Assembly: GCF_003351045.1 (NCBI RefSeq)
Contig: NZ_QQZY01000010.1
Span: forward strand, 36,209 to 100,208
From: Gaiella occulta
GTDB taxonomy: Bacteria; Actinomycetota; Thermoleophilia; Gaiellales; Gaiellaceae
Reading direction: 5' to 3'
DNA: 64,000 bases
Positions 1 to 64,000 of the stretch are shown in pieces. Position 1 is the first letter of the stretch; each line of letters starts with the position of its first letter. The position numbers and the translations under genes are program-made. Below the pieces are notes generated by a model. That model had not been told where the DNA came from. It worked only from the letters and a program-made list of their open reading frames with translations, and did not search any database.

Positions 1-333
1 GCCGTTCAGCAACGCCCGCAGCCTCCGGTTCTCTTCGGCCAGTCTTGACTCTCGTAGTCGGAGACGCTCCTGCTCAGAGATTGCGAGAGCGCCCTCCGAC
101 AGACCAACCGCCCTCTCGATCTCCGTGACTACGGCGTAGCTAGGCATTCTCTCGCCGATCATGTACCGGCGGAGCGTACGGCGTTTCGTCTCGCCGTTGG
201 TCCCTGGCGCGAGTTTCCGCGCGAGCGCCCGCAGTGAGCTTGGCTCGCGCCCGTCCTGCTCGTTCTGCTCGAGCGCGGCTTCGAGGGCTTGGCCGAATGC
301 ATTCAGTGGCCTTGCTGGTGTGCGCTGTCTCAT
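1..333 (-). CDS. HTH regulator with coiled-coil tail (partial, runs off left edge)
   Basis: The minus frame is open from an ATG at 333 to the window edge (111 codons, no stop). The N-terminal part is related to the divergent protein at 432-779: both share an R-x-L-A-x-x-L-x-P-x-N core followed by LRRY-x-x-GER-x-P, as in XRE-like repressors. Residues after about 80 are charged and leucine-rich, which suggests a coiled coil for dimerisation. No Shine-Dalgarno motif precedes the start. It is the likely counterpart of the rightward regulator in a lysogeny-type switch; which of the two is the maintenance repressor cannot be decided. Confidence 0.7.
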   Translation of the reverse strand, partial: MRQRTPARPLNAFGQALEAALEQNEQDGREPSSLRALARKLAPGTNGETKRRTLRRYMIGERMPSYAVVTEIERAVGLSEGALAISEQERLRLRESRLAEENRRLRALLNG

Positions 334-343
334 GCTCGGATGA

Positions 344-431
344 TGGCCCCATGTGGCCGCGAGTGCCAGGTGGACAAGTTGGGCCACAGGTGGCCTTGAC
401 ATAGTGGCCCCATGTGGCCTATGCTGGCCAC
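344..431. promoter_or_regulatory. Operator array between the divergent HTH genes
   Basis: The 15-base sequence TGGCCCCATGTGGCC occurs twice as direct repeats (344-358 and 405-419). A related dyad, GCCAC-AG-GTGGC, lies at about 383-394 and an inverted copy, GGCCACATG, at 426-434. The half-site GTGGCC or GGCCAC thus appears six times in under 90 bases, with another copy at 306-311 inside the leftward gene. Such clusters are what repressor and Cro-type proteins bind. Binding by the two flanking HTH proteins is inferred. Confidence 0.65.
396..425 (+). promoter_or_regulatory. Sigma-70 type promoter of the rightward early operon
   Basis: A perfect -35 box TTGACA (396-401) is followed after 18 bases by a -10 box TATGCT (420-425). 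Transcription would start at about 432, the A of the ATG of the HTH gene, giving a leaderless mRNA. The operator repeat at 405-419 fills the spacer and the inverted copy at 426-434 covers the start site, so a bound repressor would block polymerase directly. Confidence 0.65.
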
Positions 432-779
432 ATGAAGGTAGGCAACGCGAGTTACGGCGAGCGGCTGAAGTCCGTGATCGCCACGACGCCTGGGGCCAGC
501 GGCCGCAGGCTTGCCGGCCAACTGCGACCCTCGAACCCGGAGCCGATGCGCAGGCTGCTCCGGCGGTACGTGACGGGAGAGAGGACGCCAGGGCCGACAG
601 TGAGGGCCGAGATCGTCGCGGCTCTTCGGGAGATGGGGGCCGACACGCGGCCTATCGAGCAGGACGATGACGAGGAGGAGGCCGCGTTGATTCGCGAGCT
701 GAACGACCTCGCCGCCCTCGTCGACTCGATCCGCGGTCGGCTCCCCGTGCTTCCTGACCGGGGGGAGGCGGCGGCGTGA
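432..779 (+). CDS. HTH regulator, first gene of the rightward prophage operon
   Basis: The protein has 115 residues. Residues about 8-60 form an XRE-like HTH region related to the divergent gene at 1-333, with a shared LRRY-x-x-GER-x-P signature. The C-terminal part is acidic (DDDEEE) and then leucine-rich, a possible dimerisation helix. A GTG at 414 is in frame, but the promoter at 396-425 would start transcription at 432, so the ATG there was chosen. The stop overlaps the next start (GTGA). Its position directly behind the operator array suggests autoregulation in a two-repressor switch. Confidence 0.7.
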   Translation: MKVGNASYGERLKSVIATTPGASGRRLAGQLRPSNPEPMRRLLRRYVTGERTPGPTVRAEIVAALREMGADTRPIEQDDDEEEAALIRELNDLAALVDSIRGRLPVLPDRGEAAA

Positions 780-1060
780 ACGAGCCGATGCTCCTGATCC
801 CGCGGCGTGTCGTGAAGGCGCTCGAGGTTGAGCACGCCGTCGCGGCCCAGCAGGTTGAGGTGCTGCGCGACATGCTCGCGGGCGCGCCTCGCTCGCCGGT
901 GTTCGCGGGCCGCTGCTGTCTGTGCGGCGCGCCTGCGTCGGGCCACTACTGCCACGGCTGCTCGTGGGCCGGGGCTTCTGGGCATTCGACAGGGGGTGCT
1001 CGCAAGCCTGCCCAGGTTCGCGCGAGCACCCCCGGAAAGGAGCCTACCAATGGGCTCTGA
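776..1060 (+). CDS. Small zinc-ribbon-like protein, prophage
   Basis: The GTG start overlaps the stop of the preceding regulator. The protein has 94 residues, with a helical N-terminal half and a cysteine cluster at about residues 47-63 (CCLCG...CHGC) resembling a small zinc ribbon of two CxxC knuckles. The 3' end overlaps the next gene by 11 bases. No family was recognised; a regulatory or DNA-binding role is only a guess from the zinc motif. Confidence 0.55.
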   Translation: MNEPMLLIPRRVVKALEVEHAVAAQQVEVLRDMLAGAPRSPVFAGRCCLCGAPASGHYCHGCSWAGASGHSTGGARKPAQVRASTPGKEPTNGL

Positions 1061-1343
1061 CACGAAGCAGCGGGTGAGGCCGCTGTCGAGGGCGATGGAG
1101 GATCTGCTGCTCCGGGTGCCCGGATACGAGCACGGGTTCAGGCTGGCCGTGGCTTACGCGGTCAGCAGCACGACGTTTCGCGCACTCGTGGACCGCGGGC
1201 TCGTCGAGTGGTCGCTCGCACCTGTCGTGCGGGACGACGGACGGATGAGTGCTACCCGGCACTACCACTGGCGGCGGACGCTCAGCGGTGACGCCGTGGC
1301 GCTCGAGATCTCGCTGGCGCGCGAGCGGCAGGTGCAGTCGTGA
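1050..1343 (+). CDS. Hypothetical prophage protein (97 aa)
   Basis: An AAAGGAG Shine-Dalgarno sequence at about 1035-1041 stands seven bases before the ATG, which fixes this start although it lies inside the previous gene. The predicted fold is mixed helix and strand with an HxHWRRT segment near residue 72. The stop overlaps the next start (GTGA), so it belongs to the same coupled operon. No known family was recognised. Confidence 0.55.
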   Translation: MGSDTKQRVRPLSRAMEDLLLRVPGYEHGFRLAVAYAVSSTTFRALVDRGLVEWSLAPVVRDDGRMSATRHYHWRRTLSGDAVALEISLARERQVQS

Positions 1344-1663
1344 GCGCCGACACACACACGGGGCAGGAGGCTGCCGAGCTGACCGTCGGCGACCCGTTCC
1401 TCTGGTACGCGGCGGCGGCACGGTTCGCCGAGGGTCTCGGCGGCAAGCGGTACACGGTCGTCAACGTCCATCATCTGCCGCCCGGCGTGTTCGAGCAGGT
1501 CGACCTCGACGAGGTACATCTCATACACTACGACGGCGAGCACTGGCTCTACGGCCGCAAGTCGTTCGGGCCGGTCGGCGTGAATCTCTACTCGACGCAC
1601 GATCGGGACGAGATCACGGCCACGTACGCCCGCCTGGTCGCTGCCGGGAAGGCGGAGTCGTGA
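1340..1663 (+). CDS. Hypothetical prophage protein (107 aa)
   Basis: The GTG start overlaps the previous stop. The protein is soluble, with a beta-rich middle (residues about 30-85) containing aromatic strands such as HYDGEHWLYGRKSF. It has no membrane segment or cysteines. The stop again overlaps the next start. I do not recognise its family; it is one of the accessory early genes upstream of recT. Confidence 0.55.
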   Translation: MSADTHTGQEAAELTVGDPFLWYAAAARFAEGLGGKRYTVVNVHHLPPGVFEQVDLDEVHLIHYDGEHWLYGRKSFGPVGVNLYSTHDRDEITATYARLVAAGKAES

Positions 1664-1815
1664 CCGGGTGGGACGCGCTCGCCGCGGTCGCCGCGCTCGT
1701 GCTGCTCGCGTTCACGCTCGCGGTCGCGGAGTGGCGGTCGTGGGATGAGCGCCGCCGGTCTTCGCGGCTGGTCGAGAGGACGCTGTGGCGGATGACCGGA
1801 GGGAGGCGGCTGTGA
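1660..1815 (+). CDS. Small single-pass membrane protein, prophage
   Basis: The GTG start overlaps the preceding stop. The 51-residue protein has one hydrophobic segment at about residues 5-23 (alanine, valine and leucine rich) followed by a strongly basic tail with a WRSWDERRRS segment, so the C-terminus should be cytoplasmic. It is too short for a typical holin and lies far from any lysis genes. The function is unknown. Confidence 0.5.
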   Translation: MTGWDALAAVAALVLLAFTLAVAEWRSWDERRRSSRLVERTLWRMTGGRRL

Positions 1816-2039
1816 GCGTCCAGGAGTGGGACGTTGCGATGACGCCGAGGAAGAAGGGCGGCCCGGTCCAGGTGGTGATTCCGGCACCGATCGCCAGGTC
1901 GCTAGGGGAGCGAGGCTACAACCGCGCCAGGGTGAGGCTGACCGGCGAAGGCATCCTCTACATCCCTTACCGGAGGGATGGGGTCGCGGAATCCTTGCGG
2001 TCGCGGAAGGTCGACCTGCCGGACTGGGGGTCGTCGTGA
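1812..2039 (+). CDS. Small protein with AbrB/MazE-like strand pattern, prophage
   Basis: The GTG start overlaps the preceding stop by four bases. In this 75-residue protein, residues 15-55 (VVIPAPIARSLG, RVRLTGEGILYIPYR) resemble the swapped-hairpin DNA-binding fold of AbrB/SpoVT/MazE proteins. That similarity is short and judged by eye. No toxin gene is adjacent, so an antitoxin role has no support; a small regulator is more likely. Confidence 0.5.
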   Translation: MSVQEWDVAMTPRKKGGPVQVVIPAPIARSLGERGYNRARVRLTGEGILYIPYRRDGVAESLRSRKVDLPDWGSS

Positions 2040-2329
2040 CCGCCCCGGTGAGGGTGACGCTCGAGCGCGAGCACCTGCAGGCGATCGGTAACGCCCGCTA
2101 CATGCTTGCGGTGCTCGAGCAACTCGGCCTCGACGTGCGGCGGACGATCGACGACCTGGACGAGATCGTGTCGGCGGCGCGGGCGGCAATGGAGCGGGTC
2201 GAGCGGCAGGAGTGGGTCGGCGCGAAAACCGACGAGCCCGGCCGATTCTGCTGCGGCGGCTACGTGTTCGCGTGGGACAGCGGGCAGCACTCCGTCCGCG
2301 TCGACCGGCTACCGAAGGAGGGAGCATGA
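2036..2329 (+). CDS. Hypothetical prophage protein upstream of recT (97 aa)
   Basis: The GTG start overlaps the preceding stop. The first 60 residues are helical with heptad-like leucines, followed by a short aromatic C-terminal part with a double cysteine (FCCGGYVFAW). The gene ends in an AAGGAGGGAG stretch that serves as the ribosome binding site of recT, and its stop overlaps the recT ATG, so its translation is coupled to recT. No family was recognised. Confidence 0.55.
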   Translation: MTAPVRVTLEREHLQAIGNARYMLAVLEQLGLDVRRTIDDLDEIVSAARAAMERVERQEWVGAKTDEPGRFCCGGYVFAWDSGQHSVRVDRLPKEGA

Positions 2330-3144
2330 GCACAGCAGTGGCACGTCGCGATCCCGTCGCCGAGGTGTGTACGACGATCGCGTCCAAGGAGTTCGAGGCC
2401 AAGATCGTGCAGGCGCTTCCCGACGGGGTGACGCCCGCCCGGTTCGTCCGCACGACCCTCACGGCGATCCAGCAGAACCCGGACGTCGTGAAGGGCACAC
2501 GGCAGTCGCTCTACAACGCCGTCATCCGCTGCGCCCAGGACGGATTGCTACCGGACGGGCGGGAGGCGGCGCTCGTCGTCTTCCGCGCGAAGGGCACCGA
2601 CGTCGTGCAGTACCTGCCGATGATCGGCGGCCTGCGCAAGATCGCGGCCGAGTACGGCATCAAGATCGAGACGGCCGTCGTCTACGAGCGCGACAAGTTC
2701 GAGTGGGAGCTCGGCTTCGAGCCGCGCGTCCTGCACGTGCCGCCGGCACTGGGCGAGGACCGCGGCGAGCCGATCGGCGCCTACGCGGTCGCGACGGACA
2801 AGCTCGGCCGCAAGTACGTGGAGGTGATGTCGCGGCAGGAGATCGAGGAGGTGCGCAAGGTGTCGCGCGCCGCCACCTCCGAGTACGGGCCGTGGGTGAA
2901 GTGGTGGGCGGAGATGGCGCGCAAGACGGTCGGGCGCAGGTTGTTCAAGCAGCTGCCGTTGCACGACCTCGACGAGCGCGGCGAGCGTGTGATCTCAGCC
3001 TCCGACGCTGAGATTTCGTTTTCGCCGTCCGGGCTCGACAGCCTGCCGCATGTCGACCCGTCGGAGCCGGAAGAGGTGCTGACCGGCGACGTCATGGACG
3101 ACGACGACGACGACGGCATCCCGTTTGGGGAGCCGGCGGCATGA
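2326..3144 (+). CDS. recT: RecT-family single-strand annealing protein
   Basis: The 272-residue protein belongs to the RecT/Redbeta family, which coats single-stranded DNA and promotes annealing in phage recombination. Support includes the NPDVVKGTRQSLYNAVIRCAQ-type helix early in the protein, the DGLLPDGREAALV segment, YLPMIGGLRKIA and the EYGPWVKWWAEMARKT segment near residue 190. A strong Shine-Dalgarno sequence precedes the ATG. The C-terminus is unusual: MDDDDDDGIPF followed by GEPAA resembles the acidic IPF tip of SSB. The gene overlaps the downstream nuclease, the usual RecT partner arrangement. Confidence 0.92.
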   Translation: MSTAVARRDPVAEVCTTIASKEFEAKIVQALPDGVTPARFVRTTLTAIQQNPDVVKGTRQSLYNAVIRCAQDGLLPDGREAALVVFRAKGTDVVQYLPMIGGLRKIAAEYGIKIETAVVYERDKFEWELGFEPRVLHVPPALGEDRGEPIGAYAVATDKLGRKYVEVMSRQEIEEVRKVSRAATSEYGPWVKWWAEMARKTVGRRLFKQLPLHDLDERGERVISASDAEISFSPSGLDSLPHVDPSEPEEVLTGDVMDDDDDDGIPFGEPAA

Positions 3145-4106
3145 AGACACTGACCGGCATCCGCCCGTCCTTGTGGGCGCGCTGCGTGACGGCCGCGATC
3201 CTGCAGGGGCGCGGCGAGCGGGAGGAGGAGCTGCCGCCCGAGACGTCCGAGTGGTTTTTCCGCGGCCAGGTGTTCGAGGAGATCGTGATGCGGCAGGTCG
3301 TAGCGCGCCACGGCCGCGACAACGTCGAGCGTCAGGTTGTGATCCCGATCGACGGGATCGGCGAGGGGCACGCGGACGGCTACCTGATCCCCGACCGCGC
3401 GCTGATCGAGGTGAAGTCGACGACCGCGCCGTACCCGAACTCGGACACGTTTTCGTTCGGCTGCCGCCAGCTGCGCATCTACGGCGCCTACCACCCGGAG
3501 GCCGAGCAGGGGCACCTGTACATGCTCGACCCGAACCGCATGAAGCCGGCCGACATCTACACGGTGCGGCTGGCCGACGACGACCGCGAGCAGGTCGAGC
3601 AGGAGCGGCAGGCGATCGTCGCTGGTGTAGCGGGCGGCGACCTCGAGCCTCACGGGCACGAGTACCGGCCTTGCACGAAGCCGTCGCAGGCGCGCGGCCG
3701 CATGTGCCCGTTCGCGTCCGTGTGCTTCGCCGGTTGGCAGCCGCCTGCCGCCCGCGTCGTCTCGGAACCGGCCGCGCTCGGCGCTGCGGCACGGCTGGCG
3801 GCCGTCAAGGGTGCGATCCGCTCGCACGAGCAGGAGATCAAGGCGCTCGAGGAGGAGAAGCGCGACGCCGAAGCTGTGCTGCTCGAGGTGACGGAGCCGG
3901 GGGACAACACGATCGGCCCGTGGTCTGTGCGCCGCACGGACGTGCGGCGGTCGCCGTCGTTCTCGCTCAAGGCGGCGGAGGCGGCGGGTTTTCCGGTCGA
4001 GACGCTCGCCGAGTTCATGCGGCCCGGGGCCGCGTACACGACGTTCCGTGTCGGGCCCGCCGAGGAGGCAGGCGACGCCGACGTCGGAGAGGAGGCACCG
4101 TTCTGA
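3141..4106 (+). CDS. PD-(D/E)XK exonuclease with Cas4/RecB-like Fe-S motif (RecT partner)
   Basis: The 321-residue protein has nuclease motifs GHADGYLIP (D79) and IEVKST (E90, K92). A cysteine at 15 together with C178, C189 and C195 reproduces the spacing that binds a 4Fe-4S cluster in Cas4 and AddB nucleases (one N-terminal cysteine, then C-x10-C-x5-C). A coiled coil follows at about 215-250. It overlaps recT by four bases, so it probably resects DNA to supply RecT with single strands. The last residues, GEEAPF, copy the acidic P-F tip of SSB. A YqaJ/RecE-like alternative is less likely because of the cysteines. Confidence 0.85.
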   Translation: MKTLTGIRPSLWARCVTAAILQGRGEREEELPPETSEWFFRGQVFEEIVMRQVVARHGRDNVERQVVIPIDGIGEGHADGYLIPDRALIEVKSTTAPYPNSDTFSFGCRQLRIYGAYHPEAEQGHLYMLDPNRMKPADIYTVRLADDDREQVEQERQAIVAGVAGGDLEPHGHEYRPCTKPSQARGRMCPFASVCFAGWQPPAARVVSEPAALGAAARLAAVKGAIRSHEQEIKALEEEKRDAEAVLLEVTEPGDNTIGPWSVRRTDVRRSPSFSLKAAEAAGFPVETLAEFMRPGAAYTTFRVGPAEEAGDADVGEEAPF

Positions 4107-4234
4107 TGGCCGATCGCACGAGGGGCGGCCGCAAGCGTCCGCTCACGAGGCTGGAGTTGCGCCGCCGCCAGTGGGACGCGATGCCCGCCGAGAAGCAGAA
4201 GGGCACGAAGCGCCCGGGGTCGCACAAGCGATGA
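4106..4234 (+). CDS. Small basic protein (42 aa), prophage
   Basis: The ATG overlaps the nuclease stop by one base (TGATG). The product is almost entirely basic and hydrophilic (arginine and lysine rich throughout), which suits nucleic-acid binding, but no motif is recognisable. It lies directly behind the recT-nuclease pair and is probably co-translated with it. Confidence 0.45.
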   Translation: MADRTRGGRKRPLTRLELRRRQWDAMPAEKQKGTKRPGSHKR

Positions 4235-4244
4235 GGAGGACGAG

Positions 4245-4727
4245 ATGAGCGGATACCCGGAAGGGTCTGCGCTGCGAGTGTGGGAGGAGGACGGCGTCAC
4301 GATGAGCGTCGTCCGCCACAGCAGGATGGGACATCTTTGCGGCTACGCGCGCTTCCCGCGCCGGCCGGTCGCAGAGGACGGGTACGACGGCATCCTGACG
4401 TTCGTGCCCGTGCACGGCGGCATCACGTACGCGAGGGAGGACACGGACGGCTCGATGGTGTACGGGTTCGACTGCTCGCACTACGGCGACTGGACAGATT
4501 CCGATCGCAGCGGCCGCGTGTGGGAGGAGGACGAGGTGGCCGAGGAGACGCGCCGGATGGCGCGCGGCATCAAGGCCGCCGTCGCGTTCGAGCAGCCGTA
4601 CCTGTGGGCGGCGACGCCGGAGGAGCGGGCGTCCGTCCTCGACGACTACCACGAGTCGCTCGGCGAGCCCGTCGACATCAGCGACAACTTCGGCGCGGCG
4701 ATCAAGCTCATCGGGGGCCTGAGGTGA
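4245..4727 (+). CDS. Hypothetical phage protein (160 aa)
   Basis: A GAGGA ribosome binding site precedes the ATG. The protein is soluble, with several strands and a YGFDCSHYGDW segment near residue 75 that resembles small conserved proteins of actinobacterial phages; the function of those is unknown. The stop overlaps the next gene (GTGA). Judged only by eye. Confidence 0.6.
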   Translation: MSGYPEGSALRVWEEDGVTMSVVRHSRMGHLCGYARFPRRPVAEDGYDGILTFVPVHGGITYAREDTDGSMVYGFDCSHYGDWTDSDRSGRVWEEDEVAEETRRMARGIKAAVAFEQPYLWAATPEERASVLDDYHESLGEPVDISDNFGAAIKLIGGLR

Positions 4728-4966
4728 CCGGCTGGCGGCGTGAGATCGCGGACGTGCAGTCCGAGTTGGACGCTGAGGCCGAGTGGGTGCGCCGGTCGGA
4801 GTGGGCGGAGTTGGACGGCCGCGTGACTGACAGGGCGGAGTGGCAGGCGAGCCTGGAGCGCCGGCGCGCCCGGGTGCGCGAGCTGGAGGCACGCCGGGAC
4901 GAGCTGATCGCGCGGGAGGAGTCGGAGGCGGAGCTTGGCGGTCGGTGGGGAGGCGAGGCGGCGTGA
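4724..4966 (+). CDS. Coiled-coil hypothetical protein (80 aa), prophage
   Basis: The GTG start overlaps the preceding stop. The product is nearly all helical and charged, with heptad leucines and many Glu/Arg pairs, and ends in GGEAA, which is encoded by the repeated junction sequence of this operon. No membrane segment or catalytic motif is visible. Confidence 0.5.
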   Translation: MTGWRREIADVQSELDAEAEWVRRSEWAELDGRVTDRAEWQASLERRRARVRELEARRDELIAREESEAELGGRWGGEAA

Positions 4967-5181
4967 CGATCGAGATCATCGACCGGTATGTGCCGCTCTA
5001 TGGCTACACGCACGACGATGCCAAGTGCGAGCTGGAGCGGCTGCGAAGGCAGTACTGGGGAGACGCTCGCGTGCTCGTGGTCGGGATGGTCGAGACGAGA
5101 TCGCCCGGGCACAGAACGCCACGCACGACCGCTAAATGGTGCGCCCTGATCCGAGAGGCCAAGGGAGGCGAGGCGGCGTGA
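4963..5181 (+). CDS. Hypothetical prophage protein (72 aa)
   Basis: The GTG start overlaps the previous stop within the repeated junction. The beginning (IEIIDRYVPLYGYTHDDA) is followed by a short helix and a VLVVGMVETRS strand, so it looks like a small folded alpha/beta protein. It ends in GGEAA. No family was recognised. Confidence 0.5.
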   Translation: MTIEIIDRYVPLYGYTHDDAKCELERLRRQYWGDARVLVVGMVETRSPGHRTPRTTAKWCALIREAKGGEAA

Positions 5182-5474
5182 GCGATTTCGACACGGTTGC
5201 GAATGAGCTTGGTCGGCGTGGAGTGGAGTGGGCGCATCTAGCGCTGGAACGGATCGAGGCCCGTCTCGCCGAGGCGGAGCGCGAGCGGGACGAGTTGCGG
5301 GAGGCGCTGGCCGCTGTAAAGGCTGTGATGCTCGACGCGCAGCACACGTATGGGTATGTCGGCGAGGACGGTGCGCCGTTCGGGCCGATGATGGTGGAGA
5401 GGGACGCACTTCTTGCCGCTCTCGGGATCGATCACGCTGCCCTGTGTGCTCAAAGAGGAGGCGAGGCGGCGTGA
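5178..5474 (+). CDS. Hypothetical prophage protein with coiled coil (98 aa)
   Basis: The GTG start lies in the repeated junction. Residues 10-50 are a charged helix (LAEAERERDELREAL) likely to form a coiled coil, followed by a short segment of possible turns (GYVGEDGAPFGP). It ends in GGEAA. The function is unknown. Confidence 0.5.
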   Translation: MSDFDTVANELGRRGVEWAHLALERIEARLAEAERERDELREALAAVKAVMLDAQHTYGYVGEDGAPFGPMMVERDALLAALGIDHAALCAQRGGEAA

Positions 5475-5725
5475 GCGCGGCCGAGCATCCACGGCCGTGG
5501 AAGACTCCGGTGCCCGGCGGATGGGTCTCGACGATCTACCGGGAGTCGTCTGCACGGGTGGAGTCCCCGCCCTGGTACTTCGAGACGATGGCGTTCCTGG
5601 ACGATGGCATCGCGTGGGAATCGGCGGCGAGACGCGAGCAGGAGGCTCGTCGTCAGCACGATCTCGCCGTCAGATGGTTCTCACGCGCTGCTCTGTCTCC
5701 TGGCCGGGGAGGCGAGGCGGCGTGA
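5471..5725 (+). CDS. Hypothetical prophage protein (84 aa)
   Basis: The GTG start is in the repeated junction and the C-terminus is again GRGGEAA. The N-terminal half is rich in proline and aromatic residues (HPRPWKTPVPGGW), the C-terminal half is helical. No recognisable domain. Retained as a gene because it preserves the operon's coupled start-stop pattern on both sides. Confidence 0.45.
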   Translation: MSAAEHPRPWKTPVPGGWVSTIYRESSARVESPPWYFETMAFLDDGIAWESAARREQEARRQHDLAVRWFSRAALSPGRGGEAA

Positions 5726-5913
5726 GCACCGAACGGATTGAGGTCTTTACCGCGAGCGGGAGGGACAAATACGAGGGGCCAGACTGGACGTGGCGTGACA
5801 ACGACAACTTTCTGTTGGTCTGCAATAGGCGCACAGGGGTGGTCGTGAGATACCCGTGGTCGTCGGTGGAAAGTGTGTGTAGCTACCCGAGCGCTGGGGG
5901 AGGCGAGGCGTGA
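5722..5913 (+). CDS. Hypothetical prophage protein (63 aa)
   Basis: The GTG start overlaps the preceding stop. The small beta-rich protein (FLLVCNRRTGVVVRYPW) has no known family. Its base composition is slightly less GC-rich than its neighbours. It ends in a shortened version of the junction repeat that provides the ribosome binding site for the integrase. Confidence 0.45.
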   Translation: MSTERIEVFTASGRDKYEGPDWTWRDNDNFLLVCNRRTGVVVRYPWSSVESVCSYPSAGGGEA

Positions 5914-6935
5914 GCGCCGCCGCTGTCGAGTTGACTCACGAGCAGCTCGCACCCATCATCAGGGCAGCCTTGAAGGACAAGCGCTATCGCGCGACCTCCC
6001 TCGGCGCCCTCGTTGGGAGGTACTGCCGCTGGTTCCGAAACGAGAAGGGGGCGTCAGACGAAAGCGTGCGCGACTACGAGTCCGTCCTCGCGCGCATGGC
6101 CCTCACGCTCGGCGACAAGCAGCCCACAGACATCACGATCGAAGACCTACGCGACGTCATCGACCTCTGGGCGATGCGCGAAGCCGCGACACGCGCGAAG
6201 ATCACTTCCGTCATCCGATCGTTCTGGGAATGGGCGGAAGACGAAGGACACGTCACCGACTCGCCCGCCCGGAAGCTGAGGCGCCCGAAGAAGCCCCGCA
6301 AGGCCGCCCGCATGCTCCCGATCTCCGTCGACGCGCGGCTCATCGCTGCAACTACGACCGCGCGCGACCGGCTCGCCCTCCTCGTCCTGCTCGACTGCGG
6401 CGTCCGCCGGCGCGAGCTTGGCGGCATCCGCGTGCGCGATCTCGACCTCGCCAGGCGCAACCTCATCGTCTACGGCAAGGGCGCGAAGGAACGGACGATC
6501 CCGATTCGCGGACGGATCGTGCTCGCAGCCGAGGAGTACCTACTCGACGACCTCGCCTTCGTCGGCCGCAGGCCCGAACCCGACGACTACCTGCTGTACC
6601 CGGAGAAGCGAACTCCTGCAGGGCAGATCTACTGGGCGAACCCGAAGCACCCGTGCGCGATGAACACCGTGCATCGCTGGTGGTACCGCATGCTAAGGCA
6701 GGCAGGTCTCGTCGGCGCGGGAGTCACGTCGGGCATGAACATGCACCGCGCCCGCCACACGTTCGCGCAGGACGTCCGCCGCGCTTACCCGGACATGGGC
6801 ACGGTGCAGCAACTCCTCGGCCACGCTGACCCGTCGACCACGATCGCGCTGTATGGCAACTACTCGCCTGAGGATATGGAGCGCGCGATGGACGCGTTCG
6901 CCAGGTCGCTGCGCGCTAAGGAGGAGTCCGAGTAA
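5910..6935 (+). CDS. int: Tyrosine recombinase (integrase)
   Basis: The 341-residue protein has a SAM-like core-binding domain at residues about 30-125 and a catalytic domain at about 135-335. Active-site residues can be read off: Arg at about 167 (GVRRRELGG), Lys in GKGAKER near 190, HRAR at 279-282, His305 in LLGHADPST and the Tyr nucleophile in ALYGNY (315 or 318). It starts with GTG in the shortened junction repeat. The gene points at the 3' end of ssrA and ends 47 bases from it, so it most likely catalyses integration and excision at tmRNA. Confidence 0.93.
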   Translation: MSAAAVELTHEQLAPIIRAALKDKRYRATSLGALVGRYCRWFRNEKGASDESVRDYESVLARMALTLGDKQPTDITIEDLRDVIDLWAMREAATRAKITSVIRSFWEWAEDEGHVTDSPARKLRRPKKPRKAARMLPISVDARLIAATTTARDRLALLVLLDCGVRRRELGGIRVRDLDLARRNLIVYGKGAKERTIPIRGRIVLAAEEYLLDDLAFVGRRPEPDDYLLYPEKRTPAGQIYWANPKHPCAMNTVHRWWYRMLRQAGLVGAGVTSGMNMHRARHTFAQDVRRAYPDMGTVQQLLGHADPSTTIALYGNYSPEDMERAMDAFARSLRAKEESE

Positions 6936-6981
6936 GTGTTCCTCCGGCGACATTCCCGATACCGCTATTTCAAGCCGATGA

Positions 6982-7010
6982 TGGAGGCGGCGGGAATCGA
7001 ACCCGCGTCC
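6982..7010 (-). other. Inferred attachment site at the 3' end of ssrA
   Basis: This stretch is the acceptor and T-arm end of tmRNA, including the GGTTCGATTCC T-loop sequence, a very common integration target. The integrase lies immediately beside it. The duplicated copy that would mark the other end of the element is not present in the window, so the exact crossover core cannot be defined. Confidence 0.5.
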
Positions 7011-7345
7011 GCGGACGCACCGGACAGAGCTTCTACGAGCGTAGTCCGCGCTTGCATCTCGCCCGGCGGCCGGTGGCGGACTCCCTACCGACGGGCCAGC
7101 CATCCTTTGCCGTCGCGCCTTGGGCGATTGGCACTCCCGCCGCGCCGAGCCCGATCGTTGGCGCCCCGGCCCTGGCCTCGGGCCCAGCCAGGCGGGACGT
7201 CGCCTTACCTAGTCAGTGACTAGGCGGCGAGTGCGAGATCGTTCTTCGCACTTGCGTTTGTTCCCGGTGGATTAACGAGGCCGACCGGGGACCTCGACTC
7301 GCAGCTCTGCCGGAGAACCGACCACGTCGAAACCAGGTCGCCCCC
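6982..7345 (-). ncRNA. ssrA: Transfer-messenger RNA (tmRNA)
   Basis: The RNA reads leftward. The 5' acceptor strand GGGGGCG (7345-7339) pairs with CGCCTCC before the discriminator A at 6982, and the T-arm GGTTCGATTCC is intact. The tag frame runs from a GCA at 7255 to TAG at 7222-7220 and encodes ASAKNDLALAA, ending in the usual ALAA degradation signal; resume could be at the first or second alanine codon. The terminal CCA is not encoded, since TCA follows the discriminator. smpB lies 6 kb to the right. tmRNA rescues stalled ribosomes together with SmpB. Confidence 0.95.
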
Positions 7346-7364
7346 GTATGTCATGTTCCCCCGC

Positions 7365-7396
7365 ATCGTAGCGGCCGCGCGCCCCGGGCGAGACAA
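7365..7396 (-). promoter_or_regulatory. Possible ssrA promoter
   Basis: On the minus strand a -10 box TACGAT (7370-7365) lies about 20 bases upstream of the mature tmRNA 5' end, leaving a short leader for RNase P to remove. A weak -35 candidate TTGTCT (7396-7391) sits at a longer than ideal spacing of 20 bases. Confidence 0.4.
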
Positions 7397-7449
7397 GCGC
7401 TCGACGTGGAAGTATCGTGGAAGCGGGAGCGACTTCGTGGGAGGGACGC

Positions 7450-8388
7450 ATGGCGCACGTCACGGCCGCACCGTACGAGAACCTGATCACCCTGCGTGAC
7501 CGCGTGCGCGAAGAGATCGGCAAGGTCGTCGTCGGGCAGGGCGACGCCGTCGAGCTGCTTCTCGTCGCGGCGCTCGCCCGCGGCCACGTGCTCATCGAGG
7601 GCCCGCCCGGCAGCGCCAAGACCCTCCTCGGACGCGCCGTCGCGTACGTGCTCGGCTCGTCGTTCAAGCGCATCCAGTTCACGCCGGACACGGCGCCGGA
7701 CGAGATCACCGGCTTCTACGTCACGAAGATGGGCGAGCGGAGGTTCATGCCCGGCGCCGTGTTCGCGAACATCCTGCTCGCCGACGAGATCAACCGCACG
7801 CCGCCGCGCACCCAGGCCGCGCTGCTCGAGGCGATGCAGGAGAAGACGGTCACCGTGGAAGGGCACAGCCACCGGCTGCCCGACCCCTTCCTCGTCATCG
7901 CGACGCAGAATCCGTTCGAGCACGAGGGGATCTTCCCCCTGCCCGAGTCCCAGCTCGACCGCTTCCTGTTCAAGATCGACCTCGACTACTGCGATCCCGA
8001 GAGCGAGCTCGAGATGCTGCGGCTGCCGCACACGGGCGTGACGCCGGACATGCTCGGCGAGCTGCAGCCGCTGCTCGGCGTCGTCAGCCTCGACAGGGCG
8101 CGCCGCGAGCTCGACGCGACCGTCGTGCCCGAGACGGTCGCCCGCGCCGTCGTCACCCTCGTGCGCAACACGCGCGCGCACCCGGGCGTCGAGCTCGGCG
8201 CGAGCTCCCGCGCCGCGATCCACCTCCTCAGCGCGGCGAAGGCGCGCGCGCGGCTCGACGGTCGCGACCACGTCGAGCGCGACGACGTGCGCGCGGTCGC
8301 CCCGCATGTCCTGCGGCACCGGCTCATCTGCCGCGAGGGCACGACGCCGGACGAGGTGCTCGCCGCCGCCCTCACGGCGCAGGGCTGA
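7450..8388 (+). CDS. MoxR-family AAA+ ATPase (possibly CoxD-like)
   Basis: The 312-residue protein has Walker A GPPGSAKT at 51-58, Walker B LLADEIN at 109-115, sensor 1 ATQNPFE and the MoxR lid domain at the C-terminus. A GGGAGGG ribosome binding site decides the ATG. MoxR proteins are chaperone-like ATPases that help insert cofactors or mature complexes. The usual MoxR partners (DUF58, VWA proteins) are absent. It converges on a CO-dehydrogenase-type operon 43 bases away; in carboxydotrophs the MoxR-like CoxD matures the Mo-Cu active site, so a similar role here is plausible but unproven. Confidence 0.88.
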   Translation: MAHVTAAPYENLITLRDRVREEIGKVVVGQGDAVELLLVAALARGHVLIEGPPGSAKTLLGRAVAYVLGSSFKRIQFTPDTAPDEITGFYVTKMGERRFMPGAVFANILLADEINRTPPRTQAALLEAMQEKTVTVEGHSHRLPDPFLVIATQNPFEHEGIFPLPESQLDRFLFKIDLDYCDPESELEMLRLPHTGVTPDMLGELQPLLGVVSLDRARRELDATVVPETVARAVVTLVRNTRAHPGVELGASSRAAIHLLSAAKARARLDGRDHVERDDVRAVAPHVLRHRLICREGTTPDEVLAAALTAQG

Positions 8389-8420
8389 AGGGCCGGGCGC
8401 CGCGGCGCGCGCCCGACCCT
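8389..8420. terminator. Bidirectional terminator-like hairpin between moxR and coxM
   Basis: AGGG-CC-GGGCGC (8389-8400) pairs with GCGCCC-GA-CCCT (about 8409-8420) in the 43-base gap between two convergent genes. There is no U-run, so it is a hairpin-type or Rho-assisted stop serving both strands. Confidence 0.55.
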
Positions 8421-8431
8421 CGCCGTCTCCC

Positions 8432-9277
8432 TCAGCGCGAGAGCGCCTCGTCGAGCGCCCGCCGCGTCAGCACCCGCGCCAGGTGCCCGCGGAACTCCGC
8501 GCTCGCCGCCGTGTCGCTCGACGGTGCCGTGCCCTCGGCGGCATGCGCCGCCGCCTCGGCCGGCGACGCCCCCGCAGCGAGCGCGTCCTCGACCGCCTGC
8601 GCGCGAACGGGCGTCCCGCCCATGTTCGTGAGCGCCACCGACGCGCCCACGACGTCGCCGCCGTTGCGGTACACGAGAGCCGCCACGCCCACCGTCGCCC
8701 AGTCCTGCGCGCGCCGCCGGAGCTTCAGGTACGACCAGCCGGTCGCGTCGCCGAGCTTCGGCACGCGAACCTCGACGAGCATGTGCCCCGGTGCCGACGC
8801 CGCCGTCTCGAACACGCCGGCGAAGAACGCGGACGCCGGCACCGTGCGCTCGCCGTCCGGCCCGCGGACGACCATCTCGGCTCCCAGCGCGAGCATCACG
8901 GCGGGCAGGTCGGACGCCGGGTCGCCGTGTGCGAGCGAGCCGCCTATCGTGCCACGGTGGCGCACCTGGGGGTCGCCGATCATGCCGGCCGTGGTCGAGA
9001 CGATCGGGCAGTGCTCTTGCAGCAGCGGATCGTCCCGCACCGCCTTGTGCCGCGTGAGCGCGCCGATCGCGAGCTGCGTCCCCGCGTCCCGCACGTAGGA
9101 GAGGCCGGACAGCCTGCCGATGTCGACGAGCTGCGACGGCCGTGCGATGCGGAGCTTCAGCGCCGGCACGAGCGAGTGCCCGCCGGCGATCAGCTTCGCC
9201 TCCGCGTCGGAGCCGAGCAGCCGCAGCGCGTGCTCGACGCTCTCCGCCACCTCGTAGTCGAACGATGCCGGTATCAC
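8432..9277 (-). CDS. coxM: CO-dehydrogenase/xanthine-oxidase-family FAD-binding subunit
   Basis: The 281-residue protein is the medium subunit of molybdenum hydroxylases and binds FAD through AGGHSLVP (residues about 31-38) and TIGGSLAHGDPASD (110-123). The GTG start overlaps the stop of the large subunit by four bases. It is the last gene of an S-L-M operon. It transfers electrons from the 2Fe-2S subunit to the acceptor. Length is normal for the family. Confidence 0.9.
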   Translation of the reverse strand: MIPASFDYEVAESVEHALRLLGSDAEAKLIAGGHSLVPALKLRIARPSQLVDIGRLSGLSYVRDAGTQLAIGALTRHKAVRDDPLLQEHCPIVSTTAGMIGDPQVRHRGTIGGSLAHGDPASDLPAVMLALGAEMVVRGPDGERTVPASAFFAGVFETAASAPGHMLVEVRVPKLGDATGWSYLKLRRRAQDWATVGVAALVYRNGGDVVGASVALTNMGGTPVRAQAVEDALAAGASPAEAAAHAAEGTAPSSDTAASAEFRGHLARVLTRRALDEALSR

Positions 9278-11625
9278 TGCCGTGCCTCCTCGATCGCGCG
9301 CCAGACCCGCTCGGGGGTCGCGGGCATCTGGATGTCGGTCACGCCGAGGTGGGAGAGCGCGTCGAGCACCGCGTTGATCACGGCCGGCGCGGCCGCGATC
9401 GTGCCCGTCTCCCCCACGCCCTTCGCCCCGAACGGGTGGTCTGTCGCCTTGCTCTCCGTGCGCTCGAGCTCGTACGAGGGCAGCTCGGCCGCGGACGGCA
9501 GCAGGTAGGTCGCCAGGTTGCCGTTCGCCAGGTTGCCGTCCTCGTCGTAGATCGCCTCCTCGTAGAGGGCGGTGGCGATGCCCTGCGTGATGCCGCCGTG
9601 CACCTGCCCGTCGACGATCAGCGGGTTGACGACGGTGCCGACGTCGTCGACGGCGACGTAGCGCACGAGCCGGGCCTCGCCGGTCTCGGTGTCGACCTCG
9701 ACGACGGCGGCGTGGGCGCCGCCGGGCCAGGAGAAGTTCTTCGGGTCGTAGGTCGCCGTCGCCTCGAGCCCGGGCTCCATGCCGTCCGGCAGGTTGTGGG
9801 CGGCGAACGCCGCCCAGGCCGCGCCCTTGATCGTCATCGACTTGTCGGGCGAGCCCTTCACCGTGAAGGTGCCCGCGTCGTACTCCAGGTCGTCGGCCGA
9901 GACCTCGAGCTGGTGGGCGACGATGTCCCGTGCCTTCTCGACGATCTTCTCGCCCGCGCGGAACAGTGCCGCGCCCCCCACCGGCAGGCTGCGGCTGCCG
10001 TACGTGTCGAGGCCGGCGTGCGAGATGCTCGTGTCGCCATGCAGCACCTCGACCTCGGACGGGTCGCAGCCGAGCTGGTCGGCCACGATCTGCGACCACG
10101 CCGTCTCATGGCCCTGGCCGTGCGGCGACGTGCCGGTGACGACCTGGAACGTGCCCGTCGGGAGGCAGCGGACGGTCGCCGTCTCCCAGCCGCCCGCGGC
10201 GTAGCGGACCGCCCCCAGGATGCGCGAGGGCGCAAGGCCGCACATCTCGTTGTAGGTCGAGAAGCCGACGCCGATCTGCTTCGCGTCGCCGCGCTCGCGC
10301 CGCGCCGCCTGGTCGGCCTGGATCGCGTCGAGGTCGAGCACCTCGAGCAGCCGGTCGAGCGACGCGTGGTAGTCGCCGCTGTCGATCGTCAGTCCCGAGG
10401 CGATCTGCGCCGGGAACTCGGCGATGAAGTTCCTGCGTCGCAGCTCCAGGCGGTCGATGCCCAGCTCGCGCGCGAGCGCGTCCATCGTGCGCTCGAGCAC
10501 GTAGGTGGCCTCCGGCCTGCCGGCGCCGCGGTAGGCGTCGGTCGGGGTCGTGTTCGTGAACACGCCGGTGAACGTGACGCTGTAGTTCGGGATCGCGTAC
10601 GGGCCCGCGTAGATCCACGCGCCGAGCAGCGGGACACCCGGGGTGACGAGCTGCAGGTACGCCCCCATCGACGCGTGCACGTTCGCGCGGATGGCGGTGA
10701 TCTTGCCGTCCTTCGTCGCGGCGAGCTCGAGCGTCGTGACGAAGTCGCGGCCATGGATCGTGGCGACCGCGTTCTCCGACCGCTCCTCGATCCACTTCAC
10801 CGGCGACCCGAGGCGGCGCGCGAGCGCGACCGCGAGCAGCTCCTCGGCGTACACGTCGAGCTTGGAGCCGAAGCCGCCGCCGACGTCCGGTGCGACCACG
10901 CGCAGCTTCGTCTCGGGCATGCCGAGCGTGGCCGCGACGAGCACCCGCAGGATGTGCGGGATCTGCGTGGCCGACCACAGCGTCACGTCGCCGCCGGGCT
11001 CGGGGCGCGCGACGACGCCGCGGGTCTCCATCGCGTTCGGGATCAGGGGCGGCTGGTAGTAGCGCCGCGTGACGACGACGTCGGCCGACGACACGGCCGC
11101 GTCGAACGCGTCCGTCTCGAGCTTCCACACGTACGAGACGTTCGTGCCGAGATCCTCGTGCACGAGCGGTGCCCCGTCCCGCGCCGCCTGCTCGACGTCG
11201 ACGACGGCGGGCAGCGGCTCGTAGTCGACCTCGACGAGCTCGGCTGCGTCGATCGCGTGCGAGCGGGTGTCGGCGACGACGACCGCGACGCCGTCGCCCT
11301 GGTAGTTGACGACGCTGTCGGCGAGCGGATAGTGCGGCGGGTTCTTCATGTCCTCGGTGACCGGCCACGCGCACGGCATCGGGGCCTTCCAGTCGTCGCG
11401 CAGGTCGGCGGCGGTGTAGACGGCGACGACGCCCTCGGCGGCCCGCGCGGCCGACACGTCGATGCTCCCGATGCGGGCGTGTGCGTAGGGGCTGCGGACG
11501 ACGACCATCGCGACGGTGCCGGGAAGGTCGAGGTTGTCGACGTACGTGCCGCGCCCGGTCAGCAGCGGGCCGTCCTCCTTGCGCTTGACGGGCGCGCCGA
11601 CGAAGCGGGTCTCGGTGGCGCTCAT
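9274..11625 (-). CDS. coxL: CO-dehydrogenase form II-type molybdenum large subunit
   Basis: The 783-residue molybdopterin-binding subunit carries AYRGAGR at about residues 363-369. This is the form II signature; true form I CO dehydrogenases carry AYRCSFR there. Other family features are the GSKLD segment, [11 protein letters not shown] and the C-terminal FGAKGVGE active-site loop. Gene order small-large-medium is also the form II order. The physiological substrate may be CO or another aldehyde or purine-like compound; the signature argues against calling it a proven CO oxidiser. Confidence 0.92.
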
Positions 11626-11626
11626 C

Positions 11627-12088
<462 letters not shown>

Positions 12089-12186
12089 GGGCGAAACCTC
12101 CTTCGTCGGAGTGTCGTGCCTGCGAATCTACTCCTCCTCCACCGCCTCGCCAAAGGCACGGCCGGGCGTCGGCTACCGTCCCCGGC

Positions 12187-13101
12187 ATGATCGGGGTGGC
12201 AGAGATCCAGGAGGACGAGCTCGACCGCTGGATCGCCGTGCACAACGTCGTGTTCCCGCACGACCCGCAGGCGCCGGAGACGATGCTCGACTGGAAGCGG
12301 CAGGCCGAGGCGACGGCCTGGTTCCTGGCGCGCGCGGACGGCGTCGACGCGGGCGTCGCCGTCGCGGTGATCGGCTGGCACGCCGAAGCGGGCGTCGCGC
12401 GCACGGAGGCCGGGGTGCTGCCGGAGCGGCGCGGACGGGGCATCGGCACGGCGCTCCTCGCCGCGGCCGCTCGCTGGGCGCGCGAGGGGGGCATGCACAG
12501 CGGCGACGCCGCGGTCGACGAGACGGACGCGTCGTCGCTCGCGTGGGCGCAGCGCCGGGGCTTCGTCGAGGTGGGGCGGCAGTCCAGGCTCGTGCTCGAT
12601 CTCCGCCAGGCCGCGCACGCGCAGATCGACCCTCCGCCGGGCATCGAGATCGCGAGCTGGGCGCAGCGGCCGGACGCGCTCCACGGAATGTACGAGGTCG
12701 CCTGCGAGGCGTACCCCGACGTGCCCGGGGAAGAGCACGTGCGGATGGCCGCGTTCGAGCAGTGGCTCGCGAACGACCTGAAGGGGGCCGGCGACCGGCC
12801 GGAGGCGACGTTCGTGGCGCTCGCCGGCGGCGAGGTGGTCGGATACGCCAAGCTGTCGCTTTCGGCCGCGCGCCCCGACACCGCGTTCCACGACATCACG
12901 GGCGTGCGGCGCGCCTGGCGCGGCCGCGGGATCGCAGGGGCGCTCAAGCGGGCGGAGATCGCCTGGGCCAGGCAGCAAGGCTACGCGCGGCTCGAGACGC
13001 ACAACGAGGTGCGCAACGAGCCCATCCGCCGCCTCAACGACCGCTACGGGTACGTCGTCGAGCCCGGCGTCGTCGTGGTGCGCGGCCCGCTGCCGGCCTG
13101 A
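12187..13101 (+). CDS. Tandem-GNAT N-acetyltransferase
   Basis: The 304-residue protein has two GNAT domains, each with the acetyl-CoA loop (R/Q-x-x-G-x-G/A): VLPERRGRGIGTALL in the first and VRRAWRGRGIAGALK in the second. The second ends in the NEVRNEPIRRLNDRYGY pattern near its C-terminus. The first domain probably helps structure or dimerise. The substrate is unknown; single-protein tandem GNATs of actinobacteria often act on small amines. The ATG is seven bases after a TACCGT -10 box, so the mRNA is probably leaderless. Confidence 0.82.
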   Translation: MIGVAEIQEDELDRWIAVHNVVFPHDPQAPETMLDWKRQAEATAWFLARADGVDAGVAVAVIGWHAEAGVARTEAGVLPERRGRGIGTALLAAAARWAREGGMHSGDAAVDETDASSLAWAQRRGFVEVGRQSRLVLDLRQAAHAQIDPPPGIEIASWAQRPDALHGMYEVACEAYPDVPGEEHVRMAAFEQWLANDLKGAGDRPEATFVALAGGEVVGYAKLSLSAARPDTAFHDITGVRRAWRGRGIAGALKRAEIAWARQQGYARLETHNEVRNEPIRRLNDRYGYVVEPGVVVVRGPLPA

Positions 13102-13249
13102 CCGCGGGCCGTATCCGTCACGAAGACGGCGCAATGCCGCCACTCACCTGTCACGCCTGCGCCGCTAGCGTTCGAGAAGGGAGCCTCGCTCCCCCGTACC
13201 GGGGGTCCGGCCGCGGGGAGGCTGCTCGTGGTCCCGCCGGCCGGCCAGG
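13102..13249. other. Intergenic region with hairpins between convergent genes
   Basis: Between the convergent GNAT gene and smpB lies a GGGAGC-CTC-GCTCCC hairpin (13179-13193), and a 10-base inverted repeat CGCCGCTAGC / GCTAGCGGCG (13160-13169 and 13249-13258) brackets the gap. These probably end transcription from both sides. No gene is visible. Confidence 0.5.
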
Positions 13250-13714
13250 CTAGCGGCGTGTTCTCAGGGCGCGCTCGATCTGCCGCTTCGCGTCGCGATC
13301 GGCGATCGTACGCCGCTTGTCGCCCTTGTCCTTGCCGCGACCGAGCGCGATCTCGATCTTGATCTTCCCGTCCTTGAGATAGAGGCGGGTGGGAACGAGC
13401 GTGAGACCCTTCTCGCGCAGCTTGCCGTACAGCGAATCGATCTCGCCCCGCTTGAGCAGGAGCTTGCGGTCGCGGTCGGGCGCGTGGTTGGCGATGTTGC
13501 CCTGCGCGTACTCGGCGATCGAAGCGCCGATCAGCCACACCTCGCCGCCGCGGACGTCGGCATACGCCTGGCCCAGCTGCACGCGGCCGTCGCGGAGGGA
13601 CTTCACCTCCGTTCCCGTGAGCACGATGCCTGCCTCGACCCGGTCGAGCAGCTCGTAGTCGTAGCGGGCGCGGCGGTTCTCCGCGATCAGCTTCGTCCCG
13701 GTCGGCTTCGCCAT
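13250..13714 (-). CDS. smpB: SsrA-binding protein SmpB
   Basis: The 154-residue protein delivers tmRNA to stalled ribosomes. It shows the family sequence from IAENRRARYDYELL through GIVLTGTEVKSLR and YAQGNIANHAPDRDRKLLL to the basic tail GRGKDKGDKRRTIADRD. The frame is open 22 codons further upstream, but family length and a TACACT -10 box seven bases before the ATG at 13714 favour this start. It is only 6 kb from ssrA. Confidence 0.96.
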   Translation of the reverse strand: MAKPTGTKLIAENRRARYDYELLDRVEAGIVLTGTEVKSLRDGRVQLGQAYADVRGGEVWLIGASIAEYAQGNIANHAPDRDRKLLLKRGEIDSLYGKLREKGLTLVPTRLYLKDGKIKIEIALGRGKDKGDKRRTIADRDAKRQIERALRTRR

Positions 13715-13888
13715 GCGGGGAAGTGTAGGGACGAGGGTCTCCTCGCCCGCGGCGGGCGCTACTGTAGAGACGATGCACACGCCCGCACATGTCGCGCGCC
13801 CTCTCTACGGCGACTACCGCGAGCGCGGCGACCTCCGCGACTGACGCCGGGACGCCCTCGTCCCTGCCCGTCGTCCGAAGGAGCCGCC

Positions 13889-14161
13889 ATGTCCACCACC
13901 ACCCTGCTCGCTGTCACCGCCTCGTCCTGGGGCATCGCCATGGCGCTCGCCCCCGTCCTGCAGATCCGCACGATGGTGGCACGTCGCTCGTCGCACGGCA
14001 TCTCGATCGGCTACCTCACGGTGCTGCTCATCGGCTTCGCCCTGTGGTTCGCCTACGGCGTCGCGCTCGGCAACGCGGCCATCATCGTCCCGAACACGAT
14101 CGCGTTCGTCGTCGGAGCAACGACGATCGCCGTCGCGGTACGGCTTCGCAGGGTCGCCTGA
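13889..14161 (+). CDS. SemiSWEET / PQ-loop family small transporter
   Basis: The 90-residue protein has three membrane helices and a PVLQIRTMVARRSS-type PQ-loop, as in bacterial SemiSWEET sugar transporters, which work as dimers. A GAAGGAG Shine-Dalgarno sequence precedes the ATG. The substrate is not evident. The 174 bases before it hold a possible 23-codon leader frame starting at 13773, just after a TACTGT box; that is speculative. Confidence 0.78.
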   Translation: MSTTTLLAVTASSWGIAMALAPVLQIRTMVARRSSHGISIGYLTVLLIGFALWFAYGVALGNAAIIVPNTIAFVVGATTIAVAVRLRRVA

Positions 14162-14165
14162 GCGC

Positions 14166-14553
14166 CTACGCCTCGCCGTCCCCGCAGTCGACGGCGCTCC
14201 CGCGGCGCACCACGATCCCGGCGTGATCGCCGCCGGGCCAGACTCCGATCTCGCCGCCGTCGGGATAGACGGCCACCGGCGGAGAATGCCTGGTCGAGAG
14301 GATCGGCACACGCACGGTCGACTCCGTGCCGTTCGTCACCTCGCGGGCCCCTTCGGGGCCGGGCGAAGAGCACACGACGTCGCCGGGCCCGAGCTCCACC
14401 TCCCCGCGCGGGTGACGTACGGCCGGCCGGCGACGACGAGCAGCCGCCCCTCGTCGCCGTTACTCGTCGTGGTAGGGGCAGATGCTCGCGCCGGCCGGAG
14501 GCTCGTACAGCGAGCCGCCGAGCCCGGTGGCTCCTGCGCGTGCAAGCCGCGGC
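14166..14553 (-). pseudogene. Cupin-domain protein, broken by frameshifts
   Basis: Pieces of one cupin protein lie in different frames. GGSLYEPPAGASICPYH (ending in a stop near 14461), then GRLLVVAGRPYV in a second frame, then GEVELGPGDVVC through TESTVRVPILS and VYPDGGEIGVWPGGD in a third. Together they rebuild a normal small cupin with the metal-site strand shortened: after CPYH the expected His-rich residues are missing. At least two indels are needed, so it is a decayed gene or an assembly error. It begins directly behind the helicase stop. Confidence 0.65.
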
Positions 14554-16212
14554 TCAGCGTTGTCGGCGAAAGCAACGGTCGCAGAGCGGAAACCAGGGAG
14601 CGCACGTCGTGCCGCACGAGCGGCAGCGCCCGACCGTCGGCTCGTCGACCTCGATCCGCAGGCGCGCCACGACGCGCGCGGCGGCGGCCTGCTCGAGCTC
14701 GGCGGCCCGCTCGATGGTGACGCCGCCCACGCCGGGGTACTGCAACGCGAACCAGCGCAGGATGCTTGCTGTTCTTCCAGCTTGCTCTGCTTCTTCGAGA
14801 TCGGCATCGCGCAGTCGCGCCGTGTCGAGCAGGAACGCCAGCAGCGGTCGCTGCGCCCTGTCGCCCGCGAGCGCGAGAGCCAGCGTCGCCAGCAGGTCGG
14901 CGTTGTCCTCGTCGACGGGGGCGTTGACGAGCCTCCACGTGTCGTCGAGGCTCAGCTGCCGATCGCGCTCGGCGAGCCGCCGCTGCACGGCCGCGAGGCG
15001 CCCCCTGATCGGCGACAGCGACTCGACCGCGAGCCAGCTCTCGTGCGCCCACTCCCGGGTGGCGACGCGATGCCAGGCGGCAAGGGCGGCGTCCAGCCGG
15101 CGCGGGTCGTCGATGCCGAGGTCGGAGAGCCGCGGCCGGATCCGCGCCTCCTCGACGATCCGGTAGCCGAGGTGGCCCGACGGCAGCCGGATGTGCGGCT
15201 GCAGGGCCGACTCGACGATGCCCGGGTCGGCGCTCGCCCACGGGACGCCCGTGAGCACGCCGACGTGGCCACGCTCGACGAGCCCGAAGCGGCCGGCGCG
15301 GCCGGCGATCTGCGCGAGCTCCCACGGCAGCAGGTCGCGGCGCTCCGCGCCGTCGAACTTGGTCGTCTCCGCGAACAGCAGCGTCTCACAGGGAAGGTTG
15401 ACCCCGTGGCCGAGCACGTCGGTCGCGACCGTCACGTCGGAGGCGCCGGCGAGGAATCTGTCGATCTCCTCGCGCCTCGAGGCGAGCGGCATGGCGCCGT
15501 AGAGCACCGACACACGACCCGGGTGCATGCGGTTGATCTCGCCGGCGAGCGCGAGCACCGCCTTGCGGCTGAACGCGACGACGACGGTGCCCGGCGTGAG
15601 CGACCGCAGTGAGCGCTCGCCGACGAACTCGAGCGGCAGCTTGCGCTCGAACACCTTGATCTCGACGTCCGGGAACGCCCGCAGCACGAGCGGCTCGGCG
15701 TCGAGCGCGCCGAGCAGGAGGATGTGCCGGTATTCGCCGCCGAGCAGAAGCCGCGTCCACGCCGAGCCGCGCTCGGGGTCGTCGGCCCACTGCACCTCGT
15801 CGAGCACGAGCACCTCCCCGGCGGCGGGCGCCATCTCGACGGTGCAGCAGGTGATCGGAGCGTGCTCGTTGATGCGTTCCTCGCCCGTGACGAGACCGAC
15901 GCGCTCCGCGCCGAGCTCCGCCGACAGCCGGCGGTGCGCCTCCTGCGCGAGCATGCGCAGGGGTCCCGCGTACACGCCCCTGCCCCGCTGCTTGAGGAAC
16001 TCGAGCGCGTGGTAGGTCTTGCCGGAGTTCGTCGGGCCCAGGTGCGCCACCACGGTGTCGGGCTCGGAGCGCCGCTCGGGCAGCGTGATCTCGATGTCGT
16101 GCTCGGCCCGGCGCACCGCTGCCTTCGCGCCGGCGGCGCGGGCACGCTGATGGCGCTCGGCGCGGCTCGGCCGCTTCGCGCGCCCTCGTTCCCGTCTGCG
16201 TCCACCGGGCAT
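14554..16212 (-). CDS. SUV3-like superfamily 2 RNA helicase
   Basis: The 552-residue protein has Walker A GPTNSGKTY (59-67), the Suv3-type motif II VLDEVQWADD, and motif VI QIAGRAGRFG, all typical of mitochondrial SUV3 and its bacterial relatives rather than of DEAD-box or RecQ proteins. The N-terminus is basic. The C-terminus has a zinc-ribbon-like CRSCGTTC...CDRCF module. SUV3 unwinds RNA in degradosomes with an exoribonuclease; a role in RNA turnover is inferred. No RNase gene is adjacent. Confidence 0.85.
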   Translation of the reverse strand: MPGGRRRERGRAKRPSRAERHQRARAAGAKAAVRRAEHDIEITLPERRSEPDTVVAHLGPTNSGKTYHALEFLKQRGRGVYAGPLRMLAQEAHRRLSAELGAERVGLVTGEERINEHAPITCCTVEMAPAAGEVLVLDEVQWADDPERGSAWTRLLLGGEYRHILLLGALDAEPLVLRAFPDVEIKVFERKLPLEFVGERSLRSLTPGTVVVAFSRKAVLALAGEINRMHPGRVSVLYGAMPLASRREEIDRFLAGASDVTVATDVLGHGVNLPCETLLFAETTKFDGAERRDLLPWELAQIAGRAGRFGLVERGHVGVLTGVPWASADPGIVESALQPHIRLPSGHLGYRIVEEARIRPRLSDLGIDDPRRLDAALAAWHRVATREWAHESWLAVESLSPIRGRLAAVQRRLAERDRQLSLDDTWRLVNAPVDEDNADLLATLALALAGDRAQRPLLAFLLDTARLRDADLEEAEQAGRTASILRWFALQYPGVGGVTIERAAELEQAAAARVVARLRIEVDEPTVGRCRSCGTTCAPWFPLCDRCFRRQR

Positions 16213-16327
16213 CGGTCGAGGGTAGCCGCTCGCAGCGTCCTGCCCGTCGCGCCCTTCTCCTTCGCGCGGCGCGACCGCAACCGAGGGCCCGCCCAGCCGG
16301 CCGGGAGGGGTCGCGTCCCGCGGGGGC

Positions 16328-17203
16328 TCAGACCTTGAGGAAGCGGCGCAGCGTCAGTCCCGACCCGAGCGCGCCGACCGCGAGGCCGACGACCACGAGC
16401 GCCAGCGCGGTCATCGTGAACGACAGCGCCTTGACGTCGTCGCTCGTGTCGATGTGTCCGAGGATGGCAGGCAGCGCGACCTGCTTGCCGAGGAAGAGAA
16501 GCACGACGGCGGCGAACGCGCCGGCGAGACCGCAGAGCAGGCCTTCGAGCATGAACGGACCGCGTACGAACCAGTTGGTGGCGCCGACGAGCTTCATCAC
16601 CTCGATCTCGCGGCGGCGCGAGAAGATCGAGAGCCGGATCGTGTTCGCGATCAGCAGCACGGAGGCCACGAGCAGCACGATCACGGCGACGAGGAACACG
16701 ACCGAGATGACGCGCGCCACCTGGAGGATGCGCTTGGAGGTCTGCTGACCGTCCTTCACCTTCTCGATGCCCTTGAGCTTCTGCGCGCGCAGGTCGGCGG
16801 CGATCGCCGTCACGTCCTCGGCCCGCGCCGGCGTGATCTCGAACGAGGCGGGCAGCGGGTTCGACGGCAGGTTGGCCGTGAGCTGCGGGTACTTCCTGCG
16901 CATCTCCTTCAGCGCGTCCGCCTTGGAGACGAACTGGTACCGCTTGATGCGCGTGTCGGTCGACAGGTACTGCCCGACGGCGTTCACCTGCTTCGGCTTC
17001 ACCTCGTCGACGAAGAAGACCTTCACCTGCAGCTGCGACTTCACGTGGTCGGACCACGACACGACCCACGTGCCGAGGGCGATGAACAGGCCGAGCAGGA
17101 ACATGCCGATCAGCACCGTCATCGTGGCCGCCACGGTCGTCGACAGGTTGGTCGCCAGCGAGCGGACGGCCTCGGAGAGCACGAGCTTGAAGCGGCTCGT
17201 CAT
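16328..17203 (-). CDS. ftsX: Cell division protein FtsX
   Basis: The 291-residue FtsX permease-like protein has a TM helix at about 20-45, an extracellular domain at about 50-160, and three further TM helices in the last 130 residues. It pairs with FtsE immediately upstream (the ftsE stop abuts the ftsX ATG) and regulates peptidoglycan hydrolases at the septum. It ends in TLRRFLKV. Confidence 0.93.
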   Translation of the reverse strand: MTSRFKLVLSEAVRSLATNLSTTVAATMTVLIGMFLLGLFIALGTWVVSWSDHVKSQLQVKVFFVDEVKPKQVNAVGQYLSTDTRIKRYQFVSKADALKEMRRKYPQLTANLPSNPLPASFEITPARAEDVTAIAADLRAQKLKGIEKVKDGQQTSKRILQVARVISVVFLVAVIVLLVASVLLIANTIRLSIFSRRREIEVMKLVGATNWFVRGPFMLEGLLCGLAGAFAAVVLLFLGKQVALPAILGHIDTSDDVKALSFTMTALALVVVGLAVGALGSGLTLRRFLKV

Positions 17204-17884
17204 CTACGTCTCGTACCCCCCGCGGCGCTCGTCGCGCATGAGCTTGCCCTTGTCGAGCGCGATCACGCGCTTGCGCATCTTGTCGACCATCTCGCGGTCG
17301 TGGGTGACCATCAGGATCGTCGTGCCGGACGTGTTGATGCGGTGCAGGAGCTGCATGATCCCCACGGACGTGTCGGGGTCGAGGTTCCCGGTCGGCTCGT
17401 CGCAGATGAGGAGCGGCGGGTGATTGACGAATGCACGTGCGATCGAGACGCGCTGCTGCTCGCCGCCGGAGAGCTCGTCGGGCCTCGAGCCCATCTTGTG
17501 GGCGAGCCCGACGAGGTTGAGCACCTCGGGCACCTTCTTGCGGATCGACGCGTTCGACTCCCCCTGCACCTTGAGCGCGTAGGCGACGTTCTCGGCAGCC
17601 GTGCGGTTCGGCAGCAGCTTGAAGTCCTGGAACACGCACCCGACGTTGCGGCGCAGCAGCGGCACCTTGGAGTGCTTGAGGCGGCCGAGGTCGCGGCCGC
17701 CGACGAGGATGCGACCGGACGTCGGCTCGAGCTCCTTCAAGAGGAGCCTGATGATCGTCGACTTGCCGGAGCCGGAGGCGCCGACGACGAAGACGAACTC
17801 GCCCTTGTCGATCACGAACGAGACGCCGTCGAGCGCGACCACGTTGGGCTCGTAGATCTTGCGCACGTCCTCGAGCACGATCAT
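17204..17884 (-). CDS. ftsE: Cell division ATP-binding protein FtsE
   Basis: The ABC ATPase has Walker A GASGSGKST, signature LSGGEQQR, Walker B LLICDEPTGNLD and the H-loop TH. An in-frame GTG at 18052 would add 56 residues just behind prfB, but those codons use far more A/T-ending bases than the rest of the gene and the extra sequence resembles no FtsE domain, so I chose the ATG at 17884 (MIVLEDVRKIYEP), which gives the normal family length (226 residues). The remaining 171 bases to prfB are then non-coding. Confidence 0.9.
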   Translation of the reverse strand: MIVLEDVRKIYEPNVVALDGVSFVIDKGEFVFVVGASGSGKSTIIRLLLKELEPTSGRILVGGRDLGRLKHSKVPLLRRNVGCVFQDFKLLPNRTAAENVAYALKVQGESNASIRKKVPEVLNLVGLAHKMGSRPDELSGGEQQRVSIARAFVNHPPLLICDEPTGNLDPDTSVGIMQLLHRINTSGTTILMVTHDREMVDKMRKRVIALDKGKLMRDERRGGYET

Positions 17885-18055
17885 CGAGGCGCCGCTCGGC
17901 TGCCCCGCCACGTCGGCGTAGGCATGAGCGGGCTCGGCGAGCGCCGTCGAAGCGGTTGTCAGCTGAGAGTCGTGTTCCTGCACCGGATCGAGGAATGAAG
18001 CCGACCGAGGTGGCCGCTCCGGTTCGGGTTGCTCCTCGAGTGTAGCGGACACGGG

Positions 18056-19163
18056 CTACACGATCTTTCCGGCGGCCTTCGCAAGCAGGTAGGCGCGGAC
18101 GAAGCCGTCGAGGGCGCCGTCCAGCACGCCCTGGGCGTTCCCCACCTCGAAGCCGGTGCGGTGGTCCTTCACCATCTGGTATGGATGCAGCACGTAGGAG
18201 CGGATTTGACTCCCGAAGCCGATGTCCTGCGTCGCCCCGCGCTCACGTGCGATCTCGGCCTCGCGCTCCTCCACCTGCAGCTCGGCCAGCCGGGACATGA
18301 GGATCCGCAAGGCGGTCGCCTTGTTGGACGCCTGGGAGCGCTCGTTCTGGCACTGCACGACGATGCCGGTGGGGATGTGGGTGATGCGCACGGCCGAGTC
18401 GGTCTTGTTGACGTGCTGGCCGCCGGCGCCGCTCGCGCGGTAGGTATCGATGCGAAGGTCGCCCTCGTCGATCTCCACCTCGTCCTCCTCCGGCAGCAGC
18501 GGCGCGGCGACGACCTGGGCGAACGCGGTGTGCCGGCGGTGCGCCGAGTCGAACGGCGACTGGCGCACGAGCCGGTGCACGCCGCGCTCGGCCTTGTAGG
18601 CGCCGTAGGCGTTCTCGCCCTTGACGGTGAAGGTGGCGGACTTGAGCCCTGCCTCCTCCCCCGGGCTCGCCTCGATCAACTCGGTCTGGAAGCCGCGATC
18701 GGCCGACCAGCGCAGGTACATGCGCAGCATCATCTCGGCCCAGTCCTGCGCGTCGGTGCCGCCCGTACCGGCGTTGATCGAGACGACGGCGTCGCCGGGG
18801 TCGTAGTCGCCGTCGAAGAGGGCGTCCTCCTGCAGGCGTGCGAGCTCCTCGGCGACGGGGCCGAGCTGGGCACGCAGCTCGGGCTCGAGCGACGGATCCA
18901 TCTCGTAGAGCTCCCGGGCGTCCTCGAACTCGCGCCTGAGCCGGTTGTAGCGGTCGAGCCGGCGTGTGACGCGCGCGTGCTCGCTGGAGATCCGCGCCGC
19001 TTCGCGCTGGTCGTCCCAGAATCCCGGGGCGCCCATGGCGGCTTCGAGCTCCTGCTGGCGGGCCGTCAGCGAAACGGGGTCAAAGGTACTCACGAACCCA
19101 GGCGAGCTGGGCTCCGAGCTCCTCGAGCAGCTGGTCGAACGGCTGGTTGTCTGCTTCGGCCAC
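18056..19163 (-). CDS. prfB: Peptide chain release factor 2, programmed +1 frameshift
   Basis: RF2 reads UGA and UAA stop codons. The gene is in two frames: a 26-codon frame from GTG at 19163 ends in TAC CTT TGA C, and the main frame continues as GAC CCC GTT if the ribosome slips +1 on CTT. This is the classic RF2 autoregulatory site. The body has SPFDSAHRRH for stop recognition and the catalytic SGAGGQHVNKTDSAVRI with GGQ. It lies four bases after the PAP2 gene and 171 before ftsE. Confidence 0.95.
19079..19085 (-). promoter_or_regulatory. prfB programmed frameshift site CTTTGAC
   Basis: On the minus strand CTT (19085-19083) is followed by the in-frame stop TGA (19082-19080) and C (19079). 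Skipping one T lets translation go on in the RF2 frame. The internal Shine-Dalgarno sequence seen three bases upstream in E. coli is weak here (GTGAG), so slippage may depend more on the stop-codon context. Confidence 0.9.
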
Positions 19164-19167
19164 GGGC

Positions 19168-19920
19168 CTAGCCTACCGGCAAGCGCGGTGCGGCCCCTGC
19201 CGGGCGCGGGCCGGGCGGAGAGACGAGCAGGGCCCGCGCCGCGGTCAGGCTGCCGAGCCAGAAGACACCGACGGCGAGGCCGGCGACGACGTCGCTGACG
19301 TAGTGCACGTCGAGCACGACCCGGCTTGCCGCGACGGCGAGGGCGAGCAGCAGGCCGGCGGCGATCCGGCGCCGCGCCGCCCCCGGCGTCGGCGCGCGCT
19401 CGCATGCCAGCAGCGCGAGCGCGCCGAACAGCACCGCAGCCGTTGCAGCGTGGCCGCTCGGGAACGAGCTCGACTCCGGCAGCGCGACCGCGCTTCCCAC
19501 ATCCGGCCGGGGGCGCCCGAAGGCCGACTTGAGCAGCGCCACGATCACCGTGATGCCGGCGACCGACACCGCCACGAAGAGCGCGTCGAGGCGACGCCGG
19601 GCACGCGCGAGGAGGACTGCCGCTGCCGTGGTGAGCGGGACGACGCCGAGGGGGCCGCCGATCCAGGTCAAGGGCCGCGCGACCCACTCGGCCCAGACGG
19701 GCATCGCTCGCGCGACCCAGGCGGCGACGTCCGCGTCGCCTTCCGTCACCCAGCCGCCGCGCACGACTGCGAGCGCGAGCGCGGCGAACACGGCGAGACC
19801 GGCTGCCGCCGCCGCGGCGCCGCGACCGGCACGTCCCGGCCCGGCGCGCCGCAGCCCAACGCGCCCCGAGGGGGCTTGCGGCCCCCCTGGGTCTACGGTA
19901 GCGGCGGGAGCGTCACGCAT
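19168..19920 (-). CDS. PAP2-family membrane phosphatase
   Basis: The integral membrane protein has the three PAP2 motifs in order: KSAFGRPRP, SFPSGHAATA and SRVVLDVHYVSD, the last with the catalytic His. Several hydrophobic helices surround them. Likely substrates are lipid phosphates such as phosphatidic acid or undecaprenyl pyrophosphate. The first 30 residues are proline- and glycine-rich and the start is uncertain. The stop is four bases before prfB, so they share a transcript. Confidence 0.85.
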   Translation of the reverse strand: MRDAPAATVDPGGPQAPSGRVGLRRAGPGRAGRGAAAAAAGLAVFAALALAVVRGGWVTEGDADVAAWVARAMPVWAEWVARPLTWIGGPLGVVPLTTAAAVLLARARRRLDALFVAVSVAGITVIVALLKSAFGRPRPDVGSAVALPESSSFPSGHAATAAVLFGALALLACERAPTPGAARRRIAAGLLLALAVAASRVVLDVHYVSDVVAGLAVGVFWLGSLTAARALLVSPPGPRPAGAAPRLPVG

Positions 19921-20018
19921 GGGTGTCGGAATCGTGACGGCTTCGCGGCGGCGGCGCGCTCGCGACAGGCGCGGACGGCCGGCGTCGCGCGAGGCCGCCG
20001 GGGAACGCGATCAGGCGC

Positions 20019-22667
<2,649 letters not shown>

Positions 22668-22946
22668 GAGGGAGAGGGTACCGGGCGGGCCGCGCGCCTT
22701 GAAGGAGGTCGTCCCTCTCGACGGCACCAGGGTCGCGATCTTCGAGCGCACCGAGCCGGCGAGGGTCGTCGCTGTCACGAGCGGCAACGGGCCCGGCGGC
22801 ACAGTCGTCGCGGCGCTGCTCGAGACCGGCGAGGCCGTCCTGCTGAAGGGCAACGGCTCGGTCACACGGACTCTCGCCCGCCGATGCCGCCGCAAGCGAA
22901 CGGCATGTGCCGGCCGCGCCGGCAACGGAGCGGGCACGCTCGGCCC

Positions 22947-23336
22947 CTACGCGGCCGACTCCTCCCCACCGTGCTGCAGCGAGGCGTCGACGACGGGCGG
23001 CGCGACGGGATGGTGATGCGAGGCGCGGCGCCGCATCTCGTGCGTGCGCTTGTCGCGGTAGCGCTCCACCTGGCGCTCGAGCTTGTCGAGCAGGCGGTCG
23101 ATCGCGGCCTCGTAGGTGGGCGCGGACTCGCGTGCGACGATGTTCGGCCCCTTCGTGTAGACGATCGCCTCCGCCTGGTGGTCGTCGGCGATGGCGGGGT
23201 TGTGCTCGCGCGACAGCGTCAGCTCGACGAGGGTCAGATCGTGCAGCCGCCGGTCGAGCTTGGAGAGCTTCTGCTCCGCGTAGCTCCGGACGGAATCGTT
23301 CACGTGACCGTGGCGTGCGGTGACCTGAAGTCTCAT
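22947..23336 (-). CDS. hpf: Ribosome hibernation-promoting factor
   Basis: The 129-residue HPF/YfiA-type protein binds the 30S decoding centre and inactivates ribosomes in stationary phase. Family residues run from RLQVTARHGHVNDSVRSYAE to VYTKGPNIVARES and the YEAAIDRLLDKLERQVERYRDK helix. It lacks the C-terminal dimerisation domain of long HPF, so it is a short form with a His-rich tail. The AAAAGGAGA ribosome site favours the ATG at 23336 over a GTG three bases upstream. Confidence 0.88.
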   Translation of the reverse strand: MRLQVTARHGHVNDSVRSYAEQKLSKLDRRLHDLTLVELTLSREHNPAIADDHQAEAIVYTKGPNIVARESAPTYEAAIDRLLDKLERQVERYRDKRTHEMRRRASHHHPVAPPVVDASLQHGGEESAA

Positions 23337-23369
23337 CACGTCTCCTTTTCCGGTGGTCCCTCGACTCTA

Positions 23370-24035
23370 CTATCGCAACGCGCGCGCAAGACACACCACC
23401 TCGATGCGTCGCGCGCCCACCCGGCGCAGCTCGGTTGCGCAGGCGGTCGCCGTCGACCCGGTCGTATAGACGTCGTCGACGAGACACACGCGCCGTGGCG
23501 CGGCCTGTACGCACGGCGCGAACGCCCGGGCGACGTTGCGCCGCCGCTCGGCGCGGGGCAGATCGCGCTGCCGTTCCACCCCGGGCCTGCGCGCGAGCAG
23601 CCGCTCCACCGGCAGCCGCCAGCGCTGCGCGAGCTCGACGGCGAGACGCTCCGCCGGGGCGTGGCCGCGCTCGAGGCCGCGGTCGCGGTCGCCCGGAACC
23701 GGGCAGAGCACGTCGACGGCGGGCGGCGGCAGCGCCTCGACGATCACCTGCGCCGCCACCGCCGCGAGGTCGCGGCGGCCGCGCTCCTTCCATGCCGCCA
23801 CGAACGCGCGCGCCCGCTCCTCGTAGACGACCGCGGCGCGCGCCCGCGCGAATGCGAGGCGCCGCCCAGCGCACTCGGCGCAACGGCGCAGCGGCCAGGG
23901 GCCCGGCGCGCCGCAGCGCTCGCACTGCGGCGGCACGATCCGGACGAGCGCGTCGAGGCAGCGCGGGCAGGCGCCGGCGCCGGGACGCCGGCACACCGCG
24001 CAGCGCTGCGGCAGCACGAGCGCGAACAGGCTCAT
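23370..24035 (-). CDS. comF: ComF-family phosphoribosyltransferase-like protein
   Basis: The protein has an N-terminal four-cysteine zinc finger pair (CAVCRRPGAGACPRC and CERCG...CAEC) followed by a PRTase-like domain ending in the PRPP-loop-like VCLVDDVYTTGSTATAC. ComF proteins act in natural competence. No other competence gene is near. The ATG at 24035 was chosen because a TACCGT -10 box lies six bases upstream; a GTG 21 bases earlier is possible. Confidence 0.85.
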   Translation of the reverse strand: MSLFALVLPQRCAVCRRPGAGACPRCLDALVRIVPPQCERCGAPGPWPLRRCAECAGRRLAFARARAAVVYEERARAFVAAWKERGRRDLAAVAAQVIVEALPPPAVDVLCPVPGDRDRGLERGHAPAERLAVELAQRWRLPVERLLARRPGVERQRDLPRAERRRNVARAFAPCVQAAPRRVCLVDDVYTTGSTATACATELRRVGARRIEVVCLARALR

Positions 24036-24092
24036 GCCCGCACGGTAGGCGAGCACGCGTGCCGGGACCGTGCCCGATTCGTAGCGGATGCG

Positions 24093-25196
24093 TTACGGCG
24101 GCGCGGCGAGCAGCTCGCGCAACGCCGGACGCTCGCGCTCGAGGTCCTCGGGCGTCTTGATCGGGATGAAGCGGCCGCGCGGCCCGCGACGAGGCACGAC
24201 GAGGTACGTCGTCGGCACGAACGAGGCGAGCTCGTGATAGAGCCGCTCGAGCTGGATCACGGGTCGGCCGTCGACGACCTTCTCGACCACGAGCCACGTG
24301 AGCTCGACCGGCTGCTCGAGCGCCTCCACGGCGATGGTGGACGTGTTCGTGTTGAAGACGGGAATCGTCTCCTCGTCGAACCCGGGCGGGAAGCGGAAGC
24401 CCTCCACGAGCATCATGCGGCCGTCGACCCGTGCCGGCGCGCCGCCGCTGTCGCCCTCCTTGCGCGCCACCTCGACGGTGAGCGGACGGCCGGCGAGCAG
24501 GTGCGCTCCGACGACGGCGGGATCGACCCGGCCTCCGAGGTTGTCGACGTTCGACACGAGCAGATGCCGCACGCCGCGCTCGCGCAGCGCTGCCAGCGTG
24601 CCGGACAGTCGCAGCGCCTCGAGCAGGTCGCCGTGGCCCGGTCCGTACAGCGAGGCGCGGCCCTCCGCGTCGCGGAACACGCTGCCGTCCGGACACAGCC
24701 GCGGCGCGAGGAACTGGGAGAGCACGAGCGGCTCTCCGAGCCCGCGCTCGGCGACATGGGCGCGCACGGCCGCGTCGGTGGCGAGGCTCGTCATCAGCAC
24801 GACGGGAATCTCCGCTCCGAGCGCGCCCGCAAGGCGCGCGGTCTCCCCGAGCTTGAGCTCGAGGAAGCTGCGGCCGTCGAGCGCCTCCACGACCCCCTTG
24901 ACGGCCCCGCCGAACCGGGTCGCCATGCCGCCTGCGAGCACGACCGACGCGATCTCGCCGCGACGCAGCGCCGCCACGCCGGCCGCGTAGGCGCCGTCGA
25001 AGCCGGGCTCGCCGGGGGCCGGCAGCGGCGTCAGGTCGTCGGGCCGAGGCGGCTCGACGACGCCCTGCACGACATTGTCGGCGGGGCCGAGCGTGCCCGC
25101 CGCGATGCGGGCGCGCAGCGCCTCGAACCGGGGGGCGTCGAAGCCGTGCCGCTCCAGCGCCTCCCGCGAGGCCGCGTCGAGCTCGTCGAGGATCAT
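24093..25196 (-). CDS. UTP-glucose-1-phosphate uridylyltransferase family (UDPGP) protein
   Basis: The 367-residue protein has the nucleotidyltransferase motif VVLAGGMATRFGG at about residues 85-97, the LMTSLATDA segment, a GHGDLLEAL uracil-binding-like loop and VSNVDNLGG. That combination is typical of the eukaryote-like UDPGP family, which includes UDP-sugar and UDP-GlcNAc pyrophosphorylases. The sugar cannot be assigned. Its ATG overlaps the mtnA stop (ATGA), so the two are translated together, an unusual partnership. Confidence 0.8.
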   Translation of the reverse strand: MILDELDAASREALERHGFDAPRFEALRARIAAGTLGPADNVVQGVVEPPRPDDLTPLPAPGEPGFDGAYAAGVAALRRGEIASVVLAGGMATRFGGAVKGVVEALDGRSFLELKLGETARLAGALGAEIPVVLMTSLATDAAVRAHVAERGLGEPLVLSQFLAPRLCPDGSVFRDAEGRASLYGPGHGDLLEALRLSGTLAALRERGVRHLLVSNVDNLGGRVDPAVVGAHLLAGRPLTVEVARKEGDSGGAPARVDGRMMLVEGFRFPPGFDEETIPVFNTNTSTIAVEALEQPVELTWLVVEKVVDGRPVIQLERLYHELASFVPTTYLVVPRRGPRGRFIPIKTPEDLERERPALRELLAAPP

Positions 25197-26164
25197 CGCG
25201 CCCGCACCGGCGCCGGCAGCGACTCGGCGAACGGATGGGTGTGCACCCCCTCCTCCGTCACGATCGCCGCGATCAGATCGGCGGGCGTGACGTCGAAGGC
25301 CGGGTTCCACGCCGGGAAGCGCTCGCTCACCTCGGCGGGATCCCGCTCCTCGATCGGGATCTCCGCCCCCGTCGCGGCGGCCGGATCGAGCGTCGAGGTG
25401 GGAGCCACGACGACGAGCGGGATCCCGTGGTGCCGTGCAAGGACGGCGAGCCCGTACGTGCCGATCTTGTTCGCGGTGTCGCCGTTGGCGGCGATCCGGT
25501 CGGCGCCGGTGATCACCACGTCGACCTCACCGCGCGCCATCAGCGACGCGGCGGCCCCGTCGACGATGACCGCGTGCGGGATCCCGAGCGTCTCGAGCTC
25601 GAACGCCGTCAGCCGCGCGCCCTGCAGGAGCGGCCGGGTCTCGTCGACCCAGACCCGCTCGACCCGGCCCTGCTCCCACGCCGCCCGGATCGCACCGACG
25701 GCCGAGCCGTAGCCGCCGGTGGCCAGGCCTCCCGCGTTGCAGTGGGTGAGCACCCGCGCGCGCTCGGGCACGAGCGGCGCCGCGTGGGCGCCCATGCGGC
25801 GGCAGCGCTCCACCTCGTCGGCGTGGATGCGGCGGGCGCGCGCTGCGGTCGGGTCGGGCCGCATCTCGTCGAGCGCCCAGCGCAGGTTGACGGCGGTCGG
25901 ACGCGACGCCGCCAGGGTGGCATAGGCGGCGTCGACGTCGTCCCCGGTCGACGCCGCGAGCGCGAGGCCGTACGCGGCCGCCACCCCGATCGCGGGCGCC
26001 CCGCGCACGGCGAGCGTGCGGATCGCGTCGGCGACCTCGGCGGCGCTGCGGCAGCGGAGCTCGGCGCGCTCGGCGGGCAGCAGGCGCTGGTCGAGCACGA
26101 CGACGGCGTCGTGCTCGAGGCGCACGATCTGCTCCGGTGCGATCTCTCCGGGGATGTCCATCAT
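25193..26164 (-). CDS. mtnA: S-methyl-5-thioribose-1-phosphate isomerase
   Basis: The 323-residue enzyme of the methionine salvage pathway isomerises methylthioribose-1-phosphate to the ribulose form. RGAPAIGVAAAYG, the catalytic cysteine in THCNAGGLATGGYG and the catalytic aspartate in ITGADRIAANGD are all present, as is the C-terminal NPAFDVTPADLI. Start at ATG-ATG; either is possible. It lies just after ahcY in the same direction, linking methionine salvage with SAH recycling, though a hairpin separates them. Confidence 0.95.
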   Translation of the reverse strand: MMDIPGEIAPEQIVRLEHDAVVVLDQRLLPAERAELRCRSAAEVADAIRTLAVRGAPAIGVAAAYGLALAASTGDDVDAAYATLAASRPTAVNLRWALDEMRPDPTAARARRIHADEVERCRRMGAHAAPLVPERARVLTHCNAGGLATGGYGSAVGAIRAAWEQGRVERVWVDETRPLLQGARLTAFELETLGIPHAVIVDGAAASLMARGEVDVVITGADRIAANGDTANKIGTYGLAVLARHHGIPLVVVAPTSTLDPAAATGAEIPIEERDPAEVSERFPAWNPAFDVTPADLIAAIVTEEGVHTHPFAESLPAPVRAR

Positions 26165-26168
26165 GCGT

Positions 26169-26196
26169 GCAGGGGCGAGGTCGTCCTCGCCCCTGC
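26169..26196 (-). terminator. Hairpin after ahcY
   Basis: GCAGGGGCGAGG (26169-26180) and CCTCGCCCCTGC (26185-26196) form a perfect 12-base stem with a TCGT loop in the 58-base gap between ahcY and mtnA. There is no U-run; it may attenuate rather than stop transcription. Confidence 0.6.
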
Positions 26197-26222
26197 GGGG
26201 GGCGCCGGGGACGCAGGAGCGG

Positions 26223-28676
<2,454 letters not shown>

Positions 28677-28677
<1 letters not shown>

Positions 28678-29981
28678 CAGACGCCCCCGCCGGCCCCGGC
28701 GGCGCGGCCGATCCCCTCGTAGACGAAGCCGAGGGAGCGCAGCGGCTCCGGGTCGAGCATGTTGCGGCCGTCGATGACCAGGGGGTTGCGCATCGTCGAG
28801 GCGACGGCAGCCCAGTCGATATCCGCGAGCTGCGGCCATTCGGTGACGATGACGGCCGCGTCGGCGCCGTCGAGCGCCTCCTCCGGCGTGGCCACGATCA
28901 CGGCGCCGTGCAGGTCGCCGCCGTCGGCGACGGGGTCCCACGCGCGCACGTCGGCGCCCTCCGCGAGCAGCCGGCCCGCCAGCACGATGCTCGGCGCCTC
29001 GCGCATGTCGTCGGTATGCGGCTTGAACGCGAGCCCGAGCAGCGCCACCGTCTTGCCGCGCAGCGGGCCGAGGTGGCTGTGCAGCTTGCCGATCACGCGC
29101 CGCTTCTGCAACTCGTTCACCTCGATCACCGCGTTCAGGAGCTGGAAGTGGTAGCCGGAGTTCGCCGCCAGCTGCTTGAGCGCGAGCGAGTCCTTGGGGA
29201 AGCAGCTGCCGCCGAAGCCGATGCCGGCGCGGAGGAAGGCGGAACCGATGCGGCGGTCGAGGCCGATGCCCTCGGCCACGCGAACGACGTCCGCCCCGGT
29301 CGCCTCGCAGACGTTGGCGATCTCGTTGATGAACGAGATGCGCGTCATCAGCGCGGCGTTGGCGGCCAGCTTGATCATCTCCGCCGACGCCACGTCGCAG
29401 CGCACGACGGGGGCGTCGATGCCCGCGTGCAGCTCCTGCACGAGGTCGCCGTCCTCGTCGCGGAACGCGCCCACGACGATCCTGTCGGGATGCATGAAGT
29501 CCCGCACCGCCGTGCCCTCGGCGGTGAACTCGGGGTTCGAGGCGTAGCCGACGTGCCCGAGGCCGCGCTCGTCGAGGCGGTGGCGCACCCTCGTGCCCGT
29601 CCCGACGGGCACGGTGCTCTTCATCACCACGACGCAGCGGCGCTCGATGCGGGGAAGCTCGTCGACCACGGTCCAGACCGCGGACAGGTCGGCGTCGCCC
29701 GAGTAGGTCGGAGGCGTGCCGACGGCGATGTAGACGAAGTCGGCGTCGCCGATCGCCTCGCCGACGTCGGTCGTGAAGCGGAGGCGCTCCGCGTTGCGCG
29801 CCAGCAGCTCGCCGAGGCCCGGCTCGTAGATCGGCACCTCTCCGTGGCGCAGGGCGTCGATGCGCTCGCGCAGGACGTCGCGCACGACGACGTCGTGGCC
29901 GAGCTCGGCGAGGCAGGCTCCGGTGACGAGGCCCACGTAGCCGGCGCCGAAGACGGCGACCCTGTGCGGAGATGCGCTCAC
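28677..29981 (-). CDS. ugd: UDP-glucose 6-dehydrogenase family protein
   Basis: The 434-residue nucleotide-sugar dehydrogenase has the Rossmann motif VFGAGYVGLVTG, VGTPPTYSGDADL, the STVPVGT segment and the catalytic cysteine in GFGGSCFPKD. Members oxidise UDP-glucose or related sugars to uronic acids. It is the first gene of a three-gene unit with the nucleotidyltransferase and cupin. A TACCCT box lies nine bases before the GTG start, so transcription may be leaderless. GDP-mannose dehydrogenase is an alternative. Confidence 0.9.
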
Positions 29982-30033
29982 GACGGGTTGAGGGTACAGG
30001 GAGCGACCGGCGCCGGCAGCCTGAACGGCGCCG

Positions 30034-31971
30034 CTACGACCGCACCTTGGACAGCGGGCGCAGGCCCTTGGCGATGGCCAGCATGTTCTCGTTGGAGAGG
30101 CGGTCGAGGAGCGTGTTGACGACCCAGTAGGTGCCCTTGCGCGTGCGCAGCACGACCATGTGCAGGCGTGGGCCGTTGTAGTACAGCTCGTAGCGGCGCC
30201 CGCCGATGTTGCGCACGAAGTTGCGGCTGCCGAGCACCGGCGCGTCCTGCCAGTCGGTCTGCTGCACCCCCCAGTACTCGTTCGTCCCCATCCGGTAGGT
30301 GAGCCGCACCGTCTTGTGCCTGCCCTTGTCGTCGAAGCGGTAGAGGCGGATCGGCCGCTCGCGGTCGATCCACGAGGAGCGCTCGAGCACCGTCGGCACC
30401 ATCAGCGGGAAGTCGACCTTGCCCTGCCGCGCCCGCAGCAGGTCGATCGCGGCGCTTGCGCCGGGGACGACGTTCGCCGGCTCGCGCTTCGGCGTCTGGT
30501 CGATTGGGGCGGCCGCCAGGGTGCCGTGGAAGGTCTGGCCGACGACGGCGGTCAGCATCGCGCCGTTCGACAGCTGGCGGATCGCGGGCGTGGTCTTCTG
30601 GATGTCGGCCGAGCCGAACAGGTTGGCGACCGTGCGGGCCGCCAGCTTCGCCCCCGCCGTGGCGGGCTCGAAGTAGATCTTCGTCCTGAAGTAGTCGTAC
30701 GACGGCGCGTTCGCCGGGATGCCGTTCGGTGGCAGCACCATCTGATAGCCGCGCTGGGAGAGCAGGTAGCTGGCGTTCGTCGCCGAGCCGGTGACGCCGT
30801 TGCCGTTGAGCACCGCTACCGTCGTGCTGCGCGGAGGCGGTGCCTTCGTCCTCACCTTCTCGCCGAGCGCGACCGCGGTCGCCTTCTTGGGCGACTCGAC
30901 GTCGGGGTTCGCCCACTGCTGCACGGCGCGCTGGATGTTCTCCGCCGAGGTGGTGAGGTCGGAGGAGCCCTCGAGCCCGTCGATACGCGACTGGAACACG
31001 TGGCCGGGCGGAAGGGTGTACGCGAGCACCGCGTAGGAGAGCACCGTGCGCGCGCTCACGTCGCTGCCACCGCCCTGACCCACCTCGATGTTGCTCGTCA
31101 GCACCTTGATCACCTTGGGGAGCTTGGTGAGCGAGAAGTCGGTGCGGATCTGGTCCTTCAACGCGCGCACGAACAGCTGCTGGCGCGCGTTGCGGTAGAG
31201 GTCGCTGTCGGTGTGCCGGAAGCGCACGAAGTCGAGCGCCTGGTAGCCCCCGAGCCGCTGGTAGCCGGGCTGCAGGTTGATCGTGGCATAGCCGCTGGGG
31301 CCGCCGCGGTCGTTGAAGTAGCGGCGGTCGACGTCCATCCAGATGCCGCCGAGCTTGTCGACGAGCTGGCGGAAGCCGCGGAAGTTCACGGTGACGAGGT
31401 AGTTGATGGGCGTCCCGGTGAGCTTGCGAATCGTCTCGACGGTGCCCTGGGCGCCGCAGCGCGCATACGCGGCGTTGATCTTGCCGGCGAAGGTGGGCGC
31501 GCCCGGGCAGACGATCTCGACACGCAGGTCGCGCGGGAACGACAGCAGCGAGATCGTCTCGGCCTTCGGGTCGGCGCGGATCAGCATCAGCGTGTCGGAG
31601 CGGGACGGCGTTCCCTTCGCATCGCCGGCGCGCCGGTCGTAGCCGATGACGAGGGCGGTGGCGGGCTCGCCGGCGACGGGGAGGTTGAGGCTCTTGATCG
31701 TCCTCTTCACGTCGGCGCTCTTCGGCGCCACCGCGGCCACCGACTCGTGCAGGTAGAGGTAGGCCCCTCCGGCCACCCCGCCGACGCCGACGGCGAGCAC
31801 GACCGCGGCCCAGCCGAGGATGCGCAGCGCGCGCGAGCGGCCGCTCGCGCGCGGGGGCTCCGGCTGGCGGTAGATCGTGACCGGGTCGATCGGGCCGGGC
31901 GGCAGCTGCGTCTTGCCGTTGCCGCTCGCCGCGTGGCCGCGACCGATGCCTCTCTTCAGCGTCGTACGCAT
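30034..31971 (-). CDS. LytR-CpsA-Psr family protein with LytR_C domain
   Basis: The 645-residue protein has a basic cytoplasmic start, one TM helix at about 50-74 and an LCP domain at about 85-300 (SRSDTLMLIRAD, LLSFPRDLRVEI, NAAYARCGAQGT, FVRFRHTDSDLYRNARQQ). A LytR_C domain follows (TTVAVLNGNGVTGSA) and then an unassigned C-terminal region. LCP enzymes attach wall polysaccharides to peptidoglycan outside the membrane. Its place next to ugd supports envelope polysaccharide assembly. Confidence 0.9.
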   Translation of the reverse strand: MRTTLKRGIGRGHAASGNGKTQLPPGPIDPVTIYRQPEPPRASGRSRALRILGWAAVVLAVGVGGVAGGAYLYLHESVAAVAPKSADVKRTIKSLNLPVAGEPATALVIGYDRRAGDAKGTPSRSDTLMLIRADPKAETISLLSFPRDLRVEIVCPGAPTFAGKINAAYARCGAQGTVETIRKLTGTPINYLVTVNFRGFRQLVDKLGGIWMDVDRRYFNDRGGPSGYATINLQPGYQRLGGYQALDFVRFRHTDSDLYRNARQQLFVRALKDQIRTDFSLTKLPKVIKVLTSNIEVGQGGGSDVSARTVLSYAVLAYTLPPGHVFQSRIDGLEGSSDLTTSAENIQRAVQQWANPDVESPKKATAVALGEKVRTKAPPPRSTTVAVLNGNGVTGSATNASYLLSQRGYQMVLPPNGIPANAPSYDYFRTKIYFEPATAGAKLAARTVANLFGSADIQKTTPAIRQLSNGAMLTAVVGQTFHGTLAAAPIDQTPKREPANVVPGASAAIDLLRARQGKVDFPLMVPTVLERSSWIDRERPIRLYRFDDKGRHKTVRLTYRMGTNEYWGVQQTDWQDAPVLGSRNFVRNIGGRRYELYYNGPRLHMVVLRTRKGTYWVVNTLLDRLSNENMLAIAKGLRPLSKVRS

Positions 31972-32026
31972 GGGGGAAGGCGGCGCCGCGCGCCGAGCAG
32001 CAAGGGTAGCGGAGGCGCCGGGGGTC

Positions 32027-33133
32027 TCAGTCGAGGCTGTCGAGCGCGGCAGCGAGCGCGGACAGCTGTTCCGCCGTGCCCGCGGCGACGCGTAGGCACG
32101 TCGGCGCACCGAACGGAGATCCCGACTGGACGGAGACGCCGCGCCGCAGCAGCGCGGCGGCGGCCTCGTCGGCGTCGCACCCGACGTCGACGAGCACGAA
32201 GTTGGCGACGCTGCCCGCGAGCGGCTCGAGCCCGCGGGCGCGCAGCAGCTCCGTGAGCGCCGCGACCGCCTCCCGGTTCGCCTCGCGCCGGCGCACGACC
32301 TCCGCCTCGTCGGCCAGGCTCGCGAGCGCGGCGACCTGCGCGAGCGTGCCGACGTCGTAGCCGCGCTGCACCTTCCGCATCGCGTCGACCACGGCGACCG
32401 GGCCGACGCCGTAGCCGACGCGCAGGCCGGCGAGGCCGTAGAGCTTCGAGAAGGTGCGCAGCACGAGTGCCGCACGGCCGGCTGCGAGCACGTCTGCGAT
32501 GCCGTCGAGTCGCGACGCGGGATCGAGGTAGTCGAAGTACGCCTCGTCGATCACCGGCAGCACGTGTGACGGCAGCGCGCGCACGAAGGCGAGCACGTCG
32601 TCGCGAGGGCTCGCCGTTCCCGTCGGATTGTTGGGCGTGGCGACGAAGACGAGCCGCGTCCTCGCGGTGACGGCGTCGAGCATGGCGTCGAGGTCGAGCA
32701 GCCCACCGGCGGCGAGCGGGACGGTGACCGGCACCGCGTCCCGCTTCTGCGTGTCGCGCACGAAGCTCGGGAACGAGGGCCATCCCGTCACCGCCTCGTC
32801 CCCCGGGTCGAGTGCCGCCTGGCACACGTAGCCGATGACGGCGTCGGCCCCGGCGGCCACGAGCACCTGCTCGCGGCGCACGCCGTGACGAGCGGCGAGC
32901 GCCTCGCTCAGCTCGTACGAGCCGCGGCCGGGGTAGCGGTTGAGATACGGCAGCGCCGCGGCGATCGCCTCCAGCGCCGCGGGGAACGGCCCATGCGGGC
33001 CCTCGTTGAGCCCGAGCGGCGCGATCTGCTCGAGGCCGAGCGCGCGCGCGAGCGTATCGAGGGTCGGGCTCGGACGGCTCTCCGGCAGACGTGCGAGCGA
33101 GGGCCGGACGACCTCTGCGCCGTCCCCGCTCAC
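32027..33133 (-). CDS. hisC: Histidinol-phosphate aminotransferase-like
   Basis: This class I/II PLP aminotransferase of 368 residues has TPNNPTGT, DEAYFDY and the PLP-lysine segment FSKLYGLAGLRVGYG. The N-terminal LNEGPHGPFPAALEAI and the overall length match HisC. The GTG start overlaps the stop of the upstream small gene (GTGA). No other his gene is nearby, so a related aromatic aminotransferase cannot be excluded. Confidence 0.85.
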   Translation of the reverse strand: MSGDGAEVVRPSLARLPESRPSPTLDTLARALGLEQIAPLGLNEGPHGPFPAALEAIAAALPYLNRYPGRGSYELSEALAARHGVRREQVLVAAGADAVIGYVCQAALDPGDEAVTGWPSFPSFVRDTQKRDAVPVTVPLAAGGLLDLDAMLDAVTARTRLVFVATPNNPTGTASPRDDVLAFVRALPSHVLPVIDEAYFDYLDPASRLDGIADVLAAGRAALVLRTFSKLYGLAGLRVGYGVGPVAVVDAMRKVQRGYDVGTLAQVAALASLADEAEVVRRREANREAVAALTELLRARGLEPLAGSVANFVLVDVGCDADEAAAALLRRGVSVQSGSPFGAPTCLRVAAGTAEQLSALAAALDSLD

Positions 33134-33453
33134 ACGACGGCAGTGGAGCGGGGCTCCGGCGCGCGCGCCGGCTCGGCCGCAGGCGCGGGCACGGGCGCGT
33201 CCGGCTCCCAGCCACCCCAGTCGTCTCCGCCGCCGCGCGCACGGCGCCACGCGAGGTAGCCGCCGCCTGCGAGCAGGGCGAGCAGCGAGAGCGTCCGCAG
33301 CGGGCGACGCCGCCGCCGCGCCCCCGGCGAGAGCCCCTTGCCCGCGAGCAGCTCGGCCACGGCGGTGCGTGCGCTCTTGCGCAGCTTGCGGCGCAGCAGC
33401 CACCAGCCGACGGTCATCACGACGGCGTTGCGGCGTGAGTCGAGCGATCGCAT
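33130..33453 (-). CDS. Small membrane protein upstream of hisC (107 aa)
   Basis: It starts near the lpd stop and overlaps hisC by four bases. The first half is basic, one TM helix follows at about residues 53-68 (LSLLALLAGGGYLAW), and the tail is proline/alanine rich. The function is unknown; it may simply be coupled to hisC. Confidence 0.55.
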   Translation of the reverse strand: MRSLDSRRNAVVMTVGWWLLRRKLRKSARTAVAELLAGKGLSPGARRRRRPLRTLSLLALLAGGGYLAWRRARGGGDDWGGWEPDAPVPAPAAEPARAPEPRSTAVV

Positions 33454-33457
33454 GAGG

Positions 33458-34849
33458 CTAGCGCCGCTTCGGCGGCAGGTGGATCGCCCGTCCCAGCGCG
33501 ACGAGCCCGGCTTCCTTGATCGCCTCGGACAGCGTCGGGTGCGCGGCGATCCCGTCGGCGACCGTCTCGACGGTCGACTCGGCGTCGATCGCGACGACGC
33601 CGACCTCGACCAGGTCGGTCGCGTGCGGGCCGACGATCACGAGCCCGAGCAGCTCGCCGTACGTCGTCTCGTGGATCGACTTCACCCAGCCGGTCGAGTC
33701 GCCCGACATCACCGCGCGGGCGTTCGCAGCCCACGGGAAGACGCCGACGGCGACGGCGTCGCCGTAGCGCTCGCGCGCCTGCGCCTCGGTGAGGCCGACG
33801 CCGGCGATCTCCGGGTCGGTGTAGATGGGCCGCGGCACCGACGGCTCGCCGAGCGACGATGCGTGCCCCATCGCGTTCTCCGCCGCGATCTCACCCTCGC
33901 GGAAGGCGGTGTGGGCGAGCTGCCAGCGGCCGGCGACGTCGCCCGCGGCGAAGATCGTCGGCACTGCGGTGCGCATGTGAGCGTCGGTCGCGACGCCCGC
34001 GCGCGGATCGGTGGGGACGCCGATCTCGTCGAGCCCGAGGCCCTGCACGAGCGGCGCACGGCCGACGGCGACGAGCATCAGATCCGCCTCGACGCTCTCC
34101 CCCTCGCCGAAGTGGACGACGAGGTGCGATCCGCGGTCGTCCACCTGCGTGCACTGCCGCTCGAGGTGCACGGCGACGCCACGGCGCTTGAACGCCTTCA
34201 GCAGCTCCCTGGCAGCGTCCACGTCCTCCTGCGGGATCAGGGTCGGCAGCATCTCGACGATCGTCACCTCGCTGCCGAAGCGGTTGAAGATCGAGGCGAA
34301 CTCGCAGCCGATGATGCCGCCGCCGAGCACGACGAGCCGGCGCGGCACCTCGGTCTGGGCGAGCAGGCCGGTCGAGTCGACGCACTTCGGCGAGTCGAGC
34401 CCCGGGATCGGCGGGCGCATCGGGTAGGAGCCGGTGGCGACGATCGCGCCTTTGAAGGTGACGTCCTCGCCGCCCTCCACCGCGATCGTCGTCGGGCTCG
34501 TGAAGCGGCCGCTGCCCTGCACCCAGTCGACGCCGTTGGCCTTCAGGAGCGAGGCGACGCCGCCGGTCATCTGCTTGACGACGCCGTCCTTCCAGGCCGC
34601 AGCCTGCGCGAAGTCGAGCTGCGGCTCGGAGACGCCGACGCCGAGCTTCGCGAACGTCTCGCGCGCGTCGTGGATCGCATGTGCCGTCTGCACCCACGCC
34701 TTCGTGGGGATGCAGCCCACGCGCAGGCAGGTACCCCCGAGAGCGGGCTCCTTCTCGATGCAGACGACCTTGCCGCCGAGCTGGGCCGCGCGAATCGCGG
34801 CCGTGTAGCCGGCCGGGCCGCCTCCGAGGACGGCGACGTCACAGTTCAT
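33458..34849 (-). CDS. lpdA: Dihydrolipoyl dehydrogenase (E3)
   Basis: The 463-residue flavoprotein reoxidises the lipoyl groups of 2-oxoacid dehydrogenases. FAD motif VLGGGPAGYTAA, the redox disulfide GGTCLRVGCIPTK, NAD motif VVLGGGIIGCEFA, the second FAD motif TIFAAGDVAGRW and the C-terminal catalytic AAHPTLSEA are all visible. It ends the E1-E2-E3 cluster, with a GNAT gene in between. Confidence 0.95.
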   Translation of the reverse strand: MNCDVAVLGGGPAGYTAAIRAAQLGGKVVCIEKEPALGGTCLRVGCIPTKAWVQTAHAIHDARETFAKLGVGVSEPQLDFAQAAAWKDGVVKQMTGGVASLLKANGVDWVQGSGRFTSPTTIAVEGGEDVTFKGAIVATGSYPMRPPIPGLDSPKCVDSTGLLAQTEVPRRLVVLGGGIIGCEFASIFNRFGSEVTIVEMLPTLIPQEDVDAARELLKAFKRRGVAVHLERQCTQVDDRGSHLVVHFGEGESVEADLMLVAVGRAPLVQGLGLDEIGVPTDPRAGVATDAHMRTAVPTIFAAGDVAGRWQLAHTAFREGEIAAENAMGHASSLGEPSVPRPIYTDPEIAGVGLTEAQARERYGDAVAVGVFPWAANARAVMSGDSTGWVKSIHETTYGELLGLVIVGPHATDLVEVGVVAIDAESTVETVADGIAAHPTLSEAIKEAGLVALGRAIHLPPKRR

Positions 34850-34888
34850 TCGGGCTCGACCTTTCCATTGGGTTCCTGGCGATCGTAC

Positions 34889-35368
34889 TCACGCGAGACG
34901 GGCGAGCATCGTGAGGGAATCGCCCCTCTCCTCGACGGGCTCGAAGCCGTGCTGCCGGTACAGGGTGATCGCGCCCTCGTTGAGCCTGTCGACGCTGAGG
35001 CTGATGCCGGCGAAGCCGTCTGCGCGGGCGCGCTCGAGGAGCGAGGCGAGCAGGGCGCTGCCGACGCCCTTGCCGCGGGCGCTCGGGACGACGGCGATCG
35101 CCAGCTCGGGGGTGTGCTCGTCGACGAAGCCGTAGCCGGGGGCGCCCGCCCGGAACAGCCGGTACCAGGCGGCGCCGACGGGGAACCCGTCGACGACCGC
35201 GATCACGGCCGTGTCGCCCTTGCGGCCCCACGCCTTCACGTAGAGCTGCACCGGGCCGGGGCCGCCCGCGTCAGGCCGGCGCTCCTTCCAGTAGTAGGCG
35301 TGGTGCAGCATGTCGCGCAGGAAGCGGACATCCTGCGCGCCACCCCTGCGGACGACGACGCCGCCCAC
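34889..35368 (-). CDS. GNAT N-acetyltransferase inside the dehydrogenase operon
   Basis: The 159-residue GNAT protein has the acetyl-CoA loop VVPSARGKGVGSALL and the C-terminal LNEGAITLYRQHGFE pattern. It overlaps the E2 stop and lies directly upstream of lpd, so it is cotranscribed with the dehydrogenase complex. A protein-acetylating regulatory role is tempting but there is no direct evidence; the substrate is unknown. Confidence 0.82.
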   Translation of the reverse strand: MGGVVVRRGGAQDVRFLRDMLHHAYYWKERRPDAGGPGPVQLYVKAWGRKGDTAVIAVVDGFPVGAAWYRLFRAGAPGYGFVDEHTPELAIAVVPSARGKGVGSALLASLLERARADGFAGISLSVDRLNEGAITLYRQHGFEPVEERGDSLTMLARLA

Positions 35369-36603
35369 TACAGCGCGAGTGCCGGCTGCTCCACGAGGGC
35401 CACGAGCGTGCGCAGGAACTCGGCGCCGTCGGCCCCGTCGATCGCGCGGTGGTCGCAGGTGAGCGTCATCTGCATCATCGGTGCGACGTCGAGCTCGCCG
35501 TCGACGACCACGGGCGTGTCCTTGACGGCAGCGACCGCCAGGATCGCGACCTGCGGAGGGTTCAGAACGGCGACGAACTGCTCGACGCCGAACATGCCGA
35601 GGTTCGAGATCGTGAACGTGCCGCCCTGCATGTCGCCGAGGGTGAGCTTGCCGGCGCGCGCGCGTACGACGAGATCAGCCCGCTGCCGTGCGATCTGCTG
35701 GATCGTGCTCCGGCCGGCGTCGCGGATGACGGGGACGACGAGGCCGTTCGGCGCGGCCACGGCCATGCCGACGTGGGCGAGCGCCGAGCGCTGGATCGTC
35801 TCGCCGTCGAAGGTCGCGTTGACGGGCATGTGCCGCATCAACGCGACGCCCGCGAGCTTCGTGAGCACGTCGTTGACGGTGGGCTTGACGTCGCCCTCGG
35901 CGAGGCCGGCGACGAGCTGCTCGCGCAGGTGCAGAACCTCGGTCATGTCCGCGGAGACGCCGAGCTGGAACACGGGCGCCGTCCACGCCTCCGTGAGCCG
36001 GCGCGCGATCGTCTTGCGGATCGTCGTCAGCTCCACGACCTCGACCTCGGCGGGGAGCGCCGGCGCTGCCGTCGCGGCGGCCGCAGCGGGCTGCGCCTTC
36101 TCGACGTCCTCCGCGATGATGCGCCCGTCGGGCCCCGTGCCCGCGATCGTGGCGAGATCGATCCCGCGCTCGCGCGCGATGCGGCGGGCGAGCGGGGAGG
36201 CTCGGCGCCGGCCCTCGTGCGGAGAGCCCGGAGGGGAGGGGCGAGGCTCTCGCGACGCGGGCTCCGGCGCCGCCGGCGCCTCGGCGCCGCCGCGCGCGGC
36301 CTCGGCCGACTCGCTGCCGTTGCCCCTGGACGTCTCGGCCGGCAGGAGGGCGGCGGAGACGTCCTCGCCCTCCTTGCCGATGACGGCGATCGTCGTGCCG
36401 ACGTCGACCTCGCCCTCGCGGACGACGATCCGCAGCAGCACGCCGTCGGCTTCGGCCTCGACCTCCTGCGTCACCTTGTCGGTGTCGAGCTCGTACAGCG
36501 GCTCGCGCTTCTTCACCGGCTCGCCCTCCGACTTGAGCCAGCGCACGATCGTGCCCGACTCCATTCCCTGTCCGAGCCGCGGGAGCCTGACTTCCGTCGC
36601 CAC
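35368..36603 (-). CDS. 2-oxoacid dehydrogenase E2 (dihydrolipoamide acyltransferase)
   Basis: The 411-residue E2 has one lipoyl domain at about 1-80 (lipoylated Lys in ELDTDKVTQEVEA), a linker rich in Pro/Ala/Glu, a peripheral-subunit-binding domain (ASPLARRIARERGIDLATI...GPDGRI, about 150-185) and the catalytic acyltransferase domain ending in DHRAIDGADGA with the catalytic His. The GTG start lies five bases behind the E1-beta stop. Substrate could be pyruvate, acetoin or a branched-chain oxoacid. Confidence 0.92.
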   Translation of the reverse strand: MATEVRLPRLGQGMESGTIVRWLKSEGEPVKKREPLYELDTDKVTQEVEAEADGVLLRIVVREGEVDVGTTIAVIGKEGEDVSAALLPAETSRGNGSESAEAARGGAEAPAAPEPASREPRPSPPGSPHEGRRRASPLARRIARERGIDLATIAGTGPDGRIIAEDVEKAQPAAAAATAAPALPAEVEVVELTTIRKTIARRLTEAWTAPVFQLGVSADMTEVLHLREQLVAGLAEGDVKPTVNDVLTKLAGVALMRHMPVNATFDGETIQRSALAHVGMAVAAPNGLVVPVIRDAGRSTIQQIARQRADLVVRARAGKLTLGDMQGGTFTISNLGMFGVEQFVAVLNPPQVAILAVAAVKDTPVVVDGELDVAPMMQMTLTCDHRAIDGADGAEFLRTLVALVEQPALAL

Positions 36604-36608
36604 CGTCG

Positions 36609-37589
36609 CTACGCCCTCGCCAGCGTCTTCTTGACCGCGTCGAGCACGTCGCTCGCATGCGGGACGATGAACTCCTCCATCACCGGCGCGAACGCGAGCG
36701 GCGCGAACTTCGCCCCCACCCGCTCGATCGGCGCATCGAGGTAGTCGAAGGCGCCGTGCTGGATCACGGCGGCGAGCTCGGCGCCGAAGCCGCCCTGCAC
36801 GACCGCCTCGTGGGCGGTGACGCAGCGCGTCGTCTTCCTGACGCTCGCGACGAGCGCGTCGGCATCGAGCGGCGACAGCGTGCGCGGGTCGACGACCTCG
36901 ATCGAGATGCCGTCCTTCTCTGCCAGCTCCGCCGCCTTCAGCGCCTCGTGCACGAGCCTTCCGGTCGCGACGACGGTGCAGTCGCCGCCCTCGCGGTGGA
37001 CGCGCGCCTTGCCGAGTGGAATCGGGGCGATCGTGTCGGGCACCTCGCCCTTGATCGGGTACAGGGTGCGGTGCTCGAAGAAGATGACCGGGTTCGGGTC
37101 GTAGATCGCAGACCACAGCAGGCCGCGCACGTCCTCCGGCGTCGAGGCGAAGACCACCTTGAGGCCCGGCACGTGCGTGAACCACGCCTCGAGCTGCTGG
37201 GCGTGCTGGGCGCCCGGCGACCAGCCGGCGCCGCCCTGCGTGCGGATCGTCAGCGGCACCTTCACCTGGCCGCCCGACATCGTGCGGTGCTTGGCGGCCT
37301 GATTGACGATCTGCTCCATCGAGATCGTGAGGAAGTCCTCGTACATGATCTCGACGACGGGCAGCATGCCCTGGACGGCGGCGCCGATGCCGGCCCCGAC
37401 GATGGCGATCTCCGAGATGGGGGTGTTGCGGATCCGCTGTGGCCCGAACTCGGCCAGCATGCCGGTCGTGACGCCCATGGAGCCGCCCATCTCGGCGATG
37501 TCCTCGCCCATCATGAACACGCGCTCGTCGCCGCGCATCGCCTGGGAGAGCGCGTCGCGGACGGCCTCGCGGTAGGTCAGCTCGGCCAT
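36609..37589 (-). CDS. 2-oxoacid dehydrogenase E1 beta subunit
   Basis: The 326-residue protein has the transketolase pyrimidine domain (MGEDIAEMGGSMGVT, SEIAIVGAGIGAA) and C-terminal domain (EVVDPRTLSPLDAD). It forms the E1 heterotetramer with the alpha subunit immediately upstream. The ATG shares one base with the E1-alpha stop region. Sequence style is of the pyruvate/acetoin group (WSPGAQHAQQLEAWF) rather than clear BCKDH. Confidence 0.92.
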   Translation of the reverse strand: MAELTYREAVRDALSQAMRGDERVFMMGEDIAEMGGSMGVTTGMLAEFGPQRIRNTPISEIAIVGAGIGAAVQGMLPVVEIMYEDFLTISMEQIVNQAAKHRTMSGGQVKVPLTIRTQGGAGWSPGAQHAQQLEAWFTHVPGLKVVFASTPEDVRGLLWSAIYDPNPVIFFEHRTLYPIKGEVPDTIAPIPLGKARVHREGGDCTVVATGRLVHEALKAAELAEKDGISIEVVDPRTLSPLDADALVASVRKTTRCVTAHEAVVQGGFGAELAAVIQHGAFDYLDAPIERVGAKFAPLAFAPVMEEFIVPHASDVLDAVKKTLARA

Positions 37590-38608
37590 CAGGAGCGCTC
37601 CATCGTGCCGTCGGCGTAGACCCATCTGAGCGCGTCCTCGGGGGCGGGGTCGGTGCCCGCCTTGGCGAAGTCGACGGACGCGTCGACCTCCGCCTGCACC
37701 TCGGCGTCGAGGCGCTCGAAGTCCTCGTCGGAGACGCCGAGCCGGACGCGCAGGCGCTCGATCGGGTCGTGGGTCTCCGCGAGCTCGCGCGCCTCCGCCT
37801 TGTCGCGGTAGACCTGCGGATCGCCGACGTAGTGCCCGGTGAACCGGAACGTGCGCACGTTCATGAACACCGGGCCCTTGCCGGAGACGGCGTGCGCGCG
37901 TGCCTCGCGCGTCGCCGCGAAGACGGCCTCGACGTCCTGGCCGTCGACCTCCAGGTGGTGCATGCCGTAGGCGAGCGCGCGATGGTGCATGTCCTCGACG
38001 GCCAGAGGCAGCTGCTGCGACGCGGGCGTCGACTCCGCCCAGCCGTTGTTCTCGAGCACGAACACGACGGGGAGCTTCCACAGCTGCGCCAGGTTCATCG
38101 ACTCGTGGAAGGCGCCGGTGTTGGTGGCGCCGTCGCCGAAGAACGGCACCGCGACCCGCGGCTCGCCCTTCAGCGTGAAGGCGAGCGCTGCGCCTGCCAT
38201 CATCGGCAGGCCGGCGCCCACGACGGCGTTCGCGCCCATGTTCCCGCGCGCGACGTCGTAGAGGTGCATGGATCCGCCGTAGCCGCCCGAGCACCCCTCC
38301 TTCTTCCCGTACATCTCGGCCATCACGGCGTTGATGTGCGTGCCCTTGGCGATCGTGTGCGCGTGCGCGCGATGGGTGGACGAGATCACGTCGTCGGGCT
38401 CGAGCGCGGCGCAGACGCCGCACGCGACGGCCTCCTGGCCGATCGCGACGTGGAGGAAGCCGGGCAGCTCCCCTGCGCGGAAGCGCTCCTCGACCTTCTC
38501 CTCGAAGCGTCGGATCACGAGCATCTCGCGGAAGAGCCCGCGCAGGCGCTCTTCCGGGAGGACTGCGTCGACGCGCGGCTCTCCTTCGACCTGGGTCATG
38601 ACGGTCAT
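37589..38608 (-). CDS. 2-oxoacid dehydrogenase E1 alpha subunit
   Basis: The 339-residue subunit has the thiamine diphosphate motif FFGDGATNTGAFHESMN...ENN and the GQEAVACGVCAAL and THRAHAHTIAKG segments. Closest in style to acetoin/pyruvate dehydrogenase AcoA/PdhA. First gene of the operon E1a-E1b-E2-GNAT-E3. ATG at 38608 or 38599. It is divergent from the hypothetical gene at 38623, only 14 bases away, so their promoters overlap the opposite genes. Confidence 0.92.
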   Translation of the reverse strand: MTVMTQVEGEPRVDAVLPEERLRGLFREMLVIRRFEEKVEERFRAGELPGFLHVAIGQEAVACGVCAALEPDDVISSTHRAHAHTIAKGTHINAVMAEMYGKKEGCSGGYGGSMHLYDVARGNMGANAVVGAGLPMMAGAALAFTLKGEPRVAVPFFGDGATNTGAFHESMNLAQLWKLPVVFVLENNGWAESTPASQQLPLAVEDMHHRALAYGMHHLEVDGQDVEAVFAATREARAHAVSGKGPVFMNVRTFRFTGHYVGDPQVYRDKAEARELAETHDPIERLRVRLGVSDEDFERLDAEVQAEVDASVDFAKAGTDPAPEDALRWVYADGTMERS

Positions 38609-38622
38609 TATGCTGACGCCCG

Positions 38623-39279
38623 ATGAAGCTCGTCGATCAGTGGCGCACGATCGAGGAAAATCTCCCGGCGCGCTGGGAGGACGTCCGCCTCACCCTCACC
38701 ACCGAGCAGCCCGGCGACCTGCCGCGCGCGGCGCAGGTGCTCGCGCCCCTGGGACCGGGGAAGGTGCGCTCGACGCTCGTGCTGCGCGTGCGCCGGGCGG
38801 GCGGCGCGCAGGGCCCGGAAGCGGCGCGGCGCCTGTTCGCGCGCCTCGACGAGAGCCGCACATGGGCGCAGCTCGAGCAGGTGCAGGCGCACGTGGACGG
38901 CGAGGGGGGCATGCCGGACGAGCGCGGCGCCGCCGAGGTTCCGGTGGCCGCGACCTGGGATGCGGCGCTCGCGCCCCTGCCGGCCGGTTGGAGCGACCTC
39001 TTGTGCGAGCTCGAGGTCGACTCGAGCGACTACCTCGACCGGGCCGCGCTGCTGTGCGCGCCGCTCAACCCGACGCGCGAGGCCCCCCGGCTCGCGTTCA
39101 CGTTCCGTTGCTCGGGACGCTCCGGCTACGGCGTCTCGCCGGGGATGGCACGGCGCTGCTTCGAGCGGCTCGACGGCGCGGGCATCAGCGGCCGCACCCG
39201 CGTTCTGCGCGTGCTCTGCGACACCGACAACGTCGACACCCAGGGGCCGGTGTGGCTCGTGGGCGGCAAGACGCTGTAG
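38623..39279 (+). CDS. Conserved-looking hypothetical protein (218 aa)
   Basis: This soluble alpha/beta protein starts at MKLVDQW. Two halves each contain a Phe/Leu strand followed by a helix with R-R-x-F-x-R-L-D (AARRLFARLDES and MARRCFERLDGA), so it looks like an internal duplication. No catalytic motif or known family. A TATGCT -10 box eight bases before the ATG suggests a leaderless mRNA. Confidence 0.65.
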   Translation: MKLVDQWRTIEENLPARWEDVRLTLTTEQPGDLPRAAQVLAPLGPGKVRSTLVLRVRRAGGAQGPEAARRLFARLDESRTWAQLEQVQAHVDGEGGMPDERGAAEVPVAATWDAALAPLPAGWSDLLCELEVDSSDYLDRAALLCAPLNPTREAPRLAFTFRCSGRSGYGVSPGMARRCFERLDGAGISGRTRVLRVLCDTDNVDTQGPVWLVGGKTL

Positions 39280-39324
39280 GACGCAGCAGCACGGACGCGC
39301 TCGGCAGCTCCCGCCTCGACGCTC

Positions 39325-39981
39325 TCACGCGAAGACGAACACCTGCCCGCCGCGAAGCTTGGGCTTCCTGGCGTCGCTGCGGTAGGAGAACGATCCCGCC
39401 GCGAACGTCACCTTCCAGGTGACGGTGCCGACGAACGGAACCCCGGTCGCCCTGTTGACGCCGGCCCCCGCCAGGCGTGCGCTCTGCGTCCGGGCGCGGT
39501 CGCGCACGACGATCACGTACGGCCCCGGCGCGAGGGCCCGGACGGCCTTGCCGGCCGCGCTCACGAGCGTGATCGCCTTCGGCGTGACCGTGAGCACGAG
39601 CCGTGGGGGCGCGGCGGCCGCCGGCGGCGCGCCGACGACGAAGGAGCCGGTCATGCGCAGCGGATGCACGTCGCAGACGAACGTGTACCTCCCGTCGACG
39701 AGGGTGAGCTGGAAGGTCGTCGTGCCGGTCCCCGCGACGTCCGTCGTGACGTCGACGCCCGGGCCCTGCAGATGGAAGTCGTGCTCGTCCGAGAGGTCGT
39801 CGACGGTGAGCACGGCCGGGCCCGGGTCGAGACGCGTGATCGCGTTTCCCGAGGCATCGCGCAGCGAGATCTGGAACCCCGGCCCGACGGAGCCTGCGAG
39901 TGCGGGGCCCTCGGCACCCGCGACGCCCGTGAGGGCGAGCGAGAGCGCGCAGGCTGCAAGCACGGCGGGAGCTCGACGCAT
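39325..39981 (-). CDS. Exported cupredoxin-like copper protein, two domains
   Basis: A signal peptide (residues 1-23, ending VAGAEG) precedes a domain with EHDFHL and YTFVCDVHPLRMTG, the His...Cys-x2-His-x3-Met pattern of type 1 copper sites. A second domain of similar length (about 110-218) lacks those ligands (SFSYRSDARKPK). It may carry electrons or copper outside the membrane. The start overlaps the pheT stop. Confidence 0.78.
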   Translation of the reverse strand: MRRAPAVLAACALSLALTGVAGAEGPALAGSVGPGFQISLRDASGNAITRLDPGPAVLTVDDLSDEHDFHLQGPGVDVTTDVAGTGTTTFQLTLVDGRYTFVCDVHPLRMTGSFVVGAPPAAAAPPRLVLTVTPKAITLVSAAGKAVRALAPGPYVIVVRDRARTQSARLAGAGVNRATGVPFVGTVTWKVTFAAGSFSYRSDARKPKLRGGQVFVFA

Positions 39982-42326
39982 CACCCCGGACTACGCGATC
40001 GGCGCCGATTCGGTTTGCGCTCCGGCCCGCGCTCGCCGCGCAGCTCGGCGCCGAAGCGCTCGGCGAGCGCCGACAGGATGCGGGCGCGCACGACGGCCGC
40101 CTCGTCGTCGGAGAGCGTCCGATCCGGCGCCTGCAGCGAGAGGTGGATCGCCACCGACTTGCGACCCGCGCCGGCCTGGTCGCCGGTGTAGACGTCGAAC
40201 ACGCGCGCCTCCCGCAGCTCGGGCGCGCCGGCGGCGAGGACGGCATCGACGAGCGCGGCGGCCTCCACGTCGTCGGCGACGACGACCGCGAGATCCTGGC
40301 GCAGCGGCGGGAACGTGATGACGTCGTCGTAGAGGATGCGCTCGGGAATCGGGGCGATCAGCGTCGCCACGTCGAGCTCGAACACGCCCCACGAGCCGTC
40401 GAGGAGGGTCGGGTGGAGCTCCCCGAGCCACCCGGCGTCGGTCTCCCCCGCCTTGCCCGGGTGCAGGAACGGGCGCGCCGTGCGGCGCACCCGCAGGTCG
40501 AGGTGGAGCGCGTCGTACAGCGCCTCGACGGCGCTGCGGGCCGCGGCGAAGCCGCCCTCGGCGATGCCGCCGACCCGCCAGCGCTCGTCGGGCAGCCGCT
40601 CGCCGCTCGGGAGGTAGACGCGCGCGAGCTCGAACAGCGCGATCGCCGTATTGCCGGCGTCGAGGTTGACGCGCGCGGCGTCGACGAGCCCCTCGAGCAG
40701 CGTCGTACGCAGGATCGCCTGGTCGCCGCTCATCGGGTCGGGCAGCCGCAGCGCGGCCGGATCGGGGTCGGACGCGACGAGACTCCACGTGTACGCCTCG
40801 CTGAAGCCGGCCCCGACGAGCACATCCTCGATCACCCGCCGCAGCCGCTGCTCCCTCGTCAGGTGCCCCTGCACGCAGCGGCGCAGCGGCATCGTCGCCG
40901 GCACGCGATCGAGCACCACGCGGGCGACCTCCTCGATCACGTCGATCTCGCGCGTGACGTCGCGTGCGCGCCACGTCGGCACGGTCACGTCCCACGCGTC
41001 GGAGACCTGGAAGCCGAGCCGCTCGAGGATCGCGCGCTGCTCGTCGCGGGCGACGGCGAGCCCGATGACGCGTTCGGCGCGCTCGGGGCGCAGGCGCACG
41101 ACGGGCGGCTCGGGCAGGCCCGCGTGGATGTCGACGCTGCCGGTCAGCTCGCCGCCCGCGAGGTCGACGATGAGCCGGCTCGCGAGCACGGCGGCCTGCT
41201 CTGCCAGGTGGGGGTCGACGCCCTTCTCCCAGCGGTTGGAGCCCTCGGTGCGCAGGGCGAGCCGCTCGGACGTCCGCAGGATCCCGATCGGCTCGAAGTT
41301 CGCGGCCTCGAGCAGGATCTCGGTCGTCGCGGCGGACACCTCGCTCTCCTGGCCGCCCATGACGGCGGCGAGCGCCACCGGCTTCACACCGTCGGTGATG
41401 AGCAGGTCGCGCTCGTCGAGCGTGCGCAAGGCGCCGTCGAGCGTGCGCAGCTGCTCCCCGGCCCTGGCGCGACGGACGACGATGCGCCCGCCGTCCAGCC
41501 TGGCGCGGTCGAAGGCATGCAGCGGGCTGCCGAACACGTGCATGACGTAGTTCGTGACGTCGACGACGTTCGAGATCGAGCGCATACCGGCCGCGTGCAG
41601 GCGCGCGCGCAGCCACATCGGCGACGGCCCGACGGCGACGCCCTTGATGACGCGGCCGATGTAGCGCGGGCAGCCGTCGGGATCGTCGACGGCGACGTCC
41701 ACCCACTCGGGGTGATGGATCGGCGGATCCTCGACCTCGACGGGCAGCAGCTCGCCGTCGAACAGCGTCGCCACCTCGCGCGCGAGGCCGACCATCGAGA
41801 GCAGATCGACGCGGTTGATCGTCGGCGTCACCTCGAGCACCTGCTCCCGCAGCGGCAGCACGTCGGCGAGCGGCGTGCCGGGCTCGATCCCGTCGGGAAG
41901 CAGCGTGATGCCGTCGTGATCGGTGCCGAGCCCGATCTCGTCTTCGGCGAGGATCATCCCGCGCGACAGCGCGCCGCGGAGCGGGCGCTCGTCGAGCGGG
42001 CCCGGGAAGCCGGGCAGCAGCACACCCGGCAGACCGACGGCGACGGTGGCGCCGGCGCCGAAGTTCCAGGCGCCGCAGACGATCTGGCGCGGCTCGCCCT
42101 CCCCCACGTCGACCTGGCACAGCTGCAGCTTGTCCGCGTTCGGATGCTTGACGGCCTCGACGACGCGGCCGACGCGCAGGTACGAGAGGTTGTCCGCGAC
42201 GTCTGCGACGCCGACGTCGACGACGCGGTCGACCTCGAGCGACGAGACGGCGAGGCGACGGGCGATCTCGTGCGCCGTCGCGTCGACACGGACGTACTCG
42301 CGGAGCCAGGAGAGCGGGGCCTTCAC
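39981..42326 (-). CDS. pheT: Phenylalanine-tRNA ligase beta subunit
   Basis: The 781-residue beta subunit has the tRNA-binding OB domain (VKHPNADKLQLCQVDVG), the B3/B4 editing domain, B5, a catalytic-like domain and the C-terminal anticodon-binding ferredoxin-like domain (VFDVYTGDQAGAGRKS). GTG start at 42326, two bases after the pheS stop. The complex charges tRNA-Phe. Confidence 0.96.
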   Translation of the reverse strand: MKAPLSWLREYVRVDATAHEIARRLAVSSLEVDRVVDVGVADVADNLSYLRVGRVVEAVKHPNADKLQLCQVDVGEGEPRQIVCGAWNFGAGATVAVGLPGVLLPGFPGPLDERPLRGALSRGMILAEDEIGLGTDHDGITLLPDGIEPGTPLADVLPLREQVLEVTPTINRVDLLSMVGLAREVATLFDGELLPVEVEDPPIHHPEWVDVAVDDPDGCPRYIGRVIKGVAVGPSPMWLRARLHAAGMRSISNVVDVTNYVMHVFGSPLHAFDRARLDGGRIVVRRARAGEQLRTLDGALRTLDERDLLITDGVKPVALAAVMGGQESEVSAATTEILLEAANFEPIGILRTSERLALRTEGSNRWEKGVDPHLAEQAAVLASRLIVDLAGGELTGSVDIHAGLPEPPVVRLRPERAERVIGLAVARDEQRAILERLGFQVSDAWDVTVPTWRARDVTREIDVIEEVARVVLDRVPATMPLRRCVQGHLTREQRLRRVIEDVLVGAGFSEAYTWSLVASDPDPAALRLPDPMSGDQAILRTTLLEGLVDAARVNLDAGNTAIALFELARVYLPSGERLPDERWRVGGIAEGGFAAARSAVEALYDALHLDLRVRRTARPFLHPGKAGETDAGWLGELHPTLLDGSWGVFELDVATLIAPIPERILYDDVITFPPLRQDLAVVVADDVEAAALVDAVLAAGAPELREARVFDVYTGDQAGAGRKSVAIHLSLQAPDRTLSDDEAAVVRARILSALAERFGAELRGERGPERKPNRRRSRSPG

Positions 42327-42328
42327 GG

Positions 42329-43324
42329 CTAGAACTGCCTCGAGAAGCGCAGGTCGTTGCGCCACAGCTCGCGCAGGTCGGGGAACTCGTGGCGCAGCAT
42401 CGCGATACGCTCGAGGCCCCAGCCGAAGGCGAAGCCGGTGACGCGCTCGGGGTCGTAGCCGACGAACTCGAACAGCTTCGGGTCGACCATGCCGGCGCCG
42501 CCGACCTCGATCCAGCCGGAATGGCGGCAGACGGGGCAGCCGTCGCCGTCGCAGACGTGGCAGGAGACATACGCCTCGATCGACGGCTCGGTGAACGGGA
42601 AGTAGTGCGTGCGGAACTCGGTGCGGCGCTGCTCGCCGAAGAGCTTCTTGAGTAGGAAGTCGAGCGTGCCCGTGAGGTCGGCGAGCGTGATCCCCTCGTC
42701 GACGGCAAGGCCCTCCACCTGGTGGAAGATCGGCGAGTGGGTCGCATCCGGCGTGTCCCGCCGGTAGGTGCGGCCGAGCGAGACGATGTAGACGGGCGGC
42801 TGCTGCGCCTCCATCGTCCGGATCTGGGACGGCGACGTCTCGGTGCGCAGCACCGTCTCGTCGTCGAGGAAGAGCGTCGCGAGCGGTGAGCGCGCCGGGT
42901 GGCCGGGCGGGAAGTTGAGCCCGTCGAAGTTGTAGCGGGTCGTCTCGACCTCGCGGCCGTCGACGACGCGATAGCCGAGCCCGAGGAACACGTCCTCCAC
43001 CTCGCGCCGGATCTGGGTGATGAGGTGCAGGCGACCCCGGCGGTAGCCGTCGACGGGCAGCGTCACGTCGACGCGCTCGCTCGTCAGGCGGGCGTCGAGC
43101 TCGGCGCGGGCGAGCGCGGCGGCGCGTGCGTCGATCGCCGCCTCGAGCCGCTCCCGCACCGCGTTCAGCGCCATGCCGGTCTCGCGCTCGCGCACCTCCC
43201 TGAGAGCCCGCTTGAGGGCGCTCTTGCGGCCGAGGTACTCGACCCGGACCGCCTCGATCTCGGCTGTCGACGCCGCCGCGGCCGCGGCGGAGAGCCCCTC
43301 CTGCTCGAGCGCTTCGGCGTCCAT
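42329..43324 (-). CDS. pheS: Phenylalanine-tRNA ligase alpha subunit
   Basis: The 331-residue class II catalytic subunit has an N-terminal coiled coil, motif 2 region (RTETSPSQIRTM, YRRDTPDATHSP) and motif 3 GFAFGWGLERIAM. A CHVCDGDGCPVC insertion looks able to bind zinc. The gene is preceded by a well-placed promoter with almost no 5' leader. Confidence 0.96.
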   Translation of the reverse strand: MDAEALEQEGLSAAAAAASTAEIEAVRVEYLGRKSALKRALREVRERETGMALNAVRERLEAAIDARAAALARAELDARLTSERVDVTLPVDGYRRGRLHLITQIRREVEDVFLGLGYRVVDGREVETTRYNFDGLNFPPGHPARSPLATLFLDDETVLRTETSPSQIRTMEAQQPPVYIVSLGRTYRRDTPDATHSPIFHQVEGLAVDEGITLADLTGTLDFLLKKLFGEQRRTEFRTHYFPFTEPSIEAYVSCHVCDGDGCPVCRHSGWIEVGGAGMVDPKLFEFVGYDPERVTGFAFGWGLERIAMLRHEFPDLRELWRNDLRFSRQF

Positions 43325-43333
43325 CAGGCTGCG

Positions 43334-43373
43334 AGCCTAGCAACCGCTCCAACCGCTTGTAACAGTCTGTCAC
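43334..43373 (-). promoter_or_regulatory. pheST promoter with GTGACA-like dyad
   Basis: On the minus strand -35 TTACAA (43362-43357) and -10 TAGGCT (43339-43334) are 17 bases apart; transcription would start about three bases before the pheS ATG. The -35 box lies inside GTGACA-GAC-TGTTAC (43373-43359), one mismatch from a palindrome and very similar to the ahcY element. Confidence 0.6.
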
Positions 43374-43419
43374 GAGCCCGCGGCACCGTTCGCCGCCGGT
43401 GCCTGCTTCAATCGGCGTC

Positions 43420-44124
43420 GTGGCCCTCTACGACCCGATCGCCGCCATCTACGACCCCTGGAGCCGGTCGGTGACCGAGGACATCGGCTTCTACGTCGAC
43501 GAAGCCGTGGCCTCGGGCGGGCCCGTCGTCGAGCTGGCCGTCGGCACGGGGCGCATCGCCGTCCCGGTCGCCGAGGCGGGTGTGCGCGTGATCGGGATCG
43601 ACCAGTCCGGCGGGATGCTCGAGCTCGCACGGACGTATGCCCGCGAGCGCGGCGTCGAGGCGCTGCTCGACCTGCGGCTCGGCGACCTCCGCGAGCCGCC
43701 GGTCGACGAGCGCGTCCCGCTCGTCGTGTGCCCGTTCCGCTCGCTCCTGCACATGCGGGACGAGACGGAGAAGCTGCGCGCGCTGAGCGCCGCCCGCGCC
43801 CTGCTCAGGCCGGGCGGGCGGCTCGTGTTCGACGTCTTCTCCCCCAGTCCCGCCGACATCGCGGAGACCGACGGCCTGTGGCTGGAGCGCGAGGAGGGCA
43901 TCTTCGAGCGCGCCGACTGGGACGAGGGCTCGCGCACGCTCACCCTCTCCGTGCGGGGAGGCGAGGCGGCGGCGACGATGACGCTGCACTGGCTCTCCGC
44001 GCTCGAGTGGCGCCGTCTGCTCGACGAGGCCGGCTTCGACGTCGTCGGGCTGTACGGCTGGTTCGACCGGCGCCCCCACGACGGCGGCGAGGACAGCATC
44101 TGGGTCTGCCGCAGACGGGGCTGA
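43420..44124 (+). CDS. SAM-dependent methyltransferase (class I)
   Basis: The 234-residue protein has motif I VVELAVGTGRIAVP near residues 38-51, motif II around FRSLLHM and motif post-III LLRPGGRLVFDVF. The starting YDPIAAIYDPWSRS is typical of small-molecule methyltransferases. Substrate unknown. GTG at 43420 was chosen over one 21 bases earlier because a TTCAAT box lies seven bases before it. Divergent from pheS. Confidence 0.85.
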   Translation: MALYDPIAAIYDPWSRSVTEDIGFYVDEAVASGGPVVELAVGTGRIAVPVAEAGVRVIGIDQSGGMLELARTYARERGVEALLDLRLGDLREPPVDERVPLVVCPFRSLLHMRDETEKLRALSAARALLRPGGRLVFDVFSPSPADIAETDGLWLEREEGIFERADWDEGSRTLTLSVRGGEAAATMTLHWLSALEWRRLLDEAGFDVVGLYGWFDRRPHDGGEDSIWVCRRRG

Positions 44125-44171
44125 CGCGGCCGTGTGGCGGAGAGGCGGCGCCCGGCGCGACCGCGACGCTG

Positions 44172-44200
44172 TTGCCATACGCCCTCCGTGCCCGTAGAGT
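44172..44200 (+). promoter_or_regulatory. lemA promoter, leaderless
   Basis: TTGCCA (44172-44177) and TAGAGT (44195-44200) are 17 bases apart. The start point would be about 44207, the GTG itself. Confidence 0.55.
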
Positions 44201-44206
44201 CGAGCC

Positions 44207-44794
44207 GTGATCGCCGTCTGGATCGTGCTCGCCGCCGTCGTCGTCCTCGTCGTCTGGCAGGTCGCGCTCTACAACGGCCTCGTCCGCAAGCGCAACCGGG
44301 TCGACAACGCATGGGCGCAGATCGAGGTGCAGCTCAAGCGCCGCCGCGACCTGATCCCGAACCTCGTCGAGACGGTGAAGGGGTACGCCGCACACGAGCG
44401 CGGCACGTTCGAGGCCGTCACGCAGGCGCGGGCCGCCGCGGCCGGAGCGCAGAGCCCCGCCCAGGTGGCCGCGGCCGAGGGCATCCTCTCGCAGGCGCTC
44501 GGCCGCCTGTTCGCGGTCGCCGAGGCCTACCCCGACCTGAAGGCGAACCAGAACTTCCTCGACCTGCAGGCCCAGCTGCAGGAGACGGAGAACAAGATCG
44601 CGGTCTCGCGCCAGGTCTACAACGACACGGTGCTGACCTACAACAACGCGATCCAGGTCTTCCCGGCGATGCTCATGGCGGGGCCGTTCGGGTTCACCCG
44701 GCGCGAGTTCTTCGAGGTCGAGGACGCGGCAGACCGCGAGCTGCCGACCGTCAGCTTCCGGTCCGACGCGCCGCCTGACACGCCGGGCGCGTAG
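44207..44794 (+). CDS. lemA: LemA family protein
   Basis: The 195-residue protein has a TM helix at residues about 4-22, then [38 protein letters not shown], and [16 protein letters not shown], the LemA hallmarks. LemA proteins sit in the membrane with a coiled-coil extracytoplasmic or cytoplasmic domain and usually pair with a DUF2207 membrane protein. Here the partner immediately downstream is truncated. Confidence 0.93.
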
Positions 44795-45089
44795 CGTCCT
44801 CGCGCTCCTCACGGCCGCGGCCCTCGCGCTCGCAGGTGGGGCCGCCGCCAAGTCGTTCACGCTGCCGCAGGCCAACATGACCGTCGAGGTCGCCCGCGAC
44901 GGGTCGCTCGTCGCCGCCGAGGACATCCTGTTCGCCTTCAGCGGCCCGTTCAGCGGCGGCTGCCGCGACATCCCGTTGCGCGAGGGCGAGTCGATCTCCT
45001 GGATCTCGCCCGGCGGCAACCTCGGGGCGGGCGCCTCGTCGATCGCAATCGGCGATCTCGCGTCCGGCTTCGTAACGTCACGATCTTGA
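44775..45089 (+). pseudogene. Truncated DUF2207-like LemA partner
   Basis: The frame overlapping the lemA stop encodes a signal-peptide-like stretch (LALLTAAALALAGG) followed by the DUF2207 start: FTLPQANMTVEVARDGSL, ILFAFSGPFSGGCRDIPLREGE. About 60 residues into that domain it stops at 45089 (FVTSRS), whereas intact proteins continue for several hundred residues. The only near upstream start codon in frame is CTG at 44775. Best read as the remnant of the usual LemA partner after a deletion. Confidence 0.6.
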
Positions 45090-45187
45090 TGGAGGCGGTC
45101 TTCAACATCAGGCGTGACATGCGGGCACTGCTCGATCTCTTCAGCGACGAGGAGGACGATGGACAGGAAGAGGATCCAGAGGGCTAA
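45089..45187 (+). CDS. Small acidic-tailed ORF (32 aa)
   Basis: The ATG overlaps the stop of the DUF2207 remnant (TGATG). MEAVFNIRRDMRALLDLF followed by a run of Asp/Glu resembles small actinobacterial proteins with an IRRDVRAILELL helix and acidic tail. Function unknown. May have been brought in with the deletion joint. Confidence 0.35.
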   Translation: MEAVFNIRRDMRALLDLFSDEEDDGQEEDPEG

Positions 45188-45308
45188 GGAGCGCGCCGAG
45201 CGCTGGGCACAGGCCGATCCCCAGATGCGAGAGCTGCGAGAGCGGATCGAGTTCCACCGCGCACGACTCGCGGCGCGGGATCAGGGCGAACGCCGAGCGG
45301 CCTCGTAG
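45159..45308 (+). CDS. Small basic helical ORF (49 aa)
   Basis: A GAGGAGG ribosome binding site lies before the ATG. The product is almost entirely helical and basic (KRIQRAKERAERWAQA). It overlaps the previous small ORF by 29 bases and the end of the convergent methyltransferase gene by 28. Could be real but short; low certainty. Confidence 0.35.
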   Translation: MDRKRIQRAKERAERWAQADPQMRELRERIEFHRARLAARDQGERRAAS

Positions 45309-45958
45309 AGCGCGATCGCCCCGGCCGCGGCGACGTTGAGCGACTCGGCCTCGCCGGGCATCGCGATCGACGCCACGGCGTCGCAGGCGTCGAGCACGTC
45401 GTCGGGCAGCCCGGCACGCTCCGCGCCGAGAACGAGGGTGAGGGGACGCGTGAGATCGACGTCGGAGAGGAACTCGGGCGCGCGCGCGTCGAGCGCCACC
45501 TGACGGCCGGGCCGGTCGCCCCAAGGAACGACGGGCACGCGGAAGATCGCGCCGGCGCTCGCCCGCAGCGCCTTCTGACCGAGCGGATCGGCCGACCCCG
45601 GCGAGAGCGCCACGCTCGCGCCGAACGCGTCGGCGGAGCGGATCAACGTCCCGACGTTGCCGGGGTCGGCCAGGTGCCAGAGCGCAAGGCACGTCTCCCG
45701 CGTCCCGCGCGGCAGGTCGGAGCGTCGGAACACCCCGATCGCCCGCGCCGGGTGCGGCAACGTGGAGACGCCTGCCAGCAACTCGGGCTCGACGTTCTCG
45801 CCGGCGACGAGCAGCTCCAGCGGCTCGATGCCCGCTGCGAGCGCGGCATCGCAGAGATCCTCGCCCTCGCACGCGAACAACCCCGTCTCGTCCCGCTCCT
45901 TCCGCCGCTGCAGCGCACGCACGAGCTTGAGCTTGCGGTTGTCCTTCGAGCTGATCAT
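45281..45958 (-). CDS. TrmH/SpoU-family RNA 2'-O-methyltransferase
   Basis: The 225-residue protein has the trefoil-knot motifs LADPGNVGTLIRSADAFG, LVLGAERAGLPDDVL and IAMPGEAESLNVAAAGAI. N-terminal residues RKLKLVRALQRRKERDETGLFACEG form the substrate-binding domain. It methylates a ribose in rRNA or tRNA. In many genomes such a gene lies between rplT and pheS, as here. Confidence 0.9.
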   Translation of the reverse strand: MISSKDNRKLKLVRALQRRKERDETGLFACEGEDLCDAALAAGIEPLELLVAGENVEPELLAGVSTLPHPARAIGVFRRSDLPRGTRETCLALWHLADPGNVGTLIRSADAFGASVALSPGSADPLGQKALRASAGAIFRVPVVPWGDRPGRQVALDARAPEFLSDVDLTRPLTLVLGAERAGLPDDVLDACDAVASIAMPGEAESLNVAAAGAIALYEAARRSP

Positions 45959-45979
45959 GGGCCTGGCGGCACGGCCGTG

Positions 45980-46013
45980 CCGGGGCGCGCCGCCTGCCGG
46001 CGGCGCGCCCCGG
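45980..46013 (-). terminator. Strong hairpin after rplT
   Basis: A perfect 15-base stem (45980-45994 with 45999-46013) closes a TGCC loop just past the rplT stop. All G/C, no U-run. It probably ends or dampens transcription of the infC-rpmI-rplT unit before the methyltransferase. Confidence 0.65.
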
Positions 46014-46031
46014 CCTGTCGCGCGGCCGCCG

Positions 46032-46400
46032 TCAGGCGGCCCTGGCCTCGAGCGCCGCCTTCGCCTGCTCGGCGACCGCCGCGAACGCGGGCGGGTCGCT
46101 GACGGCGAGGTCGGCGAGCGACTTGCGGTCGAGCTCGATCCCCGCGCTGTGCAGGCCCGACATGAACTGGTTGTACGAGAGCCCGTGCTGGCGCGCGGCC
46201 GCGTTGATGCGGACGATCCAGAGCTGCCGGAACGTGCGCTTCTTGTTCTTGCGGTCGCGGTAGGCGTAGGCGAGCGAGTGCTCGACCTGCTCCTTCGCGT
46301 AGCGGTAGTGCGAGTTCTTGAGGCCCCAGTACCCCTTCGCCTGCTCGAGGACCTTGCGCCGCTTCTTGCGGGCGTGGACGGATCGCTTCACGCGTGGCAT
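46032..46400 (-). CDS. rplT: Ribosomal protein L20
   Basis: The 122-residue L20 starts [16 protein letters not shown] and has [20 protein letters not shown] and the [20 protein letters not shown] segment. Follows rpmI by seven bases in the standard infC-rpmI-rplT order. Confidence 0.98.
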
Positions 46401-46407
46401 GGCGCGT

Positions 46408-46605
46408 CTACCTCAGCCCCAGGAGCTTCTTGACCGTCTTCGTGTCGGCCGGCGCGACGGCATGCTCCATGCCGAACGCCCGCTTACGCTTCGACGACTT
46501 GTGCTCCAGGTTGTGGCTCTTCATCCCGTGGCGGCGCGTCAGCTTTCCCGTCCCGGTTACGCGGAACCGCTTCTTCGCCCCGCTTCCTGTCTTCACTTTC
46601 GGCAT
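46408..46605 (-). CDS. rpmI: Ribosomal protein L35
   Basis: The 65-residue L35: [39 protein letters not shown]. Its first 122 bases are also covered, in another frame, by the 3' end of infC. Confidence 0.97.
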
Positions 46606-47170
46606 CTGATTTCACTCCTGCGTTCTTCGTCGGGCCGAGGACCATGACCATGTTGCGTCCGTCGAGGAGCGGCGGTGACTCGATCTGCCCGATCTCCTTG
46701 ACGTCTTCCGCGAGCCGCATCAGCAGGTCGCGGCCGCGCTCGGGATGCAGGTTCTCGCGCCCCCGGAACATGATCGTGACCTTGACCTTCGCCCGCTGGT
46801 TGAGGAAGCGGACGACATGGCCCTTCTTGGTCTCGTAGTCGTGGATTCCGATCTTGGGTCTGAGCTTGATCTCCTTGAGAAGGATCTGCAGCTGATGCTT
46901 GCGCGCGAGCTTTGCCTTCTGCTCCTGCTCGAAGCGGTACTTGCCGTAGTCCATCACCCGGGCGACGGGAGGGTCGGCCTGCGCTGCCACCTCGACCAGG
47001 TCGAGATCCTTGCCGTAGGCGTACTCTCGCGCCTCGTCGGTCGACTTGATCCCGATCTGCGTGCCGTCCTCGTCGACGAGCCTGACCCGCGGCACGCGGA
47101 TCTGGTCGTTGATGCGCTCCTGCTGGACGACGGGCCGTGTTCTGTCCTCGGGCCGGCGGCGGGGTCTCAA
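46484..47170 (-). CDS. infC: Translation initiation factor IF-3
   Basis: The 228-residue IF-3 has [17 protein letters not shown], the linker [15 protein letters not shown] and the C-terminal domain ([33 protein letters not shown]). The start is TTG; infC often uses rare starts as part of autoregulation. After VLGPTKN it continues with about 45 charged, low-complexity residues that overlap rpmI by 122 bases, unusual for two essential genes. A hairpin with U-run lies 43 bases upstream. Confidence 0.95.
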
Positions 47171-47212
47171 AGGCTTCTCACCAAGCTCAGCTGATCCTCT
47201 CTCTCAAACGAC

Positions 47213-47233
47213 AAAAACCGCTGCACGCAGCGG
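47213..47233 (-). terminator. Intrinsic terminator or attenuator in the infC leader
   Basis: On the minus strand CCGCTG-CGTG-CAGCGG followed by TTTTTGTC is a textbook Rho-independent terminator, 43 bases before the infC TTG and about 120 after thrS. It could simply end thrS, or, as in L20-leader systems of other bacteria, control read-through into infC-rpmI-rplT. Confidence 0.75.
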
Positions 47234-47305
47234 CCCTGTTCCTCGCCGAAACTCGACTCGGTTGAACCCCGCGCAGCCTGTGGCTCCGGAGGTGAGGGGC
47301 TGGTG

Positions 47306-47342
47306 CGCTCCTGCTTTGCAGGCGCAGAGCGTAGCAGGAGCG
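47306..47342 (-). promoter_or_regulatory. Hairpin downstream of thrS, possible leader element
   Basis: CGCTCCTGC (47306-47314) and GCAGGAGCG (47334-47342) form a perfect nine-base stem 12 bases past the thrS stop, upstream of the terminator at 47213-47233. It may be part of a structured leader for the ribosomal operon. Confidence 0.4.
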
Positions 47343-47354
47343 GACGGCATCTGG

Positions 47355-49256
<1,902 letters not shown>

Positions 49257-49325
49257 CGTGGTGGCCAGGATAGTCGGATCACCCGAACGGAGCGCTTCCT
49301 GCCCCGGCGCTCATGGCGCGATCCG

Positions 49326-50429
49326 CTACCAGCTTCCGTCCGAAGGAGGCAGGGCCTTCCCGGGCGGGCTGATCACGTAGACGGCGCCGCCGGAGCCGCC
49401 GATCCACGCGCGCTCGAACTGCCGCCGGTCGTAGATCCGGCGCACCGTCGCGTTCGACTCCGCGGCGGGATCGTTCACGATCGGGCTGCCGTCGGCGGCG
49501 AAGCCGGTGACGACGACGAGGTGGCCGGCCGTTCCCCGCGCGAGCGGGAAGCCGTCGAGCTCGCCCGCCGCGGCCGCGATCGAGGCGACGAGCGGGATTC
49601 GCTCGCCCACGAAGCGCTCCGCCTCGCGCAGCGACCGCAGGCGCGTGACGAAGGCGTCGAGGCCGAAGTGCGCCGCGTACGCGATGTTGAACGCCCAGTT
49701 GCCGGTGCCGCCGTACGCGTGGTCGAACGTGTGGCGCGCCGCGTGGACGACCCACGGGTCGGGACAGCCCGGATCGACCCAGGCATAGTCCGGCGGCGCC
49801 GGGCCGCTGCCCCAGTAGGCGAGCACCATCGCCGTCGAGGTCGGGCTGCACCATGCCTCCCCTCCGCCGCCGAGCTCGGGGTAGCGGCCCGCGTGGACGC
49901 TCTGCGCATAGGCGGGGACGCCGAGCTCGACGCCGCAGGCGGCGCCCGGCAGGCTCGCGATCTCCCCGTCTGCCCGGCCGGCCGACGCCGCCGCGGCGAG
50001 CAGGCGCAGGGTCGGCGGCGCCGCCGCGGCGGTGAGCGTCACGCGCAGGCGGTAGGCGCGCAGCGGTGTGCGCGCGACGAGCGTGTCGACCTCGACGGCG
50101 GCATCCGCGTCGGCCTGGCCGGGAACCGACGTGCGCCGGCGGCGGTCGTCGGCGTACGTCCATCTGCCGAGCGCATACCAGCGCGTCTCGTGCCCGGGCG
50201 AGCGGCCCTGCACCTCGACCTCGACGAGTGCCCCGGGGGGCGCGTCGGCGTTCCACGAGGCGACCAGCTCCTCGATGCCGAAGGCGGGCGCCACCCACGG
50301 GCCCGTCCAGCTTCCGCTCGCGCCGGCGGCGACCGTGATCCCCCTGCCGTCCGCGGCGGGCTCGACGCCGGCGGCGGCACCCGCCCGGAAGGAGGACGGC
50401 GTCGACACGCGCGTGAAGTGCACCTGCAT
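49326..50429 (-). CDS. Peptidase C39-like (papain-fold) protein
   Basis: The 367-residue protein has an N-terminal beta-rich domain (about 1-175) and a C39_2-type domain with the catalytic cysteine in GEAWCSPTSTAMVLAYWG, the His in GTAGHLVVVTGF and Asn/Asp in PIVNDPAAE. Intact catalytic residues suggest activity on peptides or peptidoglycan. I chose the ATG at 50429; the longer upstream frame is Ser/Arg-rich and looks non-coding. No clear signal peptide. Confidence 0.78.
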   Translation of the reverse strand: MQVHFTRVSTPSSFRAGAAAGVEPAADGRGITVAAGASGSWTGPWVAPAFGIEELVASWNADAPPGALVEVEVQGRSPGHETRWYALGRWTYADDRRRRTSVPGQADADAAVEVDTLVARTPLRAYRLRVTLTAAAAPPTLRLLAAAASAGRADGEIASLPGAACGVELGVPAYAQSVHAGRYPELGGGGEAWCSPTSTAMVLAYWGSGPAPPDYAWVDPGCPDPWVVHAARHTFDHAYGGTGNWAFNIAYAAHFGLDAFVTRLRSLREAERFVGERIPLVASIAAAAGELDGFPLARGTAGHLVVVTGFAADGSPIVNDPAAESNATVRRIYDRRQFERAWIGGSGGAVYVISPPGKALPPSDGSW

Positions 50430-50475
50430 CGACGCCCGTGCCCCTGTCAGGCACCGGCCGGCCGCGCGCCGGCGC

Positions 50476-51141
50476 TCAGTTGCGCCCGCCGCCGCCGAAC
50501 AGCGACAGCAGCAGCAGGAAGACGTTGAAGATGTCGAGGAAGATCGACGCCGCAAGCAGCGGCGCCGCCTCGATCTGGCCGGCACGGCGCAGCCGCTGGA
50601 AGTCGAACATCGTGTAGCCGGCGAAGATGACGAGCCCGAGCACGGCGTAGATGACGCGGCCGCCGGGGATCGAGACGAACAGCATCACCAGCCCGAACAC
50701 GATCAGCCCGAGCAGCGCGAAGAACGCGAGGCGGCCGATCATGCCGAGGTCGCGCCGGGTCGCGTAGCCGTAGGCGCCGAACGCGCCGATGAAGAGCGCC
50801 GTCGACCCTCCGGCCTGCCACAGCGCCGACGGGTCGACGGAGGCGTAGTAGGCGAGGACGGGCCCGACGCCGGCGCCGAGAAGCGCGCCCACGCCGAACA
50901 GCAGGCCGACGGCAAGCTGCTCGGAGCGGCGGATCGCCGCGTTGAGGCCGAGGATGCAGGCGAACGCGCCGACCATGGCTGCGATGCCCCATCCGCGCGA
51001 GAGGTCGCGGCCGGCCCAGGCACCGAGGGCGGCGACGGCGGCGGTGAGGGCGACGAGGCCCATCGTCTGCCCGAAGATCGCGCGCGCGCGATCGCGGGCG
51101 ACGGCGGGCGACTGTGCGGAGACGTGCTCGAGGCTGCTCAT
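50476..51141 (-). CDS. Bax inhibitor-1/YccA family membrane protein
   Basis: The 221-residue protein has about seven TM helices and the family ending YTMFDFQRLRRAGQ...FLDIFNVFLLLLSLFGG. BI-1 proteins are pH-sensitive calcium-leak channels. No operon partner is obvious. Confidence 0.92.
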   Translation of the reverse strand: MSSLEHVSAQSPAVARDRARAIFGQTMGLVALTAAVAALGAWAGRDLSRGWGIAAMVGAFACILGLNAAIRRSEQLAVGLLFGVGALLGAGVGPVLAYYASVDPSALWQAGGSTALFIGAFGAYGYATRRDLGMIGRLAFFALLGLIVFGLVMLFVSIPGGRVIYAVLGLVIFAGYTMFDFQRLRRAGQIEAAPLLAASIFLDIFNVFLLLLSLFGGGGRN

Positions 51142-51154
51142 GCCCTCATCGTAC

Positions 51155-51427
51155 TCACGGCGCGCGCGTCGGGCGAGATGACGGCACGTGGGCCTGCCCT
51201 CGCGAGAGCACCGGGGGAGAGAGATCGGAGACAACAGCCGGCGACGGTGTCGGCGCCGGGCCGAAGACGCTCGGCCCGGCGAGACGCAGCTCGAGGATCC
51301 CGCGTGACGCATCGATCACGTTCGTCCGCGCCTCCCCGCGCGTACGCCCCTGTCTATGCGCACCGGGAACCTCGGGAATCGAGGCGACAACCCAGCCGTC
51401 CTCCCTCCGCTCGTAGACGGTCGTCAT
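51155..51427 (-). CDS. HicB-like antitoxin-type protein, no HicA seen
   Basis: The start MTTVYERREDGWVVASIPEVPGAH and GRTRGEARTNVIDA form the partial RNase H fold of HicB. After residue 55 the sequence becomes Pro/Ser-rich and unlike HicB, so the 3' part may be degenerate. No HicA toxin lies on either side; the downstream gene is BI-1. Might be an orphan or remnant. Confidence 0.55.
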   Translation of the reverse strand: MTTVYERREDGWVVASIPEVPGAHRQGRTRGEARTNVIDASRGILELRLAGPSVFGPAPTPSPAVVSDLSPPVLSRGQAHVPSSRPTRAP

Positions 51428-51507
51428 CTGCAGCGACTCGCTCGTGAGGGGCAAGGCAACCGATGTCCCGGGGTTGCAACCGCGAGCATCGTGATCACGC
51501 GTCGTCG

Positions 51508-52524
51508 CTACTGACGGGTGGGCGGGCAGGTGCGTGGCGGCACCTGTTGGAGCCAGTCGCTGAAGGCGCGGCAGCTTCCGTCCAGGCTGTAAACGGGTCG
51601 GGCGCGAGGCAGGAGATCACGGACGGTGGTGGTGAGGGCCGCGAGCAGGGAGGCGCTGCCGCAGCTGCTGCCGGCGTTGTGGATCAGCCCCGAGAGGTCG
51701 GCGAAGTCGATCCGAACGAGGCCGGCGGGCAGGATGCGCACGCCGCGCAGGCTGTCGGCGGTTCGGGTGGAAAACCAGGAGCGGTAGCCGCGCGCCCGCT
51801 CGGCGTGGCTGGGGCCGCGCAGCAGTGACCGTAGCGCAGCCGTGAGCGTCTGCTCGCGCGAGCGGAAGGTCGGGACGCTCCGCCGGCGGGCGAAGACCTC
51901 GCTGCAGGAGGTAGGGTCGCGCTGCAGGCGCGGGTTGCTGAAGTAGACGCGGACGGCTCGCCGGCCGGCCGCCTGGGTCGTGCGGTGGGGCGAGAAGAAG
52001 CGGACGCTGGCGACGGCCCGATCGACGACCGTCTTGAAGGAGGCGTAGCCGGAGCGTTGCGGCGGCACGGCGGTCTGGACGACGAACGCGCGGCCGCCGC
52101 GGTCGAGCACGTAACCGTAGAAGCGGGTTCCGGCCGGGAAGATCCCCTGATTGTTCGCGACCGCCTCGAAGCGGTAGCCGCCCCGCCCGTTCACACGCGT
52201 CGGGGCGTAGCGTCCGTGGGTGAAGCGGCGGTCGGTGAACCAGCCGGCGACCCGGACCGCCGACGCGGCTTCGATGCTCACCTGGAGCCTCGTCAGCGGC
52301 CGCTCGGTTCCCGGCTCGACCCGAAACGGCTGCGGGTCGAACGCGCTGCAGCGCTCGCTCGCACGCAGCTGCGCCGTGTACCAGCCTCCCGGGTAGCCGA
52401 TCGCGTAGCCGCGCAGCCGGTTCGCGCACACCTTCCAGCCCGGCGGCAGCGCGGCCGTCGCCGCACTTGCCGACAGCAGCACGAGCGCGGCGGCGAGTGA
52501 AATTCCACGGACGGCGATACGCAT
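51508..52524 (-). CDS. Exported protein with C-terminal GerMN-like domain
   Basis: Signal peptide at residues 1-24 (ALVLLSASAATA). Middle domain about 30-180 resembles PsbP-like folds (GYAIGYPGGWYTAQ). The last 140 residues (VRVYFSN, TAALRSLLRGPSHAERARGYRSWFS, VRIDFADLSG) match GerMN. Follows the sigma/anti-sigma-like pair in the same direction by 12 bases, so probably a sigma regulon member acting outside the membrane. Confidence 0.75.
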   Translation of the reverse strand: MRIAVRGISLAAALVLLSASAATAALPPGWKVCANRLRGYAIGYPGGWYTAQLRASERCSAFDPQPFRVEPGTERPLTRLQVSIEAASAVRVAGWFTDRRFTHGRYAPTRVNGRGGYRFEAVANNQGIFPAGTRFYGYVLDRGGRAFVVQTAVPPQRSGYASFKTVVDRAVASVRFFSPHRTTQAAGRRAVRVYFSNPRLQRDPTSCSEVFARRRSVPTFRSREQTLTAALRSLLRGPSHAERARGYRSWFSTRTADSLRGVRILPAGLVRIDFADLSGLIHNAGSSCGSASLLAALTTTVRDLLPRARPVYSLDGSCRAFSDWLQQVPPRTCPPTRQ

Positions 52525-52536
52525 CGTTCTCTCCTT

Positions 52537-53892
52537 TCAGCGGGGATGAAGCGAGCTCGCCACCCGGACGAGCTCGGCCGGGGTTGCGTCCCCGGCGACG
52601 GTGATCACGAGATGCGTGCCGAGCGCCCACAGGTGCGGCGTGGTGCGTCCGTCGACGACGAGTTCCGCTCGTGCGCCGGCGAGCGCCCCCTCCTGCAGGG
52701 TCAACCGGCGTGGGCGGAAGCGAAGCCAGGGGCTTGCGAACGGGTCGTGCCAGCCGCCGCGGGTGCGCGCGCGGGTCGTCACGATCAGCTGCTCGAATCC
52801 GTGCCGGTAGACGAGCGAGACGACCCCGCGGGAAGGTGGATTCGCTCCGAGCGCCGTCGGCAGCGTCCCACGCGCGACCGACACCTGGGCGAGCCGGAAA
52901 CCGGCGGGCAGCCAGCCCGGAACGAGCGGCCGGTAGCCGACGACGCTGCCGGCGCGGGAGAGCGGAAGCCGCCGGAAGCCGACGTCCTCACGGCGGCGCA
53001 GCTCGGTGCCTGGGGGGTAATGGAGACGGAAAGTCCCTGGCGCGACGGGCTCGTCGAGGCGCAGCGAGAGAACCCGCGTCTCGCTGAGCACCCGCCCGCG
53101 GCGCTGCTCGACGATGCGCAGCGGAAACCCGGATTCGCGATCGATGACGACGATCAGACGGTCGGGCGAGAGCGACGGACTGACGCCGCCGGGGTTTCCG
53201 GCCAGATAGCGCGTGAGCGGCAGTGCGACCCGCCAAGCCGGCCGACCGCCGATGCGCACCTCGCGCACACGCAGACGGCCCTCCTCGCGCACGCTGCGCA
53301 CAACCGCACGCAGCTGCCCCAGGAACGGGCTCTCGTTGTACGCGTCGGGTGACCCTGCAGCGAGACCCTGGTATTCCTCGCCGCTCGGGCGCTTGAACTC
53401 GCCGCCGGCGCTGAAGCTGCGGCCGACGCCGGCGGCCGCGTCGAACGAGCTCTCGTTCCGCTCCGGCGGCGCCCCTCGCCGCGTCGGCACGCGCTCGCTC
53501 CAGCGGTAGTCGCCGCGCGCGCTCAAGACCACGGTCGCGGAGATCGACGTCCGCGTTCCATCCGGGCCGGGAATCGCCGTCACCAGCCGCGCCCGCAGCG
53601 TCTGCGCCGAGCCGAAGGCGGCGATCACGCGAACCTTGACACGGCCGGCGAGCGCCTCGGAAGGCGCAAGCGGTGCCCGCGCCGGTAGTGCGAGCAGCAC
53701 GGCGGCGGCCGCAGATCCCGCCAGCAGGAGCGCCGCCGCAGCAAGCACAACACGCCGGCGCGCCGCGCGCGCTGCACGCTCGGCGTCGAGGCGACGCCGC
53801 AGGAGCGGGTAGAAATCGGCCGGCAACGGCGGCAGATCGAGCTCCCGCAGCGCAGCACCCAGCTGCTCGTCCCGCTCGTACTCGACCGTCAC
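52537..53892 (-). CDS. Membrane-anchored RseB-like anti-sigma partner
   Basis: The 451-residue protein has a short cytoplasmic N-terminus (1-45), one TM helix at about 48-68 and a large extracytoplasmic LolA/RseB-like beta region with repeated lipoprotein-sensor-type strands (FPLRIVEQRRGRVLSE). It overlaps the ECF sigma gene by four bases, so it is the likely anti-sigma or co-regulator. No ZAS cysteine motif is present. Confidence 0.72.
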   Translation of the reverse strand: MTVEYERDEQLGAALRELDLPPLPADFYPLLRRRLDAERAARAARRRVVLAAAALLLAGSAAAAVLLALPARAPLAPSEALAGRVKVRVIAAFGSAQTLRARLVTAIPGPDGTRTSISATVVLSARGDYRWSERVPTRRGAPPERNESSFDAAAGVGRSFSAGGEFKRPSGEEYQGLAAGSPDAYNESPFLGQLRAVVRSVREEGRLRVREVRIGGRPAWRVALPLTRYLAGNPGGVSPSLSPDRLIVVIDRESGFPLRIVEQRRGRVLSETRVLSLRLDEPVAPGTFRLHYPPGTELRRREDVGFRRLPLSRAGSVVGYRPLVPGWLPAGFRLAQVSVARGTLPTALGANPPSRGVVSLVYRHGFEQLIVTTRARTRGGWHDPFASPWLRFRPRRLTLQEGALAGARAELVVDGRTTPHLWALGTHLVITVAGDATPAELVRVASSLHPR

Positions 53893-54449
53893 CGCAGCTC
53901 GACTCCTTCCCTGTCGGCCAGCACCCGCCGCAGCGTCAGCCGGGCGCGGCTCAGGCGCGACGCGACAGTTCCTTCCGGCACGCCCAGTACCGCTGCCGCC
54001 TCCGCATAGTTCAAACCCTCGGCGTCGACGAGCAAGACCGCCGCACGCTCGACCGGCGGCAGCCCCGCCAGCGCGCTCGCGAGATCCTCCCGCAACACCA
54101 CAGCCTCGACCAGATCGTTCTCACCCGCCCGCGGCGTCGCCTCGGCAAGCGAAACCACCGTGAGCCTGCGGCGACGCAGCTCGTCCAGGCAGACGTTGTA
54201 GGCGATCCGGTACAGCCAGGTGCGCACGTCCGCCTCACCACGAAACCCGGCTCGCGACCGAAACGCGCGCAAGAGCGTCTCCTGCAGCGCATCCGCCGCC
54301 CGTTCACGATCGCCGAGCAGCCGGAAGGCAAGCCGTCGCAACCCCACCTCGTGCTCCCGCACCAGTACGAGAAACGCCTCCACATCGTCCTGAAGGCCCG
54401 CCACGGTCCGGGCTGGCATCGCCCGCCCCCGGGAGAGGCTCGAGAGCAT
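53889..54449 (-). CDS. ECF-type RNA polymerase sigma factor
   Basis: Region 2 (FRSRAGFRGEADVRTWLYRIAYNVCLDELRRR) and region 4 (LPPVERAAVLLVDAEGLNYAEAAAVLGVPEGTVASRLSRAR) are clear. About 186 residues. ATG at 54449 or 54419; neither has a good Shine-Dalgarno motif. Coupled to the membrane protein downstream, it probably responds to envelope signals. Confidence 0.92.
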   Translation of the reverse strand: MLSSLSRGRAMPARTVAGLQDDVEAFLVLVREHEVGLRRLAFRLLGDRERAADALQETLLRAFRSRAGFRGEADVRTWLYRIAYNVCLDELRRRRLTVVSLAEATPRAGENDLVEAVVLREDLASALAGLPPVERAAVLLVDAEGLNYAEAAAVLGVPEGTVASRLSRARLTLRRVLADREGVELR

Positions 54450-54580
54450 GATCACACAACCCTTAGACGTAAGCGCGAGCGAGATCCTTCGCGGCCCCGT
54501 CCGCCCCGGCGCAACCCGCGAGGCTCGACACCGCTCCTCGTGCCCCCGTCGATCGCCTCCACATGCGACTCCGCCATCTG

Positions 54581-55018
54581 CTAGCGGGCGACGAGCCGTG
54601 CGATGTAGCTGGCCGTGCCGCTCCTCGATCGCACGGTGATGGTGACGAGCCCGAGTGTCGCGACACGCCAGCCGGTGGTGCGCGCCGGGGTGAGGACAAA
54701 CGTGCGCGATTGCCGCCGCAGCAGAGTCTGACGCGGACGGAAGCCGAAGTGAAAACGGACCTGCTCGCCCGGCCGAACCGCGAGCCGAGGCACGTCGCTG
54801 CGCGCGGAGGGCGGAATGAAATCGACACAGCTCGTCCGCCAGCAGAAGCTCGAGAAGGCAAGCCACGAAGAGCTGTGCGCGGTCTCGACCCACGCCGGCG
54901 GCGGGCTCGTCGCCGCTCCCACCACCCGCGACGGCGGCGTGCTCGGCGGCCCCGCGGCGGCCGCGATCGCCGCCGTCACGAGCGCCACCACGATCGCTAG
55001 ACCGCCGGCCAGCTTCAT
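54581..55018 (-). CDS. Exported hypothetical protein
   Basis: MKLAGGLAIVVALVTAAIAAAAG is a clear signal peptide or anchor. The mature part has two short cysteine-bearing strands and a beta-sandwich-like C-terminus (VRFHFGFRPRQTLLRR, FVLTPARTTGWRVATLGLVTITV). No known family. Reads toward the ECF sigma gene and may be in its regulon. An ATG at 55030 is possible. Confidence 0.6.
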   Translation of the reverse strand: MKLAGGLAIVVALVTAAIAAAAGPPSTPPSRVVGAATSPPPAWVETAHSSSWLAFSSFCWRTSCVDFIPPSARSDVPRLAVRPGEQVRFHFGFRPRQTLLRRQSRTFVLTPARTTGWRVATLGLVTITVRSRSGTASYIARLVAR

Positions 55019-55188
55019 CGCAACCACCATACGTCGCCGCCACGGCGCCGCGTCACACGCCGCACAGAAACCGACGCCCGCTGCCACGCTCCCCGTTCCC
55101 GCGTCGACGGACCGGGTCTCTGGGTTCGCCGGACGGCCTCGGAGGGGCGGACTCCAGGAACCGCACGCATACTGAGAAGCCTCGGACC

Positions 55189-55875
55189 ATGAGACGAACG
55201 GCCTTCTCCCTCACCCTGCTCCTGCTCATCGTGCTGGTCGGCGCCGCGTCCTCCGGAAGCGCCACCCCTCCACCAGGCGCCACCGCCCGTTGCGACGACG
55301 GCACGTACAGCTACTCCAAGCACCACTCCGGAACCTGCTCTCACCACGGCGGCGTTGCCGCCTGGCTCGGCGGTAGCTCCACCGCGCCCGCGCCGACCGC
55401 AGACGGCGGCAGCAGCCGAACCGATGTCGGCCAGACTGTGCTGCTCTCGCCTCGGACGAGAACGACGCACTGCAGGCTCGGCGTCGATCCCGACCGCAGC
55501 TGCTCGCCGGGCGCCTACTACAGCAAGCTGACCAGGCCTGTCATCTGCTCAGCGACATTCCGGACGAGCTCGATCCGGAACGTGCCCGAATCGGAAAAGC
55601 TCGACGTCGAGGCCGAGTACGGGATGAAGCCAGGACACTACGGGCGAACGCTCGAGATCGACCACATCGTCTCGCTCGAGCTCGGAGGTTCCAACGACAT
55701 CGCCAACCTCTACCCCGAGCGCGCCCCCGGCTACCACGCAAAGGACGCCCTCGAGAACAGGCTTCACAGCATGGTCTGCACGGGTGCGATCACTCTTCGC
55801 AGTGCGCAACACCGGATCGCGAGCAACTGGCAGGCGCTCTACAAGAAGGTCTTCGGCGTGGCGCCGACCACCTAG
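55189..55875 (+). CDS. Secreted DUF3761-HNH nuclease-like protein
   Basis: Signal peptide at 1-25. Residues 35-62 (CDDGTYSYSKHHSGTC then SHHGGVAAWL) match DUF3761. Residues about 155-180 (LEIDHIVSLELGGSNDIANLYPE) are an HNH-like core with Asp-His and Asn. Flanking cysteines could form disulfides outside the cell. Likely an exported nuclease; substrate and purpose (nutrition or competition) unknown. Confidence 0.8.
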   Translation: MRRTAFSLTLLLLIVLVGAASSGSATPPPGATARCDDGTYSYSKHHSGTCSHHGGVAAWLGGSSTAPAPTADGGSSRTDVGQTVLLSPRTRTTHCRLGVDPDRSCSPGAYYSKLTRPVICSATFRTSSIRNVPESEKLDVEAEYGMKPGHYGRTLEIDHIVSLELGGSNDIANLYPERAPGYHAKDALENRLHSMVCTGAITLRSAQHRIASNWQALYKKVFGVAPTT

Positions 55876-56242
55876 CCGGGGACCGTCCGCCAACCCGAGC
55901 CGCGTCTCGGCCGCCCGCAAAGCGAGCGTTCAGACGCAGATGTGCTCCGTTCCATCGGCGAGATCGATGCGTTAAGGGACACCGATGTTGATCTTCAGCA
56001 TGGCCCGCTCGAAGTGGACGCGCCAGATGAGGTCGCCGTGGACTCCACCCGCCTATGCGGAGCTCCGCATAGGCGGGTGCATTCCAACCCGATCGAGCTC
56101 GTCACGCAGGTGCAGGCATGACGCAGCCCGCCACGGGCCGGCGCCGACGCCATGGCAGGAATGCTGTTCTCGCAGTTGCCACTGCCCGTCGCATTGCTCG
56201 TGGACGTGCAACTCGCGCCGCGATCGTGCTACGGCCGCAGCT
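55876..56242. other. Non-coding gap with 34-base palindrome
   Basis: Between the convergent HNH and monooxygenase-like genes I see no credible gene. Besides the palindrome at 56046-56079 there is nothing notable; codon statistics of the overlapping frames look random. Confidence 0.5.
56046..56079. repeat. 34-base perfect palindrome
   Basis: CACCCGCCTATGCGGAG is followed directly by its reverse complement, giving a loopless 17-base-arm palindrome. It lies between convergent transcription units and could act as a two-way terminator; no U-run follows. Confidence 0.7.
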
Positions 56243-56538
56243 TCAGTCGATCGATTCGTAGTGGTGGACGGAGCATTCCTCGATCCCTCGGCTTCGCGCT
56301 CGTCCGGGATCACTTCGCTCTCCCAGTTCTCGCCGGTCATGTTCTTCATGGCGTCGAGGCTCTCCCAGACCGAGATCATCACGATTTCGTCGCCCATGGC
56401 CCCGAAGCCACGTCCGCTGTGACGCGCGAGGAGTCCTGGTTGGCCGTCCACGAACGGAATCGAGACCTCCTCGATCAGCTGAGCGAGCTCGTCGCCCATC
56501 CCTCGCTTCGGCCTGGCACGAAAGACGCGAATGAGCAT
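56243..56538 (-). pseudogene. Antibiotic-biosynthesis-monooxygenase-like protein, frameshifted
   Basis: The first frame gives a normal ABM start (MLIRVFRARPKRGMGDEL, MISVWESLDAMKNMTG) up to DEREAE. There the original frame turns into Arg/Ser-rich sequence, while the neighbouring frame continues IEECSVHHYESID and stops at 56245-56243, matching the usual HYE ending. One base indel explains it. Either a recent mutation or a base error. Confidence 0.6.
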
Positions 56539-56572
56539 GCGGTCCCTCCTTCCGACGATTGCGGGCGGCGCC

Positions 56573-57364
56573 TCAGCGCCGCGCGCGGACGACGACGGCG
56601 ACGCCGACCGCCCGTTGCTTCTCGGGGGCGATCAGCGTTCGCATCAGGGTGAGGATCTCGTCGTCGAAGAGTGGGTAGAGCGCGCAGTCGTCGATGCCCA
56701 TCGGCTTGTGCTCGAGCACCTCGATCTCGCTGAATCCGGCCCGTTCGAGCTTTGCGACGAAGTCACGCTCCGCCAGTGCCCCGGCCACTCAGCCGGCCCA
56801 GGCGGCCGGGTGGGTCAGGACCTCCGGGGGGAGATCGTCCTCGTCGATGGTCAGGTCGGAGACGCACAGCTCGCCGCCCGGCCGAAGGACGCGCGCGCAT
56901 TCGGCGAGCACGCGCGCCTTGCGCGGCGAGAGGTTGACGACGCCGTTCGAGATCACGACGTCGACGCTCGCGTCGGGCAGCGGGATCTCCTCCATCTCGG
57001 CTTCGAGCGTGTCGACGTTCCCGAGCCCGGCCTCGCGCGCCGCCTGCGCCGTCTGTTCGAGCATCTCCGGCAGGAAGTCGAGCGCGATCACGCGGCCGCT
57101 GGGGCCCGCCCGCTGCGCCGCGAGGATCGTGTCGATACCCGAGCCGCAGCCGAGATCGAGCACCGTCGCACCCGGCTCGATGCGCGCGAAACGGAGGTGG
57201 TTGCAGAGGCCGAGCGCACCGTTGCGCGCCGACTCCGGCACCAGCGCCAGCTCCTCCGCGCTGTAGAGGCGCTCGGCGACGCGCGTCGTCGACCCGTTGA
57301 CGGCCCGGTAGGCATCGCGGACGAACGCCTTGATCTCGTCCGAGCGCATCAGGTCGCGGCTCAT
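56573..57364 (-). CDS. ArsM-like methyltransferase with in-frame TGA (probable selenoprotein)
   Basis: Rossmann motif I VLDLGCGSGIDT lies at about 68-79, a conserved cysteine at 54 (LGLCNH), VISNGVVNLSP at about 130. At codon 192 (56791-56789) a TGA interrupts HPAAWAG-TGA-VAGALAERDFVAKL, then the frame goes on for 71 residues with the family's ending (GFSEIEVLEHKPMGIDDCALYPLF). Related enzymes have Cys at this place, the As(III)-binding Cys of ArsM. Sec insertion is therefore likely. The ATG overlaps the anti-sigma stop. If not decoded, the product is truncated at 191 residues. Confidence 0.8.
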
Positions 57365-57594
57365 CTGCCCTCCAACCCGTGCAGCGTCGCGGTCAGTCGC
57401 GCGTGCACGTCGGGCGGCAGCTCCTCGTCGGCGTTCCGGGCGAGGAAGCCGCGCAGCTCCTCCGCGAACTCGAGCTCGCCGCAGCAGCGACGGCAGACGC
57501 TCAGGTGCTCCTCGACCGCGGCGCGCTCGGCGTCGTCGACGAGCCCGTCGAGGTAGTCCCACAGCTCGCGGACGGCCTGGGCGCAGCTGATCAC
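57361..57594 (-). CDS. Zinc-type anti-sigma factor
   Basis: The 77-residue protein has the ZAS motif EEHLSVCRRCC (HxxxCxxC) at about 28-38 with a preceding Cys at residue 4, and a C-terminal helix. ZAS proteins hold ECF sigma factors and release them upon thiol oxidation or metal binding. The GTG overlaps the sigma stop (GTGA) and its stop overlaps the methyltransferase ATG: three genes form a fully coupled operon. Confidence 0.88.
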   Translation of the reverse strand: MISCAQAVRELWDYLDGLVDDAERAAVEEHLSVCRRCCGELEFAEELRGFLARNADEELPPDVHARLTATLHGLEGR

Positions 57595-58199
57595 GCGACC
57601 GGCTCCCGCAGCATCTCGTTGGCCTCCGCGTACTCCCAGAGCCGGCGCTCGAACAGCTTGCGGCCGCGGTGGAGCCGCGCGAGGATCGTCCCGAGCGGCA
57701 CTTTCGTCATCTGTGCGACCTCCTTCGCGAGGAAGCCGTCGACGTAGACGAGCAGGAGCGGCGTGCGGTAGTGCTCCGGCAGCGTGGCGAGCACGGCCTG
57801 GACGTCCTCGCGCCCGAAGCGGTGCAGGAAGTCGAGGTGGAGCGAGTCCGAGTACGGGAACGGATCCTCGTCGGCGAGCTTGCGGTAGAGGGAGAACTGC
57901 TCGATGTCCTCGACCGCCACCTCCTGCGGCCGGCGCGCGCGGCGGCGGTGGCGGTCGCGGCAGCAGTTGACGAGGATGCGCGTGAGCCACGCGGGCGCGG
58001 CATCGCCGTGTTCGAGCTGCCCGAGCCTGCGGTAGGCGTTGAGCAGGCAGTCCTGGACGGCATCCTCGGCGTCGTCGCCGACGAGCCGGCGCGCGAGCCG
58101 GTAGAGGCGCGGCAGCTCGGGCTCGGCAAGCTCGCGGAAGCGCCTCCGAGCTGCATCGGCCGGATCGGTGTCCTCCGTGCATGCGCCATCCGCAGCCAT
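57591..58199 (-). CDS. ECF sigma factor of the selenomethyltransferase locus
   Basis: The 202-residue protein has region 2 (AEPELPRLYRLARRLVGDDAEDAVQDCLLNAYR, TRILVNCCRDRHRRR) and region 4 (LATLPEHYRTPLLLVYVDGFLAKEVAQMTKVPLGTILARLHRGRK). It resembles SigR/ECF12-type factors paired with ZAS proteins. Divergent from the second methyltransferase, 77 bases away; the dyad between them could be the target of another regulator. Confidence 0.92.
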   Translation of the reverse strand: MAADGACTEDTDPADAARRRFRELAEPELPRLYRLARRLVGDDAEDAVQDCLLNAYRRLGQLEHGDAAPAWLTRILVNCCRDRHRRRARRPQEVAVEDIEQFSLYRKLADEDPFPYSDSLHLDFLHRFGREDVQAVLATLPEHYRTPLLLVYVDGFLAKEVAQMTKVPLGTILARLHRGRKLFERRLWEYAEANEMLREPVA

Positions 58200-58221
58200 A
58201 AGACGCTCCCGCGCCCGACGT

Positions 58222-58247
58222 TATTGCATCGAGCGGCAAATGCAATA
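58222..58247. promoter_or_regulatory. Palindromic operator TATTGCAT-N10-ATGCAATA
   Basis: An eight-base inverted repeat (58222-58229 and 58240-58247) with a ten-base spacer sits in the middle of the 77-base divergent promoter region. It is the only A/T-rich stretch there. The spacing suits a dimeric regulator of ArsR, MerR or TetR type; no such gene is in the window. Confidence 0.6.
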
Positions 58248-58276
58248 GCAATCGTCGCGGCAGCGTCTTTACTCCT

Positions 58277-59164
58277 ATGGAACCAGCCCAAGAAGAAATG
58301 CCCGCCGGCATCGACGTCGATCTCCTCAAATCGGAGATCAAGAACACCTACGCGTGCGTGTCGCAGGAGCCCGACAGGGACTTCATCTTCCCGACCGGGC
58401 GCGCCTGGGCGCAAGACCTCGACTACCCGCCCGAGCTCGCGAACGTGCCAGAGGCGGCGGTCGAGTCGTTCGCAGGAGTCGCAAACCCCTGGGAGATCGG
58501 CCGGCTCTCCGCCGGTGAGCGCGTGCTCGACCTCGGCTGCGGCGCAGGCACCGACACGCTCGTCGCCGCGCAGATGGTCGGCCCCGAAGGAAGCGTCACC
58601 GGCATCGACATGACGCCCGAGATGCTCGCCAAGGCGCGTCGGGCCGCCACGGAGATGCGCGCCACCAACGTCGAGTTCGTCGAAGGCGAGATCGAGCTGC
58701 TGCCATTCGCCGACGAGAGCATCGACGTCGTGATCTCGAACGGCGTCATCGACCTCCTCCCCGACAAGGACACGGTCTTCGCGGAGATCTACCGCGTCCT
58801 GTGCCCGGGGGGCCGCATCCAGCTCGCCGACGTCACGATCCAGCAGCCGGTCAGCCAGGAAGGCAAACGCAACATCGACCTCTGGACCGGCTGAATCGCC
58901 GGCGCTCTGCTGGAAGCAGAGTACGCGCAAATCCTGCAACGACACGGCTTCGAGCGAATCGAGACCGGCAACCTCGTCGCAACCTACGCACGCTCGACGT
59001 CGGAGGACACCCGGCGAAAAGCCATCAAATTCGGTGCGAACGGGACAACGGTGAAGGCCTACAAAGCCGTCGCGCCTGCGCGAGCGGCCGGGCGCACGGG
59101 GGCCGACGGCGAGCAGCCGACGAGCTCACGCCCGCTTCGAGAGAACGACGACAAAGGGAGATGA
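58277..59164 (+). CDS. Second ArsM-like methyltransferase with in-frame TGA (probable selenoprotein)
   Basis: 295 codons with TGA at codon 206 (58892-58894). N-terminal NTYACVSQEP and FPTGRAWAQDLDY, motif I VLDLGCGAGTDT at 83-94, DMTPEMLAKAR and VISNGVIDLLPDK are intact. The TGA stands in IDLWTG-TGA-IAGALLEAEYAQIL, the same spot as in the paralogue at 56573-57364. After it, GFERIETGNLVATY and IKFGANGTTVKAYK complete the normal C-terminus; the stop is 59162-59164. A hairpin directly after the TGA fits a bacterial SECIS. The DsrE gene follows after two bases. Confidence 0.82.
58902..58926 (+). promoter_or_regulatory. Candidate bacterial SECIS hairpin
   Basis: After TGA (58892-58894) the RNA can fold GCG-CTCTGCT / AGCAGAG-TA-CGC: seven uninterrupted pairs, a two-base bulge, three more pairs, closing a GGA loop at 58912-58914. 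The loop begins 17 bases after the TGA and starts with G, meeting the known bSECIS rules (distance and G in the first loop positions). SelB binding is inferred. Confidence 0.65.
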
Positions 59165-59166
59165 CG

Positions 59167-59535
59167 ATGACGGACGGACAAAAGGTGCTCGTGAACCTGG
59201 CGACGGGACTGGAGGATGCCGAACGCGTGACGATCGCCTTCCTCGTCGCAACCGCCGCGCTCGACAAGGGCAAGCCCGCCGCGATCTGGCTGACAAAGGA
59301 CGCGGTGCGGCTTGCGCTGCCAGACGAGGCGAAAGGCGAAGCGTGCGACGGCTGCCCGCCGCTCGAGCGGCTGTTCGGCCAGTTCGCAGACGGAGGCGGC
59401 GAGCTGCTCGTTTGCCCGATCTGCTTCAACTCGCGCAAGCTCGACGAATCACAGCTCGTCGGCAACGCGAGGATCGCCGGCGCGTCACCGCTCCACGACT
59501 GGATCGGCGAGGGTGCGACCGTTTTCAGCTACTGA
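59167..59535 (+). CDS. DsrE-family protein with two CxxC motifs
   Basis: The 122-residue protein has the DsrE/TusD-like alpha/beta fold (VLVNLATGLEDAERVTIAFLVATAAL) with Cys60-x2-Cys63 (ACDGC) and Cys83-x2-Cys86 (VCPIC). DsrE proteins carry sulfur (or possibly selenium) on cysteine. AAAGGGAG at 59153-59160 favours ATG 59167; one six bases earlier also exists. It follows the methyltransferase at once, so a sulfur/selenium carrier role in the locus is a reasonable guess. Confidence 0.82.
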   Translation: MTDGQKVLVNLATGLEDAERVTIAFLVATAALDKGKPAAIWLTKDAVRLALPDEAKGEACDGCPPLERLFGQFADGGGELLVCPICFNSRKLDESQLVGNARIAGASPLHDWIGEGATVFSY

Positions 59536-59548
59536 CGCGCCGAGAGCC

Positions 59549-60199
59549 GTGCGGCTCGACCGCGGCGCGCTGACGGCACTCACGGGCGTCGCAGCCGCCG
59601 CCTGGGTCGCACTGGTACTCCAACCGGACGGGATGGCGATGGGAATGCCTGCGTTCCTCGCCGGCTGGACGCTGATGATGGCCGCGATGATGCTGCCCTC
59701 GATCGCGCCGCTCGTGCTGCTCCACCGGCGCGTCAGGGGTGGCGGTCGGAGCACCGTCGCGCTTGCGCTCGGCTACCTGTTCGTGTGGGCGGCCTTCGGC
59801 CTGCCGGCATTCGCGGCGCAGCTCGCGCTCGGTGACCGGGCGCCCGCCGGAGCCGTCGCGGCCGTACTGGTCGTCGCCGGCGTCTACCAGCTGACACCAC
59901 TGAAAACCGCCTGCCTGCGCCGCTGCCGCAGCGCGCTCGATTTCCTGATGCAACGGCCGCAACACGGCGCGGTGCGGCTCGGCCTCACACACGGCATCTA
60001 CTGCGTCGGTTGTTGCTGGGGGCTGATGGCGGTACTCGTCGGCGCGGGCGCGATGGGACTCGCCTGGGCCGCGGCGATCGCCGCGCTCGTCTTCGCCGAA
60101 AAACTGCTCCCGGCCGGCGAGCGCTTCGCCCGCCTGACCGGGATCGCTCTCGTTGTCACCGGACTCGTCATCACCGTCGGAGCCGTGCGCCCCGGCTGA
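59549..60199 (+). CDS. DUF2182 integral membrane protein
   Basis: About six TM helices, with the family segments GWTLMMAAMMLPSIAPLV, YQLTPLKTACLRRCRS and LGLTHGIYCVGCCWGLM. Conserved Met, His and Cys in the helices suggest metal binding. DUF2182 is commonly found beside DUF1326, as here. GTG start chosen at 59549, 13 bases after the DsrE stop; one at 59513 is possible. Confidence 0.85.
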   Translation: MRLDRGALTALTGVAAAAWVALVLQPDGMAMGMPAFLAGWTLMMAAMMLPSIAPLVLLHRRVRGGGRSTVALALGYLFVWAAFGLPAFAAQLALGDRAPAGAVAAVLVVAGVYQLTPLKTACLRRCRSALDFLMQRPQHGAVRLGLTHGIYCVGCCWGLMAVLVGAGAMGLAWAAAIAALVFAEKLLPAGERFARLTGIALVVTGLVITVGAVRPG

Positions 60200-60213
60200 A
60201 AAGGAGGAAGAAG

Positions 60214-60828
60214 ATGACAGAAGCATCAAGCTCGTGGAAGCTCGACGGCACCGTCCTGATCGCCTGCAACTGCGACTACGGCTGCCCCTGCAACTTCAAC
60301 GCGCTACCCACCACCGGCGACTGCGAGGGCCAGTGGACATGGCACGTCGAGCACGGACACCTCGGCGGGGTGACGCTCGACGGACTGAACTTCAGCGTTG
60401 CGGCCGACTGGCCGGGCGCGATCCACGAAGGCAACGGCGAAGCGACCGTCTTCGTCGACGACCGCGCCGACGAGCACCAACTGGAAGCGATCGGCACACT
60501 GCTCAGCGGCGAAGCCGGCGGCCCCTGGGCGATCGTCGGCAAGACGCTCACGACGGTGCATGGCCCACACCAGATGCGCTACGAGCTCACGCTCGACGGC
60601 CTCCACACGACGCTGCGTGTCGGCGAGGCGATGGAGCTCGAGCTGGAACCGATCCGCAACCCCGTCAGCGGCGCCGAGGTACATCCCGGCGCCGTCCTTC
60701 CCGAAGGGTTCATCTTCCGCGAAGGCGCCTTCGCCTCCTCCAAGACCTTCCGGGTCGCCGACGGCGTCAACTACGAGCATCCCGGCAAATACGCCGCCAT
60801 CGCCCCGTTCGAGTACGCAGGTCCCTAG
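60214..60828 (+). CDS. DUF1326 cysteine-rich protein
   Basis: A strong AAAAGGAGGA ribosome binding site precedes the ATG. The 204-residue protein begins with CNCDYGCPCNF (Cys 18, 20, 24, 26) and Cys37, the DUF1326 hallmark, followed by GEATVFVDDRA and the SKTFRVADGVNYEHPGKY ending. Function unknown; cysteine cluster and DUF2182 pairing point to metal handling. Last gene of the unit. Confidence 0.88.
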   Translation: MTEASSSWKLDGTVLIACNCDYGCPCNFNALPTTGDCEGQWTWHVEHGHLGGVTLDGLNFSVAADWPGAIHEGNGEATVFVDDRADEHQLEAIGTLLSGEAGGPWAIVGKTLTTVHGPHQMRYELTLDGLHTTLRVGEAMELELEPIRNPVSGAEVHPGAVLPEGFIFREGAFASSKTFRVADGVNYEHPGKYAAIAPFEYAGP

Positions 60829-61130
60829 TGTCTTGAGTCGCTGATCCGTTGGCAGTAGGCGGCGAGGCAGTCGAGGATCTCGTCGGCGGTGGAGCGGGGA
60901 TTCGAATTGCACCGCGAAACGCAGGGACATCACGAGGTGGTAGCACCGTGGCAGCACCGATGGTGTCGCGTTTCCAGATCCGGCAAAGAAAAGCCCTGTC
61001 TCCAGTGACTGTTCAGGTCGTCGGGAGCCAGGGTCGGCGGTTGCCGAGGGCGCGCAGCGCTTCATGCGACCAACCCCGCTGACGCGAACGTGGTGCCCCG
61101 CTACGCGGCCCGCATGACCTTGACCGGGAT
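60829..61130. other. Non-coding or decayed region
   Basis: No intact gene. On the minus strand near 60836-60905 a short frame ends STADEILDCLAAYCQRISDS, which may be the tail of a decayed mobile-element protein, but no frame links it to a domain. The rest looks degenerate. Confidence 0.4.
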
Positions 61131-61317
61131 GGGGTCAGGTCTTCTTCGTTCCACCCGCGGCCGCCACGGACGAGATCCATCCCCATCGCCACAGGCATAG
61201 ACACGCCGGTGGACGGTCGGAGACCGAGCAGCCGAGGCTGGTGGCGAGCTCGCGCAAGCTGCAGCCGTGCTCGATATGCGCGATCACGAGCGGGTGGAAC
61301 GAAGAAGACCTGACCCC
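61131..61317. mobile_element. Small element with 28-base perfect inverted repeats
   Basis: GGGGTCAGGTCTTCTTCGTT... (61131-61158) and its exact reverse complement (61290-61317) bracket 131 bases. The GGGGTCAGGTCTT end resembles termini seen with REP-associated (RAYT/IS200-like) transposases. Inside, the minus strand encodes IEHGCSLRELATSLGCSVS, an HTH like that of such transposases, with a frameshift after it. Probably a non-autonomous remnant. Confidence 0.65.
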
Positions 61318-62145
61318 GGCCTCCCTCATAGACCCGCACTCCGTCCCAGTTCGCCTGCGGGATGGTGGTTGCGCCGGTCGCCGCCGCGACTGCGGCGCCG
61401 TAGAGGTCAAGGACGAGCAGCCGCCTCGCGCGCCGCGCAGCTCGGTAGATGCTCACAAGGCGATCGACGTTCTGCGGGGAGAACATCGCGAGCACCAAGC
61501 CTGCAGCGGACTCGATCGTCTCGTGAGCGTGCGCTTCGACATCGTCCTCGGAGGCGAGGCCCCGCGAAGCTGCGTCTGCCTCGCCCATCCTTGTGCCTTC
61601 CACGATTAGGGCGTCTATGTCGGGGGGGGGGGCGGATTGGTGATGAGCCGCTCGAAGAGGCCGTGCTTTCGGCCGTGGCCGCGGAGATCTCCGCTGTAGA
61701 AGAGCCTCCGTCCGCCCGCCTCTACGAGGAGCGCGTATGCGTCGAAGGCGCTGTGATCTACGAGGAAGGGCGTGATCTTGAACGGGCCGAGCTCGAACGG
61801 CGTTCGGTCGGCGAGTAGACCAGTGGGCTGGATCCTCGCTCCCATCGGAGTAAAGAACGCGGCCTCAGCAAGGATCCGCGCGGTCGCAGCTCCGACGTAA
61901 ACCGGGATCTCCGGATCGACTTGACCAATCAGACCGTAGTGGTCGGGATGGCCGTGCGTGATGACGACCCCGAGCAGGCTGTTGTCGGGCTTCAGCAAGC
62001 CGCCGATCGTCCGCGGCAGGCTTTCGCCGTCGAGCGCGGCAGCGAGAGGAAGCCCAAGGTCGAGAACCACTCTTGCCCGCTCGTGTTCGACTTCGACGAC
62101 GTTCCCCCCGATTTCGGCGGCGCCGCGATGAATGCACACGCGCAT
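61318..62145 (-). pseudogene. MBL-fold hydrolase/RNase-like gene, frameshifted and interrupted
   Basis: From ATG 62145: RGAAEIGGNVVEVEHE, THGHPDHYGLIG (metal ligands), YVGAATARIL, FLVDHSAFDAYALLVEAGGRRLFYSGDLRGHGRK, then a run of prolines from a tract of 11 C and a premature stop at 61615. One more C (12) or two fewer would join it to DIDALIVEGTRMGEAD and QNVDRLVSIYRAARRARRLLVLDLYGAAVA in the next frame. That part is then cut by the inverted-repeat element after DGVRVYE. RNase J-like beta-CASP order. Confidence 0.75.
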
Positions 62146-62280
62146 GGACGGGAGTGTGGACCGGCTGTCCGTGGCCCGCCAGGTATCGCCAGCTCGCGGC
62201 CCCATGTCTTCGATCGACTCGGGAGCCTCGTGCGTACAGGCACCGCTAGCGCTAGGGCGTTTCTTGTCGCGCCGACGCCT

Positions 62281-63924
62281 CTATTCCGGCGATAAGAACT
62301 CGATCAAAGCCTTGTTGCCATGACGCGACGAGAAGCGTTGGATGTCGTCCGCGACCTCAAGGATCTCGCCGAGAAAGGTCTCGTGCGCATCAAGATCGGA
62401 GTCTTCGCTCGTCCCTTCCACGAAAATGATTGCGAACCGAGCCACGCGCCCATCCGGCTTTCGCCGGAGCACGCGCCCCATCCGCTGCACCATCTGCCGG
62501 CGTTGCTGGCTTGCTGCGAAGATGACGCCGAGGTCGGCCTCCGGCACGTCGACTCCCTCGTCCAGCAGCTTCGGTGCCACGATGACCTTTAGCTGGCCCC
62601 GCGCAAAGCGATGGAAGATTTGTGTGCGGTCGGCGCTGTTGAGTTCGCTGTGTAGCGCCTCGGACGGGACGCCGTTCTGCGCGAGGCTTGCCGAGCACTT
62701 CGACGCCGAATCGATCGTTTGCGTGAAGACGATCGAGCGATCTGAAGCGAGAAAGGCATCGGTCAGTGAGATGAGAACGCGGTACTTTGCCGCGGTGTCT
62801 GCGAGGAGTTGGCGGCGCTTCGAAGATGCGGACAGGTATCGGTTCGCAAGCATCCCTTCACGCTTCGTCCCGTTCTTGCTGAGCTTGTTGACGAAGAGGA
62901 TGAACTCCTCGTAGGGGTCCGCGGGCGCGCCGACGGAGAGCAGCGCTCTCCTCGCCTGCCGCAGAGCCTCCGTATGTTCGTCGTACTCGTCGCGCTCGGC
63001 TGGGGCGAACGCGACCGGCATGAGCGCGACCCGGAACGGCGCCACAACGCCCTCGCCGACCGCGTCCGCGTAGCCGTACGAGAAAACGACCCCGCCGAAA
63101 TACGGGTCGAGCACGTCTTCGTGGCCGCCGTCATCGCGCGCGTAGGTTGCTGTAAGTCCGAGCCGGCGCTCGAACCGGTCCTCGAGCGCCAGCCGGAACC
63201 GTTCGCCGGCGTAGCGGTGGCACTCGTCAGCGATCAAGAGGCCGCGACGCCCGGGAGGGAGCCCCAGCTCGTACGCCGATGCCGAGTTCACAACCGCGAC
63301 TAGGACGTCGCAGGAGGCGAGGTTGCCAGAGTCGCCTGCGCGAAGGACACCGATCCGCGCGTTAGGCATCTGCCCTTCAAGAGCAGCCACCCACTGCTCG
63401 AGCAGTGGGTGCGTCGGAACGACCACAGCGACCTTCCCGTCCTCGGACAGGTGTCGCTCGGCGGCCGCGAGAGCAACCCGCGTCTTCCCGGATCCGGTGA
63501 CCGCTTCGATGACGCCCCTGAAACCGTTCGCTTCCCAACTCTGAAGCGCTCGCCTTTGCCACGGGTACAGATTCGTCGCCCACGCGAAGTCGCCGTCACC
63601 GATGGTCTCGGCCTGCTCCTCTACGTCCTGAACATCCTCGAGCTGCAGGACCTGATCGACCACGGCTCGCAGCTTCTGAAGCCACCACTGCGGCGGCACA
63701 TCGGGGCTCGCGAAGAACAGGTCGGAGCGGGAGTAAAGCGCGCCGTTGATCGGCTTCTTGTCCTCGCCCAAACGGCCTGCAAGGTCGCGGGCCGTCAGAC
63801 CCGGCGACTTGAGGAGCTCGAGGGTAATACGCACCGCTAGTTCCTGACGCCTACTCACTCCGGCTTCTCCGTGGAGGATGACCCGACGGCCGTGGAATCT
63901 GATGGCGGCCTCCTGATGGATCAT
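62281..63924 (-). CDS. SF2 DNA/RNA helicase (XPB/RAD25-like)
   Basis: The 547-residue protein has an N-terminal region (1-110), Q-like YPWQRRALQSWE, Walker A AVTGSGKTRVAL, motif II IADECHRYAG, motif III LGLTATYARDD, motif V APKLLDEGVDVPEADLGV and motif VI RRQMVQRMGRVLRR. The DECH box and layout match XPB-like and restriction/repair helicases. Stands alone; a role in repair or in a defence system beyond the window is possible. Confidence 0.85.
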   Translation of the reverse strand: MIHQEAAIRFHGRRVILHGEAGVSRRQELAVRITLELLKSPGLTARDLAGRLGEDKKPINGALYSRSDLFFASPDVPPQWWLQKLRAVVDQVLQLEDVQDVEEQAETIGDGDFAWATNLYPWQRRALQSWEANGFRGVIEAVTGSGKTRVALAAAERHLSEDGKVAVVVPTHPLLEQWVAALEGQMPNARIGVLRAGDSGNLASCDVLVAVVNSASAYELGLPPGRRGLLIADECHRYAGERFRLALEDRFERRLGLTATYARDDGGHEDVLDPYFGGVVFSYGYADAVGEGVVAPFRVALMPVAFAPAERDEYDEHTEALRQARRALLSVGAPADPYEEFILFVNKLSKNGTKREGMLANRYLSASSKRRQLLADTAAKYRVLISLTDAFLASDRSIVFTQTIDSASKCSASLAQNGVPSEALHSELNSADRTQIFHRFARGQLKVIVAPKLLDEGVDVPEADLGVIFAASQQRRQMVQRMGRVLRRKPDGRVARFAIIFVEGTSEDSDLDAHETFLGEILEVADDIQRFSSRHGNKALIEFLSPE

Positions 63925-64000
63925 ATGGTCAGGCTGTGACAGCGATGGTGGACGGGTTCTCGGCGCCGACGGTGTGGCGGAGGGTCGCCGCGAGTTGCGG

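What the first reader, a model, noticed from the sequence alone, without database searches (positions are those of the whole stretch)
56573..59164. Two divergent ArsM-like methyltransferases each with one in-frame TGA at the same homologous position: probable selenoprotein pair
Seen: one gene reads ...AAWAG-TGA-VAGALAERDF..., the other ...DLWTG-TGA-IAGALLEAEY.... Both frames continue past the TGA for 71 and 89 codons with typical family sequence and end at ordinary stops. Known: arsenite methyltransferases have a catalytic As(III)-binding cysteine in this G-(E/x)-C-x-x-G-A-L context. Inference: UGA is read as selenocysteine replacing that Cys in both. Two independent nonsense mutations at one conserved Cys codon are far less likely. 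Selenium at the metal(loid) ligand would change As, Hg or Se chemistry.
Basis: partly seen in the sequence, partly recalled or inferred. Interest (0 to 1): 0.93.

Follow-up and report, generated by a model that had tools for sequence, protein, structure and literature searches.

The report
Stress-switched pair of selenium methyltransferases
In a bacterium related to Gaiella, two neighbouring genes that resemble arsenic-methylating enzymes each contain one UGA "stop" that is very likely read as the rare amino acid selenocysteine; a likely stress-sensing switch lies between them, and both lack two of the three cysteines that normally hold arsenic, so they would probably handle their target in a different way.

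Summary
Observation confirmed: two divergent ArsM-like methyltransferase genes (P1, 56573-57364 minus; P2, 58277-59164 plus) each have one in-frame TGA at the codon aligned with CmArsM Cys224. Selenocysteine is strongly supported: selA, selB, selC and selD are in the genome; all 32 P2 and 9 P1 order-level hits with a readable codon have TGA; coding constraint continues past it; a hairpin follows it, with compensatory changes in P2; natural Cys versions exist, even one Cys and one Sec gene in one pair. Sec-containing ArsM proteins are already catalogued (UxxG), so the kind is known. Not found in the papers I could search: (1) all 53 distinct Sec proteins compared lack Cys174, while 56 of 59 Cys proteins keep it; Cys72 is lost too in those aligned, leaving a lone selenium site that makes three-Cys arsenite methylation doubtful; (2) P1 and P2 form a module with an RsrA/SigR-like anti-sigma/sigma pair in several Actinomycetota and one Chloroflexota MAG, often near a DsrE-like gene; (3) the box TGCAAT-N17-CGTCTT is found without mismatch only at this divergent promoter in the whole genome. 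Substrate unproven; I predict methylation of a thiophilic poison at one selenolate during thiol stress.

The parts
56573..57364 (-). P1: ArsM-like methyltransferase gene with in-frame UGA (264 codons with stop)
56789..56791 (-). UGA of P1, very likely Sec192
56755..56775 (-). putative SECIS hairpin of P1: 8-bp stem (three G-U pairs here), loop CGUGA, 13 nt after the UGA
   Evidence: not the minimum-energy fold of the window stretch
57361..57594 (-). zf-HC2 anti-sigma factor, RsrA-like; overlaps the sigma stop and the P1 start by a few bases
57591..58199 (-). ECF sigma factor, SigH/SigR-like (start codon uncertain: the promoter box abuts the first ATG)
58200..58228 (-). promoter-like box TGCAAT-N17-CGTCTT facing the sigma/anti-sigma/P1 operon
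58241..58269 (+). promoter-like box TGCAAT-N17-CGTCTT facing P2
58277..59164 (+). P2: ArsM-like methyltransferase gene with in-frame UGA (296 codons with stop)
58892..58894 (+). UGA of P2, very likely Sec206
58904..58922 (+). putative SECIS hairpin of P2: GCUCUGC-UGGAA-GCAGAGU (or one more pair, loop GGA), 9 nt after the UGA, with compensatory changes in relatives
59161..59535 (+). DsrE-like gene (PF02635), start overlaps the P2 stop; no in-frame UGA before its stop
59522..60199 (+). PF09948 membrane protein (DUF2182/PpoB2), start uncertain; near P2 in few relatives, so a doubtful part
60214..60828 (+). DUF1326 protein; doubtful part, as above
56053..56538 (-). ABM-domain protein after P1; near P1 only here, so a doubtful part

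Best explanation
The locus holds two divergent ArsM-like methyltransferase genes whose single in-frame UGA codons are very likely decoded as selenocysteine at the position of CmArsM Cys224, and between them lies a sigma/anti-sigma pair that is predicted to be a thiol-stress switch serving this locus. Shown by sequence: the UGA codons, the conserved hairpins behind them, the sel genes, the recurring sigma/anti-sigma/P1/P2 module, the twin promoter boxes, and the loss of the Cys72 and Cys174 counterparts. Inferred: when thiols are attacked, the RsrA-like anti-sigma (C-x25-H-x3-C-x2-C) would let go of its sigma factor, which would transcribe its own operon with P1 and the divergent P2-dsrE operon; the two Sec enzymes would then hold a soft, thiophilic poison at one selenolate and methylate it with SAM. 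With only one chalcogen ligand left at the old arsenic site, the likelier substrates are species with a single open soft site (for example an organomercurial or a methylated arsenical) or a chalcogen carried by the DsrE-like protein, rather than free arsenite held by three cysteines. The substrate is a guess; the confidence is for Sec decoding, the dedicated module and a chemistry other than three-Cys arsenite methylation taken together (Sec decoding alone: about 0.97).
For: Sec machinery: tRNA-Sec, selB (11), selD (17), selA (49). TGA at the codon in 32 of 32 P2 and 9 of 9 P1 readable order-level hits; TGC/TGT in the 43-51% identical paralogues. Hairpin: outer codons GCU..GAG 18, GCG..GCG 14, mixed 0 of 32; 97.8% of pair cells paired, covariation 0.264 against 0.106, 0 of 500 shuffles. 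Synonymous changes fall at the hairpin; coding pattern goes on after the UGA (96). Core strands after the UGA in the model. Cys versions in the same module, and one pair with P1 Cys and P2 Sec. 20 of 20 P2-UGA genomes in the phylum set have selA (85). Lost Cys174: 53 of 53 distinct Sec proteins, 3 of 59 Cys proteins; Cys72 column and N-terminal CC motif also lost. Module and RsrA-like motif. Promoter box: 2 in the window where 0.03 are expected, the only perfect matches in the genome, before 12 of 15 sigma genes. The genome's Cys-type arsM sits by an arsR gene elsewhere.
Against: No experiment. Nine of 33 order-level genomes with P1/P2 hits show no selA, selB or clear tRNA-Sec, two of them at least 90% complete, and selB is not enriched over other genomes of the order. 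Hairpin energies are not unusual (z -0.7 to -1.1), and P1's hairpin is not its minimum-energy fold. Some Sec relatives do not form the full stem (L133, L139, L140, L141, L142). Two metagenome proteins have Arg or Leu at the site. In the order, only the window's own P2 has a clear box within 160 bp, so joint control of P1 and P2 is not general there. The anti-sigma and sigma scores are below the RsrA and SigH cut-offs. DsrE is absent within 1.5 kb of 15 of 32 order-level P2 hits (64; many contigs are short). Loss of Cys72/174 does not by itself exclude arsenicals.
Confidence: 0.6

Rival explanations
1. Both are ordinary arsenite methyltransferases in which Sec merely replaces Cys224: they methylate As(III) for arsenic resistance.
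Against: Cys72 and Cys174, reported as conserved in all ArsMs of one survey (PMC5552862), are missing; both scores are below the NF008823 cut-off of 263; the genome has a separate Cys-type arsM next to arsR.
Confidence: 0.2
2. The Sec enzymes methylate a chalcogen (sulfide, persulfide, selenide or telluride) handed over by the DsrE-like protein, with the Se-S or Se-Se bond of Sec as the binding mode; no metal or metalloid is involved.
For: DsrE-like genes lie within 1.5 kb of 17 of 32 and 4 of 16 P2-UGA hits, against 0 of 52 ordinary ArsM loci, and the two genes overlap here.
Against: Many P2 loci have no DsrE neighbour; the sulfur-carrier role of DsrE proteins is recalled, not tested.
Confidence: 0.15
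3. The UGA codons are true stops: the genes are pseudogenes, or the short 191- and 205-residue products are the functional proteins.
For: 118 of the 120 closest database proteins are annotated as ending just before the UGA, as automatic gene callers would do; broken copies exist (L083, L086).
Against: Coding pattern, hairpin covariation and Cys/Sec exchange at one codon; truncation would remove two strands of the core sheet of the model.
Confidence: 0.02
4. UGA is read through as another amino acid (suppressor tRNA or a code change) rather than as Sec.
For: Arg and Leu occur at the site in two metagenome proteins.
Against: Genome-wide UGA stops are used here (both genes end with TGA); tRNA-Sec and the sel genes are present; the site is otherwise Cys or UGA.
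Confidence: 0.01

Closest known systems
Sec-containing arsenite methyltransferase, UxxG (NF008823 in PMC13188914 Table 1; arsenite S-adenosylmethyltransferase selenoproteins in the GOS survey PMC2398784)
   Same: ArsM-like methyltransferase with Sec in a UxxG motif at the Cys224 position.
   Different: Standalone pair in one module with a sigma/anti-sigma switch; scores 217.5 and 224.6 are under the 263-bit cut-off; Cys72 and Cys174 missing. Whether the catalogued reference protein also lacks them was not tested.
NF041537 ArsM_AhpD_UU, NF041536 ArsM_DUF2284_UU, NF047649 MTase_UXPK_star (fusion selenoproteins; the 2026 review cites Haft and Tolstoy 2025 for them)
   Same: P2's best NCBIfam match is NF041537 (229.3 bits) over the methyltransferase part; these have UxxG too.
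   Different: P1 and P2 have no second Sec domain and lie far under the cut-offs (510, 575, 460).
Canonical ArsM/AS3MT (CmArsM 4fr0/6cx6, CrArsM 5evj, human AS3MT 8xt7)
   Different: Sec at 224, no Cys at 72 or 174, no N-terminal CC motif.
SigR/RsrA thiol-stress system (TIGR02947, TIGR03988)
   Same: Best NCBIfam matches of the sigma and anti-sigma factor; C-x25-H-x3-C-x2-C in 15 of 16 hits, the other one cut.
   Different: Both below cut-off (97.6 of 251.55; 47.2 of 62.5 bits); box found without mismatch at one locus only, whereas SigR has a large regulon (recalled).

Membership tests
Bacterial selenoprotein | selA, selB, selC, selD in the same genome | tested here: met
Bacterial selenoprotein | in-frame UGA aligned with Cys in homologues, also UGA in relatives | tested here: met
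Bacterial selenoprotein | SECIS-like hairpin just after the UGA | tested here: met
   P2: position, conservation and covariation. P1: hairpin possible and nearly invariant, covariation not testable
Bacterial selenoprotein | selenium in the protein | not testable with these tools
   needs 75Se labelling or mass spectrometry
NF008823 arsenite methyltransferase subfamily | curated score 263 | tested here: not met
   217.5 (P1) and 224.6 (P2)
Canonical ArsM | Cys at CmArsM positions 72, 174 and 224 | tested here: not met
   224 is UGA/Sec; 72 is Val (P2) or Leu (P1); 174 is Gly in both
Canonical ArsM | methylates As(III) | not testable with these tools
   needs an enzyme assay
Sec-containing ArsM (UxxG) of the selenoprotein catalogue | ArsM-like protein with Sec in UxxG | tested here: met
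   U-V-A-G and U-I-A-G; motif from PMC13188914
NF041537 / NF041536 / NF047649 fusion selenoproteins | curated score and second Sec-bearing domain | tested here: not met
   P1 164.3, 149.4, 149.6 and P2 229.3, 221.9, 207.2 bits against cut-offs 510, 575, 460; only one UGA before the stop
RsrA-type anti-sigma factor | C-x25-H-x3-C-x2-C (spacing of RsrA recalled) | tested here: met
RsrA-type anti-sigma factor | TIGR03988 curated score 62.5 | tested here: not met
   47.2 bits
SigH/SigR sigma factor | TIGR02947 curated score 251.55 | tested here: not met
   97.6 bits

The most novel reading that the evidence does not exclude
A stress-response module not described in the papers I could search: an RsrA/SigR-like switch whose box marks only this locus turns on two sister selenoenzymes of the ArsM fold that have discarded the arsenic-binding cysteines and capture and methylate a thiophilic poison on one lone selenolate, a metal(loid) or chalcogen chemistry distinct from three-thiolate arsenite methylation.
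Probability: 0.4. Interest if true: 0.8.

Novelty: new variant of a known kind. Interest (0 to 1): 0.62.

Why it matters
Of the 120 closest database proteins 118 stop at the UGA, and many carry the name 'arsenite methyltransferase', so arsM surveys may miscount them and their selenium is overlooked. If right, the Sec group has a different active site from ArsM, which makes a clear question testable: what does a methyltransferase gain from one selenolate in place of three thiolates? It also ties selenoprotein genes to a predicted thiol-stress sigma factor in soil and sediment bacteria.

Tried and rejected
Rejected: a stop-codon or pseudogene reading (coding pattern, covariation, Cys versions); sequencing error (same codon in dozens of genomes); co-occurrence of sel genes as proof at order level (no enrichment: selB over cut-off in 20 of the 33 genomes with P1/P2 hits and 53 of the 96 others); hairpin energy as proof; one origin of all Cys174-less proteins as settled (SH-aLRT 87, not starred); a wider regulon (four one-mismatch boxes in the genome, four for the reversed control pattern); PF09948, DUF1326 and ABM genes as core parts (within 1.5 kb of 4, 3 and 0 of 32 order-level P2 hits). 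Ten neighbours of four other P2 genes gave no shared function (PALP, AAA/regulator, secretion-tail, transglycosylase, BTAD/TPR, FAD oxidase, CDGSH, L-PSP, two without match). No paper was found that holds both DUF2182 and DUF1326. The known fusion families were not found over cut-off in 396 Actinomycetota genomes, so I could not check whether they too lack Cys72/174.

What I saw of papers: PMC9312934 outline/abstract and passages; PMC13188914 passages and parts 2 and 3 of its reference list; PMC2398784 passages; PMC12013277 passages; PMC5552862 passages; all others as search listings or no hit. Haft and Tolstoy 2025 (not held) and Fomenko 2007 (reference 87 of the review) were not seen.
Full report
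1. What is there. P1 (56573-57364, minus) and P2 (58277-59164, plus) are divergent methyltransferase genes (Methyltransf_31, E 1.8e-28 and 3.4e-34), each with one in-frame TGA (residues 192 and 206). In front of P1 on the minus strand lie an ECF sigma factor (57591-58199) and a zf-HC2 anti-sigma factor (57361-57594); sigma, anti-sigma and P1 overlap by a few bases. After P2 come a DsrE-like gene whose ATG overlaps the P2 stop, then PF09948 and DUF1326 genes. The assembly has 3.03 Mb in 34 contigs and is 97.92% complete. A genome coded 'same genus' (G061) has a contig of 3,282,754 bases, and so has a record titled 'Gaiella sp. isolate FR_16'; from this I infer a Thermoleophilia relative of Gaiella.

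2. UGA as selenocysteine. The genome has tRNA-Sec (C1:311646-311737, 64.6 bits; ARAGORN: tRNA-SeC, anticodon tca), selA (C1:307019-308293, 515.9 bits) and selB (C1:308379, 329.5 bits) within 5 kb, and selD (C1:188930, 355.7 bits). From searches of 129 genomes of the order I fetched the best loci: 32 of 32 P2 hits and 9 of 9 P1 hits with a readable codon have TGA; three P2 hits end before it and one (L083) has a deletion across it. Four paralogues at 43-51% identity have TGC or TGT. Of the 120 closest proteins listed from a 5.8-billion-protein search (8000 candidates scored), 118 stop exactly before the UGA; two run on with Arg or Leu there.

3. The hairpin. P2: UGA + 9 nt + GCUCUGC-UGGAA-GCAGAGU. 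In the 32 order-level hits the outer codons are GCU...GAG (18) or GCG...GCG (14), never mixed, so a stem change is matched by an amino-acid change, Glu to Ala. On 39 distinct sequences from several phyla (I left out 3 of 42, the most divergent ones, L149, L154, L168), 97.8% of pair cells are standard pairs, 19 cells changed on both sides, covariation 0.264 against 0.106 in shuffles (0 of 500), and slid registers fall to 17-43% paired. The shuffles do not correct for relatedness. P1: UGA + 13 nt + an 8-bp stem with loop CGUGA, nearly invariant in six distinct sequences, with no synonymous change in codons +5 to +11 over 8 genes, against 0.27-0.44 in the other blocks compared except +4 to +10 (0.10), which holds six of these codons; so covariation cannot be tested for P1. 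P2 shows the same dip (0.19 in +4 to +10 against 0.36-0.53; 31 genes). Fold energies are unremarkable (z -0.7 to -1.1), and P1's hairpin is not the minimum-energy fold.

5. Exchange of Sec and Cys. In a Chloroflexota MAG (L137) sigma, anti-sigma, P1 and P2 lie in one row with Cys in both. In the 30 best loci from 396 Actinomycetota genomes the P1/P2 pairs that could be read are Sec/Sec (L207, L215, L218), Cys/Cys (L214), and Cys P1 with Sec P2 (L219). Of the 29 genomes behind these loci (the window's own apart), all 20 with a P2 UGA have selA over cut-off and 18 have selB; of the other 9, 4 have both; of the six whose Cys P2 lacks Cys174, three have both and three neither. At order level the picture is weaker: 24 of 33 genomes with P1/P2 hits have selA, selB or a tRNA-Sec of at least 54 bits, nine have none (two of these at least 90% complete), and selB is not enriched (20 of 33 against 53 of 96 others). 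Nearly all are fragmented MAGs.

6. A lone selenium site. By alignment to solved chains, Sec206 of P2 falls on Cys224 of CmArsM, Gly156 on Cys174, and Val68 on the Cys72 position (Cys in CrArsM 5evj; Ala in 5eg5, the C72A mutant). PMC5552862 says Cys72, 174 and 224 are conserved in all ArsM sequences it retrieved (passage). Of 112 distinct proteins compared here, all 53 Sec proteins lack Cys174 (Gly or Ser) and 56 of 59 Cys proteins keep it; the exceptions are the two Cys proteins of L137 and the one of L144. In the later Actinomycetota set, 24 TGA hits all have Gly, 8 Cys hits have Gly, 3 have Cys, 2 were not readable. In an alignment of 38 proteins the Sec group and these three exceptions also lack Cys in the Cys72 column and the N-terminal CC motif. 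On the tree the 56 proteins without Cys174 are one side of a branch (SH-aLRT 87, not starred), P1 and P2 fall in separate groups, and at least four Sec/Cys changes are needed; the Cys174 column was not taken out before building. So these are not ArsM with one atom swapped. The genome has a separate Cys-type arsM directly after an arsR-family gene (C4, L088).

7. A module with its own switch. Sigma and anti-sigma lie within 1.5 kb of 7 of 9 P1 hits; the other two are fragments. The row sigma, anti-sigma, P1, P2 recurs in L137, L207, L214, L215 and L218, and the divergent form in the window, L225 and order-level loci such as L056, L060 and L064. The anti-sigma best matches RsrA (TIGR03988, 1.7e-12, 47.2 bits, cut-off 62.5) and the sigma TIGR02947 (97.6 bits, cut-off 251.55). 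C-x25-H-x3-C-x2-C is in 15 of 16 anti-sigma hits (the window counted twice, as itself and L208; the 16th is cut). The 77-bp divergent region has TGCAAT-N17-CGTCTT facing both ways; with one mismatch allowed these are the only two in the window, 0.03 expected. GCAAT-N16-18-CGTC with at most one mismatch is found before 12 of 15 sigma genes (0.9 expected by mononucleotide shuffle), 20 of 70 P2 genes (3.6) and 1 of 17 P1 starts (0.8), the window again counted twice. Within the order only the window's P2 has a clear box there; in other Actinomycetota several P2 genes have it. In the whole genome the only perfect matches to TGCAAT-N17-CGTCYT are these two; four one-mismatch matches equal the reversed control. 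So the switch probably serves this locus alone.

8. Function. Methyl transfer from SAM follows from fold and motifs (inference). Thiol stress as the signal follows from the likeness to RsrA (its role is recalled). DsrE-like genes lie within 1.5 kb of 17 of 32 order-level and 4 of 16 other P2-UGA hits, against 0 of 52 ordinary ArsM hits, so a sulfur or selenium carrier may take part. I commit to a thiol-stress response in which Sec is the only soft ligand or nucleophile at the old arsenic site, used on a thiophilic substrate with one open site. Which substrate is open.

9. What is known. The 2026 review lists 'Arsenite methyltransferase, NF008823, UxxG' among experimentally verified selenoproteins, citing a 2007 paper I did not see, and the fusion families NF041536, NF041537 and NF047649. 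P2's best NCBIfam match is NF041537 (229.3 bits, cut-off 510), just ahead of NF008823 (224.6); P1's best is NF008823 (217.5). So Sec at this site is known. The paired module, the lost cysteines and the switch appeared in no paper that my searches turned up, with the reservation that Haft and Tolstoy 2025 was not held.

Noticed in passing
L086:6061-6568 (G061): Only the C-terminal halves of P2 and P1, each with its TGA, lie back to back; the middle (sigma, anti-sigma and both N-termini) is missing, as if deleted. The same genome has a whole P2 elsewhere (L070).
   Followed up: partly
L083:553-1050 (G026): A P2 homologue with an in-frame gap of about 35 residues that takes away the Sec region.
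   Followed up: no
L088:5884-7070 (G000:C4): The genome's Cys-type arsM lies directly after an arsR-family gene, unlike the Sec pair.
   Followed up: yes
window 53919-54341, minus: A second ECF sigma factor-like stretch, 34% identical to the one between P1 and P2.
   Followed up: no
window 6982-7345, minus: tmRNA gene with tag ASAKNDLALAA.
   Followed up: no
window 55189-55875, plus: Small protein with DUF3761 and a weak HNH match.
   Followed up: no
P0003 and P0057 (metagenome proteins): Close P2 relatives that read through the Sec position with Arg and Leu, one base away from UGA; lost function or sequencing error.
   Followed up: no
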